A stretch of 64,000 bases of DNA from Deltaproteobacteria bacterium. Lineage in GTDB: Bacteria > Myxococcota_A > UBA9160 > UBA6930. Below, one piece after another: positions 1-64,000 of this stretch. Position 1 is the first letter of the stretch; the number at the start of each line of letters is the position of its first letter. The translations under genes were made by a program, and so were the position numbers. The stretch covers positions 1 to 64,000 of the forward strand of contig JAJDAQ010000068.1 of the NCBI GenBank assembly GCA_029261815.1. The letters run 5' to 3'. Under the pieces are notes generated by a model. The model was given only the letters and a program-made list of their open reading frames with translations, searched no databases and was not told where the DNA came from.

Positions 1-660
1 AGCGAGCTTGAGGCTGTGAAGGGGCTGGTCTTTCGGCGCCATCAGACGTCGCCAGAGGAACTCGACGACAAGGCCGGTCTCTACAGAATCGAAGCGGGGC
101 GTCGCTGGATCGAAGTCTATGATCTCGCATTCGCCGACGAATCGGTTGCTTTCGCGGGCTCACTTCGAGACCCCGTTCCGACGGCTGTCCGTGTCGTGTT
201 ACATGAACTCGGTCACGCGATCGCGTTGGCGCGAGAGGCCGACATCATCGCGGGGTTCCGCTCCCGCGCGGCGGAATTCGAGGCCCTGACGGTTCGTTTC
301 AACCAGCTGGGTCGGCGTGTCACGCCGCGGGAAGCACGCGAGATGCGACGCGTCCGGCAAGGTCTGGACACGGCGCGAGACCAGCTCGACCGGCTCCAGC
401 GCCGCGTCCGCGAAGCCACCGGCCGGAGTGAGGTGCTCGGCCGCTACCAGCGCGAGACGAGTGGCGTGGGGCCGACTGAATACGGCACGACCACGGTGGC
501 CGAGGCATTCGCAGAAGCGTTTGCGCTGTATCGTGTCGACCGCGCGGCGTTGCGGCGCGCCCAGCCCTCAGCCGTTCCGTTCTTCGATGCGAACCGACAC
601 ACGGATCCGCGCACTCTTCATCCGTCAACCGGTTCCGAATCGATGGAGGTCGCCCAGTGA
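1..660 (+). CDS. Putative zincin metalloprotease, 5' end outside window
   Basis: The frame is open from the first base, so the gene probably begins upstream; a GTG at 16 is an in-frame alternative but has no properly spaced ribosome site. The visible part (about 214 residues from that GTG) has HELGH at residues 63-67, the HExxH signature of zinc metalloproteases. A charged, Arg/Glu-rich probable coiled coil covers about residues 80-130. A later AEAFAEAF segment (about residue 170) could supply the third zinc ligand, as in gluzincins. I recognise no specific family. The stop overlaps the GTG start of the downstream amidohydrolase by 4 bases, so the two are probably co-translated. Substrate and location are unknown. 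Confidence 0.6.
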   Translation, partial: SELEAVKGLVFRRHQTSPEELDDKAGLYRIEAGRRWIEVYDLAFADESVAFAGSLRDPVPTAVRVVLHELGHAIALAREADIIAGFRSRAAEFEALTVRFNQLGRRVTPREAREMRRVRQGLDTARDQLDRLQRRVREATGRSEVLGRYQRETSGVGPTEYGTTTVAEAFAEAFALYRVDRAALRRAQPSAVPFFDANRHTDPRTLHPSTGSESMEVAQ

Positions 661-1880
661 GTTCCGATCCCTATATCGCGATTACGGCCGACACCCATGC
701 GGGGGCCGCGGTCGACGCCTACCGGGCCTACCTGGATCCTGCCGACCAGGACGCCTTCGATGCGTGGCGCGGGGCGTACCGGAACCCCTCGAAGAAGCAC
801 ATCGGGGGCAAGAAGACCAAGAACTGGGACTCGTCCGAACGACAGGCGGATCTGGAATCGGATGGCGTAGTCGCCGAAGTGATCTTCCCGAACACGGTGC
901 CACCGTTCTACGATCGCGCCTATCATGTCGCGCCCTGCGCATCGCCAGAAGCCTTTCCGCGCCAACTCGCGGGGACGCGCGCCCACAATCGCTGGCTGGC
1001 CGACTTCTGCGCCGAGGAGCCTTCGCGACGCGCCGGAATCGGTCTACTGCACCTGAACGATCTCGACGAAGCCGTGGCCGACGTCGAGTGGATTGCGCGC
1101 AACGGCTTGCGCGGCGGCGTGTTGTTACCACTCCCGGCGCCGTCTGACGTCCACCTGAAACCCTTGAATCATCCGGAGTACGACAGACTCTGGGCGGCGA
1201 TCCAGGATCACGATCTCGTGATCAACCAGCACTCGGGGCAGGGAACGCCCACCTATGGAGCGGGGCAGGGCGCCAACGCCTTGTGGGCGATGGAAATGAC
1301 GTTCTTCGTCCAACGCGGGTACACGCACCTGATCATGGGCGGTGTATTCGAACGTTTTCCAAAGTTGCGTTTCATCTTGACGGAATCAGGCTGCGCCTGG
1401 GCGCCCGGCGTGATGCGTCACATGGATGGGATGTTCCTGGCCTGGAAGGCGGGGGCGATCGGCGAGATCGACACCACTGCGGATCCGCCCTTGAAGGAAC
1501 TCCCCAGCTTCTACGCGAAAAGAAACTGCTGGTACGGGGCGAGCTTTCCGTCGCCCGAAGACATCGCCGGACGTGAGATCGTGGGCACCGACAAGATCCT
1601 CTGGGGCAATGACTATCCACACTATGAGGGGTGTTACCCGTACTCGCGCGAGAACATGCGGTTCGCATTCTCGGACGTGCCCGAGCCCGATGTTCGGAAG
1701 ATGCTGGGCGAGAACGCGGCCGCGCTCTACGGATTCGATCTCGACGCCCTTCGGCCCAAGGCGGAGTCGCTCGGGATCACGCCGGAACTGGTCCGCGAAC
1801 CGCTCCATACGATTCCGGCGGATTCGACCTGCATCACGTTCCAGCGGGCGCGTGCGATGGAGGCGATGAAGCAAGCCTGA
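657..1880 (+). CDS. Amidohydrolase family 2 metal-dependent hydrolase
   Basis: A 407-residue TIM-barrel hydrolase of the amidohydrolase_2 group, which includes decarboxylases and hydrolases of the ACMSD type. Visible metal and active-site segments are ADTHAG near the N-terminus, NQHSGQG in mid-protein, LTESG, and the closing WGNDYPHYEG whose Asp is the usual catalytic base. The GTG start overlaps the upstream stop (GTGA). Members of this group in aerobic heterotrophs often act on aromatic or cyclic acids; the substrate here cannot be read from sequence. Family assignment is firm, the reaction open. Confidence 0.85.
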   Translation: MSSDPYIAITADTHAGAAVDAYRAYLDPADQDAFDAWRGAYRNPSKKHIGGKKTKNWDSSERQADLESDGVVAEVIFPNTVPPFYDRAYHVAPCASPEAFPRQLAGTRAHNRWLADFCAEEPSRRAGIGLLHLNDLDEAVADVEWIARNGLRGGVLLPLPAPSDVHLKPLNHPEYDRLWAAIQDHDLVINQHSGQGTPTYGAGQGANALWAMEMTFFVQRGYTHLIMGGVFERFPKLRFILTESGCAWAPGVMRHMDGMFLAWKAGAIGEIDTTADPPLKELPSFYAKRNCWYGASFPSPEDIAGREIVGTDKILWGNDYPHYEGCYPYSRENMRFAFSDVPEPDVRKMLGENAAALYGFDLDALRPKAESLGITPELVREPLHTIPADSTCITFQRARAMEAMKQA

Positions 1881-1892
1881 CGCCGCCTCAAT

Positions 1893-1938
1893 CGATCGCA
1901 TGGGCTGGCCGATGAACCCTCGGGGCCCATCGCAATCG
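1893..1938 (+). terminator. Possible hairpin terminator after amidohydrolase
   Basis: Arms at 1893-1905 and 1925-1938 pair over 12 base pairs with one mismatch and one bulge, starting 12 bases after the amidohydrolase stop. There is no T-run, so intrinsic termination is uncertain. Confidence 0.3.
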
Positions 1939-1978
1939 AGCGGAATGGGCTCCTGCGGCGAAAGCGGTGGAGAGCGGC

Positions 1979-3610
1979 GTGGCGCGGTGTCGGAAGTGGG
2001 CCTGGATCCGAGGACTCGTCGGGGTCTCGTGGGTCGTGCTGTCAGCGGCGGCGTCCGCAACCCCGACCGCCTCACCCATCGATCCGCGACCGCTTCGCGC
2101 GCTTCTGTTGCAGACGGACGACGCTGCGTTGAAGGAGGCCTTCAGCAGGCTCGAGCAAGCAGACGAGCGTGTCCAACAGCGCGCGTTCCAGGCCTTTCGC
2201 GACACCTCGCCGGAGCAATCGGCCCGGCTTGGCCAGTGGGCGTCGAGCGATGAAACCGCCTCGTTGCTGCGACTGCTTCGGGCCGAATCCGCGATTGGCG
2301 CAGCTTGGCGACGATGGGGCCGAGGTCATCCCACGAGCTTCGATGCGGCCACGCGCGCGGCGATCGACGACCACGCCGCGGAGGCCGCAGCGCACGCGGC
2401 CGCGTCGCTGCCAGGCGCCTCGGAGGCCGCCTGGGTCGAGGCGCATGTGATCCTGCTCGAGGTGGCGCGCCTGACTGGGGATCGAGACCTCGCCGCCGCG
2501 ACCTGGGCGCGCGGTTTCGAGCGCGCGGGATCGAGCTTCCTCTTGTGGAGCGCGCTCCTCGACGGTCTCGAGAGGCGCTGGGGAGGTTCCTACGCACAAC
2601 TCGAAGAGGCCGCCGCGTCGGCGAATCGCCATGCAGCGGCTCGTCCAGCACTGCGCGACTTGCGCGCGCGTCCAGATGCGGATCGTGCCCGGGACCATCG
2701 CGAGGCCGGGGACCCGACGCAGGCACTCGAATATCACAACGCGGCATTGGCGCTCGCACCGGCTGCGTGGCTATTCGCTGAACGGGGATGGAGCGCGCGC
2801 TATGCGGGCGACCTGGAGTCGGCACTGGCGGATCTCGATACTGCGATCGAGCAAGATCCCTTCGTTGCGGACTTTCACCATCGACGCGCCCATGTCCTGA
2901 AGGAACTCGGCCAGATTCAAGCCGCTGACGAAGCGGCGGCATTGGCAGTGGAACTCGCTCCGATGGACGACCACTACGCTTGGCTGCGGCACGCCACCGC
3001 GGCGGACCGACGAGCCGAGAAGAAGTGGCACGCCTTCGTTGCGGCTCCATCGTTGAAGGAAGCGGCGATTCGCGGCGCACGCGCCGCCTTGGCACATCCG
3101 TTCTTGTCGGGCAGTGCGGTGGCTGCCATGTGGCTCGCGTTCGCCTTCGCTTGGGAACACCTTCGTCGCTTGCGCGCCGCCGGCGTGGAGGCCGTCCATT
3201 GGGTGGATCGTCGCCTGCTTACGCGCTGGGTCCTGCGCGCCTATGCCTGGCTGATCGCGGTGGTTCACGCGGCGCTCTATGCCGACGCGTGGCGGCATCT
3301 GGGTGCAGTCGATCGTTTCATCGATGTGCCACTCAGTGGCGTCGCCGTCGTTGGCGGCCTCGCGTTCGCGCACGGTTGGCGCGTGGGCGCGGTCGAGTGG
3401 TGGCGCAGGATCGCCGTCGTCTACCCGCTGTGGGTTTCGATCCACTGGTTTGGAGTCTCCGGGGTCTCGATCACCGATCCGAGTCTATGGGTGTTCCCCG
3501 CGCTTCAGCTCGCGCCACTGGTCGGGATGCTCTTTTTATATGCGTATCGTCGGCCGGCGCTTTGGCAAGATGACCCGGCGGCCGACTCCGTTCCACATCC
3601 CGTCGCTTGA
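1979..3610 (+). CDS. TPR-repeat protein with C-terminal membrane segments
   Basis: I start it at GTG 1979, because GGAGAG lies 4-9 bases upstream; GTG 1967 in the same frame is the alternative. The N-terminus reads as a signal sequence (basic KWAWIRG, hydrophobic VGVSWVVLSAAASA). A mainly helical Ala/Arg-rich domain follows. Near residues 240-320 are TPR-like repeats, for example ALEYHNAALALAPAAWLFAE and ALADLDTAIEQDPFVADFHH. The last 190 residues hold about five hydrophobic stretches, so the protein is probably anchored in the inner membrane with its TPR domain in the periplasm. I do not recognise the membrane domain. Function unknown. Confidence 0.65.
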   Translation: MARCRKWAWIRGLVGVSWVVLSAAASATPTASPIDPRPLRALLLQTDDAALKEAFSRLEQADERVQQRAFQAFRDTSPEQSARLGQWASSDETASLLRLLRAESAIGAAWRRWGRGHPTSFDAATRAAIDDHAAEAAAHAAASLPGASEAAWVEAHVILLEVARLTGDRDLAAATWARGFERAGSSFLLWSALLDGLERRWGGSYAQLEEAAASANRHAAARPALRDLRARPDADRARDHREAGDPTQALEYHNAALALAPAAWLFAERGWSARYAGDLESALADLDTAIEQDPFVADFHHRRAHVLKELGQIQAADEAAALAVELAPMDDHYAWLRHATAADRRAEKKWHAFVAAPSLKEAAIRGARAALAHPFLSGSAVAAMWLAFAFAWEHLRRLRAAGVEAVHWVDRRLLTRWVLRAYAWLIAVVHAALYADAWRHLGAVDRFIDVPLSGVAVVGGLAFAHGWRVGAVEWWRRIAVVYPLWVSIHWFGVSGVSITDPSLWVFPALQLAPLVGMLFLYAYRRPALWQDDPAADSVPHPVA

Positions 3611-3636
3611 CGCCGGCGCGGCGTCTCCAGGGTGGT

Positions 3637-3642
3637 TAGGAT
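3637..3642 (+). promoter_or_regulatory. TAGGAT -10 box, near-leaderless start of thioesterase
   Basis: TAGGAT lies 8 bases before the ATG at 3651 and no purine-rich ribosome site intervenes. The pattern recurs before several other genes in the window. Confidence 0.45.
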
Positions 3643-3650
3643 CGCGGCCG

Positions 3651-4097
3651 ATGACCGCTGCTGCTCGAATTCCCGTGTTCGAACGTACCCGCATGGTCGT
3701 TGATCGCGACTGCGACATCCTGGGGCACGTCAACAATCTGCGGTGGGTGCGCTGGGTGATCGAGCTCGCCGACGCGCACGCATCCGCGTTGGGTTACCCG
3801 TTCGAAACCTGTCACCGCGAGGGGCGTGTCTGGGTGGTGAGCGAGCAGCACCTGAACTACCGACGAGGCGCGGCGCCGGGCGAGGTGCTTACCGAAGCGA
3901 CGTGGGTCTCGGAGTTTCGCGGCGCGCGAAGTGTCCGCCATTCGCGCTGGACGGGTCCCGATGGTGAGGTCTGCTTCGAGGCAACCACCCATTGGGCGTT
4001 CGTTTCCGTTGAGCGCATGCGGCCGACCCGTATTCCGCGCGGAATGCAAGACGCGTTCGACATCTTGCCTCCAGGCGGAGAGGCGCCCGGCGACTAG
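3651..4097 (+). CDS. Hotdog-fold acyl-CoA/acyl-ACP thioesterase
   Basis: A 148-residue single hotdog domain of the 4HBT/YbgC type. It has the DxxGHVNN segment (DCDILGHVNNLRWVRW, residues 22-37), which marks the active-site helix of 4-hydroxybenzoyl-CoA-like and FatA-like thioesterases. The frame runs open much further upstream (to 3279) inside the TPR gene, but homology begins at ATG 3651 and a -10-like box sits just before it. The stop codon shares bases with the stop of the convergent SDR gene (4094-4097). Likely hydrolyses acyl-CoA or acyl-ACP; chain preference unknown. Confidence 0.8.
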   Translation: MTAAARIPVFERTRMVVDRDCDILGHVNNLRWVRWVIELADAHASALGYPFETCHREGRVWVVSEQHLNYRRGAAPGEVLTEATWVSEFRGARSVRHSRWTGPDGEVCFEATTHWAFVSVERMRPTRIPRGMQDAFDILPPGGEAPGD

Positions 4098-4888
4098 TCG
4101 TCGGCGAACGCTCGCGGTAGGCGCATGTTCAGGCCGACGAGGCCACCATTGACCCCGTAGATCTCGCCCGTGACATAGCTGGCGGCAGGCGAGGCGAGGT
4201 AGAGGGCGCAGGCGGCGATGTCTTCGACTTCACCGATACGGCCCATCGGCGTGAGTGCGACCATGTCGGCCTCGATCTCGGGCGTCAGGACGGAGCCAAG
4301 GGCTTCGGTGCGAATCGACCCTACCGCGATGGCATTGACGCGGACCTTGGGTGCGAAGTCCTGCGCAAGCTCTTGCGTCATGAAGGAAAGGGCGGCTTTC
4401 GCAGTTCCGTAGGCCACGATCCCGGGCGCGTGTTCGCGGCCGGCGACCGACGAAATGTTGACGACGTTGCCCCCCCCGCGCGTTTCGACCATCCGCGGAA
4501 CCGTCAACCGCGTGAGCAGGAATGCCGTGGAGACGTTGAAGCGAAAGGCCATCTCGAATTCGCGCTCGCTCGTCCTCAATGCAGGCTTGGGCGGCGAGCC
4601 TCCGGCGTTGTTGACCAGGATGTCGATCGCACCGAACTCGTCCATCGTGGCTTCAACGAGGTGTTCGAGGTCCGGACGTTCGAGGACGTCGCAGCGAACG
4701 GGCAAGGCACGTCGGCCCAGAGCCCTTACCTGGTCCGCTGTCTCGGCGAGCTGGTCTTCGGACCGTGCGGCGATGACCACGTCGGCCCCAGCTTCGGCGT
4801 AGGCAGTGGCGATCGCGCGTCCAATGCCGCGGCCGCCTCCTGTCACGATGGCCACCTGGCCGTCGAGTCGAAATCGATCGAGAATCAT
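4094..4888 (-). CDS. Short-chain dehydrogenase/reductase, FabG-like
   Basis: A 264-residue classical SDR. The Rossmann motif TGGGRGIG is at residues 16-23, NNAG follows in mid-domain, and the catalytic set is Ser in ISSVAG plus YGTAK. The C-terminus has the cofactor-loop and tetramer segment YVTGEIYGVNGG. The ATG at 4888 overlaps the acyltransferase stop (ATGA), making this the last gene of the purL operon. Co-transcription with an acyltransferase suggests lipid metabolism, for example reduction of a 3-oxoacyl or keto-lipid intermediate, but many SDRs look alike. Confidence 0.85.
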   Translation of the reverse strand: MILDRFRLDGQVAIVTGGGRGIGRAIATAYAEAGADVVIAARSEDQLAETADQVRALGRRALPVRCDVLERPDLEHLVEATMDEFGAIDILVNNAGGSPPKPALRTSEREFEMAFRFNVSTAFLLTRLTVPRMVETRGGGNVVNISSVAGREHAPGIVAYGTAKAALSFMTQELAQDFAPKVRVNAIAVGSIRTEALGSVLTPEIEADMVALTPMGRIGEVEDIAACALYLASPAASYVTGEIYGVNGGLVGLNMRLPRAFADD

Positions 4889-5907
4889 GTCGCGCTCTCC
4901 GCTGCTTCTTGATGTTGTTGCTCGAGCCAACGGTCCATTCGGGCCCACTCTGCATCCAGCCAGGCCAGCCGCTCAGCCCGTGTGTTGGGGACGTTCTCGG
5001 CGGCCACCCTCCAAGCGGTCGTGCGGATGCGGCGGCCGATCAGGGTGCCGGCGAGGATATCGGAAACCGATGCCGCGCCCTCGAAACCGAAATGCCCAAT
5101 GAACAGGACATCGGCGTCGGGTGCGGATTCAAGGAGTTGAACGGGTCCGCGGCTGCGAGGCGGGAGTAGATGCTGAAGCCGCTCCGCACGAGAGAGTCGG
5201 ACCGGGTCTCCGGCTTCTGCGAGACGAGCGAGCGCACGCTCGCGCTTCTCGGGCGTGAATCGCGTTCCCTCCGGAAAGGCGAGGACGCCGTCGCCCGGCC
5301 GAAGTCCGTTGGCGAGTGCCGCGATCGCGTCGACTTCGCGATCGGCCGAATCTGAACCGCGACGGATGAACGCATTGGGGAGCCGCTGTCCGACGACATC
5401 GAGACAGGGGTCGAACAGGAGTTCACGCTTCAAGACATAGCGAAGGCGAATCCCGAACCGGCGACTCAAGAGTGTGGCAGGCAGCAGGCTGTCGAGGAGG
5501 CATGCATGTCGGACGAAGACGATGAGGGGTCGTTCACCCACCCGCACCTCTTCTTCGACCGTGAGGTCCATGGAGAGGATGCGCATGCCCGTGTTCAGGA
5601 GCGCCGTTGCCCAGAGGGCCTCGAGGGCGTGGTTGGCGCGCTCGCTCCATTCGCGCCCCAGCGCCACGCCAAGGAGGCCGATTCCGGCAGCAGCGGCCAG
5701 CCCCGCGCACTGTCCTACGCCGTAGGCAGTCGCGAAGCCGAGAAATCGTGTGAAACGAAATCGTCGGTCGAACGCCAGGTCGGCTGCGAGCGTGAGCAGG
5801 ATAAAGACGGGAAGGAGCCCGACGAGAAGTGCCGTGGCGAGCACGATGCCCGGGATCGTGAGCGCCCGGCGGCGCCAACGCTCGCCGCTCGTCTCGATCG
5901 GAATCAA
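4885..5907 (-). CDS. PlsC-type lysophospholipid/glycerolipid acyltransferase
   Basis: A 340-residue membrane-associated acyltransferase. Two or three N-terminal hydrophobic segments (about residues 17-45 and 58-85) precede the HX4D motif, present as H134-ACLL-D139 with Arg in place of the usual Asn before the His. The substrate-binding motif FPEGTRF follows about 75 residues later. The C-terminal part fits the 1-acyl-sn-glycerol-3-phosphate acyltransferase (AGPAT) superfamily. It overlaps both neighbours by 4 bases. Acyl acceptor not predictable; probably acts at the inner face of the cytoplasmic membrane. Confidence 0.8.
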   Translation of the reverse strand: MIPIETSGERWRRRALTIPGIVLATALLVGLLPVFILLTLAADLAFDRRFRFTRFLGFATAYGVGQCAGLAAAAGIGLLGVALGREWSERANHALEALWATALLNTGMRILSMDLTVEEEVRVGERPLIVFVRHACLLDSLLPATLLSRRFGIRLRYVLKRELLFDPCLDVVGQRLPNAFIRRGSDSADREVDAIAALANGLRPGDGVLAFPEGTRFTPEKRERALARLAEAGDPVRLSRAERLQHLLPPRSRGPVQLLESAPDADVLFIGHFGFEGAASVSDILAGTLIGRRIRTTAWRVAAENVPNTRAERLAWLDAEWARMDRWLEQQHQEAAESAT

Positions 5908-6457
5908 CGCGGCGCCAGGATCGCTTGCTTCAAGTCTGCGTCGAAAGGCTGGGATCCGAACCAGATGGCCAGGTACGCGCGGGCGAAGGCCAACCCCGGC
6001 ACTACGCCGAGCGTCTTGCCGTTCTTGGCGAGTTCCGTGCCGATGCCGGGCAAGTACGTCACGGCATAACGATCGCCCGGCTCGACCGCACGGTAGAGCG
6101 CGTTCATGGCTTCGATCTGGGGCCGCAACCGTTGGAACTCGGCCGCGGGGAGATTGTTCTCGATTCCCGCAAGCGTGGAGCGTCGGAAATCTTCGGGCGT
6201 GAAAGAGCGCAGGTACGCGATCTCGAGTCGTCGGGCGCCTTCACTCGTGAACAGGGCTTCCGGCGCTTCTCCCGGGGGGAGGTAGAGGCCGGCGACATAC
6301 ACGTCGAAGAAGAGGTATCGCATCAACGCGGCGCGGTGGAGTTGAAGCGTGTTGTCGCCGCTCTCGATCTGTTCGGCGAAGGACTCGCCGTGAATGACAG
6401 CGGCATGGACCGGCGCGCCCGCCAGTGTGAGCAGCAAAGAGATCGTGATGAAAGGCT

Positions 6458-6461
<4 letters not shown>
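5904..6461 (-). CDS. Chalcone isomerase-like periplasmic protein
   Basis: A 185-residue protein with a signal peptide (KPFITISLLLTLAGAPVHA) and a chalcone-isomerase-like domain; characteristic segments are LHRAALMRYLFFDVYVAGLY and, near the end, AIWFGSQPFD. Bacterial members of this fold usually lack flavonoid isomerase activity, and some are thought to bind fatty acids; that is family knowledge, not visible here. Its place between a permease and an acyltransferase in a tightly overlapped operon favours a lipid-binding role. Confidence 0.75.
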
Positions 6462-12775
<6,314 letters not shown>

Positions 12776-12915
12776 GCTGTCCTCGGAGGTTGACCGTGGG
12801 CGGGGTCTTCGACCTGGGGGGCCATGGACCCCAGCAGTCTAGCGATTGCGGCGCCCGGCATCATCGCGGCGAGGGAAACGCCGGTTCACACACGTGGTCC
12901 GCGCGGCAACGGGAT

Positions 12916-12948
12916 CGGCCCCGAACGCTCATGGCGCATCCGGGGCCG
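12916..12948 (-). terminator. Possible hairpin terminator after PEP-CTERM gene
   Basis: 8-base perfect arms at 12916-12923 and 12941-12948, with a small inner stem, lie 22 bases beyond the stop of the minus-strand PEP-CTERM gene and ahead of purL. No T-run, so only tentative. Confidence 0.3.
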
Positions 12949-12969
12949 TGAGGATCCTCGCGTAGCGGA

Positions 12970-13575
12970 CTACGGCTGTCGGCGTCCGCGAGCCGCGGCC
13001 ACCAGCAGGGCACCGATGCCGAAGGCGACGGCGGCGCTCGGCTCGGGAATCGGTCGTGCGGAGAGGCCGAAGTCGACGCCCCAACCTGCAGGCGGCTTCA
13101 TGCCTGGCCCGGTGGGCGCGAAGGTCTGACCCCAGAGGTAAGCGATGCCGCTGCCGGTCGCGCCCGGATTCCACGTGTTGGCGACCTGCGTTCCGTGCCG
13201 GTCATTCACGAAGGAGAACGTGCCGAAGCCCGAGATCTGGATCTGGCCGATGGTCTGCCCCGCTGCGACGCCGAAGTCCAGCGCGCCGCTCACGACGCGC
13301 GACACGCCGCCCACCATCAGGTTGCCGGCGATGCTGTCGAAGCGGTTCGTGCCGTCGAAGTTGGCCGTGAGCGAAAGCCCGGAAGCGGCCGAGGTTTCGA
13401 TCGGTGTCCTTGCGCCGCAGCGCCAGAAGCCGCCCAACTCGCAGCCGGTGGCGGCATGGAGGGTGCTGAAGCCGAGGCCGCCCGCGGAGCCACCGAGGAC
13501 ATCCAGCTGGACGGGGACCGCCAGCGTCGCGCTCGGAGCGAGCAGGGCGAGAACCAGAATCACGGAACGCAGCAT
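12970..13575 (-). CDS. PEP-CTERM sorting-signal protein
   Basis: A 201-residue exported protein. It has a signal peptide (SVILVLALLAPSATLAV), a beta-rich secreted body with two Cys (CELGGFWRC), and a C-terminal PEP-CTERM tripartite signal: PIPEPS, a hydrophobic stretch (AFGIGALLVAA) and a basic end (RGRR). Such signals are recognised by exosortase, normally in exopolysaccharide-producing Gram-negatives; no exosortase gene is in the window. An AAGGA ribosome site precedes ATG 13575. The tail is almost the same as in the second PEP-CTERM protein at 27634-28335. Body function unknown. Confidence 0.85.
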   Translation of the reverse strand: MLRSVILVLALLAPSATLAVPVQLDVLGGSAGGLGFSTLHAATGCELGGFWRCGARTPIETSAASGLSLTANFDGTNRFDSIAGNLMVGGVSRVVSGALDFGVAAGQTIGQIQISGFGTFSFVNDRHGTQVANTWNPGATGSGIAYLWGQTFAPTGPGMKPPAGWGVDFGLSARPIPEPSAAVAFGIGALLVAAARGRRQP

Positions 13576-13710
13576 GGGAAGTCCTTTGGTTGCGGAAGTG
13601 CTGGCTGTTCAGTGACCCCCAGGCTTCGCTCGGCTCCCGGTCTGAGCCGAACCTGAAACCCGCGGCGGCGCAGGCGTGACGTGAGGAGGGCCCGCTGCCT
13701 GTCCAGGTCG

Positions 13711-15429
13711 CTAGCGGCGCTTGCGCGCGGGCGGGAGGTCGGTGGCGGTGCCTTCGGCGACTTCGGCCGCGAATCCCACGGTCTCGGACAAGGTCGGGTG
13801 GGCATGGATGGTCAGGCCCAGATCCGCAGCATCGGCGCCCATCTCGATCCCCAGCGTCGGCTCGGCGATCAGCTCGCCCGCGTGGGGTCCCACGATGCCG
13901 GCGCCGAGCAGGCGGCCGTCATCGGCCGAGAACAGCAGTTTGGTCAGTCCTTCGGTCCGGCCCATGCCAATGGCCCGCCCGCTCGCGGCCCAGGGGAAGA
14001 TGCCCTTGGTAATGGCCACGCCGTCGCGTTCGGCGTCTTCTTCCGTCAAGCCGGCCCAGGCCACTTCGGGGTCGGTGTAGGCGACCGCCGGGATCGTTCG
14101 CGCGTCGAACGCGCTCTTCCGGCCGGCGATGACTTCGGCCGCGACCTTGCCCTGGTGCGTCGCGCGATGCGCCAGTTGCGGTGCGCCGGTCAGGTCGCCA
14201 ATCGCGAACACGTGGGACGCCGAGGTGCGCTGCTGGACATCCACCGCAACGTGGCCGCGCGCGTCCGGCGTGACGCCCAATGCATCGAGGCCGATGTCCT
14301 CGTGGTTTGGCCTGCGGCCGACGGCGATGAGCACACGATCGAACGTGGCGTTGGGCAGCGCAGCGTCGCCGGTGTAGGTCACGTGGAGGCCGTCTTCGTC
14401 GGCCTCGATGCCACCCAGGCCCGTTGATAGGTGAATGGCCTCGCAGCGTTTGCCGAGATCTCGTGCGAGCGGTCGGACCAGGTCGCGGTCAACGCCCACC
14501 ATCAGGCGATCCATCATCTCGACGACCGAGACCTGCCAACCGAATGCGAGATAGACGGTGGCCATCTCGAGTCCGATGATTCCGCCGCCGACCACAAGGA
14601 GGCGTCCAGGCGGCCCGTCGATTTCGAGCGCATCCGTGGAATCCATGATGCGCGGATCTTCCGGGAGGCCCGGAAGGACGACGGGCCGGGAGCCGGTGGC
14701 CACGATCGCGTGCTCGAACGTGAGTGCGGTCTTGCCATCCGCCGTCGACACTTCGAGCTGATGGCTTGCGGTGAAGCGGCCGGTACCCGTGATGACGTTG
14801 ACGCCGCGGGCCTTCGCGAGGCCGTCGAGGCCCCGCGTCAATGTGTGGACGACATCGTCCTTGCGCGCGCGAATGGCGGCCCAGTCGAAGGCCGGTTCGC
14901 CGAACGTGATGCCGTGAGCGCCGAGCGCGCGTGCCTCTTCGAGGACGCCGGCCATGTGCAGGAGTGCCTTGGACGGGATACAGCCGACATTCAGGCAGAC
15001 GCCGCCGAGCGTATCGTCTCGCTCGACCAACGTGACGGACAGACCCAGGTCGGCCGCTCGGAACGCCGCCGTATAGCCACCCGGCCCGGCGCCGAGGATG
15101 ACCAGAGGGGTGGATGCGCTGGCGTCAGACGACGTCGGGGCCGACGCAGAGGGCGAGGCTGGCGGCGAGGGCTTCGCGGTGTCGCTCGTTTCGACCCGGA
15201 TCGTGCACAGCTCGCTGCTTTCTCCGACCTGGTCGCCCACCGTGACCGAGAGGGCATCGACCACTCCGGCGACCGGCGACGGAACCTCCATGCTCGCCTT
15301 GTCACTTTCGAGCACTACGAGCGATTGATCGACCTCGACCGTGTCGCCGACGGCGACGAGCACCTCGACCACATCCACGGCGTCAAACTCGCCGATGTCG
15401 GGGACGGAAACGGACCGCAGCTCGGGCAT
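13711..15429 (-). CDS. lpdA: Dihydrolipoamide dehydrogenase (E3) with N-terminal lipoyl domain
   Basis: A 572-residue E3 component that reoxidises dihydrolipoyl-E2 with NAD+. Residues 1-80 form a biotinyl-lipoyl domain with the lipoylated Lys in ESDKASME. An Ala/Ser/Pro linker leads to the flavoprotein at about residue 105: FAD motif LGAGPGGYTAAF, redox-active disulphide in GGVCLNVGCIPSKAL, and the His-Glu active-site pair in HAHPTLSE. E3 proteins carrying their own lipoyl domain are known from Neisseria, Ralstonia and Clostridium-type complexes. The gene starts 2 bases after the aceF stop. Confidence 0.95.
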   Translation of the reverse strand: MPELRSVSVPDIGEFDAVDVVEVLVAVGDTVEVDQSLVVLESDKASMEVPSPVAGVVDALSVTVGDQVGESSELCTIRVETSDTAKPSPPASPSASAPTSSDASASTPLVILGAGPGGYTAAFRAADLGLSVTLVERDDTLGGVCLNVGCIPSKALLHMAGVLEEARALGAHGITFGEPAFDWAAIRARKDDVVHTLTRGLDGLAKARGVNVITGTGRFTASHQLEVSTADGKTALTFEHAIVATGSRPVVLPGLPEDPRIMDSTDALEIDGPPGRLLVVGGGIIGLEMATVYLAFGWQVSVVEMMDRLMVGVDRDLVRPLARDLGKRCEAIHLSTGLGGIEADEDGLHVTYTGDAALPNATFDRVLIAVGRRPNHEDIGLDALGVTPDARGHVAVDVQQRTSASHVFAIGDLTGAPQLAHRATHQGKVAAEVIAGRKSAFDARTIPAVAYTDPEVAWAGLTEEDAERDGVAITKGIFPWAASGRAIGMGRTEGLTKLLFSADDGRLLGAGIVGPHAGELIAEPTLGIEMGADAADLGLTIHAHPTLSETVGFAAEVAEGTATDLPPARKRR

Positions 15430-15431
15430 CG

Positions 15432-16748
15432 CTAGAGCAGGACCCGGCGAAGGTCAGAGAGGAGGTCGGCCAGGCGACGCGTGAAACGAACCGCATCAGC
15501 GCCGTCGATCACACGATGATCGTAGGAGAGCGAGAGCGGCAGGATGAGACGCGGCTCGAACTCGCCGTCCCGCCAGACCGGCTTCCATTCCATGCGCGAG
15601 ACACCCAGGATGGCCACTTCGGGATGGTTCACGATCGGAGTGAAGAACGTACCGCCGATTCCTCCGAGGCTGGAGATGCTGAAGCTTCCGCCCTGCAGGT
15701 CTTGCGGGCGCAGTTTGCGCTCGCGTGCGCGCGTCGAGACGTCTTCGAGCCGGGCCGCGAGGTCAAACAAACCCATCTGGTCGGCGTCTCGGAGCACGGG
15801 GACGACCAGGCCGTTCTCGGTCTCTACGGCGACGCCGATATGCAAGTAGCGTTTCAGGATGAGGGCTTCGCCCGTGGGGTCCAAGGACGCGTTGAAGTGT
15901 GGGAATTCGCGGAGCGCCGTCGTGACCGCTTTCACGACGAAGGGGAGGAACGTGAGCTTGACTCCGCGCTCGGTCGCCGCCGGCTTCTGCGCCTTACGAA
16001 AGCGATCGAGTTCCGTAATGTCCGCTTCGTCGAACTGGGTGACGTGCGGAACCGTGACCCAACTGCGATGCAGGTTGGCGGCTGAGAGCCGACGAATGCG
16101 ATTGAGCGGTTCGCGTTCGATCTCACCGAACTTGGTGAAGTCGATCTCGAGTGGGGCCGCAACGGCGACGCCGGCAATCGGCACGCCGCCGCCCGTTCCG
16201 GCACCGAGAGAAGCTTTCACGAAGCGCTGGACGTCGTCGCGCGTGACCCGCGCCTTTCGTCCGGTTCCGGGAACCAGCGTCAGATCGACGCCGAGTTCGC
16301 GTGCGAGCTGCCGGACCGACGGGCTGGCATGTGCCTGCCGGGGCGCGACACGTACGGGCGTGTCAGCGTCCTCGGTCTCGGTTGCCGCGGCGAGTGCGTT
16401 CGGCGTTCCGATCACGGGCACGTCGTCGGCGACCGGCTCCTGCGGTGGCGCCGGCTTCGCGGTCTGCCGCGATTCCTCCGGCGGCGGAGCGTCCGGGGAA
16501 GCGGCGCCAGTCTTCCGGATGACGGCGATGCAGGCTCCTTCGCCAATGGCATCGCCCACGTTCACGCGAATCTCTTCGACGGTGCCCTCGACCGGCGACG
16601 GGACCTCCATCGTGGCCTTGTCGCTCTCGAGGACGATCAGCGAACCTTCACGCGCGATGCTGTCGCCGGCGGCAACCAGGATCTCGACGACGTCGACGGT
16701 GTCGAAGTCGCCGATGTCGGGCAGGAAGACTTCTTCGAGTTCACTCAC
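15432..16748 (-). CDS. aceF: Dihydrolipoamide acetyltransferase (PDH E2)
   Basis: A 438-residue E2 core. One lipoyl domain at residues 1-80 (modified Lys in LESDKATME), an Ala/Pro/Glu-rich linker, a peripheral-subunit-binding domain near residues 160-195 (SVRQLARELGVDL), and the acetyltransferase domain ending in the catalytic SYDHRVIDG. E. coli AceF has three lipoyl domains; here the E3 carries a further one. I use GTG 16748, preceded by AGGAG and 10 bases after the aceE stop; the frame extends upstream within aceE. Confidence 0.94.
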   Translation of the reverse strand: MSELEEVFLPDIGDFDTVDVVEILVAAGDSIAREGSLIVLESDKATMEVPSPVEGTVEEIRVNVGDAIGEGACIAVIRKTGAASPDAPPPEESRQTAKPAPPQEPVADDVPVIGTPNALAAATETEDADTPVRVAPRQAHASPSVRQLARELGVDLTLVPGTGRKARVTRDDVQRFVKASLGAGTGGGVPIAGVAVAAPLEIDFTKFGEIEREPLNRIRRLSAANLHRSWVTVPHVTQFDEADITELDRFRKAQKPAATERGVKLTFLPFVVKAVTTALREFPHFNASLDPTGEALILKRYLHIGVAVETENGLVVPVLRDADQMGLFDLAARLEDVSTRARERKLRPQDLQGGSFSISSLGGIGGTFFTPIVNHPEVAILGVSRMEWKPVWRDGEFEPRLILPLSLSYDHRVIDGADAVRFTRRLADLLSDLRRVLL

Positions 16749-16758
16749 CCGTGGTCTC

Positions 16759-19416
<2,658 letters not shown>

Positions 19417-19556
19417 CAACGCACCTCCGCGGACTTGGATGCCATGGGTAGTCAATCGGTTGCGGTGGTGCGATGGCTTTAGAAGGCGTTGTCGGCGCCG
19501 TGTTGGAAAGCACTCATCGTTGCGCTGGCAAGACGCTCAACGCGGGAAAAGCCTGA

Positions 19557-19572
19557 TGACAATGCATTGACA
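19557..19572. promoter_or_regulatory. Imperfect dyad upstream of aceE
   Basis: TGACAATGCATTGACA is a 16-base dyad: a perfect 10-base core plus matching outer pairs and one mismatch. It lies in the 165-base gap upstream of aceE, 10 bases from the end of the next gene. It does not match the PdhR consensus. Possible operator or -35 region for the PDH operon. Confidence 0.25.
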
Positions 19573-19581
19573 ATGACTGAT

Positions 19582-20622
19582 CTAGGCGGCTTCCTCGTCG
19601 CGATCGGCCAGTGTCTCGAAGGCGGAGAGGATTCGCGGCCCCTCTTCGGCGGCCAGGATCCGCTCGGTGATGAGCGCGCGCTGCTGTTCGGCCGCGAGCC
19701 GCGGCTGCTCCACGGTCGCCCATTTGACGATGGCGGCCCAGAACGGGTCCACGATCTCGTGCCCCGGGACGGCCGCGCCTTCCGTGCTCTTGAAGTGCAG
19801 ATCACGGATCTCGCCGAGGTAGAGCCGTAGCGAGGCGACGTGGACTTCTTCGTCCGTCCGAATCCGTCCGACGATTTCGGCCGCCTTCTCTGCCTCCGCC
19901 CGGCGGTCGCAGAAGAGTTCGGGGTCTCGGAGCAGGGCTTCGCTGAGCTGAAACCCGCGCTCCGCCCGGAACTCGATCAGGAGCAGGTTGAGCAGGAAGT
20001 AGATCGTGCGCTGAACGGCTTCCGACACGCCGGGATGGAAGACGATCTCTTCTTCGCCACGCCCGATGCTCTCGGGCACTTCCGGCTCCGGGTAGGCACC
20101 GGCGCCGAATGCCAGGTCGCGAAGAGCGAACCACATGGTGTCGTGGCCGCCGATGCCGCGCTCCGGCTCGCCGCCTTCGTCGATGCCGTGCGCCTTCAGC
20201 AGACCTCGATTGAGGTGCCCGACGGCCATCTCGGAAACGTCTTCCTCGACGCTTTCGCCGAATTCCGGGAACGTCATCTCTGCGAGTACGCGTCCGCGGG
20301 CTTCGATCTTTCCCGTAATCGTCAGCGTGTTCCAGAAGCTCTGCCCGAGGCCCTCTTGGAGCAACAGCTTCATCTGTGCCGCGTTCGGGTAGCGGAGCCC
20401 GTCGAGCAGCGAGGCATCGGCGGCCAACCATTCGCCGCCGCGCTCGCGCAGTGCGGCGGTCCAGGCATCGAGCGCGGGTTCTCGCACCAGACAACGGGGC
20501 GGCACGTAGCGACCACCATCGACGAAGCCGCCGTGAAGCCGATGGCCAGCTTCCTGCTGCGGTTGCGCATAGTCGTGGGAACGAAGCAGTTCGGCTTCGG
20601 TGTAGACGAGCTGGCGGGCCAT
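19582..20622 (-). CDS. Unrecognised protein, possible ferritin-like helical domain
   Basis: A 346-residue soluble protein that I do not recognise. A strong AAGGAGGA ribosome site precedes ATG 20622. The N-terminal third is mixed; from about residue 125 it looks all-helical. An IEFRAERGF helix (residues 216-224) and a later E258-E-V-H261 within a long helix give the ExxH-type carboxylate/His spacing of diiron ferritin-like proteins, and E312-QQRALITER is another helix. Metal binding is inference from spacing only. It sits alone upstream of the PDH operon and divergent from the glycosyltransferase. Confidence 0.6.
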   Translation of the reverse strand: MARQLVYTEAELLRSHDYAQPQQEAGHRLHGGFVDGGRYVPPRCLVREPALDAWTAALRERGGEWLAADASLLDGLRYPNAAQMKLLLQEGLGQSFWNTLTITGKIEARGRVLAEMTFPEFGESVEEDVSEMAVGHLNRGLLKAHGIDEGGEPERGIGGHDTMWFALRDLAFGAGAYPEPEVPESIGRGEEEIVFHPGVSEAVQRTIYFLLNLLLIEFRAERGFQLSEALLRDPELFCDRRAEAEKAAEIVGRIRTDEEVHVASLRLYLGEIRDLHFKSTEGAAVPGHEIVDPFWAAIVKWATVEQPRLAAEQQRALITERILAAEEGPRILSAFETLADRDEEAA

Positions 20623-20810
20623 GGCGTCCTCCTTCTGGCCGGGAGCGTAGACGCTCGGTCGCGGGCTTGCCGCCACAGTCGGGATGAATGCGCGACACGC
20701 AGGGAGGTGGCAGCCTGACAGCATCCAGGCAGGAATCCCGGCGAGCCCCGTCTCCTTCCCGGGTCGATCTGGCACACTCCAACAGCCGAGGTGCCTCCTT
20801 GACCACGCAC

Positions 20811-21959
20811 ATGCCCGAAGTTTCGTTCGTCCTTCCCTGCCTCGACGAGGCAGAGACGCTTCCGGCTTGCCTGCGCGCGATCCGGGAGGCCATCGAAACC
20901 GGCGGCCTCGATGCGGAGATCATCGTGGCCGACAACGGCAGCACCGACGGCTCGCAGGCGATTGCGGAACAACACGGTGCGCGCGTTGTGGACGTTGCGG
21001 AGCGAGGCTACGGCAACGCCCTGATGGGAGGCTTCGAGGCGGCCCGCGGCCGCTTCCTGATCATGGGGGATGCGGACGAGTCGTACGACTTCCGCGAGTC
21101 GCTCCCGATGGTCGAGGCGCTGCGGGATGGCGCCGACATGGTGATGGGTTCCCGTTTGCGCGGGCGAATCGAGCCCGGGGCCATGCCGTGGCTTCATCGC
21201 TGGCTGGGGAATCCCGTTCTTTCGTTCGTGGGCCGATTGCTATTTCGAACGCCGGTGTCCGACTTCCACTGCGGGATGCGCGCGATCACGCGCGCTGCGT
21301 TGCACGACCTCGGTCTCCGAACTGCGGGGATGGAGTTTGCGAGCGAGATGGTGGTGAAGGCGGCGGCGCGCGGTTTGCAGATTGCTGAAGTGCCGATCAC
21401 GTTGCATCCCGATGGCCGCTCGCGTCCGCCGCACCTGCGGACATGGCGGGACGGCTGGCGACACCTCCGCTTCATGATGGTCCTTTCGCCGCGTTGGACG
21501 CTATTCGTCCCCGGTCTGCTGCTGACGCTGGTCGGTGTCCTGGGTGTTGCGGCACTCTCGCTGGGACCGGTGGCCGTCGGGGACGTGGTCTTCGACATCC
21601 ACACCATGGTCGTCGCGAGTCTGCTCGTCGTGGTCGGATACCAGGCCGTCGGCGCAGCGGTGGCCGCCCGCATCTTCGCCGTCGAAGAGGAGATCGGTCC
21701 TGCCGCGCCGTGGATGCAGCGCGCCTACAACCACTTCAGCCTCGAGCGTGGGATTCTTGGCGGCGTGATCCTGACGTTGCTGGGTGGGGGGCTGATCGGG
21801 ACAGCGGCCTTCGGCTGGGCAGAGACCGGCTTTGGCGAGCTCGATCCGCGCATCACGCTCCGGCCCGTGATCCTGGGCGCGACCCTCGCCGCGGTCGGCA
21901 TGCAGACGCTCGCGTTGTCGTTCGTCTACAGCATGCTCGGAATCCGTCGGAAGCGTTAG
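20811..21959 (+). CDS. Family 2 glycosyltransferase, dolichyl-phosphate-sugar synthase-like, membrane
   Basis: A 382-residue enzyme. The N-terminal GT-A domain (about residues 1-235) has SFVLPCLDE, the nucleotide-sugar motif VADNGSTDGS and the metal-binding GDADESYDF, as in DPM1-like polyprenyl-phosphate sugar synthases. The C-terminal 150 residues hold about four transmembrane segments. ATG 20811 lacks a clear ribosome site; an in-frame TTG at 20799 after GAGGTG is an alternative. The stop is 3 bases before the methyltransferase. With the STT3-type enzyme nearby it could supply the lipid-linked sugar donor (inference). Confidence 0.85.
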   Translation: MPEVSFVLPCLDEAETLPACLRAIREAIETGGLDAEIIVADNGSTDGSQAIAEQHGARVVDVAERGYGNALMGGFEAARGRFLIMGDADESYDFRESLPMVEALRDGADMVMGSRLRGRIEPGAMPWLHRWLGNPVLSFVGRLLFRTPVSDFHCGMRAITRAALHDLGLRTAGMEFASEMVVKAAARGLQIAEVPITLHPDGRSRPPHLRTWRDGWRHLRFMMVLSPRWTLFVPGLLLTLVGVLGVAALSLGPVAVGDVVFDIHTMVVASLLVVVGYQAVGAAVAARIFAVEEEIGPAAPWMQRAYNHFSLERGILGGVILTLLGGGLIGTAAFGWAETGFGELDPRITLRPVILGATLAAVGMQTLALSFVYSMLGIRRKR

Positions 21960-21962
21960 GCC

Positions 21963-22505
21963 ATGCGAACGCTCGACCGATGGCTCCAGAACTGGCGCGC
22001 GGCCAAGGTCCTGCCGTGGATACGCGAACGCGATCGGCTGCTCGATATCGGGTGCTATGACCGCGTCTTGCTCGAGCGCGCCGAGCCGCGCCTCTCTGTG
22101 GGCGTGGGAGTCGACCCGCTCATTACGCCGGGGGCCGATGGCCGCTTGCGCTGGGTCGCCGGCCAGTTTCCTGGGGATGTGACTTTTCCGGAGGCGTCGT
22201 TCGACTGCGTGACCGCGTTGGCCGTCTTGGAGCATGTCGCGGCGCCGTCAGCGTTTGCGGCGGGCTGCGCCGACGTGCTGGTGCCGGGTGGACGGGCCAT
22301 CCTGACCGTTCCCGACCCGAGGGTCGACGGGATCCTGGATGCCCTGATCCGCCTCGGCCTGGCGGACGGGATGTCCGAGGAGGAACACCACGGCTTCGAC
22401 GTGGCTCAGACGATCCCGGTGTTCGAAGCGGCCGGATTCGTGCTCCGACACCATTCACGTTTCCAGCTGGGCCTCAACGGTCTGTTCGTTTTCGAGAAGG
22501 GCTGA
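21963..22505 (+). CDS. Class I SAM-dependent methyltransferase
   Basis: A 180-residue methyltransferase_11-type protein. Motif I is LLDIGCYDRVL (residues 26-36) with one Gly fewer than the usual GxGxG; motif IV is FDCVTALAVLEHV, followed by LVPGGRAILTVPDP. It starts 3 bases after the glycosyltransferase stop, so it is surely co-transcribed and may methylate a sugar or polyprenyl intermediate. Its last 32 bases overlap, tail to tail, with the oligosaccharyltransferase gene on the other strand. Confidence 0.8.
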   Translation: MRTLDRWLQNWRAAKVLPWIRERDRLLDIGCYDRVLLERAEPRLSVGVGVDPLITPGADGRLRWVAGQFPGDVTFPEASFDCVTALAVLEHVAAPSAFAAGCADVLVPGGRAILTVPDPRVDGILDALIRLGLADGMSEEEHHGFDVAQTIPVFEAAGFVLRHHSRFQLGLNGLFVFEKG

Positions 22506-24807
22506 CATCGGGCGTAGTGTTCCCGGCCGGGGAGTCCGCGAGGTCCGGCCCCGGGACCGTGTCGCCGTGCATGACCGCAGACTCGGCGACCTCGACGCTC
22601 GCCCGGGCGCGAGCCGTTCGCACCGTGTACGGCCCGTTGGTCCGCCATGTGCCAGACGGCTCGTCGGTCGGGTAGGGGAGCGTGAGCTCGTAGCGCCCAT
22701 CGGCGCTGGCGCGCGCAGCGCTCTCGTACCGCAGCGTCTGACCGGTTTCGTTGGTCAACACGAGCCGGGCCTGGACGGAACTCCCAGGCGCTGCGCGGCC
22801 CACGACGCGGGCGCCTTCCACGATCTCGAACCAACGATAGGCCGCGACGCCGGGGTCGAGCGCTCCCGGATACTGCTCGTCGATTCCGGGACGCCAGGCG
22901 ACTTCGTGCAGTAGGCGATGGTGCCGGAGCGCTTCGAGTCGCTCGCCGGCTTCCCCTCGCCCGACGCCGCCACGGTCGCGGGCGAGTCGACTCGTCATGG
23001 ATCGGCGGCTGTAGCGGGTGCCGTGGCCGGAGCCTTCGGGGGATGCGAGCACATAGCGAACGCCGCGCTCCCGCGCGGCGTTCAGCGCAATGGCTTCCCG
23101 TTCGGCCCCGTAGTAGCGCTCCGCGGCTTCGTAGCTCTCGCGGCCCCCGTAGACGCCGAAGTTGTCCTGGACCATGGGTCGGCGCGCGTAGTAGCGAACC
23201 AGATGGCCTTGGCCCCACGGCGTCAGTACCGCATAACCAGGCGTCGCTTCCGGGTCGAGCCATCCGGGTGTCACCGGTGAGTGGTCGCCCAACCAGCGCG
23301 CAAATGGAATCAGTGCTGCCACGCGTTCGTCGCTGCCGAGGCGCAGGGGCTGTTCGCCCTGGGAGGTGCGGACCCAATCCCTGACGGGTCCGGCGTACAC
23401 GGTCCATGCCGTGATGACTGCGCACAAGGAGAGTGCCGCGACCGTGGCGAAGCGCTGTGACGAGCGTGCTCGTTGCACCCAGAAGCCGGCGAGCAAGGCG
23501 AGAGGCACGGCGAGTTCATTCGAGAAGCGGATCTGGCTCGACGAGGCGGCAAAGAAAGCGACGGACCATGCGACCAGGAGCCAGGCGCCGCTGTCTTCGG
23601 CGCCGCGCGCGGCGCGCCACGCCAGCCACCCGGCGAGCGGAAGCGCCAGCATCACGACGTGGGTGAAGAGCAACTGTGGGACGCTCACGCGAAACACGCC
23701 GGCCGCTGTCCACATCGGTTTCAACTCGAGCACCTGTGCCTGGAAGTCCTCGCTTTCCTGGAACCAACCGGCACCCGTGGCCAGGGCATTGCCGAGTTCG
23801 GGGACCCCGAGCCAAACCGCGCTGAGGCCAAGCGCACCGAGGGCCAGGCCGAAACCGCTGCGCTGCCCGCGTCCCCAGTCGAAGCGGGCCCAGACGCTGC
23901 CGCAGACGGCGAGTATCAGTGCGCCGCTCGCAAAGAACACGGGATGGAAGGTCGACAAGACCAATGGCGAGAATCCGCCGTATTCGCGCCAGGTGACACC
24001 GAGAGAGAAGGGAGCGATCGCGAGCGCGGCAACCGCACAGGCGATCGCAAGGGACCATGCGCGCGCACAGGCGACCTGCGGGTCTCGGTCGGCCAACAGC
24101 ACGACGACGCTGGTGGCCAACAGGATTCCGACGTGGAGGAGCGCGCCGGTCCAGACCATCAAGACGCATGCGAGGGCGAGTCCGAGTTCGATCGCCATGC
24201 GCCATGGGAGCACGGCCGATCGCGTGGATGTGACCGATAGCCAGCGCATGCCGGCGGACAACAACCACGTCGTGGCCAGCATCGCCCCGACGTGGTGGTC
24301 GCTCTTGGCCAGCCGAGACGACAGGTAGTGGGCCGGCATGACGGCCAGCAGGGCCGCGGCCGTCCACCCTGCGCGTCGCCCGAAGTGTCGCCGCGCGATG
24401 GCAAACGCCAGGAAGATCGAAGCGATCCCGATCAGGGGTGGGACCGCGGCCACCACGGCTTCCAGCCGACCGCGATCGCCCGCAGCGCCGAAGGGCCGGG
24501 CAACGGCCGCGATGCCCAGGTCCCAGAGCGGCGGCCAGACGACTTCACCGACGTCGGGATGCCCGATGTACGGATCGTCCTCGAGGACGGCCGGGAACTG
24601 CTCGACCGAGAACTCGATCCGCCGAAGGTGGTAGAACTCGTCCGCACCGCCGGGGGGAATGATTCCGTCGTTGGTAACGACCGCGGGCCAAGGCAGCAGC
24701 ACGCGGATGGCAAGCCCGAACGCCAGGATCGTGAGCAGCGTCAGGCTGTTGCGCACGCGCAGCACGCCATTCTCCTCGCGCGCCGCGGCGCCGTGGGTCC
24801 CCCTCAT
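22474..24807 (-). CDS. STT3/PglB/AglB-type oligosaccharyltransferase-like membrane protein
   Basis: About 777 residues from ATG 24807 (TTG 24843 also possible). Many transmembrane helices are followed by a C-terminal periplasmic domain ending in a beta-rich segment. The first external loop has GADEFYHLRR (D56), matching the D-x-Y-H-R motif of STT3. The second has SRLAKSDHH (D170), replacing the DxD/DxE motif. At about residue 529, PWGQGHLVRYY sits where WWDYG is expected in PglB/STT3, so the acceptor-binding motif is degenerate. These enzymes transfer lipid-linked glycans to Asn in acceptor proteins; activity here is unproved. Confidence 0.8.
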   Translation of the reverse strand: MRGTHGAAAREENGVLRVRNSLTLLTILAFGLAIRVLLPWPAVVTNDGIIPPGGADEFYHLRRIEFSVEQFPAVLEDDPYIGHPDVGEVVWPPLWDLGIAAVARPFGAAGDRGRLEAVVAAVPPLIGIASIFLAFAIARRHFGRRAGWTAAALLAVMPAHYLSSRLAKSDHHVGAMLATTWLLSAGMRWLSVTSTRSAVLPWRMAIELGLALACVLMVWTGALLHVGILLATSVVVLLADRDPQVACARAWSLAIACAVAALAIAPFSLGVTWREYGGFSPLVLSTFHPVFFASGALILAVCGSVWARFDWGRGQRSGFGLALGALGLSAVWLGVPELGNALATGAGWFQESEDFQAQVLELKPMWTAAGVFRVSVPQLLFTHVVMLALPLAGWLAWRAARGAEDSGAWLLVAWSVAFFAASSSQIRFSNELAVPLALLAGFWVQRARSSQRFATVAALSLCAVITAWTVYAGPVRDWVRTSQGEQPLRLGSDERVAALIPFARWLGDHSPVTPGWLDPEATPGYAVLTPWGQGHLVRYYARRPMVQDNFGVYGGRESYEAAERYYGAEREAIALNAARERGVRYVLASPEGSGHGTRYSRRSMTSRLARDRGGVGRGEAGERLEALRHHRLLHEVAWRPGIDEQYPGALDPGVAAYRWFEIVEGARVVGRAAPGSSVQARLVLTNETGQTLRYESAARASADGRYELTLPYPTDEPSGTWRTNGPYTVRTARARASVEVAESAVMHGDTVPGPDLADSPAGNTTPDVSPSRKRTDR

Positions 24808-24884
24808 GGCCCGCAAGCATCGCGCCTCGCCCAAGTGGCGCAACCGCCCAGGCCATGTCCAATGGAGGACCTCGCCGGGCAGGG

Positions 24885-24890
24885 TATTGT
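24885..24890 (+). promoter_or_regulatory. TATTGT -10 box, leaderless start of MarR gene
   Basis: TATTGT ends 6 bases before ATG 24897; no ribosome site is present in the intervening bases. Transcription would begin at or next to the start codon. Confidence 0.5.
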
Positions 24891-24896
24891 CACACC

Positions 24897-25382
24897 ATGT
24901 CCGGTTCTCCCAGCGAACGTCGGCGGGCGGCCCGCTACAGCGAGACCGGGGCGGCGGTCTTTGCGCTTCTCCGCGAGTTGGATCGCATCGACGATATCTG
25001 GGGCCGTGGCGATGTCTCTCGCAGCCGATTGGCCGTGCTTCGCGTGCTGGCGACCGAGGGCGCGATGACCATCAGCGACGTCGCCCGGTCGCGGAACACG
25101 ACCCGACAGGGTGTGCAACGTCTGGTGGCCGCGCTCGTGGCCCAGGGCTGGATCACGTCCGAGGAAAATCCGCGCCATCGCCGCGCGCCGCTCCTGCGCC
25201 TGACGGACGCCGGGCTTGCGGCCTATCAAGCGTTGAGCCGCGCGGAAGCCGAGCGGCTCAACGAAATCGCGCGCGGGCTGGGGGCCGACGAAGTCCGCGA
25301 GGCCACCCGGGTGATCGCGGCGCTACGTATCCGTGGCGCCGCCACGGCGCCGGTCGATATCTCCGAATCGACGGAAAGCTAG
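24897..25382 (+). CDS. MarR-family winged-helix regulator
   Basis: A 161-residue protein with a MarR wHTH domain at residues 20-130: AVLRVLATEGAMTISDVA, the recognition helix in TTRQGVQRLVAALVAQGWI, and the wing NPRHRRAPLLRLTDAG. MarR proteins act as dimers that usually repress nearby genes until a ligand binds. It is divergent from the STT3-like gene and convergent with tesB (5-base gap). The longer frame beginning at 24855 is not used, because the -10-like box sits at ATG 24897. Confidence 0.85.
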   Translation: MSGSPSERRRAARYSETGAAVFALLRELDRIDDIWGRGDVSRSRLAVLRVLATEGAMTISDVARSRNTTRQGVQRLVAALVAQGWITSEENPRHRRAPLLRLTDAGLAAYQALSRAEAERLNEIARGLGADEVREATRVIAALRIRGAATAPVDISESTES

Positions 25383-25387
25383 TCGAG

Positions 25388-26272
25388 CTAGTCGGGCAGG
25401 TCGGGCGCCGATTTCGGCGGTCGGATCAGCCCTTCCTGCGCGACGGAGGCGATCAACTCGCCAGCTCGGGTGTACAGGGCGCCGCGCGCGAACCCTCGAC
25501 CGGCCGAAGCCGACGGGCTGTCCTGGGCGTACAGGATCCAGTCGTCGGCACGGAACGGTCGGTGGAACCAGACAGCGTGGTCGAGGCTTGCCGCCATCGA
25601 GATGGTGACCTCTCGTCCGCCCTTCGCATGGTGACGCACGATGGTGTCGATCAGGGACATGTCGGTCGCATAGGTCAGCAAGCACTGATGAAGCAGGGCA
25701 TCGTCGGGGTCGAGCGTGCCCTGGGCCCGAAGCCAGATCTGGTTCGGATCGCTGCCGGATTCCCCTCCGAGGTAGGTAGGAAGGTTCACGAACCGGAAGT
25801 CGATGGGGGGCGCGCCGCGCTTGGTCCGCGAATCGAAGTCGGGGACACGGTCGCGATGGGCCTCCAACTGTTCCATCCACGTCGGGAGGCTCTCGGGGTC
25901 CGGCGCCGCCGGCATCTCGACCTGATGGTCGTAGCCGGCTTCAGGCGTGTGGAACGAGGCCGCCATGTTGAAGATTGCACGCCCGTGCTGGATGCCGACC
26001 ACGCGTCGCGTGGTGAAGGAACGGCCATCCCGGATGCGGTCGACGGTGTAGAGCACGGGGATCGCCGGGTCTCCCGGCCGCAGGAAGTAGCCGTGGAGAG
26101 AATGCGGGACGAGGTCTTCGACCGTCCGTCCGGCTGCCATCAGTGACTGCGCGAGGACCTGGCCTCCGAACAGGCGGTTGACCTGTCCGCGTTCGTTCTG
26201 GCCGCGGAAGATATTGAGATCGATCTCCTCGATGTCGAGCAGGTCGCGGAGTTCATCGAAGCGTGTCGGCAT
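25388..26272 (-). CDS. tesB: Acyl-CoA thioesterase II
   Basis: A 294-residue double-hotdog thioesterase, the usual TesB length. It hydrolyses medium- and long-chain acyl-CoA. Family segments are [25 protein letters not shown], and the catalytic triad region: Asp in YATDMSLI, the following SLDHAVWFH segment, and Gln in VAQEGLIR. Divergent from the formaldehyde dehydrogenase gene with only 60 bases between starts. Role is likely acyl-CoA pool control alongside the beta-oxidation enzymes of the window. Confidence 0.92.
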
Positions 26273-26280
26273 AGCAGCGC

Positions 26281-26308
26281 TTTAGCACACTGTGCGATTG
26301 GGTATGCT
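26281..26308 (+). promoter_or_regulatory. Putative promoter and small palindrome upstream of frmA
   Basis: TTTAGC (26281-26286) and TATGCT (26303-26308) are 16 bases apart, a weak -35 and a fair -10, 24 bases ahead of frmA. Between them, GCACACTGTGC (26285-26295) is a perfect 5+1+5 palindrome, a candidate operator in the tesB/frmA divergent region. GGAGG lies before the frmA ATG. Confidence 0.4.
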
Positions 26309-26332
26309 CGGCCTCCACCGAGGGAGGATCCC

Positions 26333-27439
<1,107 letters not shown>

Positions 27440-27576
27440 CAGGCAGGGTCCTTCGGGTGGGCGGCTGCCGAACAGTGGAAGGCCGTTACACGTGCGCAAT
27501 AGGCTGCGGGCTTCACGCGTAGGCAACTTCCTCCGCTTTGCCCTGAAACCATTGGGCTCGCGTTCCGGGCGGATGC

Positions 27577-27593
27577 TTGGCACGCATCATGCT
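27577..27593 (+). promoter_or_regulatory. Sigma-54 (RpoN) promoter of PEP-CTERM gene
   Basis: TTGGCACGCATCATGCT has the -24 GG (27579-27580) and -12 GC (27591-27592) with the obligatory 10-base spacing, and TTGGCACG matches the consensus fully. The predicted transcript starts near 27604, leaving about a 30-base leader to ATG 27634. PEP-CTERM genes in other bacteria are known to be RpoN-dependent through PrsK/PrsR. Confidence 0.7.
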
Positions 27594-27633
27594 TTGTTCC
27601 TGGGCTCCACCTTTCCACCGGAGTCCCCGAGAG

Positions 27634-28335
27634 ATGAAGCGATTGATTCCCGCCTTCGTGTTCGCCGCCGCCTTGATGGCCGCGACGTCCGCACAAGCGG
27701 TTTCCTACCAGTACACCTGCTCGCCTTGCAGCGGAAACCATGCCGCGGGCGAGATGGTGTCGCTCGACACCACCTTCAACACCGTGACCGATCAGTTCCG
27801 CTGGACGGCCGAGTTCTCAGCGACCGCCGGAAATCTGCCGAGCGCCGGCTGGCTCGTCGTGAGCGATGGGCCGAACCCGAAGAGCCACGTGAACGAGTAC
27901 GCGATCATGTACCTCGATCACGCGTCGGGCGATGTCACCGCATACGTGTACAACGGCCTGAACTCGGCGAACAGCTACCAGGACGCGGCCGGCTACCTGG
28001 GCACATTCTCGAATGCGATCACGGTCAGTACGCTCGGCAACGGCAACCAGCAGGTTTCGCTGTCGCTCGATGCGACCGGAATCAACAACGCCTTCAACAC
28101 GCCCGACTGGGACGGCATCTCATTCGATAAGGGTCTCGGCTACTGGTACCACCCGTCGACCGGGAACCTCGCCTACAACGGCGACGGCACGATCTCGGGC
28201 TTCAATGTCCGTACCCAGGGTTGGTACGACAAGCGCGATCTCCAGACGCGCCCCATTCCGGAACCGAGCGCAGCACTCGTCTTCGGGATCGGAGCGCTTC
28301 TCGTCGGGGCTTCCCGGAAGCACCGCCGCGCATAA
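27634..28335 (+). CDS. PEP-CTERM sorting-signal protein, RpoN-controlled
   Basis: A 233-residue secreted protein. Signal peptide (LIPAFVFAAALMAATSAQA), an extracellular body beginning YTCSPCSG and rich in Asn, Gly, Tyr and Ser (beta-sandwich-like, probable matrix or surface protein), and a C-terminal sorting signal: RPIPEPS, hydrophobic ALVFGIGALLVGA, basic RKHRR. The tail nearly repeats that of the protein at 12970-13575. ATG 27634 is chosen because it starts the signal peptide and follows the sigma-54 site at sensible distance. Processed by exosortase (family knowledge). Function of the body unknown. Confidence 0.87.
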   Translation: MKRLIPAFVFAAALMAATSAQAVSYQYTCSPCSGNHAAGEMVSLDTTFNTVTDQFRWTAEFSATAGNLPSAGWLVVSDGPNPKSHVNEYAIMYLDHASGDVTAYVYNGLNSANSYQDAAGYLGTFSNAITVSTLGNGNQQVSLSLDATGINNAFNTPDWDGISFDKGLGYWYHPSTGNLAYNGDGTISGFNVRTQGWYDKRDLQTRPIPEPSAALVFGIGALLVGASRKHRRA

Positions 28336-28357
28336 CGCGACTCCTTTCGGGGAATCG

Positions 28358-28389
28358 CGGGCCCGCAGTGGAGATCCACTGCGGGCCCG
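28358..28389. terminator. Strong bidirectional hairpin between convergent genes
   Basis: 15-base perfect arms at 28358-28372 and 28375-28389 flank a 2-base centre. It lies between the stops of the PEP-CTERM gene (+) and nitronate monooxygenase (-), so it can serve both. No T-run follows on the plus strand. Confidence 0.75.
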
Positions 28390-28407
28390 ATGCGTTCTGG
28401 CGCCGGC

Positions 28408-29355
28408 TCAGCCGGCGTAGCGCTGCCCGAGTTCCTGGATCGTCTCGTGGAACTCGGCCACGATGTCGCCCAGCACATCGGCGACCGGTCGCACCGAGTC
28501 GATGCGGCCCGCGACCTGGCCGGTCAATGCGATCGAGGCGTTCATGTCGCCGCCGAAGTAGAGGTCCTTCGCCTTGCCGAGTTCGCCCATGATGTTCTCG
28601 TCGGCATACTCGAGCGCTTCGGAATGTTCCGTGCGGAGCGCGCGCAGGCCCGGGCCAAACTTGCGGTTGAGGAAGACCGTATCGGTCTCCTCTGCGTTTA
28701 CGATCGCGTCCTTCCAGTTCTGGTGGATCGGGGACTCCGCCGACGAGACCATTCGGGTTCCCAACTGGACGCCTTCTGCGCCGAGCGAGAACGCTGCAGC
28801 CATGGTTCGCCCGCACAGGATGCCGCCGGCGGCGATAATCGGGACATCGACGCGCGATGCCACGAGGGGCAGCAGGACCAGGCTGGCTACGTCGCGCGGG
28901 TTCTTGAATCCGCCGCCTTCGCTCCCCTCGACCACGAGCCCGTCGACGCCGGCTTCGACGGCTTTCAACGCACCCTTCAAGGTGGGGACGACATGGAAGA
29001 CCGTGAGCCCGGCCGCTTTGAGATCGGCCGTGTGCTTGGTCGGACTTCCCGCCGATGTCGTGACGAACTTGACGCCCTGATCGACCACGAACTGCACGAT
29101 GTTGGGGTCGCGCACGAATGCCTGGGCGATGTTGACGCCGAACGGCTTGTTCGTGAGGTCGCGCATCTTCTTGATCTCTTCGCGCAGGACATCCAGTTCA
29201 CCCGACGACGTCTCGATGATGCCCATCCCTCCGGCATTCGAGACCGCGGAAGCCAACGGGGAGCGGGCGATCCACCCCATCGGGGCCTGGACGATCGGGT
29301 GCTCGATTCCGAGCATTTGCGTGACACGATTCTGGATCGGAGGCAGCTTTGACAT
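28408..29355 (-). CDS. Nitronate monooxygenase / 2-nitropropane dioxygenase family
   Basis: A 315-residue FMN-dependent TIM-barrel enzyme. Typical segments are HPIVQAPMGWIA near the N-terminus, NAGGMGIIE, VEGSEGGGF, and the phosphate-binding IAAGGI (mid-C-terminal). Family members oxidise nitronates such as propionate-3-nitronate; some are related FabK-like enoyl-ACP reductases, so the substrate is not certain. ATG 29355 rather than 29373 is favoured by a TACATT box ending 7 bases upstream. Confidence 0.88.
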   Translation of the reverse strand: MSKLPPIQNRVTQMLGIEHPIVQAPMGWIARSPLASAVSNAGGMGIIETSSGELDVLREEIKKMRDLTNKPFGVNIAQAFVRDPNIVQFVVDQGVKFVTTSAGSPTKHTADLKAAGLTVFHVVPTLKGALKAVEAGVDGLVVEGSEGGGFKNPRDVASLVLLPLVASRVDVPIIAAGGILCGRTMAAAFSLGAEGVQLGTRMVSSAESPIHQNWKDAIVNAEETDTVFLNRKFGPGLRALRTEHSEALEYADENIMGELGKAKDLYFGGDMNASIALTGQVAGRIDSVRPVADVLGDIVAEFHETIQELGQRYAG

Positions 29356-29362
29356 GCGTGGC

Positions 29363-29368
29363 AATGTA
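29363..29368 (-). promoter_or_regulatory. TACATT -10 box, leaderless start of nitronate monooxygenase
   Basis: On the minus strand TACATT ends 7 bases before ATG 29355, with no ribosome site between. Confidence 0.5.
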
Positions 29369-29563
29369 GACAACTCCGTCGGTCAATGACCGGTATGCTC
29401 CGACGTTCGCCGGATGCGTCCGACCCGCAATCCACCGGCAACCTGAACCGTCACGCCCGCCCCGATGCGGGACACCCACCTTCATGGAGTGCGTCGCCCT
29501 GATCTCTTCGAATTCGCCGGCAGCCGCGTTGGAAGCGCGACACGCGGTCGGGAGGCGTCCCGC

Positions 29564-32383
29564 GTGACCGGTGTCATCTGCGCGATCTTCTTCTTTTCCG
29601 GCGCTTCGGCGCTGATCTTCGAGTCGCTCTGGTTCCACCAGGCCGGGCTCGTCTTCGGCAACGGGGTCTGGGCCTCGAGCCTGGTTCTCGCCTCATTCAT
29701 GGCCGGCCTCGCGCTGGGCAACGCAGGCGCCGCGAAGTGGGGCGTGCGCCTGTCGCGTCCGGTTCGCGCCTACGCGCTCCTGGAGTTGGCGATCGGCGCG
29801 TCGGGCCTCTTGCTGGTGATCGGGCTCCCCCTCCTCGTGCCGATTCTCGCGCCGCTCCTCCGAAGCACACTCGATCAGCCCTGGCTCGCGAACCCGATTC
29901 GGGTCAGCGCCGGTTTCGCGCTGATGTTGCTGCCCTCGACCGCGATGGGGGCGACGCTGCCGTTGCTGGTGAAGGCACTGCTCGCGCGCGATTCCAGCTT
30001 CGGTTCGGTGCTCGGCCGCTTGTACGGCTGGAACACACTCGGCGCCGTGGCCGGCGCGTTGGCCACCGAGGCCGTGCTGCTCGGTGCGCTCGGCGTTGCG
30101 GGCAGTGCACTGTTCGCGGCTGGGTTGAATGTCGCGGTGGCCCTCGCAGGCATCGCCATCCAGACACGTCTCGCGCGCGCCGTGCGCCAGACTGAAGCCA
30201 CGGAGGCCGCGCCCAGTGTCGCGGGAAGCCGCGTTCGCTGGCTGCTGGCCGCGGCGTTCCTGTCGGGTTTCTCGCTGCTCGCGCTCGAGGTCATCTGGTT
30301 CCGTTTCCTGCAGCTCTGGGTCCACGCGAGCAGTCTGGTGTTCGCCGTGATGCTCGCCGTGGTGTTGGGCGGCATTGCGATCGGCAGTCTCATCGGCGGC
30401 GCGGTCCTGCGCCGGATTCCCGGCGCGTACACATGGGCGCCTGTGGCGTCCCTGGTTTCGGGCGCCGGGGTCGTCGGACTCTATGCCATCCACGGTCAGG
30501 TCCCGACGGAGCCCCACTACGTCGCGACCATGGGGGCCGTCGCCCTCCGGGCGGCGCTGTTGATGGCTCCCGTGTGCCTGCTTTCGGGCGTTGTCTTCAC
30601 CTGGCTGGGCACCGCGATCGAACGCGAGATCCGTCCCGCATCGCGAGCGGCCGGTTGGATGACGTTCTGGAACACGCTCGGGGCCGGCGCCGGCCCGTTG
30701 GTGGCCGGATTCATCCTGCTTCCGAGCCTCGGCATGGAGCGCTCGTTCGCGTTGCTGGCGATGGGCTACGGGGCGGTCGCCGCATTGGCGTGGTGGGGGT
30801 TGGCCGAGGAGCACCGCGGGGTGCGGGTCGGCATTGCCGCCGTTGTGACGGTCGTGCTGGCTGCCGTGTTTCCCTACGGACAGATGAACGATGACTTCGT
30901 CCCACGTTCGGCCGAACGTTATGTGAATGCCGGAGGCGGTCAGATCTCGCGGATCGAAGAGGGTCGGACCGAGACGATCGTACTCCTCGAGAACCAGTTC
31001 GAAGGCGAAACCGTTGTCCGGACGCTCCTGACCAACGGTCACAGCATGACGGGCGACGCGCCGAACGCGCGCCGCTACATGAACCTGTACGCCTACTTTC
31101 CGGTCTTCTTTCATCCGAAGATCGAAGATGCGCTGTTGATCAGCTACGGGCTTGGAAACACCGCCCGCGCACTCCTCGATTCGCCCGAGATCGAGCGGGT
31201 CGACATCGTCGACATCTCGCGGGAAATGCTGGGGCTGGCCGATCACGTTTTTCCGGCGGATCGCAACCCGCTGACGGATCCGCGCGTCCACGTGCACATC
31301 GACGACGGCCGTTACTTCCTTCAAGTCACCGACCAGCGTTTCGACGTCATTACGGGCGAGCCGCCGCCGCCCAAGAACGCGGGCGTGGTGAACCTCTACA
31401 CCCAGGAATACTTCCAACTCGCCTACGACCGGTTGGCCGAAGGCGGTATGCAGACGTACTGGCTGCCGATCCACGATCTGACCTTGGCCGACGCGAAGGG
31501 CATCGTGGCCGCATATTGCGCGGTGTTCGATGACTGCAGCCTGTGGCTCGGAACGTCGACGGACTGGATGCTCGTCGGTTCGCGGGACCATGAATGGAAG
31601 GCCGACCTCGCGCACTTCGAGCGCGCATGGAGCGATCCCGTGATCGGGCCCGACTTGCGCGCGATCGGACTCGAGGAGCCGGCGCTGCTCGCGGCGACGT
31701 TCCTGATGGATGCGAGCCAGCTCCAGGAGTGGAGCGCGGATACGGCGCCCCTCGTCGATGATCGTCCGAAGCGGTTGGCCAACCTCACGCCCCTTCCGAG
31801 CGAGGTCTATCCGGACTTTGAACCGATGCTGGCGACTGCGGCGGTCCGCGAGCGCTTCGCCGCGAGTGAATGGGTGGCCTCGGCGTTCTCGCCGTCGATT
31901 CGGGCGCGAGCTCTCGAGCTCCTGGATGTCCAGCGCATCTTGAATGATATGACGGCGCCCGGCGGTGGCGCGCGCGGTCCTGAGCAGCGCATTCGGGACA
32001 TCCTCTTCCTACTGGAAGAGACCGAGTACGAGACCATCCCCTTGTGGGATCTTGGCAGCAATACACGCTTTGCCGAACTCGCCGATGCGAGTTCGAGTCG
32101 GAAGACTGCAGTCCTCGAGCACCGCGGATACGCGGCATTGGCGCGACGCGAGTACGGGGTCGCGGCCGATGCGTTTCGGATTGTCACCGCGCGACATCGC
32201 GAAAGGACGCACGCATGGCGCATGCGCGTTCTCGCCCTCTGTCTCGCGGATCGGATCGACGAAGCCACGCAGGTGACGCGTAGCCTGCGCGGCCGGATCG
32301 AAGATACCCCCGAAGAGCGTGGCTACTGGGCCGTGCTGCGGGAACGATTCGGGCTCGAGTCGCCTTTCGCACAGCCCGGCTGA
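29564..32383 (+). CDS. Membrane-fused spermidine synthase-like protein
   Basis: A 939-residue fusion from GTG 29564, which has GGAGG eight bases upstream; an ATG at 29465 in frame lacks one. The first 460 residues are an integral membrane domain with about twelve helices, beginning FFFSGASALIFE as in MFS-type SpeE fusions. A spermidine-synthase-like Rossmann domain follows: GLGNTARALLDSP, the aminopropyl-group segment HIDDGRYFLQV and GEPPPPKNAG. The last 230 residues are an extra soluble domain with helical repeats. Whether it makes polyamines is doubtful: the usual DxxDP segment is replaced. Confidence 0.8.
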   Translation: MTGVICAIFFFSGASALIFESLWFHQAGLVFGNGVWASSLVLASFMAGLALGNAGAAKWGVRLSRPVRAYALLELAIGASGLLLVIGLPLLVPILAPLLRSTLDQPWLANPIRVSAGFALMLLPSTAMGATLPLLVKALLARDSSFGSVLGRLYGWNTLGAVAGALATEAVLLGALGVAGSALFAAGLNVAVALAGIAIQTRLARAVRQTEATEAAPSVAGSRVRWLLAAAFLSGFSLLALEVIWFRFLQLWVHASSLVFAVMLAVVLGGIAIGSLIGGAVLRRIPGAYTWAPVASLVSGAGVVGLYAIHGQVPTEPHYVATMGAVALRAALLMAPVCLLSGVVFTWLGTAIEREIRPASRAAGWMTFWNTLGAGAGPLVAGFILLPSLGMERSFALLAMGYGAVAALAWWGLAEEHRGVRVGIAAVVTVVLAAVFPYGQMNDDFVPRSAERYVNAGGGQISRIEEGRTETIVLLENQFEGETVVRTLLTNGHSMTGDAPNARRYMNLYAYFPVFFHPKIEDALLISYGLGNTARALLDSPEIERVDIVDISREMLGLADHVFPADRNPLTDPRVHVHIDDGRYFLQVTDQRFDVITGEPPPPKNAGVVNLYTQEYFQLAYDRLAEGGMQTYWLPIHDLTLADAKGIVAAYCAVFDDCSLWLGTSTDWMLVGSRDHEWKADLAHFERAWSDPVIGPDLRAIGLEEPALLAATFLMDASQLQEWSADTAPLVDDRPKRLANLTPLPSEVYPDFEPMLATAAVRERFAASEWVASAFSPSIRARALELLDVQRILNDMTAPGGGARGPEQRIRDILFLLEETEYETIPLWDLGSNTRFAELADASSSRKTAVLEHRGYAALARREYGVAADAFRIVTARHRERTHAWRMRVLALCLADRIDEATQVTRSLRGRIEDTPEERGYWAVLRERFGLESPFAQPG

Positions 32384-33066
32384 AGCCCGTCGAAGGTCCA
32401 GAGGCCCCGGCGCGTCGCAACCGCGGCCGCCCGTTCGAGCCGCTCCGAGAATGCGGCGCGCGGAATTTCGCGCGCGCCGAACGAGGCCAGGTGGTCGGTG
32501 TGGAGCTGGCAGTCGAAGAGCTGGAAGTTCCAACGCGCGAGTTGTTGAACGAGGCCGACGAATGCCGCTTTGGACGCGTCGCGTTCCCGATGGAACATCG
32601 ACTCGGCAAAGAACCCGGCGCCCAGCGAGACGCCATAGAGGCCGCCCACGAGTTCGTCCCCGATCCAGGCTTCGCACGAGTGGGCAAAGCCGAGCCGGTG
32701 CAGCGCCGTATACGCCGCCTGCATCTCCGGCGTGATCCAGGTGCCGACCTCATCGTGGCGCGGTGTCGTCGCGCAGGCCTGGATCACGGCTTCGAAGTCT
32801 TTGTCCAGCGTGAGGCGGAAGCGGCCCTGGCGAAGCGTCCGCTCCATGCGCCTCGCGACGTGCAACTCCGCCGGTGGAAGAACCATCCGCTCGGGAGGCG
32901 CGAACCAGAGAATGGGCGGCTCGTCGTACCACGGGAAGATGCCGTGGCGGTACGCCAGTAGGAGGCGCTCCGGTCGCAAATCGCCACCGACGGCCAGGAG
33001 TCCCGAAGGTTCCGCCTCGCTCGGCGACGGGAACACCAGATCCTCCGAGAGTCTGTAGACGGTCAC
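32323..33066 (-). CDS. aat: Leucyl/phenylalanyl-tRNA-protein transferase
   Basis: A 247-residue Aat, which transfers Leu or Phe from tRNA to N-terminal Lys or Arg, creating N-degrons for ClpS/ClpAP. Diagnostic segments are PSGLLAVGGDL, YRHGIFPWY, ESMFHRERDASKAA and DCQLHTDHLASFGA. Starts with GTG 33066. Its 3' end overlaps the spermidine-synthase-like gene tail to tail by 61 bases. ClpS and ClpA, the downstream partners, are encoded at 50971-53564. Confidence 0.95.
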   Translation of the reverse strand: MTVYRLSEDLVFPSPSEAEPSGLLAVGGDLRPERLLLAYRHGIFPWYDEPPILWFAPPERMVLPPAELHVARRMERTLRQGRFRLTLDKDFEAVIQACATTPRHDEVGTWITPEMQAAYTALHRLGFAHSCEAWIGDELVGGLYGVSLGAGFFAESMFHRERDASKAAFVGLVQQLARWNFQLFDCQLHTDHLASFGAREIPRAAFSERLERAAAVATRRGLWTFDGLQPGCAKGDSSPNRSRSTAQ

Positions 33067-33179
33067 GACGCATCCCTGGCCTGATTTCCGTCGAATCGCC
33101 GGGCCCGCACAGAGGCGGTGGGCTGGCGTCCACGGTATGCTGCTCCGCCGATTGACACACGAATCAATGAGGACCCCGC

Positions 33180-34286
33180 ATGAACCTCGAGTTCTCCGAA
33201 GACCAGAAGTTCGTCCAACAGACGGCCCGAGACTACCTCGCCGAGCAGTGCCCGCTCGACGTGTGTCGCGCTGTGCTGGAAGGCGATGAAACCTATGCGC
33301 CCGACCTTTGGAAGGGCGTTGCCGAAATGGGATGGCTCGGGACCGCCGTTCCTGAAGAATATGGCGGCGCCGGCCTCGGCCACCTCGAGCTCGCCCTGAT
33401 CGCGATGGAGTTGGGCCGGGTGCTTGCGCCGATCCCGTTCTCGTCGTCGGTCTACCTCGCGACCGAGGCCATCGTGCAGGCTGGGAGCGACGACCAGAAG
33501 AAGCGCCTGCTGCCCGGCCTCGTCTCGGGTGATGCGATCGGAACGCTTGCGCTGGCGGAAGGTCTCGGTGACTTCGATGCCCGCAATGCGGAGGCCACGT
33601 TCGATGGCAAGACGATCAGCGGTACCAAGATCCCGGTCAGCGATGGTGCGGCCGCGACCCTGGCCGTCGTCGTCGTAAAGGAGGGCTCCGGCCACTCCCT
33701 CGTCGTCGTCGACCTGAGCGCGGACGGCGTGACGCGCAAGAGCGTCGAGAGCTTCGACCCGAGCCGACCGTTGGCCGAGATTACGTTCGCCGGTGCCCCG
33801 GCCGAGCGCCTTGGTGAAGCGGGTGCCGGTCCGGTGATCGTGAACGCCGTGCTCGAGCGGGCCGCTGTGCTGCTCGCCTACGAGCAGATCGGGGGCGCCG
33901 AACGCGCACTCGACATCACACGCGAGCAGACGATGGGGCGCTTCGCATTCGGTCGGCCGGTCGCGAGCTTCCAGTCCTTGAAGCACCGCATGGCGGATGT
34001 GTACGGCAAGATCCAGGTCGCGCTGTCCAACGGCTACTGGGCCGCGTGGGCACTCGAGAACGATGAGCCCGAACTGACCCAGGCGGCGGCGGCAACCCGC
34101 GTCGCGGCCAGCGACGCTTTCGTCCTCGCGAGCGAGGAGATGGTGCAGATGCACGGCGGCGTCGGCTTCACCTGGGAGTACGACTGCCACCTCTTCTACC
34201 GACGCGCCAAGGGCACGGCCCACGCGCTCGGCACCCCGAACGAGTGGCGCGAGAAGCTCGTCCAGCAGATCGAATCTACGCTCTAA
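33180..34286 (+). CDS. Acyl-CoA dehydrogenase, short subunit of a pair
   Basis: A 368-residue FAD-dependent acyl-CoA dehydrogenase fold: helical N-domain (FSEDQKFVQQTARDYL, PEEYGGAGLG), beta domain, and C-terminal helices (TMGRFAFGRPVASFQSLKHR, MHGGVGFTWEYD). The MCAD-type catalytic position near the C-terminus reads YRRAKGT, without Glu. Paired with the longer gene 88 bases downstream. Short/long pairs are known to form heterotetrameric dehydrogenases in steroid side-chain degradation; that role is inference. A TATGCT box at 33136-33141 may be the -10. Divergent from aat. Confidence 0.9.
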   Translation: MNLEFSEDQKFVQQTARDYLAEQCPLDVCRAVLEGDETYAPDLWKGVAEMGWLGTAVPEEYGGAGLGHLELALIAMELGRVLAPIPFSSSVYLATEAIVQAGSDDQKKRLLPGLVSGDAIGTLALAEGLGDFDARNAEATFDGKTISGTKIPVSDGAAATLAVVVVKEGSGHSLVVVDLSADGVTRKSVESFDPSRPLAEITFAGAPAERLGEAGAGPVIVNAVLERAAVLLAYEQIGGAERALDITREQTMGRFAFGRPVASFQSLKHRMADVYGKIQVALSNGYWAAWALENDEPELTQAAAATRVAASDAFVLASEEMVQMHGGVGFTWEYDCHLFYRRAKGTAHALGTPNEWREKLVQQIESTL

Positions 34287-34374
34287 GTCTCTGGAATTTT
34301 AACGGAAACCAGAAACAAAACGACGACTCGAACTGAGCCACGAGCAGCGCCGGATCGAGTGAAGGAACGACGAC

Positions 34375-35610
34375 ATGGATTTCAACGACTCCCCTGAAGA
34401 AGCCGAATTCCGCAAGAAGGCCCGAGCCTTCCTGGGCCAGCACCTGAAGCCCCTGGGCCCGGATGAAACGCCGACGTCACTGGGCGAACGCGAAGACAAC
34501 GACGCCATCCAGTGGGCCAAGGACTGGCAGGCCACCAAATTCGACAACGGCTGGGCCGTGCTCACGTGGCCGACCGAATTCGGCGGCCAGGCCATGGGCC
34601 GACTCGAGGCCAGCGTCTTCGCCCAGGAAGAAGCCAAGTTCAAGGCGCCGCCGAGCATCTACGGCATCGGTCACGGCATGCTCGGACCCACGATCATGAG
34701 CCACGGGACCGACGAGCAGCGCGAGCGTTTCGTGAAGGACATGGCCCGCGGACAGGAAGTCTGGTGCCAGCTCTTCAGTGAACCGGCTGCGGGTTCGGAC
34801 CTGGCGGCGCTGCGCACGAGTGCAGTGAAGGACGGCGACGAGTGGGTCATCAACGGCCAGAAGATCTGGTCGACGGGCGCCCACTTTTGCGACTGGGGCA
34901 TGATCGTCACACGTACAGACCCCAACGTCGCGAAGCACGACGGCTTGACCTACTTCATCGTCGACATGCGCGACCCCGGTGTCGAGTGCCGACCCATCAA
35001 GCAGATCAACGGCGGCTCCGGCTTCAACGAGGTGTTCTTCTCGAACGTTCGCGTGCCGGACTCGCAGCGCCTCGGTGGTGTCGGCGATGGCTGGAAGGTC
35101 GCGATCACGACCCTCATGAACGAGCGCGTCTCGATCGGTGCCGGCGGCGGGGGAGGTCGCACCAAGGATCTCTTCCGGCTCGCACGGGAGTGCAAGCGTG
35201 GAGGCAAGCCCGCGATCGAAGACGCGGGCGTGCGCTCGCGACTGGCCGACATCTTCATCACCCAGAAGGGCCTGCAGTACACGGGCTACCGGATCCAGTC
35301 CGCGCTTTCGCGCGGCGGAACCCCGGGGCCGGAGGGGTCGATCTCCAAGGCCATCGGTGCACCGCACAGCCAGCAGGTCGCGTCGTTCGCGATGGAGCTG
35401 CAGGGGGCCATGGGCGCCGTCGTCGAGCCCGGACTCGCGGCCGAAGATGCGCTCTGGCAGGACACCTACCTGGGCTCCCCTGGTTTGCGAATCGCGGGCG
35501 GCACGGACGAGGTGCTGAAGAACATCATCGCTGAGCGCGTTCTGGGCCTCCCGTCCGAGCACCGGGCCGACAAGGGGATCCCGTTCCGGGACATTCCCAC
35601 CGGGTCCTAG
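34375..35610 (+). CDS. Acyl-CoA dehydrogenase, long subunit of a pair
   Basis: A 411-residue acyl-CoA dehydrogenase. FAD/substrate segments are FSEPAAGSDLA and NGQKIWSTGAH; the C-terminal FAD-binding end is GGTDEVLKNIIAERVLG. A Glu-Arg pair in LMNERVSIG is at the position of the catalytic base in isovaleryl/long-chain types. A GAAGGA ribosome site precedes ATG. The 88 bases before it are unusually AT-rich (34293-34325) for this genome and could hold a second promoter. Probably acts with the preceding short subunit. Confidence 0.92.
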   Translation: MDFNDSPEEAEFRKKARAFLGQHLKPLGPDETPTSLGEREDNDAIQWAKDWQATKFDNGWAVLTWPTEFGGQAMGRLEASVFAQEEAKFKAPPSIYGIGHGMLGPTIMSHGTDEQRERFVKDMARGQEVWCQLFSEPAAGSDLAALRTSAVKDGDEWVINGQKIWSTGAHFCDWGMIVTRTDPNVAKHDGLTYFIVDMRDPGVECRPIKQINGGSGFNEVFFSNVRVPDSQRLGGVGDGWKVAITTLMNERVSIGAGGGGGRTKDLFRLARECKRGGKPAIEDAGVRSRLADIFITQKGLQYTGYRIQSALSRGGTPGPEGSISKAIGAPHSQQVASFAMELQGAMGAVVEPGLAAEDALWQDTYLGSPGLRIAGGTDEVLKNIIAERVLGLPSEHRADKGIPFRDIPTGS

Positions 35611-35632
35611 CGCGAACCTTATTCGAGAGAAT

Positions 35633-35666
35633 CGAACGGGCGGCTCCTTGCGGAGTCGCCCGTTCG
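35633..35666 (+). terminator. Hairpin terminator after acyl-CoA dehydrogenase pair
   Basis: Arms at 35633-35647 and 35652-35666 form 15 pairs (one G-T) around a 4-base loop, 22 bases after the stop. Only a short T-containing tail follows. Confidence 0.7.
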
Positions 35667-35874
35667 CTCGTTCTGCAGTAGCTTCGACCGAACCGATGGA
35701 CGCAGCGCGCCCAAAGATGAACGCCCGAAACATGGCAACGGACCCCGCCGCCGAGCGGCTGTCTGTACGCGCGCGACACGACATCCGCGCCAACCGCGAA
35801 GAGCCGGCGTCGGACGGCGCTGACCCAAGTCCGGCGACGCGCCGCACTCGGGGCCTGGTCGCTGGGAGACCGCG

Positions 35875-37155
35875 TTGGACGTAACGACGCTACTCGCGAT
35901 CGTGGCCGGTTGTCTGGTGCTGTCGGCATTCTTCTCGGGAAGTGAAACCGCACTCATGCGCCTCTCGCAGCATGATGTCGAAGAAGAGGTCAAGGAGCTC
36001 CGTGGCCCGCAGGCCGTCGCTGCGCGCGACCTGTTGAGCCACACGTCGCGCCTTCTGGTGACGATCCTGCTGGGCAACAACCTGGTGAACATCCTGGGTG
36101 CCTCGGCAGCTTCAGCCGTCGCGATCACGTTGCTCGGCGAGCAGACGGGTCTCCTGGTCTCGACCGCGCTGATGACGTTGATGGTCCTGATCTTCTGCGA
36201 AGTCCTCCCGAAGGCGATGGCCGCCCGCAATCCGCGCCGCATCGGCTTTGCCGTGGCCTTGCCGATCTATGTCCTGCATCAGCTGCTGCGGCCACTGCAC
36301 ATCCTGTTCGATCGCATCGTCGAACCCGTGGTCCGGCGCGTCGGTCCGCCGGAAGGCGAGGAGAACCTGGCCGCCACCGAGACGATCCTACGACTCGCTC
36401 GCGCGAGCAAGGAGTCCAATGGCAGCGGCGCCCCGCAACCCGAGGCCACACCGCTCTCGATCATCGGAGCGACGGCCGGGGCCGCGGAGATGACGGTCGA
36501 GGAGATCATGGTGCGCCGCGCCGAGATCGTGGCGTTCCCGGCCACCACGCCGCCGGCCGATCTGCTCGAGAGCGTGCTCGAAGAACGATACACACGCGTT
36601 CCGATCTTTCGGGACTCGATCGACGATGTTCTCGGTGTCTGTCACTTGAAGGACCTGATCGAGCTCGTGCGCGCGGGAGGCGACGAAGGTGTCGCCGATA
36701 TCTTGAAGCCCGTGCTGCGGGTTCCCGGACGCAAGCCGATCCTCGAGATCCTGGCGGAGATGCAACGGACGTTCGTGCATATGGCCATCGTGAAGGACGA
36801 GTTCGGCCTGACGCTCGGGCTCTGCACCCAGGAAGACGTCCTGGAAGAGATCGTCGGCGAGATCCGCGACGAGTTCGACCGCGAGGAACTGCAGACGATC
36901 CGGGAGCTAGGCGATGGCTTCGAAGCGCTCGGCCGAATCAAGGTGCTGGACTTCAACCGGTCGTCCGGATGGGAAGTGCCGGCCGAACGCGGCGACACGC
37001 TGGGCGGGCTGGTCTTCAACACTCTTGGCCACGCGCCGCACCAGGGCGAACGGGTGGCGCTCCCGGGGTTCGAGATCACGGTGACCGGCGTGTCGGGCTC
37101 GCGGATCACGCGGGTGCGCGTGGTGCAGGCCGATCACGAGGAGGGCACCGGATGA
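35875..37155 (+). CDS. CNNM/CorC (HlyC) family membrane protein with CBS pair
   Basis: A 426-residue protein. N-terminal DUF21 membrane domain (residues 1-150, about four helices; FFSGSETALMRLS is diagnostic), then a CBS pair (residues 210-335: MVRRAEIVAFPATTP, YTRVPIFRDSIDDVLGVCHL, FGLTLGLCTQEDVLEEIVGE), then a CorC_HlyC transporter-associated domain at the end. Family members export Mg2+ or other divalent cations or act as haemolysin-like proteins. The start is TTG 35875 after GGGAG; no better start is seen. The ATGA overlap couples it to the crotonase. The 264-base gap before it holds the terminator and no credible gene. Confidence 0.88.
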   Translation: MDVTTLLAIVAGCLVLSAFFSGSETALMRLSQHDVEEEVKELRGPQAVAARDLLSHTSRLLVTILLGNNLVNILGASAASAVAITLLGEQTGLLVSTALMTLMVLIFCEVLPKAMAARNPRRIGFAVALPIYVLHQLLRPLHILFDRIVEPVVRRVGPPEGEENLAATETILRLARASKESNGSGAPQPEATPLSIIGATAGAAEMTVEEIMVRRAEIVAFPATTPPADLLESVLEERYTRVPIFRDSIDDVLGVCHLKDLIELVRAGGDEGVADILKPVLRVPGRKPILEILAEMQRTFVHMAIVKDEFGLTLGLCTQEDVLEEIVGEIRDEFDREELQTIRELGDGFEALGRIKVLDFNRSSGWEVPAERGDTLGGLVFNTLGHAPHQGERVALPGFEITVTGVSGSRITRVRVVQADHEEGTG

Positions 37156-37922
37156 GCGTGCGGATCGAAGACTCCGACGGCATTCGGACCGTCATCATGT
37201 CGCGGCCCGAACGTCGCAACGCCGTCGACCGCCAACAGGCCGCAGATCTTGCCGATGCCTTCCGCGCTTTCGATGCAGACGACACCGCCGACGTCGCGGT
37301 CCTTTTCGGCGAGGGCGGGACGTTCTGTGCAGGCGCCGATCTCCAGGCGTTGGCCGAGTCCGAACGCAGTGCGCCCGCGGTCCGCGCCGAAGGCGATGGC
37401 CCGTTGGGCCCCACGCGCATGTTGTTGTCCAAGCCCGTGATCGCGGCTGTCGAAGGACACGCGGTGGCGGGTGGTCTCGAACTCGCCCTCTGGTGCGACC
37501 TTCGCGTGGCCGACCCGAGCGCCATCTTTGGCGTCTTCTGTCGCCGTTTCGGGGTTCCCCTGGTCGACGGCGGAACGGTTCGCCTGCCGCGCCTGATCGG
37601 GCAGAGTCACGCGCTGGACATGATCTTGACGGGGCGCCCGGTCGCGGCCGATGAGGCCCAGCGCATGGGTCTCGTGAATCGGATGGCCCCCGCCGGAAGT
37701 GCGCGTGCCGATGCGGAAGCACTCGCTCGCGAGATCGCGCGCTGGCCCCAAGGCTGCATGCGGGCCGACCGCCTCTCGGCCTATTCCCAATGGGGTGCCG
37801 ACCTCGATGCCGCCCTGATGGGGGAGTATCGCACCGGTTGGGAAGTCGTCGAAAGTGGCGAGACCCTCGAGGGAGCGAAGCGCTTCAGCGCCGGCCAGGG
37901 TCGGCACGGGAGCTTCGAATAA
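37152..37922 (+). CDS. Enoyl-CoA hydratase/isomerase (crotonase) family protein
   Basis: A 256-residue crotonase. Oxyanion-hole segments are TFCAGADLQALA (residues 57-68) and the second-turn AAVEGHAVAGGLELAL; GRRFGVPLVDGGT is where the catalytic Glu of hydratases is expected, and the visible residues there are Pro-Leu-Val-Asp, so the reaction may differ from classic hydration. ATG overlaps the CNNM stop by 4 bases. Frame extends upstream inside the CNNM gene. Likely acyl-CoA metabolism. Confidence 0.87.
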   Translation: MSVRIEDSDGIRTVIMSRPERRNAVDRQQAADLADAFRAFDADDTADVAVLFGEGGTFCAGADLQALAESERSAPAVRAEGDGPLGPTRMLLSKPVIAAVEGHAVAGGLELALWCDLRVADPSAIFGVFCRRFGVPLVDGGTVRLPRLIGQSHALDMILTGRPVAADEAQRMGLVNRMAPAGSARADAEALAREIARWPQGCMRADRLSAYSQWGADLDAALMGEYRTGWEVVESGETLEGAKRFSAGQGRHGSFE

Positions 37923-37966
37923 CGCCACTGTTGCCGATTCCGATGCTGCGTTCGACCCGGTCCTGC

Positions 37967-37972
37967 TAGGCT
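37967..37972 (+). promoter_or_regulatory. TAGGCT -10 box, leaderless start of carF-like gene
   Basis: TAGGCT ends 6 bases before ATG 37979, with no ribosome site between; it suggests the gene has its own promoter although it follows the crotonase by 56 bases. Confidence 0.5.
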
Positions 37973-37978
37973 GCCCGA

Positions 37979-38614
37979 ATGCGTCCCGGCGACACGACTC
38001 AACGGCCCCTCTCGCTCGTTGCATTGGACGTCGCCGGCGTTGTGGTTTTCTGCGCCGCGCTCGTCTGGGCGGTATTGCAGGTGGCGGCGCTGCCGGGATG
38101 GACGGGTGCCCTCCTGTTGGGCGCGGCCGGAGTGGCCGGCATAGCGACCGCCGACTTTTCGAGCGGCGTCGTGCATTGGCTCGGCGACACCTACGGTTCC
38201 GAGGAGACGCCGCTCCTGGGCCGCGCCTTGATCCTGCCGTTCCGCGAACATCACACGGACCCGATGGCCATCGTTCGTCATGGCTTCCTGGAAGTCACGG
38301 GCAACAACGCCTGGGGGGCGACGCCCTTCGTCTGGCTCGCGGGTAAGCTCGCGCCCGCCGTTGGCACGGATCCGTGGGCGACCGCCAGCTTCGGGTTCCT
38401 GGTGGCCTTGTCGATCACGGGCGTGATCAGCAATCAGCTGCATCGCTACGCACACATGGCCGAAGTCCCGGTCGCGGTTCGTTGCCTGCAGCGGTGGGGC
38501 GTCTTGCTGTCGCGCGAGGTGCATTCCCATCATCATCGCAACGCGCACGATCATGCGTTCTGCGTGGTGAACGGCTGGATGAATCCGATCCTGGACCGCT
38601 GGGTGCGGCCTTGA
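37979..38614 (+). CDS. carF: Plasmanylethanolamine desaturase, CarF/TMEM189 (Kua) family
   Basis: A 211-residue four-helix membrane enzyme with the full set of His motifs of the lipid-desaturase/Kua domain: SSGVVHWLGDTYG, PFREHHTDPMAIVRHGF, NQLHRYAHM and SREVHSHHHRNAHDHAF. In Myxococcus CarF and animal PEDS1 this fold introduces the vinyl-ether double bond of plasmalogens from alkyl-ether phospholipids using a diiron centre and O2. All eight or so His candidates are present. The following membrane protein overlaps by 4 bases (TTGA). No ether-lipid synthesis gene is visible in the window. Confidence 0.9.
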   Translation: MRPGDTTQRPLSLVALDVAGVVVFCAALVWAVLQVAALPGWTGALLLGAAGVAGIATADFSSGVVHWLGDTYGSEETPLLGRALILPFREHHTDPMAIVRHGFLEVTGNNAWGATPFVWLAGKLAPAVGTDPWATASFGFLVALSITGVISNQLHRYAHMAEVPVAVRCLQRWGVLLSREVHSHHHRNAHDHAFCVVNGWMNPILDRWVRP

Positions 38615-39336
38615 ACTTCGAGAGTTGGCACGCGTTCTACTACGGGGCCTGGCAATGGCCATGGGCGTTGTTGGTCGTCCCCTTCGCTTGGATGATCGCC
38701 CGCGCCGTCGGTCGAGGTGCGCCGCCGACGGACCTGCTCGGTCGCTTCATTCGTCTCTGGAGCACGATCTTCCTGGTCGAGACGATGCTGGACCCGATCG
38801 CGGGCCAGCTCGTGAAGTCGGCGAGCGATCCGGTTCAGACGGGTGTGGGCCTCTTTTTCGTTCTGGCCGGAGACTTCCGGATCTACTGGCTGCTCGTCGC
38901 GTTGGTCGAGCGCGGCGCGTGGACATGGGCCGGCGTTGCACGCGCGCTGGGGTTGACCCTCATCGTGCCGGCAGCAGCCTTTGTGCTGACGAGAACCCTG
39001 GGTGCCATTCACGGGGAAGTGCCGGGACAGGTCCTGTGGCTGACCCATGAAGCGCTCTTCGTCGCCGTCATCGTTTTCGCCGCACGTTTCTGGGTGCCGA
39101 GTGCGCTCGAAGGGGAGGCCGCCCGTCTGGCGCGCCGGATCTGCGCCTGGGTCGCTGTCTACTACAGCCTCTGGGCGGCCGCCGACGTCCTGATCCTGGC
39201 CGGGGTCGATGCGGGCTGGCTCGTACGCTGCATCCCCAACCAGCTCTACTACGCGCTGACGGTTCCGTTCGTCGAGTGCGCCGCTCGCTGCGTCTCGAAT
39301 GCGCGCACCAGTACGTCGGCCCAGGCCGCGAGGTAG
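38611..39336 (+). CDS. Membrane protein of unknown function next to carF
   Basis: A 241-residue protein with about seven hydrophobic segments (WQWPWALLVVPFAWMIA, VQTGVGLFFVLAGDFRIYW, LGLTLIVPAAAFVL, others). I recognise no family. It starts at TTG 38611, overlapping the carF stop, so it is most likely translated together with CarF and may work on the same lipids (inference). Its final 88 bases overlap the SIS-creatininase gene on the opposite strand. Low similarity to anything I know; a reading-frame test across relatives would help. Confidence 0.65.
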   Translation: MNFESWHAFYYGAWQWPWALLVVPFAWMIARAVGRGAPPTDLLGRFIRLWSTIFLVETMLDPIAGQLVKSASDPVQTGVGLFFVLAGDFRIYWLLVALVERGAWTWAGVARALGLTLIVPAAAFVLTRTLGAIHGEVPGQVLWLTHEALFVAVIVFAARFWVPSALEGEAARLARRICAWVAVYYSLWAAADVLILAGVDAGWLVRCIPNQLYYALTVPFVECAARCVSNARTSTSAQAAR

Positions 39337-41069
39337 CGCTCGGCTCGGTCGCGCGAGGCCCGGCGCGGGTCGCCGACCACACCGTCACGCGCATGCCGGC
39401 GCAGGTCCGGGTAGAAGAGCGCGCTTCCGGAAGGCGCCGACTCCATGAAGCCGCGCTTCAGGGCATTGCGCCGGACGGCGCCCGGTCGGATGCGGTCGAG
39501 GATCGAAGTCTCGAGCTCGCCAGCGTGTTGCCCCGCTTCGGCGGCCGAGATTCCAGGGTCCGCCGCCAGCATCTCCTCGAAGAGCGCTCCGTGCTCGGTG
39601 AACGCGAACCAATGCGCGGGCGCGGCGGCCTGGACCAGCCGCTCGCTGTGGTTGCGCAATGTCCCGAGGTTTCCACCGTGCGCCGAATAACAAAAAACAT
39701 GCTCGAAGCCGTGGTGCGCGAGGGACTCGCCAATGTCAGCCAGGACGGCCGCGAGCGTTTCCTCGGTCACGCTCAACGTTCCGGCGAATGCGAGGTGTTC
39801 GCTCGCCGCTCCGACCGGCAGCGTGGGCAACAAGACCGCGTCCGGCATGCGCTCCACGACCCGGAGTCCGACGGCTTCAGCGATCCAGGTATCCGTGGCG
39901 AGCGGCAGGTGGGGGCCGTGTTGTTCGGTGGATCCGAGCGGGAGCAGCGCGGTTCGTCGTCCGGCGGCCAGGTGGGCATCGACTTCGGGCCAGGTCGCGG
40001 CATCCAACTGGATCCCGGGCCGTGTCCGAGGGCCGGGCGCGAGGTCGCGTCCGACGCCGTAGAGCGGTTCGTCTTCATCCTTGCCCGGCCACGTCTCCGG
40101 GTCCCGCTGAGCGGCCGCCATGGCCGCCAGGATGAATGCATTGGCCGCGGCTTCGGCCTCGATCGCCGCGAGGGGCTCGGGAAGGGTCGTCCAGACCGGA
40201 ACGAGCCGGTGGTGCCGGGCGTCGAGCATGCGGCCGATCCGGTCGAGGTGATCGGGGGCGGCGGGGTCATTCTGCGCGACGAAGGCCACCACGAACGCCG
40301 GCCCGTTCCGCACGACCTGGAATGGACCGTGGGCGAAATCGAGCAGATCTGTCACCGGGGGCATGGGTCGCAAGAGCGCCTCGGACGCTTTCAGTCGCAG
40401 GTTGTCGAGATGAGGGGCCAGCGCTCCACCCGCGAGGAAGAGAAGCGGCGCGGAGGCGAGCAGCGCCGCCTCCGCGCGCGCAGATGCTTGCGCTGCGGAG
40501 AATGCGGCTTGCGCAGCGCCTGCGACTTCGGCCGCCGACGGTCCCGGGGCCGCGCCGAATGCGCGCGCGACCTGCCAGGCCGGCCAGTACGCAATCGCGG
40601 GCCCGGCCAAGCGAACCAGCGTCCCGTACTCGTCACCGGCACCGGAGTCGACCAGGATGGCGCCGGCATCCTCCAGCGCTTGCGCAAATTGACCGCGCTC
40701 GTCGGGGCCCGGTCGTGTCGACGTGACGACGACGAGACCCTGCCAGGCGCCAGGCTCCGCGGTGGCGAGGCGGGCATTGGGCGAAAGCCCCTGGCTGAAG
40801 ACCACCAGCAGGTCTTCCCGATGACGCTGAGCGTGCTCGGCCGGGAAGGAACTCGGAGACAGGAAGCGCGCCGGCACACCGAGTCCGCCGAGGTGGTGGG
40901 CGAGGCTGCGCGCGTGGGCGCCCGAGCTTCCCACGCCGGTCGTGACGACGCGCCGGATGCCCGCGGTCGGTAGCTCGAGAAGCGCGTCGCCCAGCGCCTC
41001 GATTCGTGCCGGAACCGACGCCGCCCGTTGGCGAAGCCGAGCGAGGGCGTTGTCGGTCCCCGCAGACAT
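39249..41069 (-). CDS. Double-SIS (GlmS-like) domain fused to creatininase domain
   Basis: 606 residues. Residues 1-330 look like two SIS sugar-phosphate-binding subdomains: TTGVGSSGAHARSLAHHLGG (44-63), VFSQGLSPNARLA (90-102), then LKASEALLRP and DFAHGPFQVV, the GlmS-like Glu and HGP positions. Residues 350-590 form a creatininase-family amidohydrolase: GSTEQHGPHLPLATD with E382, H384 and D393 as metal ligands, SAHGGN (H464) and GQHAGELETS (H515/E518). Creatininase members open cyclic amides or deformylate, for example ArfB acting on FAPy. Starts 5 bases after the cyclohydrolase gene. I know no characterised protein with this fusion. Confidence 0.82.
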   Translation of the reverse strand: MSAGTDNALARLRQRAASVPARIEALGDALLELPTAGIRRVVTTGVGSSGAHARSLAHHLGGLGVPARFLSPSSFPAEHAQRHREDLLVVFSQGLSPNARLATAEPGAWQGLVVVTSTRPGPDERGQFAQALEDAGAILVDSGAGDEYGTLVRLAGPAIAYWPAWQVARAFGAAPGPSAAEVAGAAQAAFSAAQASARAEAALLASAPLLFLAGGALAPHLDNLRLKASEALLRPMPPVTDLLDFAHGPFQVVRNGPAFVVAFVAQNDPAAPDHLDRIGRMLDARHHRLVPVWTTLPEPLAAIEAEAAANAFILAAMAAAQRDPETWPGKDEDEPLYGVGRDLAPGPRTRPGIQLDAATWPEVDAHLAAGRRTALLPLGSTEQHGPHLPLATDTWIAEAVGLRVVERMPDAVLLPTLPVGAASEHLAFAGTLSVTEETLAAVLADIGESLAHHGFEHVFCYSAHGGNLGTLRNHSERLVQAAAPAHWFAFTEHGALFEEMLAADPGISAAEAGQHAGELETSILDRIRPGAVRRNALKRGFMESAPSGSALFYPDLRRHARDGVVGDPRRASRDRAERYLAAWADVLVRAFETQRAAHSTNGTVSA

Positions 41070-41074
41070 GGTGA

Positions 41075-42094
41075 CTAGGGCGTTCGCGCGAGCAGGGCCG
41101 CGACGTGCGGCGAGCCCGGCGATTCATCGGGTGCGAGGAACAGCGCGCGGCCGGCGCCGGCTGCTTCGATCTCGCTGCGCAGGCGGCGCCAGTCGGCCGC
41201 GTCCGGGCCGGGTTCGACCAGCGGGAAACGGTCCGTCAGGGTCTGGGCGACGACGCCGCGCGGCCCGCCATCCCGCCCGAGTTCGAGGACGACGCGCTCG
41301 GTCCCGCGCAGCAGATCGAAGTAGACGTGGCAGCGGTACCAGACGGGCTCGGGCGCATCGGCCTGAAGCGGATGTAGTGGCAACAGGTAGGAGGCGACAT
41401 GCGCCACGTGGGGGAGGTCGGCGAGGAGGCTGCCGTCCGTCCACTCGACCGTCTCCGGGAGTCGGGCGGCGGTGGCGCGCCCCGGGTTCTCGAAAGCATG
41501 GCCCGATGCGGACTTGGCCGCGAGGTAGTGCTGGTTGAACGGCGAGACGTGTGGGTCGACCCGCTGTGTCCCCGAAACAGCGACCTTGGCTTGCTCGAGC
41601 CCGATGATCTTGTCCGGGTTGTTGGTCAGCAGCTGAAGGGGCGCGCAAACGCCCAGGGCCTGGAGTGCGAACGCGACCTCGCGATAGCTGCGCGCGTCCG
41701 CCGGGAGACCCATTCGTTCGTAGGCCTCGAACGTGTGGATCCGCTCCTTCGAAGCCTGGACCATCATCCGGTCGCGTGCCTTCGCGACGAAGCCCGCGCC
41801 TCGTCCTTCCTGCATCAGGTAGATCAGGACGCCGCGGCCGGCGCGGTCGATCGCGTCGAGGCCGCCGGCCAGCTGCTGTGCACAATCGCAGTCGCAGGCG
41901 CCGAAGACTTCGCTGGTGATGCAGGCCGAATGGATGCGTGCCAGGACCGGCTCGTGGGTCGAGACCTCTCCGCGTGCGAGCGTCCAGACGGATTCGCCCC
42001 GCGCCAGGTCCAGGAAGCGGGTACCACGGAAAGCGCCGTGCCGCGTCTTCAATGCGCGGCGTTCGACTTCGAGCAGGGATCCGAAGAGCGGCAT
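41075..42094 (-). CDS. Variant GTP cyclohydrolase II with C-terminal extension
   Basis: 339 residues against 196 in E. coli RibA. The RibA domain (residues 15-200) aligns closely: LARIHSACIT and CDCDC supply zinc ligands C58, C69 and C71; QEGRGAG; the Asp/Arg pair D133/R135 in ADAR; LLTNNPDKI. E. coli Tyr105 aligns without gaps to R109 (KARDRMM). In Streptomyces a paralogue with Met here stops at the formylated product FAPy. The last 140 residues have no counterpart in RibA and are unrecognised. Four-base gap after the crotonase gene. Probably not the riboflavin housekeeping enzyme. Confidence 0.85.
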   Translation of the reverse strand: MPLFGSLLEVERRALKTRHGAFRGTRFLDLARGESVWTLARGEVSTHEPVLARIHSACITSEVFGACDCDCAQQLAGGLDAIDRAGRGVLIYLMQEGRGAGFVAKARDRMMVQASKERIHTFEAYERMGLPADARSYREVAFALQALGVCAPLQLLTNNPDKIIGLEQAKVAVSGTQRVDPHVSPFNQHYLAAKSASGHAFENPGRATAARLPETVEWTDGSLLADLPHVAHVASYLLPLHPLQADAPEPVWYRCHVYFDLLRGTERVVLELGRDGGPRGVVAQTLTDRFPLVEPGPDAADWRRLRSEIEAAGAGRALFLAPDESPGSPHVAALLARTP

Positions 42095-42098
42095 GCGC

Positions 42099-42899
42099 CT
42101 AACTTGGATCCTCGAACCGGGGCTTTCGCTTTTCCATGTTGGCTTTGACGGCCTCTTGCTGGTTGGGCTTGCCCATGAGGGTGCCCTGGAGCCGGGCTTC
42201 GAGGGCCAGGCCGTCCTCGACCGTTCCCACGACCGCCTGGTTCCACAGTTGTTTGGCCGCGCGGACCGCGTCCGGGCTGCGCTCGGCGATCTCGTACGCG
42301 AGCTTCATGGCGTCCGCGTGCGGGTCTTCGCTCACATGCGTGGCCAGGCCGAGTTCCTTCGCTTCGACGCCCGAGATGACCCGGGCGGTGAAGGTGAGTT
42401 CCTTGGCGTGGTCGAGTCCGATCAGGTGGCGCAACGTCTGTGTGCCCGAGACATCGGGGATCAAGCCCCAGTGCGATTCGCGAATGGACAGCCGGGCATC
42501 GGGCGCGACGTACCGGATATCCGCACCGAGGGCGATCTGGATGCCGGCGCCGTAGGCCACGCCGTGGACGGCGGCGATGACGGGGACCGGGACTTCTTGC
42601 CAGACCCAGGCGGCGCGCTGCGCGTAGTTGGCCGGGCTCTCGTCGCTCTTTGTCGCGAGGTTGGGGCCCTCGCGCTTGCCCGTGTTGGCCATCAGGCCGG
42701 GAATGTCGAGCCCGCTGCAGAATGCCCGGCCTTCGCCCGAAAGCACCACCGCGCGCAGGCTCTTGTCCTGGGCGAGTTCGGCGCCGGTTTCGACCAGGGC
42801 CATGAACATGTCCAGGTCGACGGCATTCATCTTGTCGGCGCGCGCCATGCGCACGTCGGCAATGCCGTCCTTCTTCTCCACGCGAACCCGATCGGACAT
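42099..42899 (-). CDS. Enoyl-CoA hydratase/isomerase (crotonase) family protein
   Basis: 266 residues. Oxyanion-hole segments are AFCSGLDIPGL and the ACC-like AAVHGVAYGAGIQIAL; RESHWGLIPDVSGTQTLRHL covers the catalytic loop, with Glu in RES and Asp in PDVSG. The C-terminus ends in the charged helix KANMEKRKPRF. A GGAGG-like site precedes ATG 42899. It is third from the regulator in the HxlR-divergent operon, between the CMD-like protein and the cyclohydrolase homologue, so it may serve the same pathway rather than fatty-acid oxidation. Confidence 0.87.
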   Translation of the reverse strand: MSDRVRVEKKDGIADVRMARADKMNAVDLDMFMALVETGAELAQDKSLRAVVLSGEGRAFCSGLDIPGLMANTGKREGPNLATKSDESPANYAQRAAWVWQEVPVPVIAAVHGVAYGAGIQIALGADIRYVAPDARLSIRESHWGLIPDVSGTQTLRHLIGLDHAKELTFTARVISGVEAKELGLATHVSEDPHADAMKLAYEIAERSPDAVRAAKQLWNQAVVGTVEDGLALEARLQGTLMGKPNQQEAVKANMEKRKPRFEDPS

Positions 42900-42924
42900 C
42901 CAACCTCCAAGGTGAAGGGGGATG

Positions 42925-43488
42925 CTAGCCCGTCTCCGGCGCAGCCGGGAACCGTTCGGCCATGGACTCGAGTGGGAGCCTCAGCGCATTCACCAGGAAT
43001 GACACAGCGTGGTACATCCCGACCGTGTAGATGATCTCGAGGGATTGCTCCTCGTCGAAGTGTTCACGGAGTGCTTCCCAGGCCGTGTCGGAGAGGTCCG
43101 AAGTCCGGTGGAGTTCGTCACACACGCGGACCAGCGCGGCCTCGCGCGGGTTCCAGCCGGCGTCGGTGGCCCCCGCTTGGGCCGTGCGCGCGACCCAGGC
43201 ATCGTCGAGGCCCAGGGCGCGGGCGAACGCCGTGACGTGTACGCCCCATTCGTACTCGGCGCCGCAATTGGCCGTCGTCCGGTGGATCACGAGTTCTCGG
43301 TCACGAATCGGGACCGGCCCGCGGTCGAGCACGCCAGCGCGCATGAAGCGGGGGAAGATGCGCGTGTTGGTGGCCAGGACGCGGAACAGCAGCAGCGGGT
43401 CCATCCCCGGCGGCATGGCGAGATCGAACAGGTGTTGGACCTCGTCGGTGTAGGGCGGCTCGAGGGGGAGGATGCGGGGCGTCGTCAT
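42925..43488 (-). CDS. Carboxymuconolactone decarboxylase family (AhpD-like) protein
   Basis: 187 residues of the CMD/AhpD all-helical fold. The core segment is RDRELVIHRTTANCGAEYEW, followed by GVHV: Cys then Glu-x-Glu-Trp-x-x-His, so the CxxC redox pair of AhpD is reduced to one Cys and a peroxidase role is unlikely. Strong AAGGAGAT ribosome site before ATG 43488. First gene of the operon divergent from hxlR, with a palindromic operator in the 77-base gap. Confidence 0.86.
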   Translation of the reverse strand: MTTPRILPLEPPYTDEVQHLFDLAMPPGMDPLLLFRVLATNTRIFPRFMRAGVLDRGPVPIRDRELVIHRTTANCGAEYEWGVHVTAFARALGLDDAWVARTAQAGATDAGWNPREAALVRVCDELHRTSDLSDTAWEALREHFDEEQSLEIIYTVGMYHAVSFLVNALRLPLESMAERFPAAPETG

Positions 43489-43500
43489 CAGGATCTCCTT

Positions 43501-43546
43501 GCTACGGAAAACGAAGCGTCTTTTCGAATGCTACGTTTTCCGTAGC
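43501..43546. promoter_or_regulatory. Palindromic operator in the CMD/hxlR divergent region
   Basis: GCTACGGAAAACG (43501-43513) and CGTTTTCCGTAGC (43534-43546) are perfect 13-base inverted repeats, 20 bases apart. The right arm also forms a smaller palindrome, GCTACG-TTTTC-CGTAGC (43530-43546). The element fills most of the 77-base gap between the two divergent starts, ideal for autoregulation by the HxlR protein. Confidence 0.7.
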
Positions 43547-43565
43547 TATTCGCAAGGAGAATCCG

Positions 43566-43892
43566 ATGTCCCCGCCCCAGCCCGGTCGTCCCGTTCGCGG
43601 CTCACGAACGGGACGGCCGATCATGGCCGCCCTCGACCTCCTGGGTCGCCGTTGGACGCTCCGCGTCCTGTGGGAACTCCGTGAGGGCCCCGCCACCTTT
43701 CGGGCGCTTCAGGAACGCTGCGGCGGCATCTCGCCGAGTGTGCTCAATACGCGCCTTCGGGAACTGCGCGACGCCGGGATCGTGGGGGAGGCCCTGGCCG
43801 AGGGCACCGCGCTGACCCGCCAGGGCGAGGCCTTGCTGAAGGCGCTGGGACCGCTGGACGGCTGGGCCAAGCGGTGGGCGAAGAGACGTTAG
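43566..43892 (+). CDS. HxlR-family winged-helix regulator
   Basis: 108 residues, the usual HxlR length. Motifs LLGRRWTLRVLWELREGPATF, within which the first helix lies (residues 25-45), and [19 protein letters not shown], the recognition helix and wing lead-in. One Cys (in QERCGG, residue 47) rather than the redox pair or N-terminal Cys of HypR-type sensors. A strong AAGGAGA site precedes ATG. Divergent from the four-gene CMD-crotonase-cyclohydrolase-SIS/creatininase operon, and very likely its regulator through the 43501-43546 palindrome. Confidence 0.88.
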   Translation: MSPPQPGRPVRGSRTGRPIMAALDLLGRRWTLRVLWELREGPATFRALQERCGGISPSVLNTRLRELRDAGIVGEALAEGTALTRQGEALLKALGPLDGWAKRWAKRR

Positions 43893-43895
43893 GCG

Positions 43896-45236
43896 TCAGT
43901 ACGCCGCAGCCGGAAGCCAGGTGACGAGCGCGGGCCAGAAGAGAAGCGTCGCGAGTCCGATCAGTTGCAGGGCGACGAACGGGGCGACGCCGCGATAGAG
44001 GTGCGGAAGCTCGATGCCCTCGGGCGCAACGCCCTTCAGATAGAAGAGCGCGAAGCCCACCGGGGGCGTCAGGAACGACGTCTGGAGGCAGACCGCGACC
44101 AGGATGGTGAACCAGAGCTTGTCGATCCCCAGGGTGGTCGTAATCGGCTCGACCAGTGGAAGCACGATCAGCGTGATCTCGATCCAGTCGAGGAAGAAGC
44201 CCAGCGCGAAGACGAGTGCCAACAAGCAGAGCACCACGCCGGTCGGCCCGAAGGGGAGGGCCGTGATCGCCCCCTCGATGACTTCGTCGCCGCCCAGTCC
44301 GCGCAGGACGACCGAGAAGCAGGTGGCGCCGAGGAAGATGGCGAAGATGAACGACGTCGTGCGCGCGGTCGCGCGAGACGTATCGCGCAGCGTCTGCAGT
44401 CGGAGCCTTCCCTTGACCGCCGCCAGCAGGGTCGCTCCCGCGGCGCCGACGCCGGCGGCCTCGGACGGTGACACGATGCCGAAAAAGATCGAGCCGAGGA
44501 CCGAGCCGATCAGGGCCAGGGGCGGCAGCAGTGCACGGATGACGTTCCAGAGCGCGGCGCGGTCCATGCGTGTCGCATTCGCGGGTGCCAGGTGCGGCCG
44601 TGCTGTGCACAACACGATCAGGTACGTCAGGTAGAGGCCGGCAAGCAGGAGGCCGGGGAAGACGGCGCCCAGGAAGAGGTCGCCGACGGACAGCTGCATC
44701 GGCTCGCTCATCAGGACGAGCATGATGCTGGGTGGAATCAGGATGCCGAGGCAACCAGCAGCAGCCACGGTTCCGACGGCGAGTTCCGGCTGGTAGCCGT
44801 CGTCGAGCATGGCCGGAAGGGCCAGGGTGCCCAGCAACGCCACCGAGGCGCCGATGATGCCCGTGGAGGCAGCCAGGACAACTCCCAGCAGTGTCACCGC
44901 GATCGCGAGTCCCCCCGACATCCGCCCCAGGGCCTGCTGCATCGCGCGCAACAGTTCGCCCGCGATGCCGCTGTGGTCGAGCATGTGCCCCATGAAGATG
45001 AACAACGGCAATGGAACGAGGCCGTAGTTGGACATGGTTCCGTAGATCCGGTCGACGACGAGACTCAGCGTGGTCAGGTCGGCATCCACCGGGACCCCGT
45101 TCGCGTTCAAGACCTCGCCGAGGATGGCGAACCAGACCCCCACGCCGGCGAGCACCCAGGCGACCGGATAGCCCGACATCAGCAGAGCGATGAAGCTCGT
45201 GAACATCAACGCGACGAAGACGAGGTTCCAGTCCAT
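43896..45236 (-). CDS. dctM: TRAP transporter large permease (DctM)
   Basis: 446 residues with about twelve transmembrane helices. Family segments: LPLFIFMGHMLDHSGIAGELL near residue 90, GAVFPGLLLAGLYL, LTPPVGFALFYLKGVAP near the C-terminus. It forms the transport channel of a tripartite ATP-independent periplasmic transporter, driven by the Na+ or H+ gradient. ATG 45236 is 2 bases from the dctQ stop. Substrate not predictable; TRAP systems usually carry organic acids. Ends 3 bases from the hxlR stop. Confidence 0.92.
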   Translation of the reverse strand: MDWNLVFVALMFTSFIALLMSGYPVAWVLAGVGVWFAILGEVLNANGVPVDADLTTLSLVVDRIYGTMSNYGLVPLPLFIFMGHMLDHSGIAGELLRAMQQALGRMSGGLAIAVTLLGVVLAASTGIIGASVALLGTLALPAMLDDGYQPELAVGTVAAAGCLGILIPPSIMLVLMSEPMQLSVGDLFLGAVFPGLLLAGLYLTYLIVLCTARPHLAPANATRMDRAALWNVIRALLPPLALIGSVLGSIFFGIVSPSEAAGVGAAGATLLAAVKGRLRLQTLRDTSRATARTTSFIFAIFLGATCFSVVLRGLGGDEVIEGAITALPFGPTGVVLCLLALVFALGFFLDWIEITLIVLPLVEPITTTLGIDKLWFTILVAVCLQTSFLTPPVGFALFYLKGVAPEGIELPHLYRGVAPFVALQLIGLATLLFWPALVTWLPAAAY

Positions 45237-45238
45237 GT

Positions 45239-45784
45239 CTACGTCGAGGTCTCTCGGGCATGGGGCGGGTCGGCGGGTGCGCCCAACAACGTCGCGAGCT
45301 GTCGAGCCGCCGTTCCCAGTGCCTGGATCGCGAGCAGGGCCAACGCGAAGAACAGGACGCCCTTGATCGCCCACCGCGCGGGCAAGCCGCTCGGCATCGA
45401 CGAGCGTTCGCCCATGTCCCAGGACTGCACGAAGAAGTCCCATGCGGAAGCCGCGGTGATCAGGGCGAACGGAAGCAGGAGGGCCAGGGTTCCGACCAGT
45501 TCGACCCAGGCCCTGGTGCGCGGGGAGAATCGCGCGTGCAACAGGTCCACGCGTACGTGGTCATCGTTGACCATGGCGTAGGCGTAGGCGAGCAGGAAGC
45601 CGGCGGCGTACAGGTGCCACTGGAGTTCTTCGAGCTCGATGAAGCCGCGACCGAAGCCGTAGCGGAGCGCCACGTTGACGATCAGGACCGCGCCAAGGAC
45701 CGGATAGAGCCAGGCGGCGGCCTCTCCGACCCGGGTCGAGAGCGCCGCCGTGGCCTGCGAGAAGCGCAGCAGAGCCTGGGTCAC
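45239..45784 (-). CDS. dctQ: TRAP transporter small permease (DctQ)
   Basis: 181 residues, four transmembrane helices, with the family segment YGFGRGFIELEELQWHLY and LLAYAYAMVNDDHVRVDLLH. It pairs with DctM and is required for TRAP transport. It starts 7 bases after the dctP stop, in the order P-Q-M typical of these operons. C-terminal 20 residues are soluble and vary in the family. Confidence 0.9.
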   Translation of the reverse strand: MTQALLRFSQATAALSTRVGEAAAWLYPVLGAVLIVNVALRYGFGRGFIELEELQWHLYAAGFLLAYAYAMVNDDHVRVDLLHARFSPRTRAWVELVGTLALLLPFALITAASAWDFFVQSWDMGERSSMPSGLPARWAIKGVLFFALALLAIQALGTAARQLATLLGAPADPPHARETST

Positions 45785-45791
45785 GACTGGT

Positions 45792-46868
45792 TCAGTTCGC
45801 CGCCGGCGGCGGGTACGCGATCGTGGACCAGGGCTTCTGGCGGGCCAGATAGCTGCGCTGCGAGTCGAGGGCGCGCGCGAAATCGGGGTCCTCGGCGCTC
45901 ATCTCGGCCAGTAGTTCCTCGGTCGCGTTCCGCATCACGTCGAGCATCTCGGGCGACCAGGTGTGGATCGTGACGCCGTCGGCTTCAAATGCGGCGAGCG
46001 CTTCGGCCTGGACCGAAACACCGCGCGCGATCTGGAAGATCGTAGTGGCGTGGCACGCGGTCTCGATCGTCGTGCGTTGGCCATCCGACAGGCCGTCCCA
46101 GACGGGCTTGTGCACGATCAGCTCCATGATCGACGCGGGCTGGTGCCAACCGGGAAAGTAGTAGTGCTTGGCCACCTTCTGGAAGCCGAGGTTCCGGTCG
46201 ACGACGGGCATGGAGTATTCCGTGGCGTCGAGGACACCGCGCTCGAGGGAGACGAAGAGATCGCCCGCCGGAATCTGGGTGGCAGAAGCGCCGAGTTTCT
46301 CGAGCACCTTGCCGCCGAGCCCGGCATAACGAACCTTCAAACCGACCAGGTCATCGGCAGATTCGATGGGTGTGCGAAACCAGCCAGAGGCCTCGGGCGG
46401 CAGCGCGCCGCAGGGAACCGGCACGAGGTCCACCTCGGCGTAGAGCTCGCGCCAGAGTTCGAGTCCGCCTCCCTCGTAGAGCCAGCCCAGTTGATCACGG
46501 GTTTCGGGACCGAACGGCACGGCACCGAAGACGGCGGCCGCCGGCACCTTGCCCAGCCAGTACGGCGAGAACGAGAGGCCGGCGTCGATCTTGCCGGCCG
46601 AGACCGCGTCGAAGATCTGCAGGGGCTTCACCAGCTTGTCGACGTCGTAGACCTTGATGTCCATCTCGTGGCCCGGAAGCGCATCGAGGGTGTCGCGCAG
46701 GTAGACGACCGCCTCGCCGAGCACGGGCATCGAAAACGGGTAGGAGCTCTGGATCTTGATCCGGACCCGTCGTTCGCCCGTGGCCTCGCCACTGGCCGTG
46801 TCCTGCGTGGGCGCTCCGCACCCGAGCAGCACCAGCGTGGCGAGGAAGGTGGCGGCCGCCCGCGTCAC
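45792..46868 (-). CDS. dctP: TRAP substrate-binding lipoprotein (DctP-type)
   Basis: 358 residues. The signal peptide ends in the lipobox LVLLGCGAP, so this TRAP binding protein is probably a lipoprotein. The mature part has the DctP/TAXI-like bilobal segments RIKIQSSYPF, LKVRYAGLGGKVLEKLGA and VLDATEYSMPVVDRNLGF, with the conserved substrate-binding Arg possibly in KVRYAG. GTG 46868 overlaps the previous stop by one base (TAGTG), suggesting translational coupling. Similar proteins bind mannitol, 2-oxoacids or other acids; ligand unknown. Confidence 0.88.
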   Translation of the reverse strand: MTRAAATFLATLVLLGCGAPTQDTASGEATGERRVRIKIQSSYPFSMPVLGEAVVYLRDTLDALPGHEMDIKVYDVDKLVKPLQIFDAVSAGKIDAGLSFSPYWLGKVPAAAVFGAVPFGPETRDQLGWLYEGGGLELWRELYAEVDLVPVPCGALPPEASGWFRTPIESADDLVGLKVRYAGLGGKVLEKLGASATQIPAGDLFVSLERGVLDATEYSMPVVDRNLGFQKVAKHYYFPGWHQPASIMELIVHKPVWDGLSDGQRTTIETACHATTIFQIARGVSVQAEALAAFEADGVTIHTWSPEMLDVMRNATEELLAEMSAEDPDFARALDSQRSYLARQKPWSTIAYPPPAAN

Positions 46869-47845
46869 TACTTGGCCTGGCGCAGGAATTCGGAGAGGCC
46901 GTAGCCCGTCCGGTCCCCGAGCTTCCATTCCGTCATGCCTTCGCCGATGTAGGTCTCGAGCTCACTGCGGCGGTTCCGCAGCGGAATGAAGTTCTGCACC
47001 GTGCCCGTGATGGTGTGCGACTCGCCGCTCTGGGTCTTGACGTGGGCCGTCACCGTCTTGTGGAAGGTGCCGTTGTCTTCGTACTCGGCATCGACCGTGG
47101 CTTCCACGATCCGGTCCATTTCGCCGTCGCGAATGATCACGCCGCCGGCGCTGCGTTGTTCGCCCGCCGCATCCTTCTGGACCACCGACACCATGGCGGC
47201 GAGGTCCGGCCCGAAGTTGAGCGTGAGCCACTCGTACTGGTGGATGGCCTGCCAGTGGCGCGGTCCCCAACTGTGGTCGCGCAACCCATAGCCGTCGACG
47301 TCGTAGACATCGTCTCCGATCTGCACGGATCCGGTCACGTGCATGTGCTGCTCGAAGTGGGCCTTGGCGAACGATTCCTCGGCCGAGCCGCCGTCGAGCT
47401 CTTCGTTCTTGTGGCCGTAGAGCGGGCCCGCGGCGTCGTGTTGCAGGTCGAAGCGCACCGCGACCTTGGGATTGTTCTTGAAGGCCTTGCTCGGGTCCTT
47501 CATGTCGCGCGGTTCGGCCATCAGCACACAGCGACCATCGAACGTCGTGCGATGCGTTTCCGTCGGCTCGACGACCTCGAAGGTCAGACCGCCGGCATCA
47601 TGCGCGTCGTTGTTGTCGATGCGCGGCCGGGCGAACGTGAAGGCCACTTTGCCGTCGGGCAGGTAGAGGCACACCGTCATCTCGGCCTGGCCTTCGTTGG
47701 CCCGGTTGCCGATCCGGAACCATCCACCGAGCGACGCGCGGGTGTCGAAGAAGTTGTAGTACGCACTCTCGTTGAAATTCGGCTCGGGGCCGAGGGGGTG
47801 CATGTAGTCGTCGGCGGGGTCGAGGTTTCCGATGATGCGGGCCAT
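46868..47845 (-). CDS. Lipocalin/CrtC-like conserved protein
   Basis: 325 residues, beta-rich, no signal peptide. It has VDGYGLRDHSWGPRHWQ near residue 215, a segment shared with CrtC/AttH-like and DUF7064-type lipocalins often found beside lipid- or steroid-degrading genes. I see no classical catalytic motif; CrtC enzymes hydrate carotenoids, others are unstudied. Strong AAGGAGC before ATG 47845. It is co-transcribed with a TRAP transporter (1-base overlap with dctP), so it may act on the transported substrate. Confidence 0.7.
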   Translation of the reverse strand: MARIIGNLDPADDYMHPLGPEPNFNESAYYNFFDTRASLGGWFRIGNRANEGQAEMTVCLYLPDGKVAFTFARPRIDNNDAHDAGGLTFEVVEPTETHRTTFDGRCVLMAEPRDMKDPSKAFKNNPKVAVRFDLQHDAAGPLYGHKNEELDGGSAEESFAKAHFEQHMHVTGSVQIGDDVYDVDGYGLRDHSWGPRHWQAIHQYEWLTLNFGPDLAAMVSVVQKDAAGEQRSAGGVIIRDGEMDRIVEATVDAEYEDNGTFHKTVTAHVKTQSGESHTITGTVQNFIPLRNRRSELETYIGEGMTEWKLGDRTGYGLSEFLRQAK

Positions 47846-47886
47846 GGTGCTCCTTCGTGCCGGCAACAGGCCGGCCGCGGAGGAGT

Positions 47887-48399
47887 CTACCGCGCGTCGA
47901 CGCCGAAGGTGGCCGAATGGTCGAAGCGGACGCGACGGCTGGTGAACTCGATCTCGAGCGCATAGACGCCGGGCTTCGCGTCGTCCGGCAGGCGGATGAA
48001 GGAATCGACGGCCCAGCGCCCCGGCTGCAGCTCGAAGGCCTCGTCGCGGTCCTGAAGCAGGACCTTGCCCTTGTAGCGGATGCGCGTCCGCAGGGTCCCG
48101 CCGGTGACCTCGGTGGCCTCGCGCGGGCACAGGGCGTAGACGAAGCGATGGTTGAACTCATCGCCCGGCTTCACACGGTTCGGGTTCACCTCCTGCTTCT
48201 CGAACACGAAGTAGGGGAGTCTCCGGCTCTCGCAGGAGTAGTCGGCGGCCACTTCGTCGGGCAGCGTGATCAGCTTCTGCCCGGGCTCGCGGAGTGCCCG
48301 GCGCGCCATTCCGACTGCGGTGCAGCCGAGGGTGGCGACGAGCAGCAGTGCGAGCGCGGTCGTCGCGCGGCGTGTGCGAATCAGCGGCGGATGAGCCAT
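47887..48399 (-). CDS. Predicted lipoprotein of unknown function
   Basis: 170 residues. A lipobox (LLLVATLGC, Cys26) follows a basic N-terminus with RTRR. The mature part is beta-rich, with Cys in DYSCESRRL and YALCPREA, possibly disulphide-linked. I recognise no family. It overlaps the kinase gene by 19 bases and precedes the CrtC-like gene by 41, so it belongs to the kinase-TRAP operon. The position of the domain suggests an outer-membrane or periplasmic partner; no function claimed. Confidence 0.65.
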   Translation of the reverse strand: MAHPPLIRTRRATTALALLLVATLGCTAVGMARRALREPGQKLITLPDEVAADYSCESRRLPYFVFEKQEVNPNRVKPGDEFNHRFVYALCPREATEVTGGTLRTRIRYKGKVLLQDRDEAFELQPGRWAVDSFIRLPDDAKPGVYALEIEFTSRRVRFDHSATFGVDAR

Positions 48400-49622
48400 C
48401 CCGTCTCCTCGGCCTTCGGAGGCCGACGGGGAGCGTCGCGTCTCGCACGCGTGGGCGCCACTGCCTTTGACGGCTCGGGCGCGCTAGGCGGAGGCGTCGC
48501 TTCGATGGGTGCCGCGATCACCGCGACTTCGTCGGCGACAACCGCAGTCACGCTCGATCCGGCATCGGACGCCGCAGGCTGGACGTGCAACCAGTTGGCG
48601 CCGGCCGACAGCCCAAGCGCAAGGAGCGCAACCGCAGCGTGTTGCCAGCGGCCCACGTTCCCGCGCACGGCCGCAGGGCTCGTCACGGCAGGGTTCGAGA
48701 CCGTCGGCGCCTCTGGATCGATGGCGTGGGAATCGGAAGCGGAGACGCCGGGCAGGGTGGCCCCCGTCCAGGTCGCGAGGTCGCCGGCGGTGCGGTCCGG
48801 GGCGCCCGCCGTGAGCAATGCGTCGCGGAATGCGTCGATCGACGCGAACCGGGCGCCGGGGTCCTTGGCCAGCGCGCGGTCGATCACGGCTTCCATGGCG
48901 GCGGGGGCGTCCGGCGCCAGACTGCGCAGAGGCGGTGGCGTCGACTCGACCTGGGCTTTCAGGACGTCGAATTCGGCCGCGCGTTGGAATGGCGGGCGCC
49001 CGGTGAGGAGCGTGAAGAGCAACAGTCCCAGCGCGTAGAGGTCGGACTGGACCGAGACCGCTTCGCCCCGGATCTGCTCCGGGGACATGTATTCGGGGGT
49101 CCCGATCAGGTGGCCCGTGCGCGTGACCCGTTCGTCGCCGCTGAACCGGGCGATGCCGAAGTCCATCACCTTGACCAGGCCGCGCGCGTCGACCATCAGA
49201 TTCGACGGCTTGATGTCGCGGTGGACGACGCCGGCCTGGTGGGCGTAGGCGAGTCCGTCCAGGACCGGGTGCAGCAGGTCGAATGCCTGCACCAGGTCGA
49301 GCCGGCCGCGGATCCGCAGCAGTTCGGCGAAGGTCTGGCCCTCGACGAATTCGAGCACCATGTAGAGCGCGTCGTCGACTTCGAGCAGATCGTGCAGCGT
49401 CGCGATGTTCGGGTGGTTCAGGCGCGCCAGGGTCTGCGCCTCGGATCGGAAGCGCTTGGCCACGTCCGAGTTGCCGGCGAACTCCGGCCGCAGCGCCTTC
49501 ACGGCCACGGTACGGCCCAGCGTCGTGTCGACCGCACGCCAGACCTGGCCCACGCCCCCGCTGCCGAGTCGGCCGCAGATCCGCAGGTTTCCGAGTGTTT
49601 TGCCGGCGAGTGAAGTGTTCAT
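48381..49622 (-). CDS. Transmembrane Ser/Thr protein kinase (PknB-like)
   Basis: 413 residues. The kinase domain (residues 10-270) is complete: glycine loop GRLGSGGVGQVWRA, VAVKALR lysine, HRDIKPSNLM, DFG in VMDFGIARF, and GTPEYMSPEQIRGE. After a Pro/Thr-rich linker, one transmembrane helix (AAVALLALGLSAGANWL) and a short Ala/Pro-rich periplasmic tail ending in a basic segment. No PASTA repeats. ATG 49622 begins the kinase; the frame extends further without homology. Heads an operon with a lipoprotein, a lipocalin-like protein and a TRAP transporter. Confidence 0.88.
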   Translation of the reverse strand: MNTSLAGKTLGNLRICGRLGSGGVGQVWRAVDTTLGRTVAVKALRPEFAGNSDVAKRFRSEAQTLARLNHPNIATLHDLLEVDDALYMVLEFVEGQTFAELLRIRGRLDLVQAFDLLHPVLDGLAYAHQAGVVHRDIKPSNLMVDARGLVKVMDFGIARFSGDERVTRTGHLIGTPEYMSPEQIRGEAVSVQSDLYALGLLLFTLLTGRPPFQRAAEFDVLKAQVESTPPPLRSLAPDAPAAMEAVIDRALAKDPGARFASIDAFRDALLTAGAPDRTAGDLATWTGATLPGVSASDSHAIDPEAPTVSNPAVTSPAAVRGNVGRWQHAAVALLALGLSAGANWLHVQPAASDAGSSVTAVVADEVAVIAAPIEATPPPSAPEPSKAVAPTRARRDAPRRPPKAEETGWLIRR

Positions 49623-49767
49623 GGGGGTGTGCGCTCGGCGTGCACCTCCCCCGAGCGCGCGGTCGCGCCCCATCATTCGGCTGGATCCCTCGCGCCCTTG
49701 ATGGTGATCCACCCCACGAAAGAAAAAGAACGCTGCGTGAGAGTTGCGCGTGCGCTGCGCGTTGGTG

Positions 49768-50907
49768 TTAGTCGCGCTTGCGCGCGGTGTTCGCCGTGTA
49801 CCAGTCGATGGTGTGGTCGGCATCCTGGCGTTCGCGCTCGAGGAAGTCCGCAATCGCGGCTGCGAGCCGCGGGTCCTCGATGTGGTGGCAGCTCCAGGTG
49901 GGGCAGGCATCAAAACCGCGCAGCTGCTTGTAGTTTCCGCCCGCACCCGGCTCGAACCGCGTCAGGCCGTGCTCGATGCAGTGTTCGATCCCGGCGTAGT
50001 AACACACGTTGAAGTGCAGATGGCGCAGCGGCTTGAAAGCGCCCCAATAGCGCCCGTAGAGGGTGTCCCCCTTCTGCACGTTGACGGTTCCGGCAATCAG
50101 TTCACCGTCCTGACGCGCGACCATGAAGCACATCCGATGGCGGAAGCGTTCGGCCATCAACTGGAACATCTCGCGATTCAGGTACTGCCGACCCCAGGGG
50201 TTGTGCCGAATCGTCTCCAGGTAGATGCGGTACATCGGCTCGAAGAGGTCGGTCGAGATCTCGTCCCCCACGAGGCGTTCGATGACGACCCCCTGTTCTT
50301 CGAGCGCGCGCCGTTCGCGGCGCACCTGGTTGCGTCGCTTGCTCCGCAAGCTGCCGAGGTAGCCCTCGAAGTCGTCGAAGCCCTCGTTCTTCCAGTGGTA
50401 CTGGAAGCCCAGCCTTGGCATCCAGCCGGCTTTGGTCAGGGCTTCGCGCTCGTCCTCCAAGCAGAAGTTCACGTGCACACCGGAAAGCTCGTTCTGCCCG
50501 CAGAGTTGGCGGAGGCCTTCGGCGAGCAGTGAGATCGTTGCGGCGCGGTCCTGTCCCGGCGCGGCGAGGAAGCGCGCACCGGTGACGGGCGAGAAGGGAA
50601 CGCCCACCAGGAGTTTCGGGTAGTAGTCGATGCCGGCCCGGTAGGCGGCGTCGGCCCAGCCGAAGTCGAAGACGAACTCGCCCTCGCTATTGCCCTTGAT
50701 GTAGAGCGGGCAGGCGGCGACCACGCGGCCTTCTTCTTTCAGGACGAGGGGCCGCGGATCCCAGCCGGTGCCTTCGCCGACGCACCCGGCTTCTTCAAGC
50801 GACGCCAGCCATTCCCACTCCAGGAAGGGCGATTCGTCGCCGACCACGGCATTCCACTCTTCGGCCGGGACTTCGGCGACGCCCCCCAGCAGATCCAGCT
50901 CGGCCAT
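49768..50907 (-). CDS. FemAB-like GNAT acyltransferase (PF04339)
   Basis: 379 residues of the FemAB/GNAT fold known as peptidoglycan-biosynthesis-like protein. Segments: ESPFLEWEWLASLEEAGCVG (N-terminal), SLRSKRRNQVRRERRALEEQ, NVQKGDTLYGRYWGAF, and LTRFEPGAGGNYKQLRGF. These proteins are assumed to transfer aminoacyl or acyl groups; few are characterised. TACACT 6 bases before ATG 50907 with no ribosome site indicates a leaderless transcript. Divergent from clpS. Confidence 0.85.
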   Translation of the reverse strand: MAELDLLGGVAEVPAEEWNAVVGDESPFLEWEWLASLEEAGCVGEGTGWDPRPLVLKEEGRVVAACPLYIKGNSEGEFVFDFGWADAAYRAGIDYYPKLLVGVPFSPVTGARFLAAPGQDRAATISLLAEGLRQLCGQNELSGVHVNFCLEDEREALTKAGWMPRLGFQYHWKNEGFDDFEGYLGSLRSKRRNQVRRERRALEEQGVVIERLVGDEISTDLFEPMYRIYLETIRHNPWGRQYLNREMFQLMAERFRHRMCFMVARQDGELIAGTVNVQKGDTLYGRYWGAFKPLRHLHFNVCYYAGIEHCIEHGLTRFEPGAGGNYKQLRGFDACPTWSCHHIEDPRLAAAIADFLERERQDADHTIDWYTANTARKRD

Positions 50908-50913
50908 CGTCGG

Positions 50914-50919
50914 AGTGTA
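50914..50919 (-). promoter_or_regulatory. TACACT -10 box, leaderless start of FemAB-like gene
   Basis: Minus-strand TACACT ends 6 bases before ATG 50907. It faces the similar clpS box at 50958-50963 in the divergent region of 63 bases. Confidence 0.5.
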
Positions 50920-50957
50920 GCCGCGCGGGCCCGAGAAGAAGGGTCGCCGTCGGTTGC

Positions 50958-50963
50958 TATCGT
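50958..50963 (+). promoter_or_regulatory. TATCGT -10 box, leaderless start of clpS
   Basis: TATCGT ends 7 bases before GTG 50971, with no ribosome site between. Confidence 0.5.
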
Positions 50964-50970
50964 CCCTGAC

Positions 50971-51309
50971 GTGGCAGGAACCCCGAATACTCCCGGCGGC
51001 GACCGGGATCGTCGTCGCGACGGCGCGGTCCAGGAGAAGGAACGCGAGAAGGTCGCGAAACCGCCCAAATACAAGGTCGTCCTGTACAACGACGACTACA
51101 CGCCCATGGAGTTCGTGGTGGCCCTGCTCGAACAGATCTTCAAGAAGCCGCCGGTCGAGGCCAACGCCGTGATGCTCAAGATCCACAAATCGGGCAAGGG
51201 CGTGGCCGGTATCTACACTCTGGACGTGGCTGAAACCAAGGTCGCGAACGTCCACCAATTGGCCGAGAAGAACGGATACCCCCTGCGCGCCGGAGTCGAG
51301 GAAGAGTGA
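50971..51309 (+). CDS. clpS: ATP-dependent Clp protease adaptor ClpS
   Basis: 112 residues: a charged flexible N-terminus (about 30 residues), then the ClpS fold with YNDDYTPMEFVVALLEQIF (N-degron pocket residues Asn and Asp) and HKSGKGVAGIYTLDVAETK (conserved His). ClpS hands N-end-rule substrates to ClpAP. It starts at GTG 50971 and its stop overlaps the clpA start (GTGA), the usual tandem arrangement. Confidence 0.95.
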   Translation: MAGTPNTPGGDRDRRRDGAVQEKEREKVAKPPKYKVVLYNDDYTPMEFVVALLEQIFKKPPVEANAVMLKIHKSGKGVAGIYTLDVAETKVANVHQLAEKNGYPLRAGVEEE

Positions 51310-53564
51310 GCTACATCAATCGCCAGCTCCAGATGACGATCCAGTCCTCGCTGCGCGAGGCGGTCGAGCGTCGCCACGCCTACTTGACGGTGGAGCACCT
51401 GCTGTTGGCGCTGTCGTTCGATGACAGCGGCGAAGACGTGCTGCGGAATTCGGGCGTCGACGTCGAGCGCCTGCGCGCGGAACTCGAGCAGTATCTCGAC
51501 GACGAGATCGAGAAGCACGACGAGGGCGACGAAGGCCAGACGACGCATCAGACGTTGGCGTTCCAGCGCGTGCTCGAGACGGCGATGCAGCACGCCGACA
51601 GTGCCGAGAAGGAGGAGGTCGACGCTGGAGATCTGCTCGTGGCGCTCTTCAATGAACCCGATTCGCACGCGGTCGCGCTGATGCGCGGGCACGACGTTTC
51701 GCGCATGGACGTGCTCCAGTACATCTCGCACGGGATCTCGAAGCTCCGTTCGGGCGGCGGGCCAGCCGGGTCCGGGGGCGTGCCCCTCGGCGACGGCGAG
51801 AGCGAGATGCCCGAGGATCCGCTCAAGGCCTTCGCGTCGAACCTCACGGAACTCGCGGCCGAAGGGAAGCTCGACCCCCTGATTGGGCGCAAGGACGAGT
51901 TGAACCGCGCGATCCACGTGTTGGCGCGACGCCGCAAGAACAATCCGATCTTCGTCGGCGAGAGTGGCGTCGGGAAGACGGCGTTGGCCGAAGGGCTCGC
52001 ACAGCGCATTCACGAAGGTCGCGTGCCCGACAACCTCATCGGGTCCGAGATCTTCTCGGTCGACTTGGGCGCGATGCTCGCCGGAACCCGCTACCGCGGC
52101 GACTTCGAGGAGCGCTTCAAGGCGCTCGTGGCCGCGGTGCAGGAGCGTGAGAACCCGGTCGTCTTCATCGACGAGATCCACACGATCCTGGGCGCGGGCT
52201 CGGCGCAAGGCGCCACCGTGGATGCCGCGAACATGCTGAAGCCGCTGCTCCAGTCGGGCGAGCTGCGCTGCATGGGCTCGACGACCTACCAGGAGTACCG
52301 CCACTTCGAACGCGATCGCGCGCTCGCCCGTCGTTTCCAGAAGATCGATGTGGCGGAACCCTCGGTCGACGAGGCCGTGAAGATCCTCGAAGGGCTCGCG
52401 CCCCGCTACGAAGAGCACCACGGCGTGAAGTATTCGAAGCCGGCACTGCGCGCCTGCGTCGAACTCGCCGACCAACATCTCACGGACCGTTTCCTGCCGG
52501 ACAAGGCCATCGACGTGATGGACGAAGTCGGTGCGGCCGTTCGCTTGAAGCCCGGGTCGAGGCGTACGAACGTGGGCGTTCGCGACGTCGAACGCCTGAT
52601 CGCACGAATGACGGGCACACCGCTGGCACGCGCGACCGTGGACGAGAAAGACAAGCTCGCGGGTCTCGACGAGGACCTGCGTGGCGTGGTCTTCGGTCAG
52701 GACGACGCCATCGACACCGTCGTGCGCGCGGTAAAGCGCTCACGGGCGGGACTCGGCGGTGCCGACCGGCCGATGGGCAGCTTCCTCTTCATGGGGCCCA
52801 CCGGCGTCGGCAAGACGGAACTGGCCAAGCAACTCGCGCAGACCATGGGCGTTCCGTTCCTGCGCTTCGACATGTCCGAGTACATGGAGAAGCACGCGGT
52901 GGCGCGCCTGATCGGCGCGCCTCCGGGCTACGTAGGCTACGACGAGGGCGGCCAGCTGGTCGAACGCATCCGCAAGCAGCCGCACGCGGTCCTCCTGCTC
53001 GACGAGATCGAGAAGGCGCACACGGACCTCTACGACATCCTGCTCCAGGTCATGGACCACGCGACCCTGACCGACAACCACGGGCGCGAGGCCGACTTCC
53101 GCCATGTCGTCCTGATCATGAGTTCGAACGTCGGGTCTCGAGACCTGGCCAAGACCGCGATCGGATTCTCGGGAATGCGGAAGACGGGCAAGAACGATCT
53201 CGAACGCGTCTTCAGCCCCGAGTTCCGCAACCGTCTCGACGAGGTCGTCCAGTTCGGGCCGTTGTCGCCGGACGTGATGGGCCACATCGTCGACAAGTTC
53301 GTGCGCGAAGTCGAAGTGCAACTCGAAGACCACAAGGTGAAGCTCGAGCTCACGGAAGCCGCTCGCGGCTGGCTGGGCGAGAAGGGCTACGACGCCGACT
53401 TCGGCGCCCGGCCTCTCGGGCGAGTGATCCAGACCGAACTCAAGGACAAGCTCTCCGATGAGGTCTTGTTTGGCAGCCTGCAGAAGGGCGGACGCGTCGC
53501 CGTCGACGTGGCCGAGGACGGCGAGTCGCTCGCGCTTCGCGTGGTCGGCGCAGCAGCGGATTGA
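51306..53564 (+). CDS. clpA: ATP-dependent Clp protease ATP-binding subunit ClpA
   Basis: 752 residues, close to E. coli ClpA (758). N-domain repeats (residues 1-150), D1 with Walker A GESGVGKT and D2 with GPTGVGKT, plus Walker B VFIDEIH and [10 protein letters not shown] and the arginine-finger region [11 protein letters not shown]. It unfolds substrates delivered by ClpS into ClpP; clpP is not in the window. Starts with GTG, in frame with 4-base clpS overlap. Its 3' end overlaps the GFA gene. Confidence 0.96.
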
Positions 53565-54007
53565 GCGCGGCTTCCGCGATCCAGGGCCAGTGCCTGTGCG
53601 GCGCTGTCCAATACGAACTGCGCGGACCCTTCCGGCTGATCTTCAACTGCCACTGTCGGTTCTGCCGGGTGGCGCACGGCGCTTCGTTCACGACCGTGGC
53701 GATCGTGGCGGCCAAGGACTTCACCTGGACCCAGGGAAGCGCCGCCAGGTACGTGACCCCGCATGGCAGTGCGCGGCACTTCTGCGGCACCTGCTCCGCG
53801 CCGCTGTGCAATACGCCGGTCGAAGACGGCATCGTCTGCATCGTGATGGCCAGCCTCGAGGTCGCAGCGCAGCGGCCGCCCTGGTTCCACGCGAACACGG
53901 AAGCGAGAGCGGCGTGGATTGGCCTGGAGGACGGCTTGCCTTCGTTTCCGGCCTTTCCGTCTCCCGAAGAGATCGGCGAGATCGTCGCCGCGCAACGCTC
54001 GCGTTAG
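53561..54007 (+). CDS. GFA/CENP-V-fold zinc protein
   Basis: 148 residues of the glutathione-dependent formaldehyde-activating (GFA/CENP-V) fold. Zinc-binding Cys sets are C11-x-C13 (QCLCGAV), C30-x-C32-x2-C35 (NCHCRFCR) and C75-x2-C78 (FCGTCSAPL). The title enzyme condenses formaldehyde with glutathione, but most family members have unknown roles. It starts at TTG 53561, overlapping the clpA stop by 4 bases, so it belongs to the clpSA operon despite no obvious functional link; frmA is elsewhere in the window. Confidence 0.8.
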   Translation: MSAASAIQGQCLCGAVQYELRGPFRLIFNCHCRFCRVAHGASFTTVAIVAAKDFTWTQGSAARYVTPHGSARHFCGTCSAPLCNTPVEDGIVCIVMASLEVAAQRPPWFHANTEARAAWIGLEDGLPSFPAFPSPEEIGEIVAAQRSR

Positions 54008-54019
54008 GTCGCGGTGGGT

Positions 54020-55525
54020 TCAGGTCGCGCGGCTTGCCGCGCGTTCCCCGCGTTCCTTCCACGTTCCCTTGCGGAAGCCGATCAACATCCAGGCGGCGCG
54101 CGAAACGTGGTCGAAGATCAAGACGATCCAGAGTCCGGTGAGTGGGCCATCGAGGAAGACGACGAGGGCCGCGAGCGGGACACGGAAGACCCAGTTGCCG
54201 ACGATGGCCGACCACAGCGGCGTTACCGTGTCGCCGGCGCCCCGGAAAGCGCCGGCCAGCGTGAAGTGGAGCTGCATCGCCGGTTGTGCCAGCGACAGGC
54301 ATAACATGAACGGACCGAGGGCAACGATGGTCTCGGGGTCGACCGTGAAGGCTTCGGCCAACGGATTTCGGAAGATGGCCCCGAGCGCGCCCATTACGAC
54401 CGCTGTGCCGATCGCGAGTTTGGCGGCACTCCAGCCAGACCGTTCGGCCTTGGGTGTGTCTCCGGCCCCGAGCGCCTGACCGACCAGGGTGGCGACTGCC
54501 TGGGAGTAGCCGGTGCCCGGAATCCACGAGAACGCGAGGATGCGGATGCCGATCGTGTAGGCCGCGATGGCGGCGGTTCCGTAGCCGCCGATCAGCTTGA
54601 AGTAGAGGATCATGGCGAAGTTCATGATCAGGCGTTCAAAGATGCTCGGGGCCGCGATGCGTAGCAGCGGCCGGAAGAGCGGCCCAAGGCCGCGAAAGTC
54701 CCGCACGCGGAGCGCGGTCGGGCCGTCGGCCGGCTTGTGCCGCGCCACCCCGATGAAGATCACCACGGCGGCGGCTTGCGCCACCAAGGTCGCAACACCG
54801 GCACCCGTCACGCCCCATTCGGGACCGATGGGCCAGCCGAACATGAAGACGAAGTTCAGCGAGATCTTCACCACGGTCAGGGCCGCGGCCACGATCATGG
54901 GCGTAACGGTGTCTTTGTCGGCGCGCAGCCCGCTCTCGATCATGAGCGCGACCGAGGTGAGGATCGTCGAGCCCATCACGAGGCGCATGTAGGGCACGCC
55001 GAGGGCGATCACTTCGTCCTCGGCTTCGAGCCACGCGAGCAGGTAGGTCGGGTCGATGCCGAGCAAGATGAACAAGACGAGCGCAATCCCGATCGCGACC
55101 ACGACCGAGGCGGCCATGGCCCGCCTGGATTCGCGCGGTTGGCCAGCGCCGATGGCGCGTGCCATCAACGCGACACCGGCGAACGACAGCGCAAAGAGCG
55201 CAGACTGCGCGACGAAAAAGAGCTGCTGTGCGACGCCGACTGCGGCTTGTGCCGTGCTACCGAGGCGACCGACCATGGCGATGTCGACGAGCCCGACCAT
55301 GCTCGCGAGGGCCATCGACATCATGACCGGGAAGGCGAGCCGAACGATCTCGGTCTTGGTGCCCTTGTGGGGACCGTCGGCGATGTGCCCGGTCGCCGCA
55401 CTGTAGGCGAGCGCGCCGGTGGGGTTTCCGGGTGCCGCTTCCGGGTCGCCCATCTCCTCGATGTGTTCCTCGACCTCGTGTGCCGCGCGATTGTCCGCGT
55501 CGCGCGTCGAGGGAGGCTCAGACAT
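54020..55525 (-). CDS. MATE-family multidrug/Na+-type efflux transporter
   Basis: 501 residues: a 65-residue acidic N-terminal extension, then twelve predicted helices. The MATE segments are PVMMSMALASMVGLVDIAMVGRLG, MARAIGAGQPRESRR and GYGTAAIAAYTIGIRILAFSW. MATE proteins export cationic compounds using Na+ or H+ gradients. Leaderless start (TAGCCT 6 bases before ATG 55525). Convergent with the GFA gene, 12 bases apart. Confidence 0.9.
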   Translation of the reverse strand: MSEPPSTRDADNRAAHEVEEHIEEMGDPEAAPGNPTGALAYSAATGHIADGPHKGTKTEIVRLAFPVMMSMALASMVGLVDIAMVGRLGSTAQAAVGVAQQLFFVAQSALFALSFAGVALMARAIGAGQPRESRRAMAASVVVAIGIALVLFILLGIDPTYLLAWLEAEDEVIALGVPYMRLVMGSTILTSVALMIESGLRADKDTVTPMIVAAALTVVKISLNFVFMFGWPIGPEWGVTGAGVATLVAQAAAVVIFIGVARHKPADGPTALRVRDFRGLGPLFRPLLRIAAPSIFERLIMNFAMILYFKLIGGYGTAAIAAYTIGIRILAFSWIPGTGYSQAVATLVGQALGAGDTPKAERSGWSAAKLAIGTAVVMGALGAIFRNPLAEAFTVDPETIVALGPFMLCLSLAQPAMQLHFTLAGAFRGAGDTVTPLWSAIVGNWVFRVPLAALVVFLDGPLTGLWIVLIFDHVSRAAWMLIGFRKGTWKERGERAASRAT

Positions 55526-55531
55526 CGGCGG

Positions 55532-55537
55532 AGGCTA
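55532..55537 (-). promoter_or_regulatory. TAGCCT -10 box, leaderless start of MATE gene
   Basis: Minus-strand TAGCCT ends 6 bases before ATG 55525; no ribosome site between. Confidence 0.45.
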
Positions 55538-55582
55538 GGGGAGGGCCCCTGGGTGTGCCACGAACCGATGTCTCTGTGCGGG

Positions 55583-56509
55583 TTAGCGCAGTTCCGATGG
55601 CACCTGGAACACGACTCCTTCGTCGACCGCGGGCTGAGCGCTGACTTCGGCGCCGTCCTTGGCGAGTTCGCGCAGTCGTTCGACGACGCCCTGGACAAGG
55701 GCTTCCGGCGCCGAGGCGCCGGCGGTCACGCCGACGCAAGCCACTCCGTCGAGCCAGGCTTCGTCGATGAACCGCGCACTCTCGACCAGGTACGAGGCCG
55801 CGCCGCACTTCTGCGCGAGTTCGACGAGTCGGTTCGAGTTGCTGCTCGCGGGCGCGCCGACGACGAGGACGAGCTGCGCATGTTCGCACAGCTCCTTTAC
55901 CGCATTCTGGCGGTTCTGCGTGGCATAACAAATGTCGCCCTTGCGCGGGAGCTGGATCGCCGGGAACCGTTCGCGCAGTGCGTCCATGACGTCGCGGGTA
56001 TCGTCGACCGAGAGGGTGGTCTGCGTCAGGACGGCCAGGCGTTCCGGGTCGTCCACCTCGAGCTTGGCGACGTCTTCGACGGTCTCGACCAACCGCGTGC
56101 GCTCCGGCGCCTGGCCCATCGTGCCCTCGACCTCGACATGGCCCTCGTGGCCGATCAGGACGATCTCATGGTCGTCACCGGCGAAGCGCTTCGCCTCGAC
56201 GTGGACCTTGGTCACGAGCGGGCAGGTCGCGTCGATGGTGCGCAGCTGTTGCTGGTCGGCGGCTTCGCGAACGGCCGGCGATACGCCGTGGGCGCTGAAG
56301 ATGAGGACCGCGCCTTCGGGTGCTTCCGCCGGATCCTCGATGAAGATGGCGCCGCGCTCGCGCAGGCCCTCGACGACGTGGCGGTTGTGCACGATCTCGT
56401 GACGCACGTAGACGGGCGGGCCGTAGCGTTCGAGGGCCAGTTCCACGATGTCGATCGCACGGTCGACGCCGGCGCAGAAACCGCGGGGATTCGCGAGCAG
56501 GATGCGCAT
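55583..56509 (-). CDS. ispH: 4-hydroxy-3-methylbut-2-enyl diphosphate reductase
   Basis: 308 residues, the usual IspH length. The three [4Fe-4S] Cys are C12 in [10 protein letters not shown], Cys in IDATCPLV and Cys in [10 protein letters not shown]; the catalytic Glu lies near the [10 protein letters not shown] segment. Final step of the non-mevalonate isoprenoid pathway, giving IPP and DMAPP. TAGCTT lies 6 bases before ATG 56509, so the transcript is probably leaderless. Confidence 0.96.
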
Positions 56510-56515
56510 CGCCGA

Positions 56516-56521
56516 AAGCTA
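56516..56521 (-). promoter_or_regulatory. TAGCTT -10 box, leaderless start of ispH
   Basis: Minus-strand TAGCTT ends 6 bases before ATG 56509. Confidence 0.5.
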
Positions 56522-56557
56522 GCCGAAGGCGTCCGCATGGCGAGACGGCGGCGTACG

Positions 56558-56592
56558 GCTGCATGGGCGAGGCCCCGGCTTCGCCATGCAGC
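56558..56592. repeat. Inverted repeat in the ispH/acyl-CoA dehydrogenase gap
   Basis: GCTGCATGG(G)CGA (56558-56570) pairs with TCGCCATGCAGC (56581-56592) with one bulged G, around an 10-base centre. It sits in the 182-base divergent gap and could be an operator or a leader hairpin of either gene. Confidence 0.4.
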
Positions 56593-56607
56593 GACCCCCG
56601 GGACGGC

Positions 56608-56613
56608 TACAAT
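56608..56613 (+). promoter_or_regulatory. Probable -10 box for acyl-CoA dehydrogenase operon
   Basis: TACAAT is a good -10 hexamer 78 bases before the ATG at 56692. No clear -35 is seen upstream. It would drive a transcript with a normal leader and GGAGG site. Confidence 0.35.
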
Positions 56614-56691
56614 GCCCGCCCGGAAACCCGTGTGGCGCTCGGCGCACGCGTGTCCCGAAGGCTCCGATTCACCCCCATGGAGGGACCCCCC

Positions 56692-57900
56692 ATGAGCGAT
56701 CTCGCGGCGATCACCGACCTGGATGAGTTCCAGCGTACGGCCCGCGCCTGGTTGGACGAGAACTGCCCCAAGAGCCTGCGTGGCGGCGGCAGCTCGATCT
56801 ACGGCATCACCGGCGGCAAGAAGTGGAACCCGTCGAACCCGGACGAGCGCGTCTGGATGGAGCGTGGCGCCGCCAAGGGCCTGACCGCGCCCATGTGGCC
56901 GGCCGAGTACGGCGGCGGCGGCATGTCGCCGAAGCAGAACAAGGTCCTGCTCCAGCAGATGCGCGAGTTGCGCATTCCGGCGCCGCTCGTGGGCTTCGGC
57001 CTCACGATGATCGGCCCGACGCTCCTTCAGTACGGGACCGACGCGCAGAAGGCCGAACACCTGCCGCCGATCATTCGCGGCGAGATCCGCTGGTGCCAGG
57101 GCTACTCCGAGCCTGGAGCGGGTTCCGACCTCGCTGGCCTGCAATGCCGGGCCGTCGAGGACGGCGACGAGTACGTGATCAACGGCTCGAAGATCTGGAC
57201 CTCGAACGCAGATGAAGCCGACTGGATCTTCTGCCTCGTGCGCACGGACCCCGACGCGAAGAAGCAGGAAGGCATCACGTTCATCCTGTTCGACATGGAC
57301 CAGCCCGGCGTGACCGTGCGCCCGATCCCGCTGATCTCGGGCGCTTCGCCGTTTTGCGAGACGTTCTTCGACGACGCGCGCGCCAAGCAGAGCAACGTCA
57401 TCTACAAGGTGAACGCGGGCTGGACGGTGGCCAAGGCGCTGCTCGGCCATGAGCGCACCATGATCGCCGACGCCTTCGGTGTGGGCGGCGGCTCGCGGAT
57501 GAGCTTGGCCGACCGCGCCCGCAAGTACCTGCCCGCGAGCGAAGACGGACGCGTCTCGGACGCCGCGCTCCGCGACGAGATCGCGCAGTCCGAGATCGAC
57601 GCCAAGGCCTTCGGCCTCACGGTGCAGCGATCGAAGGATGCGGCCAAGGCCGGCCATCAGCCCGGCCCCGAGAGCTCGATGTTCAAGGTCTACGGCACCG
57701 AGCTGAACATGTCCCGCCACGAACTCATGATCCGCATCATGGGCCCGCAGGCGCTCGGCTGGGAAGGCGACGGCTTCGAACAAGACGAACTCGACCTGAC
57801 CCGCGCGTGGCTGCGAACCCGCGGCAACTCGATCGAAGGCGGTACCTCCGAGGTGCAGCGCAACGTCATCGCCAAGCGTGTGCTTGGTCTTCCGGACTAG
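56692..57900 (+). CDS. Acyl-CoA dehydrogenase, long subunit of a second pair
   Basis: 402 residues. FAD segments are YSEPGAGSDLA and NGSKIWTSNAD; the C-terminal end is GGTSEVQRNVIAKRVLGLPD. A Glu-Arg pair in LGHERTMIAD is at the isovaleryl-type catalytic-base position. The ATG 56692 follows GGAGGG; the frame extends upstream without homology. Organised with the short gene 14 bases downstream, mirroring the 33180-35610 pair in reverse order. Substrate unknown. Confidence 0.92.
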   Translation: MSDLAAITDLDEFQRTARAWLDENCPKSLRGGGSSIYGITGGKKWNPSNPDERVWMERGAAKGLTAPMWPAEYGGGGMSPKQNKVLLQQMRELRIPAPLVGFGLTMIGPTLLQYGTDAQKAEHLPPIIRGEIRWCQGYSEPGAGSDLAGLQCRAVEDGDEYVINGSKIWTSNADEADWIFCLVRTDPDAKKQEGITFILFDMDQPGVTVRPIPLISGASPFCETFFDDARAKQSNVIYKVNAGWTVAKALLGHERTMIADAFGVGGGSRMSLADRARKYLPASEDGRVSDAALRDEIAQSEIDAKAFGLTVQRSKDAAKAGHQPGPESSMFKVYGTELNMSRHELMIRIMGPQALGWEGDGFEQDELDLTRAWLRTRGNSIEGGTSEVQRNVIAKRVLGLPD

Positions 57901-57914
57901 GCAGGAACAAGAAG

Positions 57915-59027
57915 ATGGAACTCGTACTCACCGAAGACCAGGAATTCATCCAGAAGACCGCGGCCGACTTCGTCCTGGAGAAGTCTCCGGTCGCGCGCTT
58001 TCGCGAGCTGCGCGACGCGGCGGATGCCACCGGCTTTTCGCGCGACCTGTGGAAGGAAATGGCCGACCTCGGTTGGGCCGGCATTCCCTACGCCGAAGAC
58101 ATTGGCGGCGCCGGAATGGGCTTTGCCGAGCTCGTCGTCGTGCTGGAAGAGCTGGGCCGGACGCTGGCTCCCGAGCCCTTCCTTTCCACGGTTCTCCTCG
58201 CGGGCCAGGCACTCGTGCAGTCGCCCAACGAGGCGCTGGCGAAGGAATGGCTGCCGCAGATCTGCAGTGGCGACGCCGTCCTGACCCTGGCGTACCAGGA
58301 AGCCCGCAGCCGCTACGACCTCGACGCCATCGAGACGACGGCGACGGCCGACGGTTCCGGATTCAAGCTTTCGGGCGAGAAAATCCAGGTGCTCGACGGC
58401 CATGTCGCCGACGCCCTGATCGTCTCGGCCCGCAATGGCGACGGCATTACGCTCTTCCTCGTGCCCAGCAGCGCGGACGGCCTGACGGTCACGCGGCAGA
58501 CACGGCTCGACTCGCGGAACGCTGCGCTCGTGACCCTCGACGGTGTCAGCGTCGGCCCGGACGCCATCGTGGGCGACGGGGCGCTGCTGTCCGCCACCGT
58601 GGACCGCGCCACCGTAGGCCTCTGCGCCGAGATGCTGGGCGGCATGCAACAGGCATTCGATCTTTCGGTCGAGTACCTGAAGACGCGCAGCCAGTTCGAC
58701 GTCCCGATCGGCACCTTCCAGGCACTGAAGCACCGCGCCGCCGACGTCTTCATCGAGATCGAGCTGTGCAAGTCCGCCGTGATGGCGGCCGCACGCGCGA
58801 TCGATGAAGGACAGGACGACCTCGCCAGGCTCGTCTCGGTCATGAAGGCCAAGTGCTCGGACACGTACGTGCTGGCGGCCAACGAAGGCGTGCAGTTCTT
58901 CGGCGGCGTCGGCATGACGGACGAATACGACATCGGTCTCTACATGAAGCGGGCTCGCGCCGCGGAGCTGACGTTCGGCGACGCCGCGCACCACCGCGAC
59001 CGCTGGGCCTCGCTCGCCGGGTACTAG
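57915..59027 (+). CDS. Acyl-CoA dehydrogenase, short subunit of a second pair
   Basis: 370 residues, similar in build to the gene at 33180 (LTEDQEFIQKTAADF; GGAGMGFAELVVVLEELGRT; FDVPIGTFQALKHRAADVF). The C-terminal catalytic-Glu position is again lost (YMKRARAAEL), and the helix-G position has Asp-Arg (TVDRATVG) instead of Glu-Arg, so it may be the non-catalytic partner. Starts at ATG 57915 after AAGAAG. Its stop overlaps the hemE start by one base (TAGTG). Confidence 0.9.
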   Translation: MELVLTEDQEFIQKTAADFVLEKSPVARFRELRDAADATGFSRDLWKEMADLGWAGIPYAEDIGGAGMGFAELVVVLEELGRTLAPEPFLSTVLLAGQALVQSPNEALAKEWLPQICSGDAVLTLAYQEARSRYDLDAIETTATADGSGFKLSGEKIQVLDGHVADALIVSARNGDGITLFLVPSSADGLTVTRQTRLDSRNAALVTLDGVSVGPDAIVGDGALLSATVDRATVGLCAEMLGGMQQAFDLSVEYLKTRSQFDVPIGTFQALKHRAADVFIEIELCKSAVMAAARAIDEGQDDLARLVSVMKAKCSDTYVLAANEGVQFFGGVGMTDEYDIGLYMKRARAAELTFGDAAHHRDRWASLAGY

Positions 59028-60076
59028 TGGCAGCTCCGACGCTCGATCCGACCCAGCGCATGCTCCGTGCATGTCGTGGGGAGCCGGTGGACCGTCCGCC
59101 GGTCTGGCTGATGCGCCAGGCCGGCCGCTACCTGCCCGAGTATCGGGCGGTGCGCAAGGACGTGACGTTCCTCGAGATGTGCGCCGACGTGGAGCGCGCG
59201 GTCGAGGTTTCGTTGCAGCCGATCCGACTCGTCGGCAGCGAAGCCGTCGTCTTCTTCTGCGACATCTTCGTGCCGGTGCTGGGCATGGGCGTGGGCCTCG
59301 ACTTCGCCCCCGGCCCGGTGATGGAAGCGCCGGTGCGCGAACGCGCCCAGGTCGACGCGATGTCGCTCGCCGACCCGCGCGAGACCGTGCCCTACGTCTT
59401 CGAAATCCTGTCGCGGCTGCGCCAGGAGCTGGCGGCCGACCAGATTCCGTTGATCGGTTTTGCCGGCGCGCCGTTCACGCTCGCGACCTACCTCGTCGAA
59501 GGGAAGGGCGACCCGACGCGGACCTTCGAGAACCTCCACCGCATGCGGCGCGAGGATCCGTCGACCTTGAAGGCGCTGCTCGACCGCCTGGCCGAAGGCA
59601 CCGTGACCTACCTGAACGCCCAGATCGACGCCGGCGCCCAGGTGGTCCAGCTCTTCGACACCTGGGCCGGCACACTGGACGAGGACACCTACGCCGAGTG
59701 GGTCCTGCCCGTGAATCGGGCCATCGCAGACGGCGTGAATCGCACTGACGCTCCGCTGATTCTCTACATGAACGATGCACCGCATCTTGTTGATTCCATG
59801 TTGGAAATTGGCCCGGACGTGATCTCGGTGGGCGGCTCTGTGGACTTCGCCGAGGCCGCCAAAAAGGCGGGGCAGCGGGCGAGCATCCAGGGAAACCTGC
59901 CGCCCGAGGAGCTGGCGCTTCCGGCCGAGGAGATCGCCCGGCGCGTGGGTGAGATCGCTGCGGCAGGCCGCGCTGCGCGCGGACACGTCTTGAATTTGGG
60001 ACACGGCTGCCTTCCGGAAACGCCGGTCGAAGGGGTTCGCGCCTTCACGGCAGCGGCCAAGGCACTCGGAACCTAG
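59027..60076 (+). CDS. hemE: Uroporphyrinogen decarboxylase
   Basis: 349 residues, standard length. Motifs RPPVWLMRQAGRYLPEYR and IGFAGAPFTLATYLVEG contain the substrate-binding Arg and the catalytic Asp lies in EAVVFFCDIFVP. It removes the four acetate carboxyls to give coproporphyrinogen III. GTG 59027 overlaps the preceding stop by one base, coupling haem synthesis to the acyl-CoA dehydrogenase operon, an unusual association. Confidence 0.96.
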   Translation: MAAPTLDPTQRMLRACRGEPVDRPPVWLMRQAGRYLPEYRAVRKDVTFLEMCADVERAVEVSLQPIRLVGSEAVVFFCDIFVPVLGMGVGLDFAPGPVMEAPVRERAQVDAMSLADPRETVPYVFEILSRLRQELAADQIPLIGFAGAPFTLATYLVEGKGDPTRTFENLHRMRREDPSTLKALLDRLAEGTVTYLNAQIDAGAQVVQLFDTWAGTLDEDTYAEWVLPVNRAIADGVNRTDAPLILYMNDAPHLVDSMLEIGPDVISVGGSVDFAEAAKKAGQRASIQGNLPPEELALPAEEIARRVGEIAAAGRAARGHVLNLGHGCLPETPVEGVRAFTAAAKALGT

Positions 60077-60079
60077 ACG

Positions 60080-61432
60080 GTGACGCCCGACGTCGACGTT
60101 GCGGTGGTCGGGGCCGGGATCGCGGGCCTCGCCGCTGCACATCGCATCCAGGCGGGCGGCCGCAGCGTCCGCATCTTCGAAGCCAGCGCGCGTGTCGGCG
60201 GCGTCATGCGCACCGAGACCGTCGATGGCTTCACGTTCGACCTGGGTCCGAATAGCTTCCGCCTGACCGGGGGCGCCCGCGCGCTGCTCGAAGGCCTCGG
60301 TCTGGACGACGTGGTCGAGAAGGCTTCGCCCGAAAGCCGCGCGCGTTTCCTGCTGCGCGCGGACGGGCTGGTTCCGGTTCCGCTCGGTCCGCTCGACCTG
60401 GTGCGCACGCCGCTTCTGTCCGGCGCCGCAAAGCGACGCCTCTTGCGCGAGCCCTTCGTCACGCGCGGCGACGGCGCCAACGAATCGGTGGCCGAGTTTG
60501 CGTCGCGACGACTCGGCGCCGAAGTCGTCGAGAAGTTGTTGGCCCCGTTCCTGGTCGGCGTCTATGCCGGCGACGAAACGAAGTTGGGCGCTGCCTCCGT
60601 CTTTCCGGCGCTCGTTGACTACGAACGGGACGGCGGCTCGATCGTGGGCGGCGCCTTGCGCGCGGCACTGCGTCGATCGGATGCGCCGAAGGGGCGGCCC
60701 GGGAGCTTCTCCGGCCGGGGAGGCATGAGCCAGGTGGCGAACCGTCTGGCCGCCGCGCTCGCACCGGGCACCGTGCGCACGGATGCGCGCATCGACGCGC
60801 TCGAACCCGTCGACGGAGGCTGGCGCGTGGTGATCGGTAGCGAGGTTGTGCAAGCGGCCTCCGTCGTCCTGGCCGTCGAAGCCGCGGCCGCGGCAAAGCT
60901 CCTGCGCGGCCTGGCTCCCGAGGCCGCGAGCGCGTGCGACGGCATCGTCTACGCGCCCATGGTCAGCATGCCGCTCGCCCTTGAGCAGGGCGTCGCGAAG
61001 CGCGCGATCGAGGGCTTCGGATTCCTGGTCCCACGGGAGGCCGGTGTGAAGCTGCTCGGCGGGCTCTTCATGAGTCGGCTCTTCTCGGGCCGTGCGCCCG
61101 AGGGCCACGAGTTGATCACGGCCATGATCGGCGGGTTGCGTTGGCCCGAGGCCGTGGAGCAGACGGACGAGACGCTGCTGGCCGCGGTTCACGAAGGCCT
61201 CGATCGTGCACTCGGCACGGGCGAGCACCCGCGTGCCTTGACCGTTGGTCGTTGGCCGCGCGCGGTTCCCCAGCCCGACCGCACGCACCCGCAGCGCATC
61301 GCCGGAATTCGCGCTGCCCTGTCCGCGCTGCCGCCGCTCGAACTTGCGGGCGCTTGGCTCGATGGCGTGGCCTGGTCCGCCGCCTTGGAGTCCGGTCTGG
61401 CTGCCAGCGACCGGCTCCTAGCGAGAGGCTAG
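60080..61432 (+). CDS. hemY: Protoporphyrinogen/coproporphyrinogen oxidase (HemY type)
   Basis: 450 residues, an FAD-dependent amine-oxidase-fold protein: dinucleotide motif VVGAGIAGLAAAHRIQ, GGVMRTETVDGFTFDLGPNS, and the C-terminal FAD segment ending LAGAWLDGVAWSAALESGL. It oxidises protoporphyrinogen IX (or coproporphyrinogen III) with O2, implying an aerobic haem pathway. GTG start 3 bases after hemE. Whether the route is the classical or coproporphyrin one cannot be decided; no hemN, hemF or hemQ is in the window. Confidence 0.92.
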   Translation: MTPDVDVAVVGAGIAGLAAAHRIQAGGRSVRIFEASARVGGVMRTETVDGFTFDLGPNSFRLTGGARALLEGLGLDDVVEKASPESRARFLLRADGLVPVPLGPLDLVRTPLLSGAAKRRLLREPFVTRGDGANESVAEFASRRLGAEVVEKLLAPFLVGVYAGDETKLGAASVFPALVDYERDGGSIVGGALRAALRRSDAPKGRPGSFSGRGGMSQVANRLAAALAPGTVRTDARIDALEPVDGGWRVVIGSEVVQAASVVLAVEAAAAAKLLRGLAPEAASACDGIVYAPMVSMPLALEQGVAKRAIEGFGFLVPREAGVKLLGGLFMSRLFSGRAPEGHELITAMIGGLRWPEAVEQTDETLLAAVHEGLDRALGTGEHPRALTVGRWPRAVPQPDRTHPQRIAGIRAALSALPPLELAGAWLDGVAWSAALESGLAASDRLLARG

Positions 61433-61464
61433 GCAGGCGCGCTGGTCTTCAGGCGCTCTCGTCG

Positions 61465-62496
61465 TCAGGCGCTGCGGAGGCGCGTCGCCAGCGCTTCCAC
61501 CCAAACCGGCTCGGCGTTCACGCAGGGCACCAGTTCGAGCGCTTCGCCCCCGCATGCGGCCCACTGTTCGCGCGCGCGGATGCCGATCTCCTCGACCGTC
61601 TCGAGGCAGTCGGCCACGAAGGTCGGGCACAGCACCGCCAGCCGTTTGACGCCGGTTTCGGCCAGTTCCGGCAGCACGAAGTCGGTGAAGGGTTGGATCC
61701 ACGGGTCGCGCCCCAAGCGCGACTGGAACGACGTCGACACCTGCGCGGCGTCGAGTCCGAGCTGTTCCGTCACCGCTCGCGTGGTCGCATAGCACTGGGC
61801 GCGGTAACAGCCCGCGTTCTTCTCGCTGAAGGCGGCGCAGCAGTCGTCGCTCGCAAAGCACTGCGCCCCGGTCGTGTCGGCGCGCCGGACATGGCGTTCC
61901 GGGACCCCGTGGTAGGAGAACAGCACGTGGTCGGGGCCGAAGGCTTCAAGGCGCGGGCCGAGTACGTGGGACACGGACCGGATGAAGCCGTCTTCGACCG
62001 CGAAGGAACCCAGCACGTCGAGGGGCGGCGCCGCGGGGCCCATGGCCTGGTGCAGTTCGCGCACGCGTGCGGCCGCGGAGCCCGAAGACGACTGCGCATC
62101 GTGCGGGAAGAGCGGCACCGCCACGATGCGGGAAACGCTGGCGGCCGCGAGGGAAGCCAGCGCTTCCTGGATCCGCGGCCGGCCATAGCGCATGCCGAGT
62201 TCGACGCGGTAGCCGTCGCCGAGTTCGCTGCGCAGGGCGTCGCGGAGGGCCTTCGAATGGACGAGCAGGGGCGATCCCTCGTCCAGCCAGATCGACGCGT
62301 ACTGGACGGCCGACTTCGGCGCGCGGAAGGGCGCGATGATCCCGTTGACCAGGAGCCAGCGCGCGGGCGCCGGTAGATCGATGACGAGGGGGTCGCTCAG
62401 GAACTCGCGGAGGTAGCGCCGTACGTCGCCGGTCGCGGGCGAGTCGGGCGTGCCGAGCTGCAGGAGCAGGATGCCGGTCGGACCTTGGGAAGCCAT
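61465..62496 (-). CDS. hemH: Ferrochelatase with Cys-rich insertion
   Basis: 343 residues. The catalytic His is in FSYHGVPERH (H196), and the metal-side segment is CPTFVADCLETVEEI. Between the His and the QSRLGRDPW segment is a Cys-rich insert of about 20 residues relative to E. coli HemH, with C213, C219, C220, C230 and C235. Four such Cys could bind a [2Fe-2S] cluster, as reported for several bacterial ferrochelatases. Chelates Fe2+ into protoporphyrin. Convergent with hemY; the -10-like TAGTTT at 62503-62508 overlaps the stop of the upstream gene. Confidence 0.93.
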   Translation of the reverse strand: MASQGPTGILLLQLGTPDSPATGDVRRYLREFLSDPLVIDLPAPARWLLVNGIIAPFRAPKSAVQYASIWLDEGSPLLVHSKALRDALRSELGDGYRVELGMRYGRPRIQEALASLAAASVSRIVAVPLFPHDAQSSSGSAAARVRELHQAMGPAAPPLDVLGSFAVEDGFIRSVSHVLGPRLEAFGPDHVLFSYHGVPERHVRRADTTGAQCFASDDCCAAFSEKNAGCYRAQCYATTRAVTEQLGLDAAQVSTSFQSRLGRDPWIQPFTDFVLPELAETGVKRLAVLCPTFVADCLETVEEIGIRAREQWAACGGEALELVPCVNAEPVWVEALATRLRSA

Positions 62497-62502
62497 CGGA
62501 CC

Positions 62503-62508
62503 AAACTA
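62503..62508 (-). promoter_or_regulatory. Possible TAGTTT -10 box before hemH
   Basis: Minus-strand TAGTTT ends 6 bases before ATG 62496, but its first three bases are the stop codon of the phosphatidylcholine synthase gene, so chance is harder to exclude than at the other sites. Confidence 0.25.
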
Positions 62509-63258
62509 GCCGTTCGTTTGCGCGCGACGATTCTCGCGGTGAGCCAGGCCGCCGGTCCAGAGCGAGAGCCCCACGTACCAGGCCGGGTAGATCAGCGAGA
62601 ACTCCAACAGGTGGAAGCCGTCCAGGGCAGCGGGCCAGGCGATGGCGGCCGCCACGACCCCGGTCCAGACGCCGGCGCCCACGTTCGTGGTCCAGAAGAG
62701 GCCGCCCATGCGGCTCGGGTAGACGTACTTCAGCGGCACGAAGACGGCGGCTGCAAGGAGCAGCAGCATCGCCGCGGTCACGCCCACGCCGATGTCGAAG
62801 GCCCAGACGTAGACGGCCACGACGTTCCAGTAGGACGGAAAGCCGACGAAGAAGTGGTCTTCGGTCTTGGCGTCGGCCTGCGAGAAGCCATAACCGCTCG
62901 CCAGGATGGGGGCCGCGGCCACGATCCAGCTGTCCACGGCGCCGACCCACCAGAGGAACGCGATCGGCACCATCACGTAGTTCAGGTAGTCGATGATGTC
63001 GTCGAGGCGCCGGCCGTCGATGCCGGGCACCACTTCCTTCACCCGGGCCTTGCGCGCCATCGTGCCGTCGACGCCGTCGATGGCGAGGGCGAGCAGCATC
63101 CAGAGCGCCGAGGTGCGGAAGTCGCCGGCGGCTGCCGCGACGAGCGCGAGCAAGCCCACGACGGCGCCGCTGGCCGTAAAGATGTGGACGGCCCACGCGG
63201 CGGCGCGGGCGCCGGCGCTATGGGCTTCCGATTCAGGGTTGAGCGAGGACGCGCTCAT
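62506..63258 (-). CDS. pcs: Phosphatidylcholine synthase (CDP-alcohol phosphatidyltransferase)
   Basis: 250 residues, about seven membrane helices. The CDP-alcohol motif is DGTMAR, then KARVKEVVPGID, then GRRLDDIID. This matches DGx2AR with a 12-residue gap and the final Gly-x3-Asp-x3-Asp that distinguishes bacterial Pcs, which joins CDP-diacylglycerol and free choline. The C-terminal YPAWYVGLSLW segment agrees. ATG 63258 follows GGAG. Nine bases separate it from hemH, so the two may be co-transcribed. Choline source unknown. Confidence 0.88.
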   Translation of the reverse strand: MSASSLNPESEAHSAGARAAAWAVHIFTASGAVVGLLALVAAAAGDFRTSALWMLLALAIDGVDGTMARKARVKEVVPGIDGRRLDDIIDYLNYVMVPIAFLWWVGAVDSWIVAAAPILASGYGFSQADAKTEDHFFVGFPSYWNVVAVYVWAFDIGVGVTAAMLLLLAAAVFVPLKYVYPSRMGGLFWTTNVGAGVWTGVVAAAIAWPAALDGFHLLEFSLIYPAWYVGLSLWTGGLAHRENRRAQTNG

Positions 63259-63424
63259 CAAGGCTCCGGTCCGTGCGTTCGAAAGCGGAGGGTACCGAAA
63301 CAGCTAGACTCGGCCCCGCCTGCGACCATCGAGCCCGGGTTTCCGTGGCGCTCGAAACGCGGCGTCAGGCAAGTCAGCGAAGGGGCAGGGAATCGAAGCG
63401 CCGATCCCCGTCTTGGAGGGTCTC

Positions 63425-64000
63425 GTGAGCAAGTTCGATTGGGCCATCGTCGGAGCCGGTCCGGGCGGCTACGTCGCCGCCATTCGCGCGGCCCAACTCG
63501 GCCAGCGGGTGGCCGTGATCGAAATGGACCGCCCCGGAGGCGTCTGCCTCAACTGGGGCTGCATCCCGTCGAAGGCCCTGCTGTCCGGTGCCGAGCTGGT
63601 CGAGACGCTGACGAAGCACGGAAAGACCTTTGGCGTCACGGCCGAGGGGCTCACCCTGGACTACGGCGCCCTCATCGACCACAGCCGCAAGACGGCCGAC
63701 CGCCTCGCCAAGGGCGTGCAGGGCCTGCTGAAGAAGAACCAGATCGAACTCGTGGCCGGTCGCGGCCGGCTGGTCTCGAACCGGGCCGTCGAGGTCGAGG
63801 GCGTGGGCACGGTGGAAGCCGACCGGGTCATGCTCGCGACGGGCTCCACCGAATGGACGCCGCCCGGCATCGTGGTCGACGGCGACAAGGTGATGACCTC
63901 GCGCGAGGCGCTCGAGTCCAAGCGCGTCCCCGAACACCTCGTGATCATCGGCGCTGGCGCCGTGGGCATGGAGTTCGCCTACGTCTACGCCAACTACGGT
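63425..64000 (+). CDS. lpd: Dihydrolipoamide dehydrogenase, second copy, cut by window edge
   Basis: The frame is open from GTG 63425 (after GGAGGG) to the last base, giving 192 residues. It starts directly with the FAD motif VGAGPGGYVAAI, has the redox disulphide in GGVCLNWGCIPSKAL and the start of the NAD domain (IIGAGAVGMEFA). It lacks a lipoyl domain, unlike the lpdA copy at 13711-15429. A separate E3 may serve 2-oxoglutarate, branched-chain or glycine-cleavage complexes. TAGACT at 63304-63309 could be its -10. Confidence 0.93.
   Translation, partial: MSKFDWAIVGAGPGGYVAAIRAAQLGQRVAVIEMDRPGGVCLNWGCIPSKALLSGAELVETLTKHGKTFGVTAEGLTLDYGALIDHSRKTADRLAKGVQGLLKKNQIELVAGRGRLVSNRAVEVEGVGTVEADRVMLATGSTEWTPPGIVVDGDKVMTSREALESKRVPEHLVIIGAGAVGMEFAYVYANYG

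Follow-up and report, generated by a model that had tools for sequence, protein, structure and literature searches.

Variant GTP cyclohydrolase II genes co-inherited with SIS and creatininase-family domains: a candidate purine nucleotide-opening module in Verrucomicrobia and Myxococcota-related bacteria

The window analyzed here is a stretch of 64,000 nucleotides from a Deltaproteobacteria bacterium, whose draft genome spans 4.9 Mb at 89% completeness and has relatives among the Myxococcota and other "Deltaproteobacteria." Four minus-strand genes, encoding a CMD-like protein, a crotonase, a RibA-like protein, and a double-SIS/creatininase fusion, follow one another at intervals of 25, 4, and 5 bases, divergent from an HxlR-family regulator (Table 1). 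Gene coordinates and Pfam matches bear out the initial annotation as to the gene set, the families, the gaps of 4–25 bases, and the divergent HxlR gene; five matches exceed their curated cut-offs (Creatininase, 203.7 bits; GTP_cyclohydro2, 127.2; ECH_1, 155.4; CMD, 29.1; HxlR, 49.3 against a cut-off of 20.8).

Table 1. Features of the cyclohydrolase–SIS–creatininase locus, in window coordinates
Feature	Position	Strand	Basis and remarks
Multi-pass membrane protein, 241 aa	38611-39336	+	No Pfam match; tail-to-tail with fusion gene, 88 bp overlap
Double-SIS/creatininase-family fusion, 606 aa	39249-41069	-	Pfam and Foldseek; full-length orthologs in 11/91 class genomes
Creatininase-family half of fusion, aa 358-590	39300-39998	-	PF02633, 203.7 bits; invariant columns
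SIS half of fusion, aa 1-345, two SIS domains	40035-41069	-	Foldseek: NagB-II/GlmS isomerase fold; K227, E230, H247 conserved
Variant GTP cyclohydrolase II, 339 aa	41075-42094	-	PF00925, 127.2 bits; AlphaFold model
Remnant of second degenerate cyclohydrolase domain, aa 205-339	41078-41482	-	W252, R289, P291, G313, G315 align with conserved positions
Zinc-type cyclohydrolase domain of variant	41570-42061	-	C58, C69, C71, D133, R135, TNNPxK kept; R109
Crotonase-family gene	42099-42899	-	PRK07509, 332.8 bits (cut-off 249); genus-specific
CMD/AhpD-like gene	42925-43488	-	PF02627, 29.1 bits; lineage-specific
Inverted repeat between HxlR and CMD	43501-43546		17-nt arms, 94% complementary, 12-nt spacer
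HxlR-family regulator, divergent	43566-43892	+	PF01638, 49.3 bits; lineage-specific

Not all of these genes belong to a conserved system. Queries with CMD and HxlR (tblastn, E ≤ 1e-4, 93 loci) found no match at any other locus, the congener included, and the crotonase has an 85% identical copy in the congeneric genome only. The proposals that HxlR control and two ancillary enzymes are parts of the system are therefore not upheld, and from the same distribution the "HxlR-controlled operon" is judged to have been put together locally and recently on a more ancient core. The inverted repeat lying between HxlR and CMD plausibly serves it as operator. The reading that the four genes are chance neighbors without a functional tie holds for CMD and HxlR as members of a conserved system, and the crotonase is likewise lineage-specific; for the core pair it is refuted, as RibA-like and SIS genes (with creatininase) recur, separated by next to no bases, in three phyla or more, and as an account of the whole locus its probability is negligible. 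Lack of conservation in relatives, which the initial annotation had named as a ground for abandoning its proposal, thus applies to the crotonase, CMD, and HxlR genes but not to the RibA-like and SIS-creatininase genes, which are conserved across families and phyla.

The full-length double-SIS/creatininase fusion was found in 11 of the 91 class genomes, spread over three families; the copy in G067 is interrupted by a contig end. The variant cyclohydrolase occurs in nine of the 91, all nine of them among the 11 genomes with the fusion (Fisher p 7e-11); variant calls scored at least 377 bits, as against approximately 150–180 bits for canonical GTP cyclohydrolase II (GCHII), and there is one partial match at a contig end in addition. 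Loci of the window type share the core order variant cyclohydrolase, fusion, and tail-to-tail 241-aa membrane protein. Counting fusions, SIS adjoins the variant in 47/80 loci, usually at a distance near zero and mostly of no more than some tens of bases, and is located elsewhere in 18 of the 24 genomes where the two are not adjacent. Two exceptions to strict pairing are Pyxidicoccus, which has the variant without SIS, and G032, which carries the fusion and a cytochrome gene without the cyclohydrolase. The conserved unit, common to several families and phyla, is cyclohydrolase–SIS–creatininase, because HxlR and CMD are missing even in the congener and the crotonase is confined to the genus. No description of this gene set was found in the literature searched.

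The RibA-like protein is a member of the GCHII family (PF00925 cut-off, 23.3 bits), though it scores 119.3 bits on the RibA equivalog model TIGR00505, below the cut-off of 205.85. It is a paralog, because a canonical GCHII, a RibBA, is encoded on another contig of the window genome (C72:1885-2379; 239 bits). A separate canonical ribA, which the initial annotation had suggested looking for, is thus present, and its reservation that the window gene might be the only RibA in the genome falls away; nearly every class genome encodes canonical GCHII. An AlphaFold model of the variant (pLDDT 90.5) matches E. coli GCHII (2bz0; TM 0.91 by target length), followed by the UTP cyclohydrolase structures 7eev and 7ej3. 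The variants form a single monophyletic clade (support 100/99) on a long stem. Verrucomicrobial orthologs (one, in Cerasicoccus maritimus, at L101:9860-11449) are approximately 525 aa in length and contain an intact and a second, degenerate cyclohydrolase domain, the latter recognizable as a second PF00925 match; this second domain is fuller in Verrucomicrobia and reduced to a shortened remnant in the window protein. In plasmid searches, matches were confined to GCHIIs, canonical or otherwise, and to creatininases standing alone, with no record spanning 80% of the variant or fusion protein.

Residues of the active site are retained with one consistent exception. The zinc cysteines (E. coli 54/65/67) together with D126 and R128 correspond to C58, C69, C71, D133, and R135, invariant in 22/22 variant members, and the TNNPxK motif is kept nearly throughout the clade, the window protein included. 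E. coli Tyr105, an active-site residue of GCHII, corresponds to Arg109 in the window protein, as placed via E. coli sequence numbering, and all 22 members have Arg here. UTP cyclohydrolase (7eev) likewise has Arg at the Tyr105 position in an HMMER alignment; however, its TNNPxK is replaced by SMSNMK. Because of this residue pattern, and of the Arg aligned in a UTP cyclohydrolase that lacks TNNPxK, the retained zinc site, D126, R128, and TNNPxK in combination with the Tyr105 substitution hint at a purine nucleotide substrate and an altered second half of the reaction. A GCHII paralog of Streptomyces coelicolor, SCO6655, with the active-site Tyr replaced by Met, was reportedly found by Spoonamore in 2006 to stop at FAPy; it is likened to the variant by description, and carries Met rather than Arg at the Tyr position. 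The variant shares with canonical RibA/RibBA its fold, zinc cysteines, D126, R128, and TNNPxK, and differs in the Tyr105 to Arg substitution, the second degenerate domain, the separate clade, the score under the RibA equivalog cut-off, and a position away from riboflavin genes.

The fusion protein is more divergent from described enzymes. The Pfam SIS model (PF01380) gives 15.6 bits, under its cut-off of 25; structural comparison nevertheless recovers a double-SIS fold (Foldseek 8fdb, E 2e-11, TM 0.63 by target length; also 7dnr), at 11–20% identity to the best structures. K227, E230, and H247 are conserved in the SIS half with a spacing that matches the GlmS catalytic residues. In its two-domain SIS fold and in these K, E, and H residues the SIS half resembles NagB-II/GlmS isomerases; it is unlike them in its fusion with a creatininase or its linkage to a cyclohydrolase, and a pentose phosphate is the expected sugar. 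Metal-site motifs are retained in the creatininase half, namely EQHG (E382, H384), TD (D393), HGGN (H464), and HAGE (E518). Alignment places HGGN where P. putida creatininase has HYEN, at the site of Glu122; this metal ligand is not found in the fusion, and the creatininase model TIGR04448 scores 80.5 bits against 235. Assignment to ArfB (NF033501; 15.8 against 180 bits) or to the mycofactocin peptidase MftE (TIGR03964; 135 against 172 bits) was rejected along with that to true creatininase, all scores lying under the cut-offs.

A genome-wide scan identified approximately 65 verrucomicrobial loci, in which SIS has a gene of its own that directly follows the cyclohydrolase. The surrounding genes include those for purine handling (NCS2 purine permeases, the purine nucleoside permease NUP, adenine/adenosine deaminases, HGPRT-like or Gpt-like phosphoribosyltransferases, and AMP nucleosidase) as well as Rid, DUF3891, amidases, formamidase, and creatininase; four loci (L080, L146, L095, L101) hold nearly the whole purine/hydrolase set, with creatininase and formamidase. 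Purine genes occur at 43/66 verrucomicrobial loci and at none of 40 same-lineage control loci (those of GCHII, canonical or zinc-less, and those of creatininase or SIS standing alone); the Fisher p-value of 5e-13 is indicative only, because these same loci supplied the purine queries and related genomes are not independent of one another. Where SIS genes lie away from the variant, purine genes are not among their neighbors, and separate tandem creatininases in Opitutaceae lie in neighborhoods without a riboflavin or purine link. Among 19 verrucomicrobial genomes, uricase was found in none and an allantoinase above the cut-off in one; the clusters therefore do not feed a uric acid route, a route that is absent from many bacteria anyway.

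These data make it about an even call that the core combines three activities to open a purine nucleotide, in all likelihood GTP, and that it serves purine breakdown in Verrucomicrobia. Seen directly are the genes present, their conservation and joint inheritance, the exchanged residues, the folds, and the purine context, and from these we infer the following reactions. The variant would open the imidazole ring of GTP and release pyrophosphate by means of the retained zinc site and D126/R128 chemistry, and Arg in place of Tyr105 would cause it to stop at the formamidopyrimidine nucleotide (FAPy-ribose-5-phosphate). The SIS half would then bind a ribosylamine phosphate and isomerize or cleave it to yield ribose 5-phosphate, on the model of NagB-II and other GlmS-type SIS enzymes that act on N-linked sugar phosphates. 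Lastly, deformylation would fall to the creatininase half, in the manner of ArfB and BrbF. In Verrucomicrobia, purines may be imported, deaminated, and phosphoribosylated to nucleotides ahead of ring opening, with a series of amidases acting after it; we expect the core reactions to be no different in the window organism, where they may end in degradation or in precursor supply. The central idea of the initial annotation, a dedicated non-riboflavin cyclohydrolase/hydrolase pair with a SIS domain acting on a GTP-derived compound, is strongly backed by co-inheritance, the altered Tyr105 position, and the GlmS-like SIS residues. Whether such a module makes or degrades its compound had been left undecided; the verrucomicrobial contexts indicate degradation, and there the module is probably catabolic, but neither the window nor any of 18 related loci outside Verrucomicrobia contains a purine gene.

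We tentatively extend this, with somewhat less confidence, to an oxygen-independent catabolism of purines at the nucleotide level, in which imported bases would be converted to nucleotides and GTP or a related nucleotide opened by the Tyr-to-Arg cyclohydrolase, ribose phosphate would be recovered by SIS, and nitrogen would be freed by amidases, those of the creatininase family among them, with no part played by xanthine dehydrogenase, uric acid, or allantoin; the core would have been carried into Myxococcota and their relatives as a fused and possibly re-purposed operon. Known purine breakdown opens the free base, by way of uric acid, xanthinase, or reductive routes. If the proposal is correct, opening at the nucleotide level would add a new branch to the recycling of nitrogen by bacteria that abound in water and soil, and a whole clade of "RibA" misannotations would be given a function.

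Neighboring genes outside Verrucomicrobia leave some room for a biosynthetic role, in which the module would make a GTP-derived metabolite that is used in the periplasm or at the membrane, be it a redox cofactor, a pyrimidine, or a compound resembling a pterin. A c-type cytochrome gene of approximately 300 aa lies directly upstream in 15/19 non-verrucomicrobial loci, its place being occupied by the crotonase in the window's genus, and the membrane-protein gene, always tail-to-tail with the fusion, has a homolog at the same place in 11/11 loci as a conserved neighbor that is not co-directional; occurrence in the class is also patchy. Assembly-type enzymes (ligases, methyltransferases, reductases) were not recognized among the conserved cluster members, however, and the verrucomicrobial orthologs adjoin purine permeases, deaminases, phosphoribosyltransferases, and amidases, and we consider biosynthesis unlikely, albeit the first of the alternatives to the catabolic reading. 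A pterin route without FolE was rejected as needless: FolE is present in the window genome, and FolE2 is absent from it. The membrane-protein gene is often followed by a Lipid_desat gene. Far less probable is that the module cleans the nucleotide pool of oxidized or ring-opened guanine nucleotides. FAPy-type compounds also arise by guanine oxidation, and a CMD/AhpD-like gene lies within the operon; CMD is not conserved, however, and the purine permeases and deaminases favor an external substrate.

The nearest precedents of the module are UTP cyclohydrolase and BrbF. As in URC uracil catabolism (URC1), a phosphoribosyltransferase would make the nucleotide, a GCHII-fold enzyme would open it, and sugar phosphate and nitrogen would be freed later; the module differs in its purine context and double-SIS partner, and the GTP_CH_N domain was not found with Pfam. 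On NF005536 (PRK07198), a URC1-type model, the variant scores 24 against 403 bits, and its membership in URC1 was rejected on the missing domain and this score. ArfB is a creatininase-family deformylase, and the archaeal cyclohydrolase that precedes it (GCHIII) is unrelated in sequence to the variant. BrbF, a bacterial creatininase-family formamidase, deformylates a GTP-derived FAPy nucleotide (AFRPP), and the cyclohydrolase matching it was left undiscovered and postulated as "BrbG" (PMC9478397). The variant is a candidate for this missing FAPy-forming bacterial cyclohydrolase (PMC9478397). As proposed for the module, the ArfA/ArfB and BrbF systems split GTP opening and deformylation in two and use a creatininase-family deformylase, BrbF being likened here by description. 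We know of no SIS domain in either system.

This precedent raises a further alternative, an additional branch of riboflavin synthesis with the variant as FAPy-forming cyclohydrolase and the creatininase as its deformylase, analogous to ArfA/ArfB and the postulated "BrbG." Creatininase-family genes are indeed present in 30/30 verrucomicrobial genomes tested, and 11 Opitutaceae-type genomes combine lumazine synthase with a RibBA whose cyclohydrolase domain is without zinc ligands, such that the variant is their only zinc-intact GCHII. As an account of the module we nonetheless regard this as improbable, rather more so than biosynthesis: canonical RibBA is kept in the window genome, in other Myxococcota, and in two verrucomicrobial genomes (G096, G108); the SIS partner is without a role in riboflavin synthesis; and the neighbors are purine rather than rib genes. 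The broader supposition that canonical GCHII is lacking wherever the variant occurs likewise fails for Myxococcota, and in the 11 Opitutaceae-type genomes the other copy is present but zinc-less.

In these 11 genomes, two of which are from cultures (IMCC26134, complete, and Cerasicoccus maritimus), the variant should also serve riboflavin synthesis, because it is the sole zinc-intact GCHII and lumazine synthase is present. Should riboflavin be made by these Opitutaceae, its supply must depend on the variant, and this would anchor GTP as the substrate of the enzyme. These genomes weigh against the catabolic reading, and in Verrucomicrobia the variant may act where the paths to riboflavin and to purine breakdown diverge; the proposed nucleotide-level route would explain why many Opitutaceae can do without the zinc site of RibBA.

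Directly 5' of the variant cyclohydrolase gene, 15 of the 19 non-verrucomicrobial loci carry a c-type cytochrome gene (L019–L026, L035, L036, and L038–L042); its product, of approximately 300 aa, joins a C-terminal heme domain to an uncharacterized N-terminal domain. The Myxococcota-type operon, including the SIS-creatininase fusion, was found in CAMBZJ010000035.1 (L035), a record titled as a Klebsiella pneumoniae MAG; this genome is probably mislabelled.

At the other end of the module, the fusion gene lies tail-to-tail with a gene for a membrane protein in all 11 loci examined, and this gene is often followed by one encoding a Lipid_desat protein. A CobW-family GTPase gene, possibly encoding a metal chaperone, adjoins the module in two genomes (L019 and L020); the L020 locus (genome G032) contains the fusion, the cytochrome, and the GTPase without the variant cyclohydrolase. 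Synteny of the TRAP transporter genes is retained in the congener.

Coordinates of genes neighboring the module
Feature	Location	Remarks
Lipid_desat (PF10520) gene	window 37979-38614	
Multi-pass membrane protein, 241 aa	window 38611-39336	no Pfam match
TRAP transporter (DctM, DctQ, DctP)	window 43896-46928	adjoins HxlR
CobW-family GTPase	L019 2743-3612	
CobW-family GTPase	L020 6929-7804	

In Pyxidicoccus fallax (L037), the gene order is variant cyclohydrolase, stand-alone creatininase (47% identity to that of the window), a Coq4-family gene, and SDRs; SIS is absent from this genome.

Among verrucomicrobial genomes, 11 of the Opitutaceae type (L115–L125) have lost the zinc ligands from the RibBA cyclohydrolase domain, and these zinc-less domains group as a single clade (support 100/100). 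Opitutaceae also encode tandem creatininase proteins of approximately 520 aa (L171–L182), in which one domain is degenerate and the other intact, a layout that mirrors the tandem cyclohydrolase.

Follow-up and report, generated by a model that had tools for sequence, protein, structure and literature searches.

The locus analysed here raises the question of what is achieved by joining a double SIS module and a creatininase-fold amidohydrolase domain in one protein. The fusion, encoded in the window (the whole stretch of 64,000 nucleotides that was analysed), is conserved and lies within an apparently undescribed gene module, and it is best read as a step that makes or remodels a pterin-type or related pyrimidine ligand.

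The SIS-creatininase fusion protein

39249..41069, minus strand: SIS::creatininase fusion gene, an uninterrupted open reading frame of 606 amino acids
40035..41069, minus strand: double SIS module, residues 1-345, assigned from its fold (VIA-align) and an AgaS profile match
39285..40007, minus strand: creatininase-fold amidohydrolase domain, residues 355-595, assigned from PF02633, invariant residues and alignment to 3no4, 3lub and 1q3k

That one open frame encodes both parts, as the initial annotation had claimed without naming a strand, is borne out by the frame on the minus strand. The window is part of a draft genome in 181 contigs, in which two unrelated genes might be joined by chance or by the assembly, and a sequencing fusion had been named from the outset as a possible artefact. 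Because the full-length fusion is shared by 11 of 377 genomes in a survey of the phylum and by one further MAG beyond these 11 members, it is not an assembly error. All 11 genomes belong to the order of the window and span at least four genera, with the same fusion in the same order (one copy, in genome G236, is truncated by the end of its contig), and in a tree of 20 SIS sequences the fused ones all lie on one side of a branch with 100/99 support. An artefactual origin is thus extremely improbable and was rejected. Other families of the phylum have this SIS protein as a separate polypeptide of about 350 residues, and the separation of fused from stand-alone sequences by a single branch is compatible with one fusion event. 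No record in a plasmid collection covered 80% of the fusion. The search, which covered papers in an open literature collection, found no paper combining a creatininase with a SIS domain, nor any sign that such a fusion is common and has a known role.

The AlphaFold2 model of the fusion was built from an alignment of six fusion proteins and has a mean pLDDT of 74, with low-confidence stretches at residues 329-358, 423-430, 505-516 and 538-570. VIA-align with this model listed SIS matches only, and the creatininase half was recognized by Pfam, phmmer and Foldseek, the last of which matched creatininases for the second half of the model. The first half scores 13.6 bits with PF01380, under the Pfam cut-off of 25. 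The predicted fold of residues 1-341 is a complete double SIS module, which aligns with the isomerase domain of GlmS and with phosphosugar isomerases at Z of about 27 over about 300 residues; the matches at Z 27 include 3tbf, 2dec and 2cb0. A profile built from only the SIS half matched AgaS (3c3j, E = 2e-4), and the lKxxE...HGP positions fall together in the alignment.

The SIS motifs GVGSSG, SQG and HGP, already noticed in the initial annotation, are present and, except for some letters of GVGSSG, invariant in the six fusion proteins. Residues K227, E230 and H247 occupy the catalytic Lys, Glu and His positions of GlmS- and AgaS-type SIS enzymes in the second SIS domain; among 20 fused and stand-alone relatives, E230 and H247 never vary and K227 hardly does. 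The protein thus resembles GlmS, AgaS, the phosphosugar isomerases and the deglycases in its predicted double SIS fold and in these three positions. It differs from GlmS in lacking an N-terminal glutaminase domain, the SIS module beginning directly at the N-terminus, and from GlmS/AgaS-type enzymes generally in its phosphate loop, its C-terminal WPGxxxDxxLY motif and the attached amidohydrolase. The phosphate loop of the 20 relatives reads SQGLSxNA(R), not SxSGxT, which means that the ligand may lack the usual phosphate or may be bound differently. This altered loop, the presence of double-SIS regulators such as GKRP among the fold matches and the persistence of the SIS-only gene in other families that lack the enzyme partner would all suit a SIS half that is a non-catalytic sensor of a sugar phosphate or nucleotide phosphate, regulating the creatininase domain or the whole module in the manner of GKRP and other SIS regulators. 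A mere sensor would not need the conserved K227, E230 and H247, and we consider this role unlikely.

The creatininase half is matched by PF02633 at residues 358-590 (E = 3.8e-60; 203.7 bits against a cut-off of 31.3). Its metal-binding residues are E382, H384, D393, H464 and the HAGE sequence at 515-518; all those named in the initial annotation (E382, H384, D393, H464, H515 and E518) are in place and invariant in the six fusion proteins. The further claim that the creatininase ligands are complete fails in the strict sense. Creatininase proper (EC 3.5.2.10) uses Glu34, His36, Asp45, His120 and Glu122, and the fifth of these, in the sequence HYEN, corresponds to Gly466 in the sequence HGGN. 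The domain is accordingly a creatininase-family amidohydrolase and not a creatininase; glycine occupies the Glu122 position also in non-creatininase members of the family (alignment with 3no4, 3lub and 1q3k), and the creatininase profile TIGR04448 scores 80.5 bits, under its cut-off of 235.

The best NCBIfam match of this half is the MftE profile TIGR03964 (135 bits), and MftE genes, at about 39% identity, rank first among its matches in the plasmid collection; by profile score the domain is closer to MftE than to ArfB (NF033501, 15.8 bits, under a cut-off of 180). It might accordingly be imagined as an MftE-like peptidase in the maturation of a redox cofactor that derives from a peptide and serves the cytochrome. 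The MftE score is itself under the cut-off of 172, no mycofactocin radical-SAM enzyme exceeded its cut-off in 10 fusion genomes, and identity with MftE of the mycofactocin system was rejected on these two grounds. A peptidase of this kind is very unlikely here, since beside the fusion neither a precursor peptide nor a radical-SAM gene was seen, small open reading frames being covered unsystematically, and such a pathway would have no use for the GTP cyclohydrolase II-like partner described below.

The GTP cyclohydrolase II-like neighbour

41075..42094, minus strand: GTP cyclohydrolase II-like (GCHII-like) gene, 339 amino acids (PF00925, E = 6e-37), directly upstream of the fusion

The stop of the GCHII-like gene is separated from the start of the fusion by 5 bp in the window, and the two genes overlap in G001, G057 and L018. 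This type of GCHII-like gene occurs in 9 of the 11 fusion genomes and in none of the 366 others (Fisher 1e-16, uncorrected for kinship), and none of the SIS-only genomes in the phylum survey has it. The genetic link between the fusion and the GCHII-like gene is strong. One genome (G040) has the fusion and the cytochrome c described below and lacks the GCHII-like gene. In another (G339), a GCHII-like fragment lies at a contig end with a CobW gene alongside.

The GCHII-like protein shares with RibA-type GTP cyclohydrolase II the PF00925 domain, the zinc cysteines, Arg128, Asp126 and Lys154. In comparison with the enzymes of E. coli, M. tuberculosis and H. pylori, it keeps Arg49, Cys54, Cys65, Cys67, Asp126, Arg128, Thr149 and Lys154, so that among the phosphate, zinc and catalytic positions compared only Tyr105 is lost. 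Tyr105, retained in the canonical enzymes, is replaced in all eight GCHII-like members; because a three-residue insertion lies beside it, the exact replacement (Arg or Met) is uncertain. The protein differs from RibA in this residue and insertion, in a C-terminal extension of about 130 residues and in its score with the RibA equivalog profile TIGR00505 (119 bits, under the cut-off of 206). The weaker GCHII matches, found in G129 and G279, retain Tyr105 and belong to ordinary enzymes. In work on Streptomyces SCO6655, a GTP cyclohydrolase II with Met at the Tyr105 position reportedly halts at the formylated product. A GCHII-like gene on the Rhizobium plasmid pCB3060_3 (L109, 3998-4597), located beside IS66, apparently has Met at this position and has DCDC and GRGAG features in common with the gene of the window.

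The genome of the window (G000) encodes an ordinary RibBA on another contig and an ordinary FolE elsewhere, from which it follows that the branch formed by the GCHII-like protein and the fusion is not housekeeping. FolE was present in 19 of 20 genomes tested, including every fusion genome tested, and with RibBA in G000 this led us to reject the idea that the module replaces housekeeping folate or riboflavin synthesis.

The pair might instead serve in catabolic salvage, breaking down a purine or pyrimidine nucleotide: the creatininase domain would open or deamidate the fragment of the base, the SIS half would free or isomerize the ribose phosphate, and the link with the cytochrome would be incidental. 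GCHII-like proteins without RibA function occur in uracil catabolism (URC1), and SIS enzymes often release sugar phosphates, both of which suit this explanation. The operon in the genus of the window also continues upstream (42099-47986, minus strand) with genes for an enoyl-CoA hydratase, a carboxymuconolactone decarboxylase-like protein, a DctPQM TRAP transporter and a DUF7064/7065 protein. These upstream genes were for the most part seen to be conserved only in G001, and the acyl-CoA and TRAP-transporter neighbours were set aside as functional context because they are seen only in the genus of the window, whereas the cytochrome c and membrane-protein genes track SIS across the phylum. The GCHII-like protein matches PRK07198, which we take to be the URC1-like group, weakly (24 bits against a cut-off of 403). 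Salvage is hence quite unlikely, and assignment of the GCHII-like gene itself to the URC1 type was rejected, since the weak profile match was all that spoke for it and the literature search yielded no supporting paper.

A biosynthetic use of the pair has precedents in the creatininase family, whose archaeal ArfB and bacterial BrbF deformylate a formylated ribosylaminopyrimidine (PMC9478397). BrbF (SMc02977) and ArfB, which belong to riboflavin/F420 synthesis, have the same creatininase-family fold and are likewise tied to a GTP-opening cyclohydrolase (PMC9478397); they differ from the present case in that here the creatininase domain is fused to a double SIS module and the host genome already has RibBA. 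Assignment as BrbF would be marked by clade II kinship with SMc02977 together with deformylation of AFRPP. The initial annotation had suggested a ribosylamino or aminosugar substrate. The ribosylamino part gains support from the GCHII-like gene, which lies directly upstream, is co-inherited and belongs to a family that makes ribosylaminopyrimidines, and from the deformylation of such a compound by ArfB and BrbF (PMC9478397); the aminosugar alternative found none. It is somewhat more likely than not that the fusion acts together with the GCHII-like enzyme on a ribosylaminopyrimidine.

The membrane protein and the PruR-like cytochrome c

38611..39336, plus strand: membrane protein with about six transmembrane (TM) segments and a TTG start, convergent with the fusion gene and overlapping its 3′ end
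37979..38614, plus strand: PF10520 lipid-desaturase-like membrane enzyme (CarF/PEDS1-like; PF10520, E = 3e-46)
G000:C137:57237-58031 (L069:7229-8053), minus strand: PruR-like cytochrome c of the genome of the window, unlinked to the fusion
L020:2722-3612, L021:6928-7803, L100, L104 and L083: CobW/COG0523 loci

The genes for the TM protein and the cytochrome c recur at nearly every SIS locus examined, whether SIS is fused or alone, and at the stand-alone loci the three genes are adjacent, often with overlapping start and stop codons. A PruR-like cytochrome c is present in 31 of 32 SIS genomes (Fisher 2e-33, uncorrected for kinship), so that its genetic link with SIS is also strong; in the genus of the window it is encoded apart from the fusion (contig 137 of G000 and contig 14 of G001). 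The TM protein beside the cytochrome c and SIS matched no Pfam or NCBIfam family, and its residues D61, D88, R90, E147, D192 and R206 are invariant in 19 aligned loci. In fourteen further genomes the cytochrome c occurs in the absence of SIS, and several of these also have the TM protein; the cytochrome is thus not dependent on SIS everywhere. From this distribution the cytochrome c and the TM protein look like the core of the module and SIS like an addition, and the GCHII-like gene and the creatininase domain look like a second addition, made in one order.

Several other features were observed around these genes. In genomes of family f1 without SIS, the cytochrome c also stands without the TM protein. 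A second, more distant subfamily of PruR-like cytochrome c (L106, L107 and families f16 and f21; E = 1e-18 to 1e-26) has the TM protein adjacent and no SIS in both loci examined. In the window, the PF10520 gene ends with a TGA that overlaps the TTG with which the TM gene starts. The PF10520 gene is an optional member that lies beside the TM gene in the genus of the window and in genus g34; it was also seen at L005:78-767, and in L107 close to the TM and cytochrome c genes. In several members of family f7, the gene for the cytochrome c or for the GCHII-like protein is preceded by one for a CobW/COG0523 GTPase, a hint of a role in metal supply. In genus g34 (L022, L065, L066 and L067), the module has FabH-, FabF- and PRK07515-like ketosynthase genes on its flanks, which suggests that its context is one of lipids or polyketides.

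The N-terminal 150 residues of the cytochrome c matched no Pfam family. The AlphaFold2 model of this domain (20 sequences, pLDDT 83) has PruR as its best fold match (Z 16.4, 128 residues, 2.4 A), followed by the Moco domains of sulfite oxidases, and the neopterin complex 7rkb, a PruR entry, is among the matches. The top match of the sequence profile is likewise 7rkb, weakly (E = 0.44), a value that leaves kinship with PruR unproven by sequence alone. PruR is a periplasmic protein that has no Moco cysteine and binds pterins in their reduced form (PMC13259868), and the cytochrome domain has no invariant cysteine either. It differs from PruR, a SUOX-like fold, in being fused to a cytochrome c and in its partners, which are the six-TM and SIS proteins; DcpA and DTB kinase were not seen with it. 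That the ligand of the cytochrome c may be a pterin is suggested by this predicted fold, and the chance that one pterin or pyrimidine ligand serves both the SIS protein and the cytochrome c appears evenly balanced.

A possible pterin-type pathway

Our tentative proposal, which we would place somewhat short of an even chance, is that the fusion is a bifunctional cytoplasmic enzyme of a dedicated GTP-derived pterin-type pathway serving a periplasmic, pterin-binding cytochrome c. The fusion itself, the operon and the co-occurrences are established; the reactions, the ligand and the flow through the pathway are inferred. The GCHII-like enzyme would open GTP and, lacking Tyr105, would halt at a formylated ribosylaminopyrimidine phosphate of the AFRPP/FAPy type. 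The creatininase domain would then deformylate this compound as a metal-dependent formamidase, in the manner of ArfB and BrbF. The SIS half may convert the resulting ribosylamine phosphate to the 1-deoxyribulose (Amadori) form, although this specific step is rather doubtful. The SIS family includes FrlB. FrlB is a deglycase of an Amadori compound (PMC9609667), and the reaction supposed here would run in the direction opposite to that of such deglycases. The Amadori product could close to a dihydroneopterin-type pterin, which might leave the cytoplasm and become the ligand of the PruR-like cytochrome domain; the six-TM protein might be the exporter or a membrane partner. Fusion of the two activities would hand over an unstable intermediate directly. 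In the SIS-only relatives, the housekeeping RibA or RibBA could provide substrate that is already deformylated, which would explain why the GCHII-like gene and the creatininase domain are absent there.

The three activities proposed would together equal those of FolE (GTP cyclohydrolase I), in which one protein performs ring opening, deformylation, the Amadori shift and ring closure; the proteins of the module are unrelated to FolE, which is present in these genomes in addition. The fullest form of the proposal, a FolE-independent route from GTP to a neopterin-type pterin distributed over the Tyr105-less GCHII-like enzyme, the creatininase domain and the SIS half, with the pterin as the periplasmic electron-transfer ligand of the cytochrome c, we infer with much reserve and consider improbable. 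If it were true, an extracytoplasmic cytochrome c would use a pterin as its redox ligand, and pterin biosynthesis would follow a second logic alongside that of FolE. On a weaker reading, the fusion still ties an unnamed SIS family, together with an unnamed membrane and cytochrome module spread through the phylum of the window, to a definite class of substrate that can be tested, and the co-occurrence with the GCHII-like gene points to a direct biochemical test, the release of formate from AFRPP.

Follow-up and report, generated by a model that had tools for sequence, protein, structure and literature searches.

What does a GTP cyclohydrolase II (GCH II) homologue do when the place of its Tyr105 is taken by arginine and a creatininase-domain protein is encoded directly beside it? 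The gene, here called GCH2L, occupies positions 41075..42094 on the minus strand of the window, a 64,000-nucleotide stretch from a Deltaproteobacteria bacterium (contig JAJDAQ010000068.1). The explanation that we favor, and to which we give an even chance of being right, is that GCH2L, the creatininase, and a SIS isomerase fused to the latter act together as a split substitute for GTP cyclohydrolase I (GCH I) and feed a pterin to a system that includes a cytochrome c protein, X, and a membrane protein, Y.

The GCH2L open reading frame has an ATG start and encodes 339 amino acids, of which residues 12-175 match PF00925 in the Pfam scan (127.2 bits, cut-off 23.3). The phmmer alignment with E. 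coli GCH II (2bz0) has no gaps between the N-terminus and about residue 112, past the QEGRGAG motif, at a constant offset of +4. It pairs C58, C69, and C71 with E. coli C54, C65, and C67, and R109 (codon 41768..41770, minus strand, computed from the ORF start) with Y105; beyond a 3-residue insertion, D133/R135 pair with D126/R128. The MAFFT alignment, in which E. coli is represented by the stretch given by the phmmer match to 2bz0, has the same register at R109 and agrees on the Asp/Arg pair. The roles of Tyr105, the zinc cysteines, the GTP-binding residues, and the Asp/Arg pair are assumed from E. coli GCH II. Thus, the first-pass annotation of this DNA was correct in its gap-free register from the zinc cysteines through QEGRGAG, in the replacement of Tyr105 by arginine, and in the retention of the Asp/Arg pair.

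The replacement is a property of the whole family. The position of Tyr105 is held by Arg in all ten GCH2L relatives (one of them a fragment) and by Tyr in all 27 other GCH II sequences compared. The zinc cysteines, Q74, E96-G97-R98, D133, R135, T157, and K162 are invariant in the nine aligned members, and the GCH II motif HSECLTGD reads HS(A/S)C(V/I/L)TSE in the full-length ones. GCH2L scores below both NCBIfam cut-offs for RibA (TIGR00505, 119.3 bits of 205.85; PRK00393, 140.4 of 148). Three loci (L014, L056, and L062) encode a GCH II that has Tyr105 but reads HSECLTSE, midway to the GCH2L motif.

Retention of all the remaining active-site residues would also be expected if GCH2L were a complete GCH II despite Arg109, or acted on another nucleotide; Arg109 would then be neutral or tune the substrate, and the creatininase would attack a different, later amide. 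The 3-residue insertion follows R109 after only a few residues, so that the position of the arginine side chain is uncertain; this leaves room for such an interpretation, as does a creatininase half that resembles MftE more than ArfB. The AlphaFold model of whole GCH2L (window and L001 sequences) has a mean pLDDT of 36.1, too low to use. The strict division between Arg in GCH2L and Tyr elsewhere argues the other way, and no newly placed invariant tyrosine is found nearby: the new aromatic residue near Arg109 in the MAFFT alignment, Y125, replaces a conserved Asn, and the occurrence of Phe at its place in one member shows that this tyrosine is not essential. We regard an intact or retargeted GCH II as unlikely.

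Within the phylum, the distribution of the family is narrow. A search of 147 relatives and an order-wide profile search located the family in 10 of the order's 79 genomes, as nine proteins of full length, scoring 508 to 589 bits, and a fragment. The G049 protein also exceeds the profile threshold; it is an ordinary RibBA and was left out of the count. The profile search of 377 genomes of the phylum yielded no further close member, the next score being 181.5 bits for a sequence with Tyr. A contig scan with the single GCH2L protein gave one relative, taken as G001 and counted once. In the plasmid collection (195 records) no relative reached 80% coverage of the query, and the viral contigs searched contained none. 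In the tree of 37 GCH II domains a branch with 100/100 support separates the ten GCH2L sequences from all others, and the window genome carries a canonical GCH II (RibBA) in addition to GCH2L. Based on the invariant residues, the separate clade, and the canonical enzyme alongside, GCH2L is a distinct, conserved, and probably active paralogue of GCH II.

Its C-terminal extension, about residues 200-339 (41078..41497, minus strand), had been described as 140 residues without a known match. The Pfam scan of this region indeed gave none. In hhalign, a profile of nine extensions scored 24.9 against eight canonical GCH II and 26.4 when set against the core of its own family; 68-73 columns aligned collinearly, all with the N-terminal half of the GCH II domain, and none of 200 column shuffles reached this score (maximum 18.8). 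Against a specific likeness, one of six control profiles, the N-terminal domain of X, scored equally high (25.0, but over 18 columns), and whole X gave 23.8. From this weak likeness to the N-terminal half of GCH II, which qualifies the earlier description, the extension is likely a decayed half-repeat.

Upstream of GCH2L, the window carries (42099-46928) an enoyl-CoA hydratase gene, whose end is 4 bases from GCH2L, and beyond that a TRAP transporter; this flank is common to L001, from the same genus, and is not seen in the compared loci of other families. On the other side, the partner gene starts 5 bases past the GCH2L stop and encodes 606 amino acids. GCH2L is followed directly by this gene in all nine loci where the contig continues (eight fetched loci and the window). 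The predicted adjacent creatininase domain is confirmed by PF02633 (203.7 bits, residues 358-590), in the half spanning residues 346-606 plus the stop codon (39249..40034, minus strand). The annotation had mentioned creatininase alone; the first 345 or so residues (1-345; 40035..41069, minus strand) are a double-SIS isomerase.

The Pfam SIS score of these 345 residues is 15.6, below the cut-off of 25 bits. The AlphaFold model, computed from two sequences (pLDDT 77.8, pTM 0.81), has as its nearest PDB structures NagB-II, the GlmS isomerase domain, glucosamine-6-phosphate deaminase, AgaS, FrlB, and FraB, with Z about 26 against GlmS-type and phosphosugar isomerase chains; in the model the double-SIS fold extends over the whole domain. 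E230 and H247 are invariant in all 23 aligned SIS proteins and align with a Glu and a His of AgaS (3c3j); they are presumably catalytic, an assignment taken from the residue roles in GlmS. K227 is lost in some stand-alone SIS proteins, which speaks against the split GCH I substitute.

Because FrlB and FraB are deglycases, the same matches would suit a sugar-phosphate deglycase that releases ribose 5-phosphate and a free aminopyrimidine from GTP-derived pyrimidine ribotides, in salvage or degradation and with no pterin involved. The TRAP transporter near GCH2L in the window genus would fit such a role. However, neither the exchange of SIS for GCH I nor the PruR-like X, both described below, would be explained, and we consider a deglycase very improbable.

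In the creatininase half, E382, H384, D393, H464, and E518 are invariant in ten of ten sequences; which of them bind metal we assume from the residue roles of creatininase. The closest characterized model is MftE, below the NCBIfam mycofact_creat cut-off (135 bits of 172), and NCBIfam ArfB is far from its cut-off (15.8 of 180). Both values count against a deformylase role in the split substitute. There is a precedent for such a role in the same family. BrbF of Sinorhizobium and Brucella, originally annotated as creatininase, deformylates AFRPP in riboflavin synthesis (PMC9478397), and the authors of that report state that the GTP enzyme partnering BrbF is undiscovered.

If the two proteins did the same here, GCH2L would make the formylated pyrimidine and the creatininase would deformylate it; the outcome would be what GCH II ordinarily makes, destined for riboflavin or a secondary metabolite, with the SIS half unrelated. 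The arginine in all members, the creatininase adjacent in nine of nine loci, and BrbF are all compatible with this. However, such a pathway leaves unexplained the fused isomerase and the mutual exclusion of SIS and GCH I beside X and Y, and the genome already has its own RibBA. Taken alone it is, in our view, not probable. The division between formation and deformylation that the first-pass annotation predicted, which the same alignments and the BrbF analogy suggest, survives as one putative step; the SIS half, X, Y, and the exchange with GCH I point to a pterin.

The exchange is seen in the neighborhood of Y. This membrane protein (38590..39336, plus strand, start codon provisional) has no Pfam match and is encoded convergently with the GCH2L module. 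Next to it lies Z (37979..38614, plus strand), a Lipid_desat protein (PF10520, 158 bits) that travels with Y in the loci compared; in several loci Z and its relatives accompany a GCH I paralogue as well. A link of the pterin to a lipid desaturase or hydroxylase via Z is conceivable. X, too, is usually encoded at the Y locus, and it is upstream of GCH2L in seven of nine loci. In the window genus it lies on another contig, away from the GCH2L locus, which weakens the case for the favored reading.

Y is present in 57 of 377 phylum genomes (the Y alignment comprised 15 proteins). We classified the 57 loci by matches above 40 bits, keeping loci at contig ends and including the window: a GCH I paralogue is found in 15, SIS in 32, both in none, and neither in 10. 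The zero overlap has a chance of 1.5e-7 if the rows are independent, which they are not. The GCH I loci are divided between the order (8) and other lineages (7). The SIS loci include 11 inside the order, fused to creatininase, and 21 outside it, where SIS stands alone, mostly as Y-X-SIS. Both states, GCH I and SIS at Y, occur within families f4 and f7. In genomes without GCH2L the GCH I near Y is a second copy, with a compact operon Z-GCH I-X-Y. These paralogues retain the CxHH and HxC residues, which we take to be the key residues of GCH I, and are additional to another GCH I in all eight order genomes that have them. Loci L154-L182 are Y-X-SIS or GCH I-X-Y sets in other families of the phylum. 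Yet another paralogue, GCH I-like but divergent and scoring about 150 bits with PF01227, was noticed in G010:C9, G074:C10, G066:C20, and others, with no X or Y alongside in the two loci examined (L106 and L107).

Several observations in the same material tell against a dedicated GCH I substitute. The 21 loci outside the order have neither creatininase nor GCH2L; thus, GCH2L, creatininase, and SIS are not an obligate set. The ten loci with neither GCH I nor SIS (nine in the order, one outside it at a contig end) fit it no better, although the contig breaks off at some of them. In G040 (L092, G040:C241:8000-26000), X adjoins SIS-creatininase and Y is present in the absence of GCH2L, which seems dispensable there. 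We considered whether genomes with GCH2L have lost GCH I, and rejected this: 74 of the 79 genomes in the order have PF01227, including all those with GCH2L, and the window genome has its own GCH I on contig 26. A pterin source is therefore already present. Among the proteins of the module itself, the Pfam scan gave no PF01227.

The connection with pterins comes from X. A profile of its N-terminal domain (37 of 49 extracted domains aligned) had only three PDB matches at E<=10. The match to 7kom, an Oxidored_molyb domain-containing protein (E 0.01), covers most of the domain; the other two are Pterin Binding Proteins, 7rkb (E 0.056) and 7kos (E 0.28). Two of the three span only about 40 positions, and the Oxidored_molyb family of Pfam is touched by 4 of 37 X domains, with a best E of 0.0042; both facts weigh against the favored reading. 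A review identifies 7KOS as PruR of Agrobacterium, a SUOX-type periplasmic pterin-binding protein (PMC13259868). Each E-value is weak; what favors the match is that no other PDB sequence was hit, and the N-terminal domain of X can be said to resemble PruR-type proteins weakly.

GCH I acts on GTP by opening its ring, removing formate, rearranging the sugar in an Amadori reaction, and finally closing the ring of the pterin. In the split substitute, GCH2L would bind GTP, release pyrophosphate, and open the imidazole ring; with Tyr105 absent the formyl group would be kept, giving 2-amino-5-formylamino-6-ribosylaminopyrimidinone 5'-phosphate. The creatininase domain would then remove formate, and the SIS domain, as a sugar-phosphate aldose/ketose isomerase, would perform the Amadori rearrangement of the ribosylamine 5'-phosphate. 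Ring closure would yield 7,8-dihydroneopterin monophosphate, and the derived pterin would pass to X, a cytochrome c protein with a PruR-like N-terminal domain. At the Y-X-SIS loci, where SIS is alone, the deformylated substrate may come from the ordinary riboflavin enzyme RibA, as in Chlamydia. The module offers one candidate for each step of GCH I, and GCH II leaves a 5'-monophosphate; the interchange of SIS and GCH I would thus be explained. The SIS half, the link to X and Y, and the replacement of GCH I are the reasons for preferring a pterin pathway to a split GCH II as such.

A more detailed version is tentative, and we rate it somewhat below an even chance. Here the pathway is free of GCH I: a GCH II paralogue arrested by the Tyr105Arg change passes a formylated pyrimidine on to one protein that is both deformylase and Amadori isomerase, the resulting pterin is used by a pterin-binding cytochrome c of the periplasm, where it may carry electrons or act as a sensor, and throughout the phylum the supply is swapped among GCH I, RibA plus SIS, and the three-part set. 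If true, pterin synthesis has another start, assembled from a recruited riboflavin-type enzyme, a creatininase, and an aminosugar-type isomerase. The module would also be a natural example of a formylated intermediate handed between proteins, would hint at the kind of GTP enzyme to expect beside BrbF, and would point to a pterin-binding cytochrome system in little-studied bacteria.

For each ingredient there are known relatives: GCH II, creatininase-type deformylases, GlmS-type SIS proteins, the RibA-based pterin bypass, and PruR. Their combination, the Arg at Tyr105, and the exchange with GCH I beside a pterin-type cytochrome were not found described among the matches listed from the open-licence literature. 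GCH2L shares with GCH II/RibA (PF00925) the fold family, the zinc cysteines, and the GTP-binding and Asp/Arg residues, but differs in the Tyr105 replacement, the altered HSECLTGD motif, the 3-residue insertion, the 140-residue extension, and its separate clade. In a Streptomyces GCH II paralogue, a Tyr-to-Met change at the position of Tyr105 reportedly gives the formylated product FAPy. The same position is altered in GCH2L, and by alignment a formylated product may be expected here too, with Arg instead of Met. As in the archaeal ArfA/ArfB and BrbF systems, AFRPP formation and deformylation would lie on separate proteins, but the creatininase of the GCH2L module is fused to a SIS isomerase; to our knowledge, ArfA is unrelated to GCH II.

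A parallel to the proposed outcome is Chlamydia, where the product of RibA is reportedly diverted to dihydroneopterin 3'-phosphate and RibA together with an enzyme of the Trp pathway replaces FolE (PMC9765610). The GCH2L module would likewise lead from a GCH II product to dihydroneopterin phosphate. However, Chlamydia uses promiscuous housekeeping enzymes, and here a dedicated paralogue would act with a putative SIS isomerase of another fold. PruR (PMC13259868) is comparable to X through the weak match of the N-terminal domain to PruR-type structures, but in X this domain is joined to a cytochrome c domain. Finally, FolE (GCH I) would have the same overall outcome as the module, and its paralogue fills the same neighborhood in other genomes; it is a single enzyme (PF01227), unrelated to the proteins of the GCH2L module.
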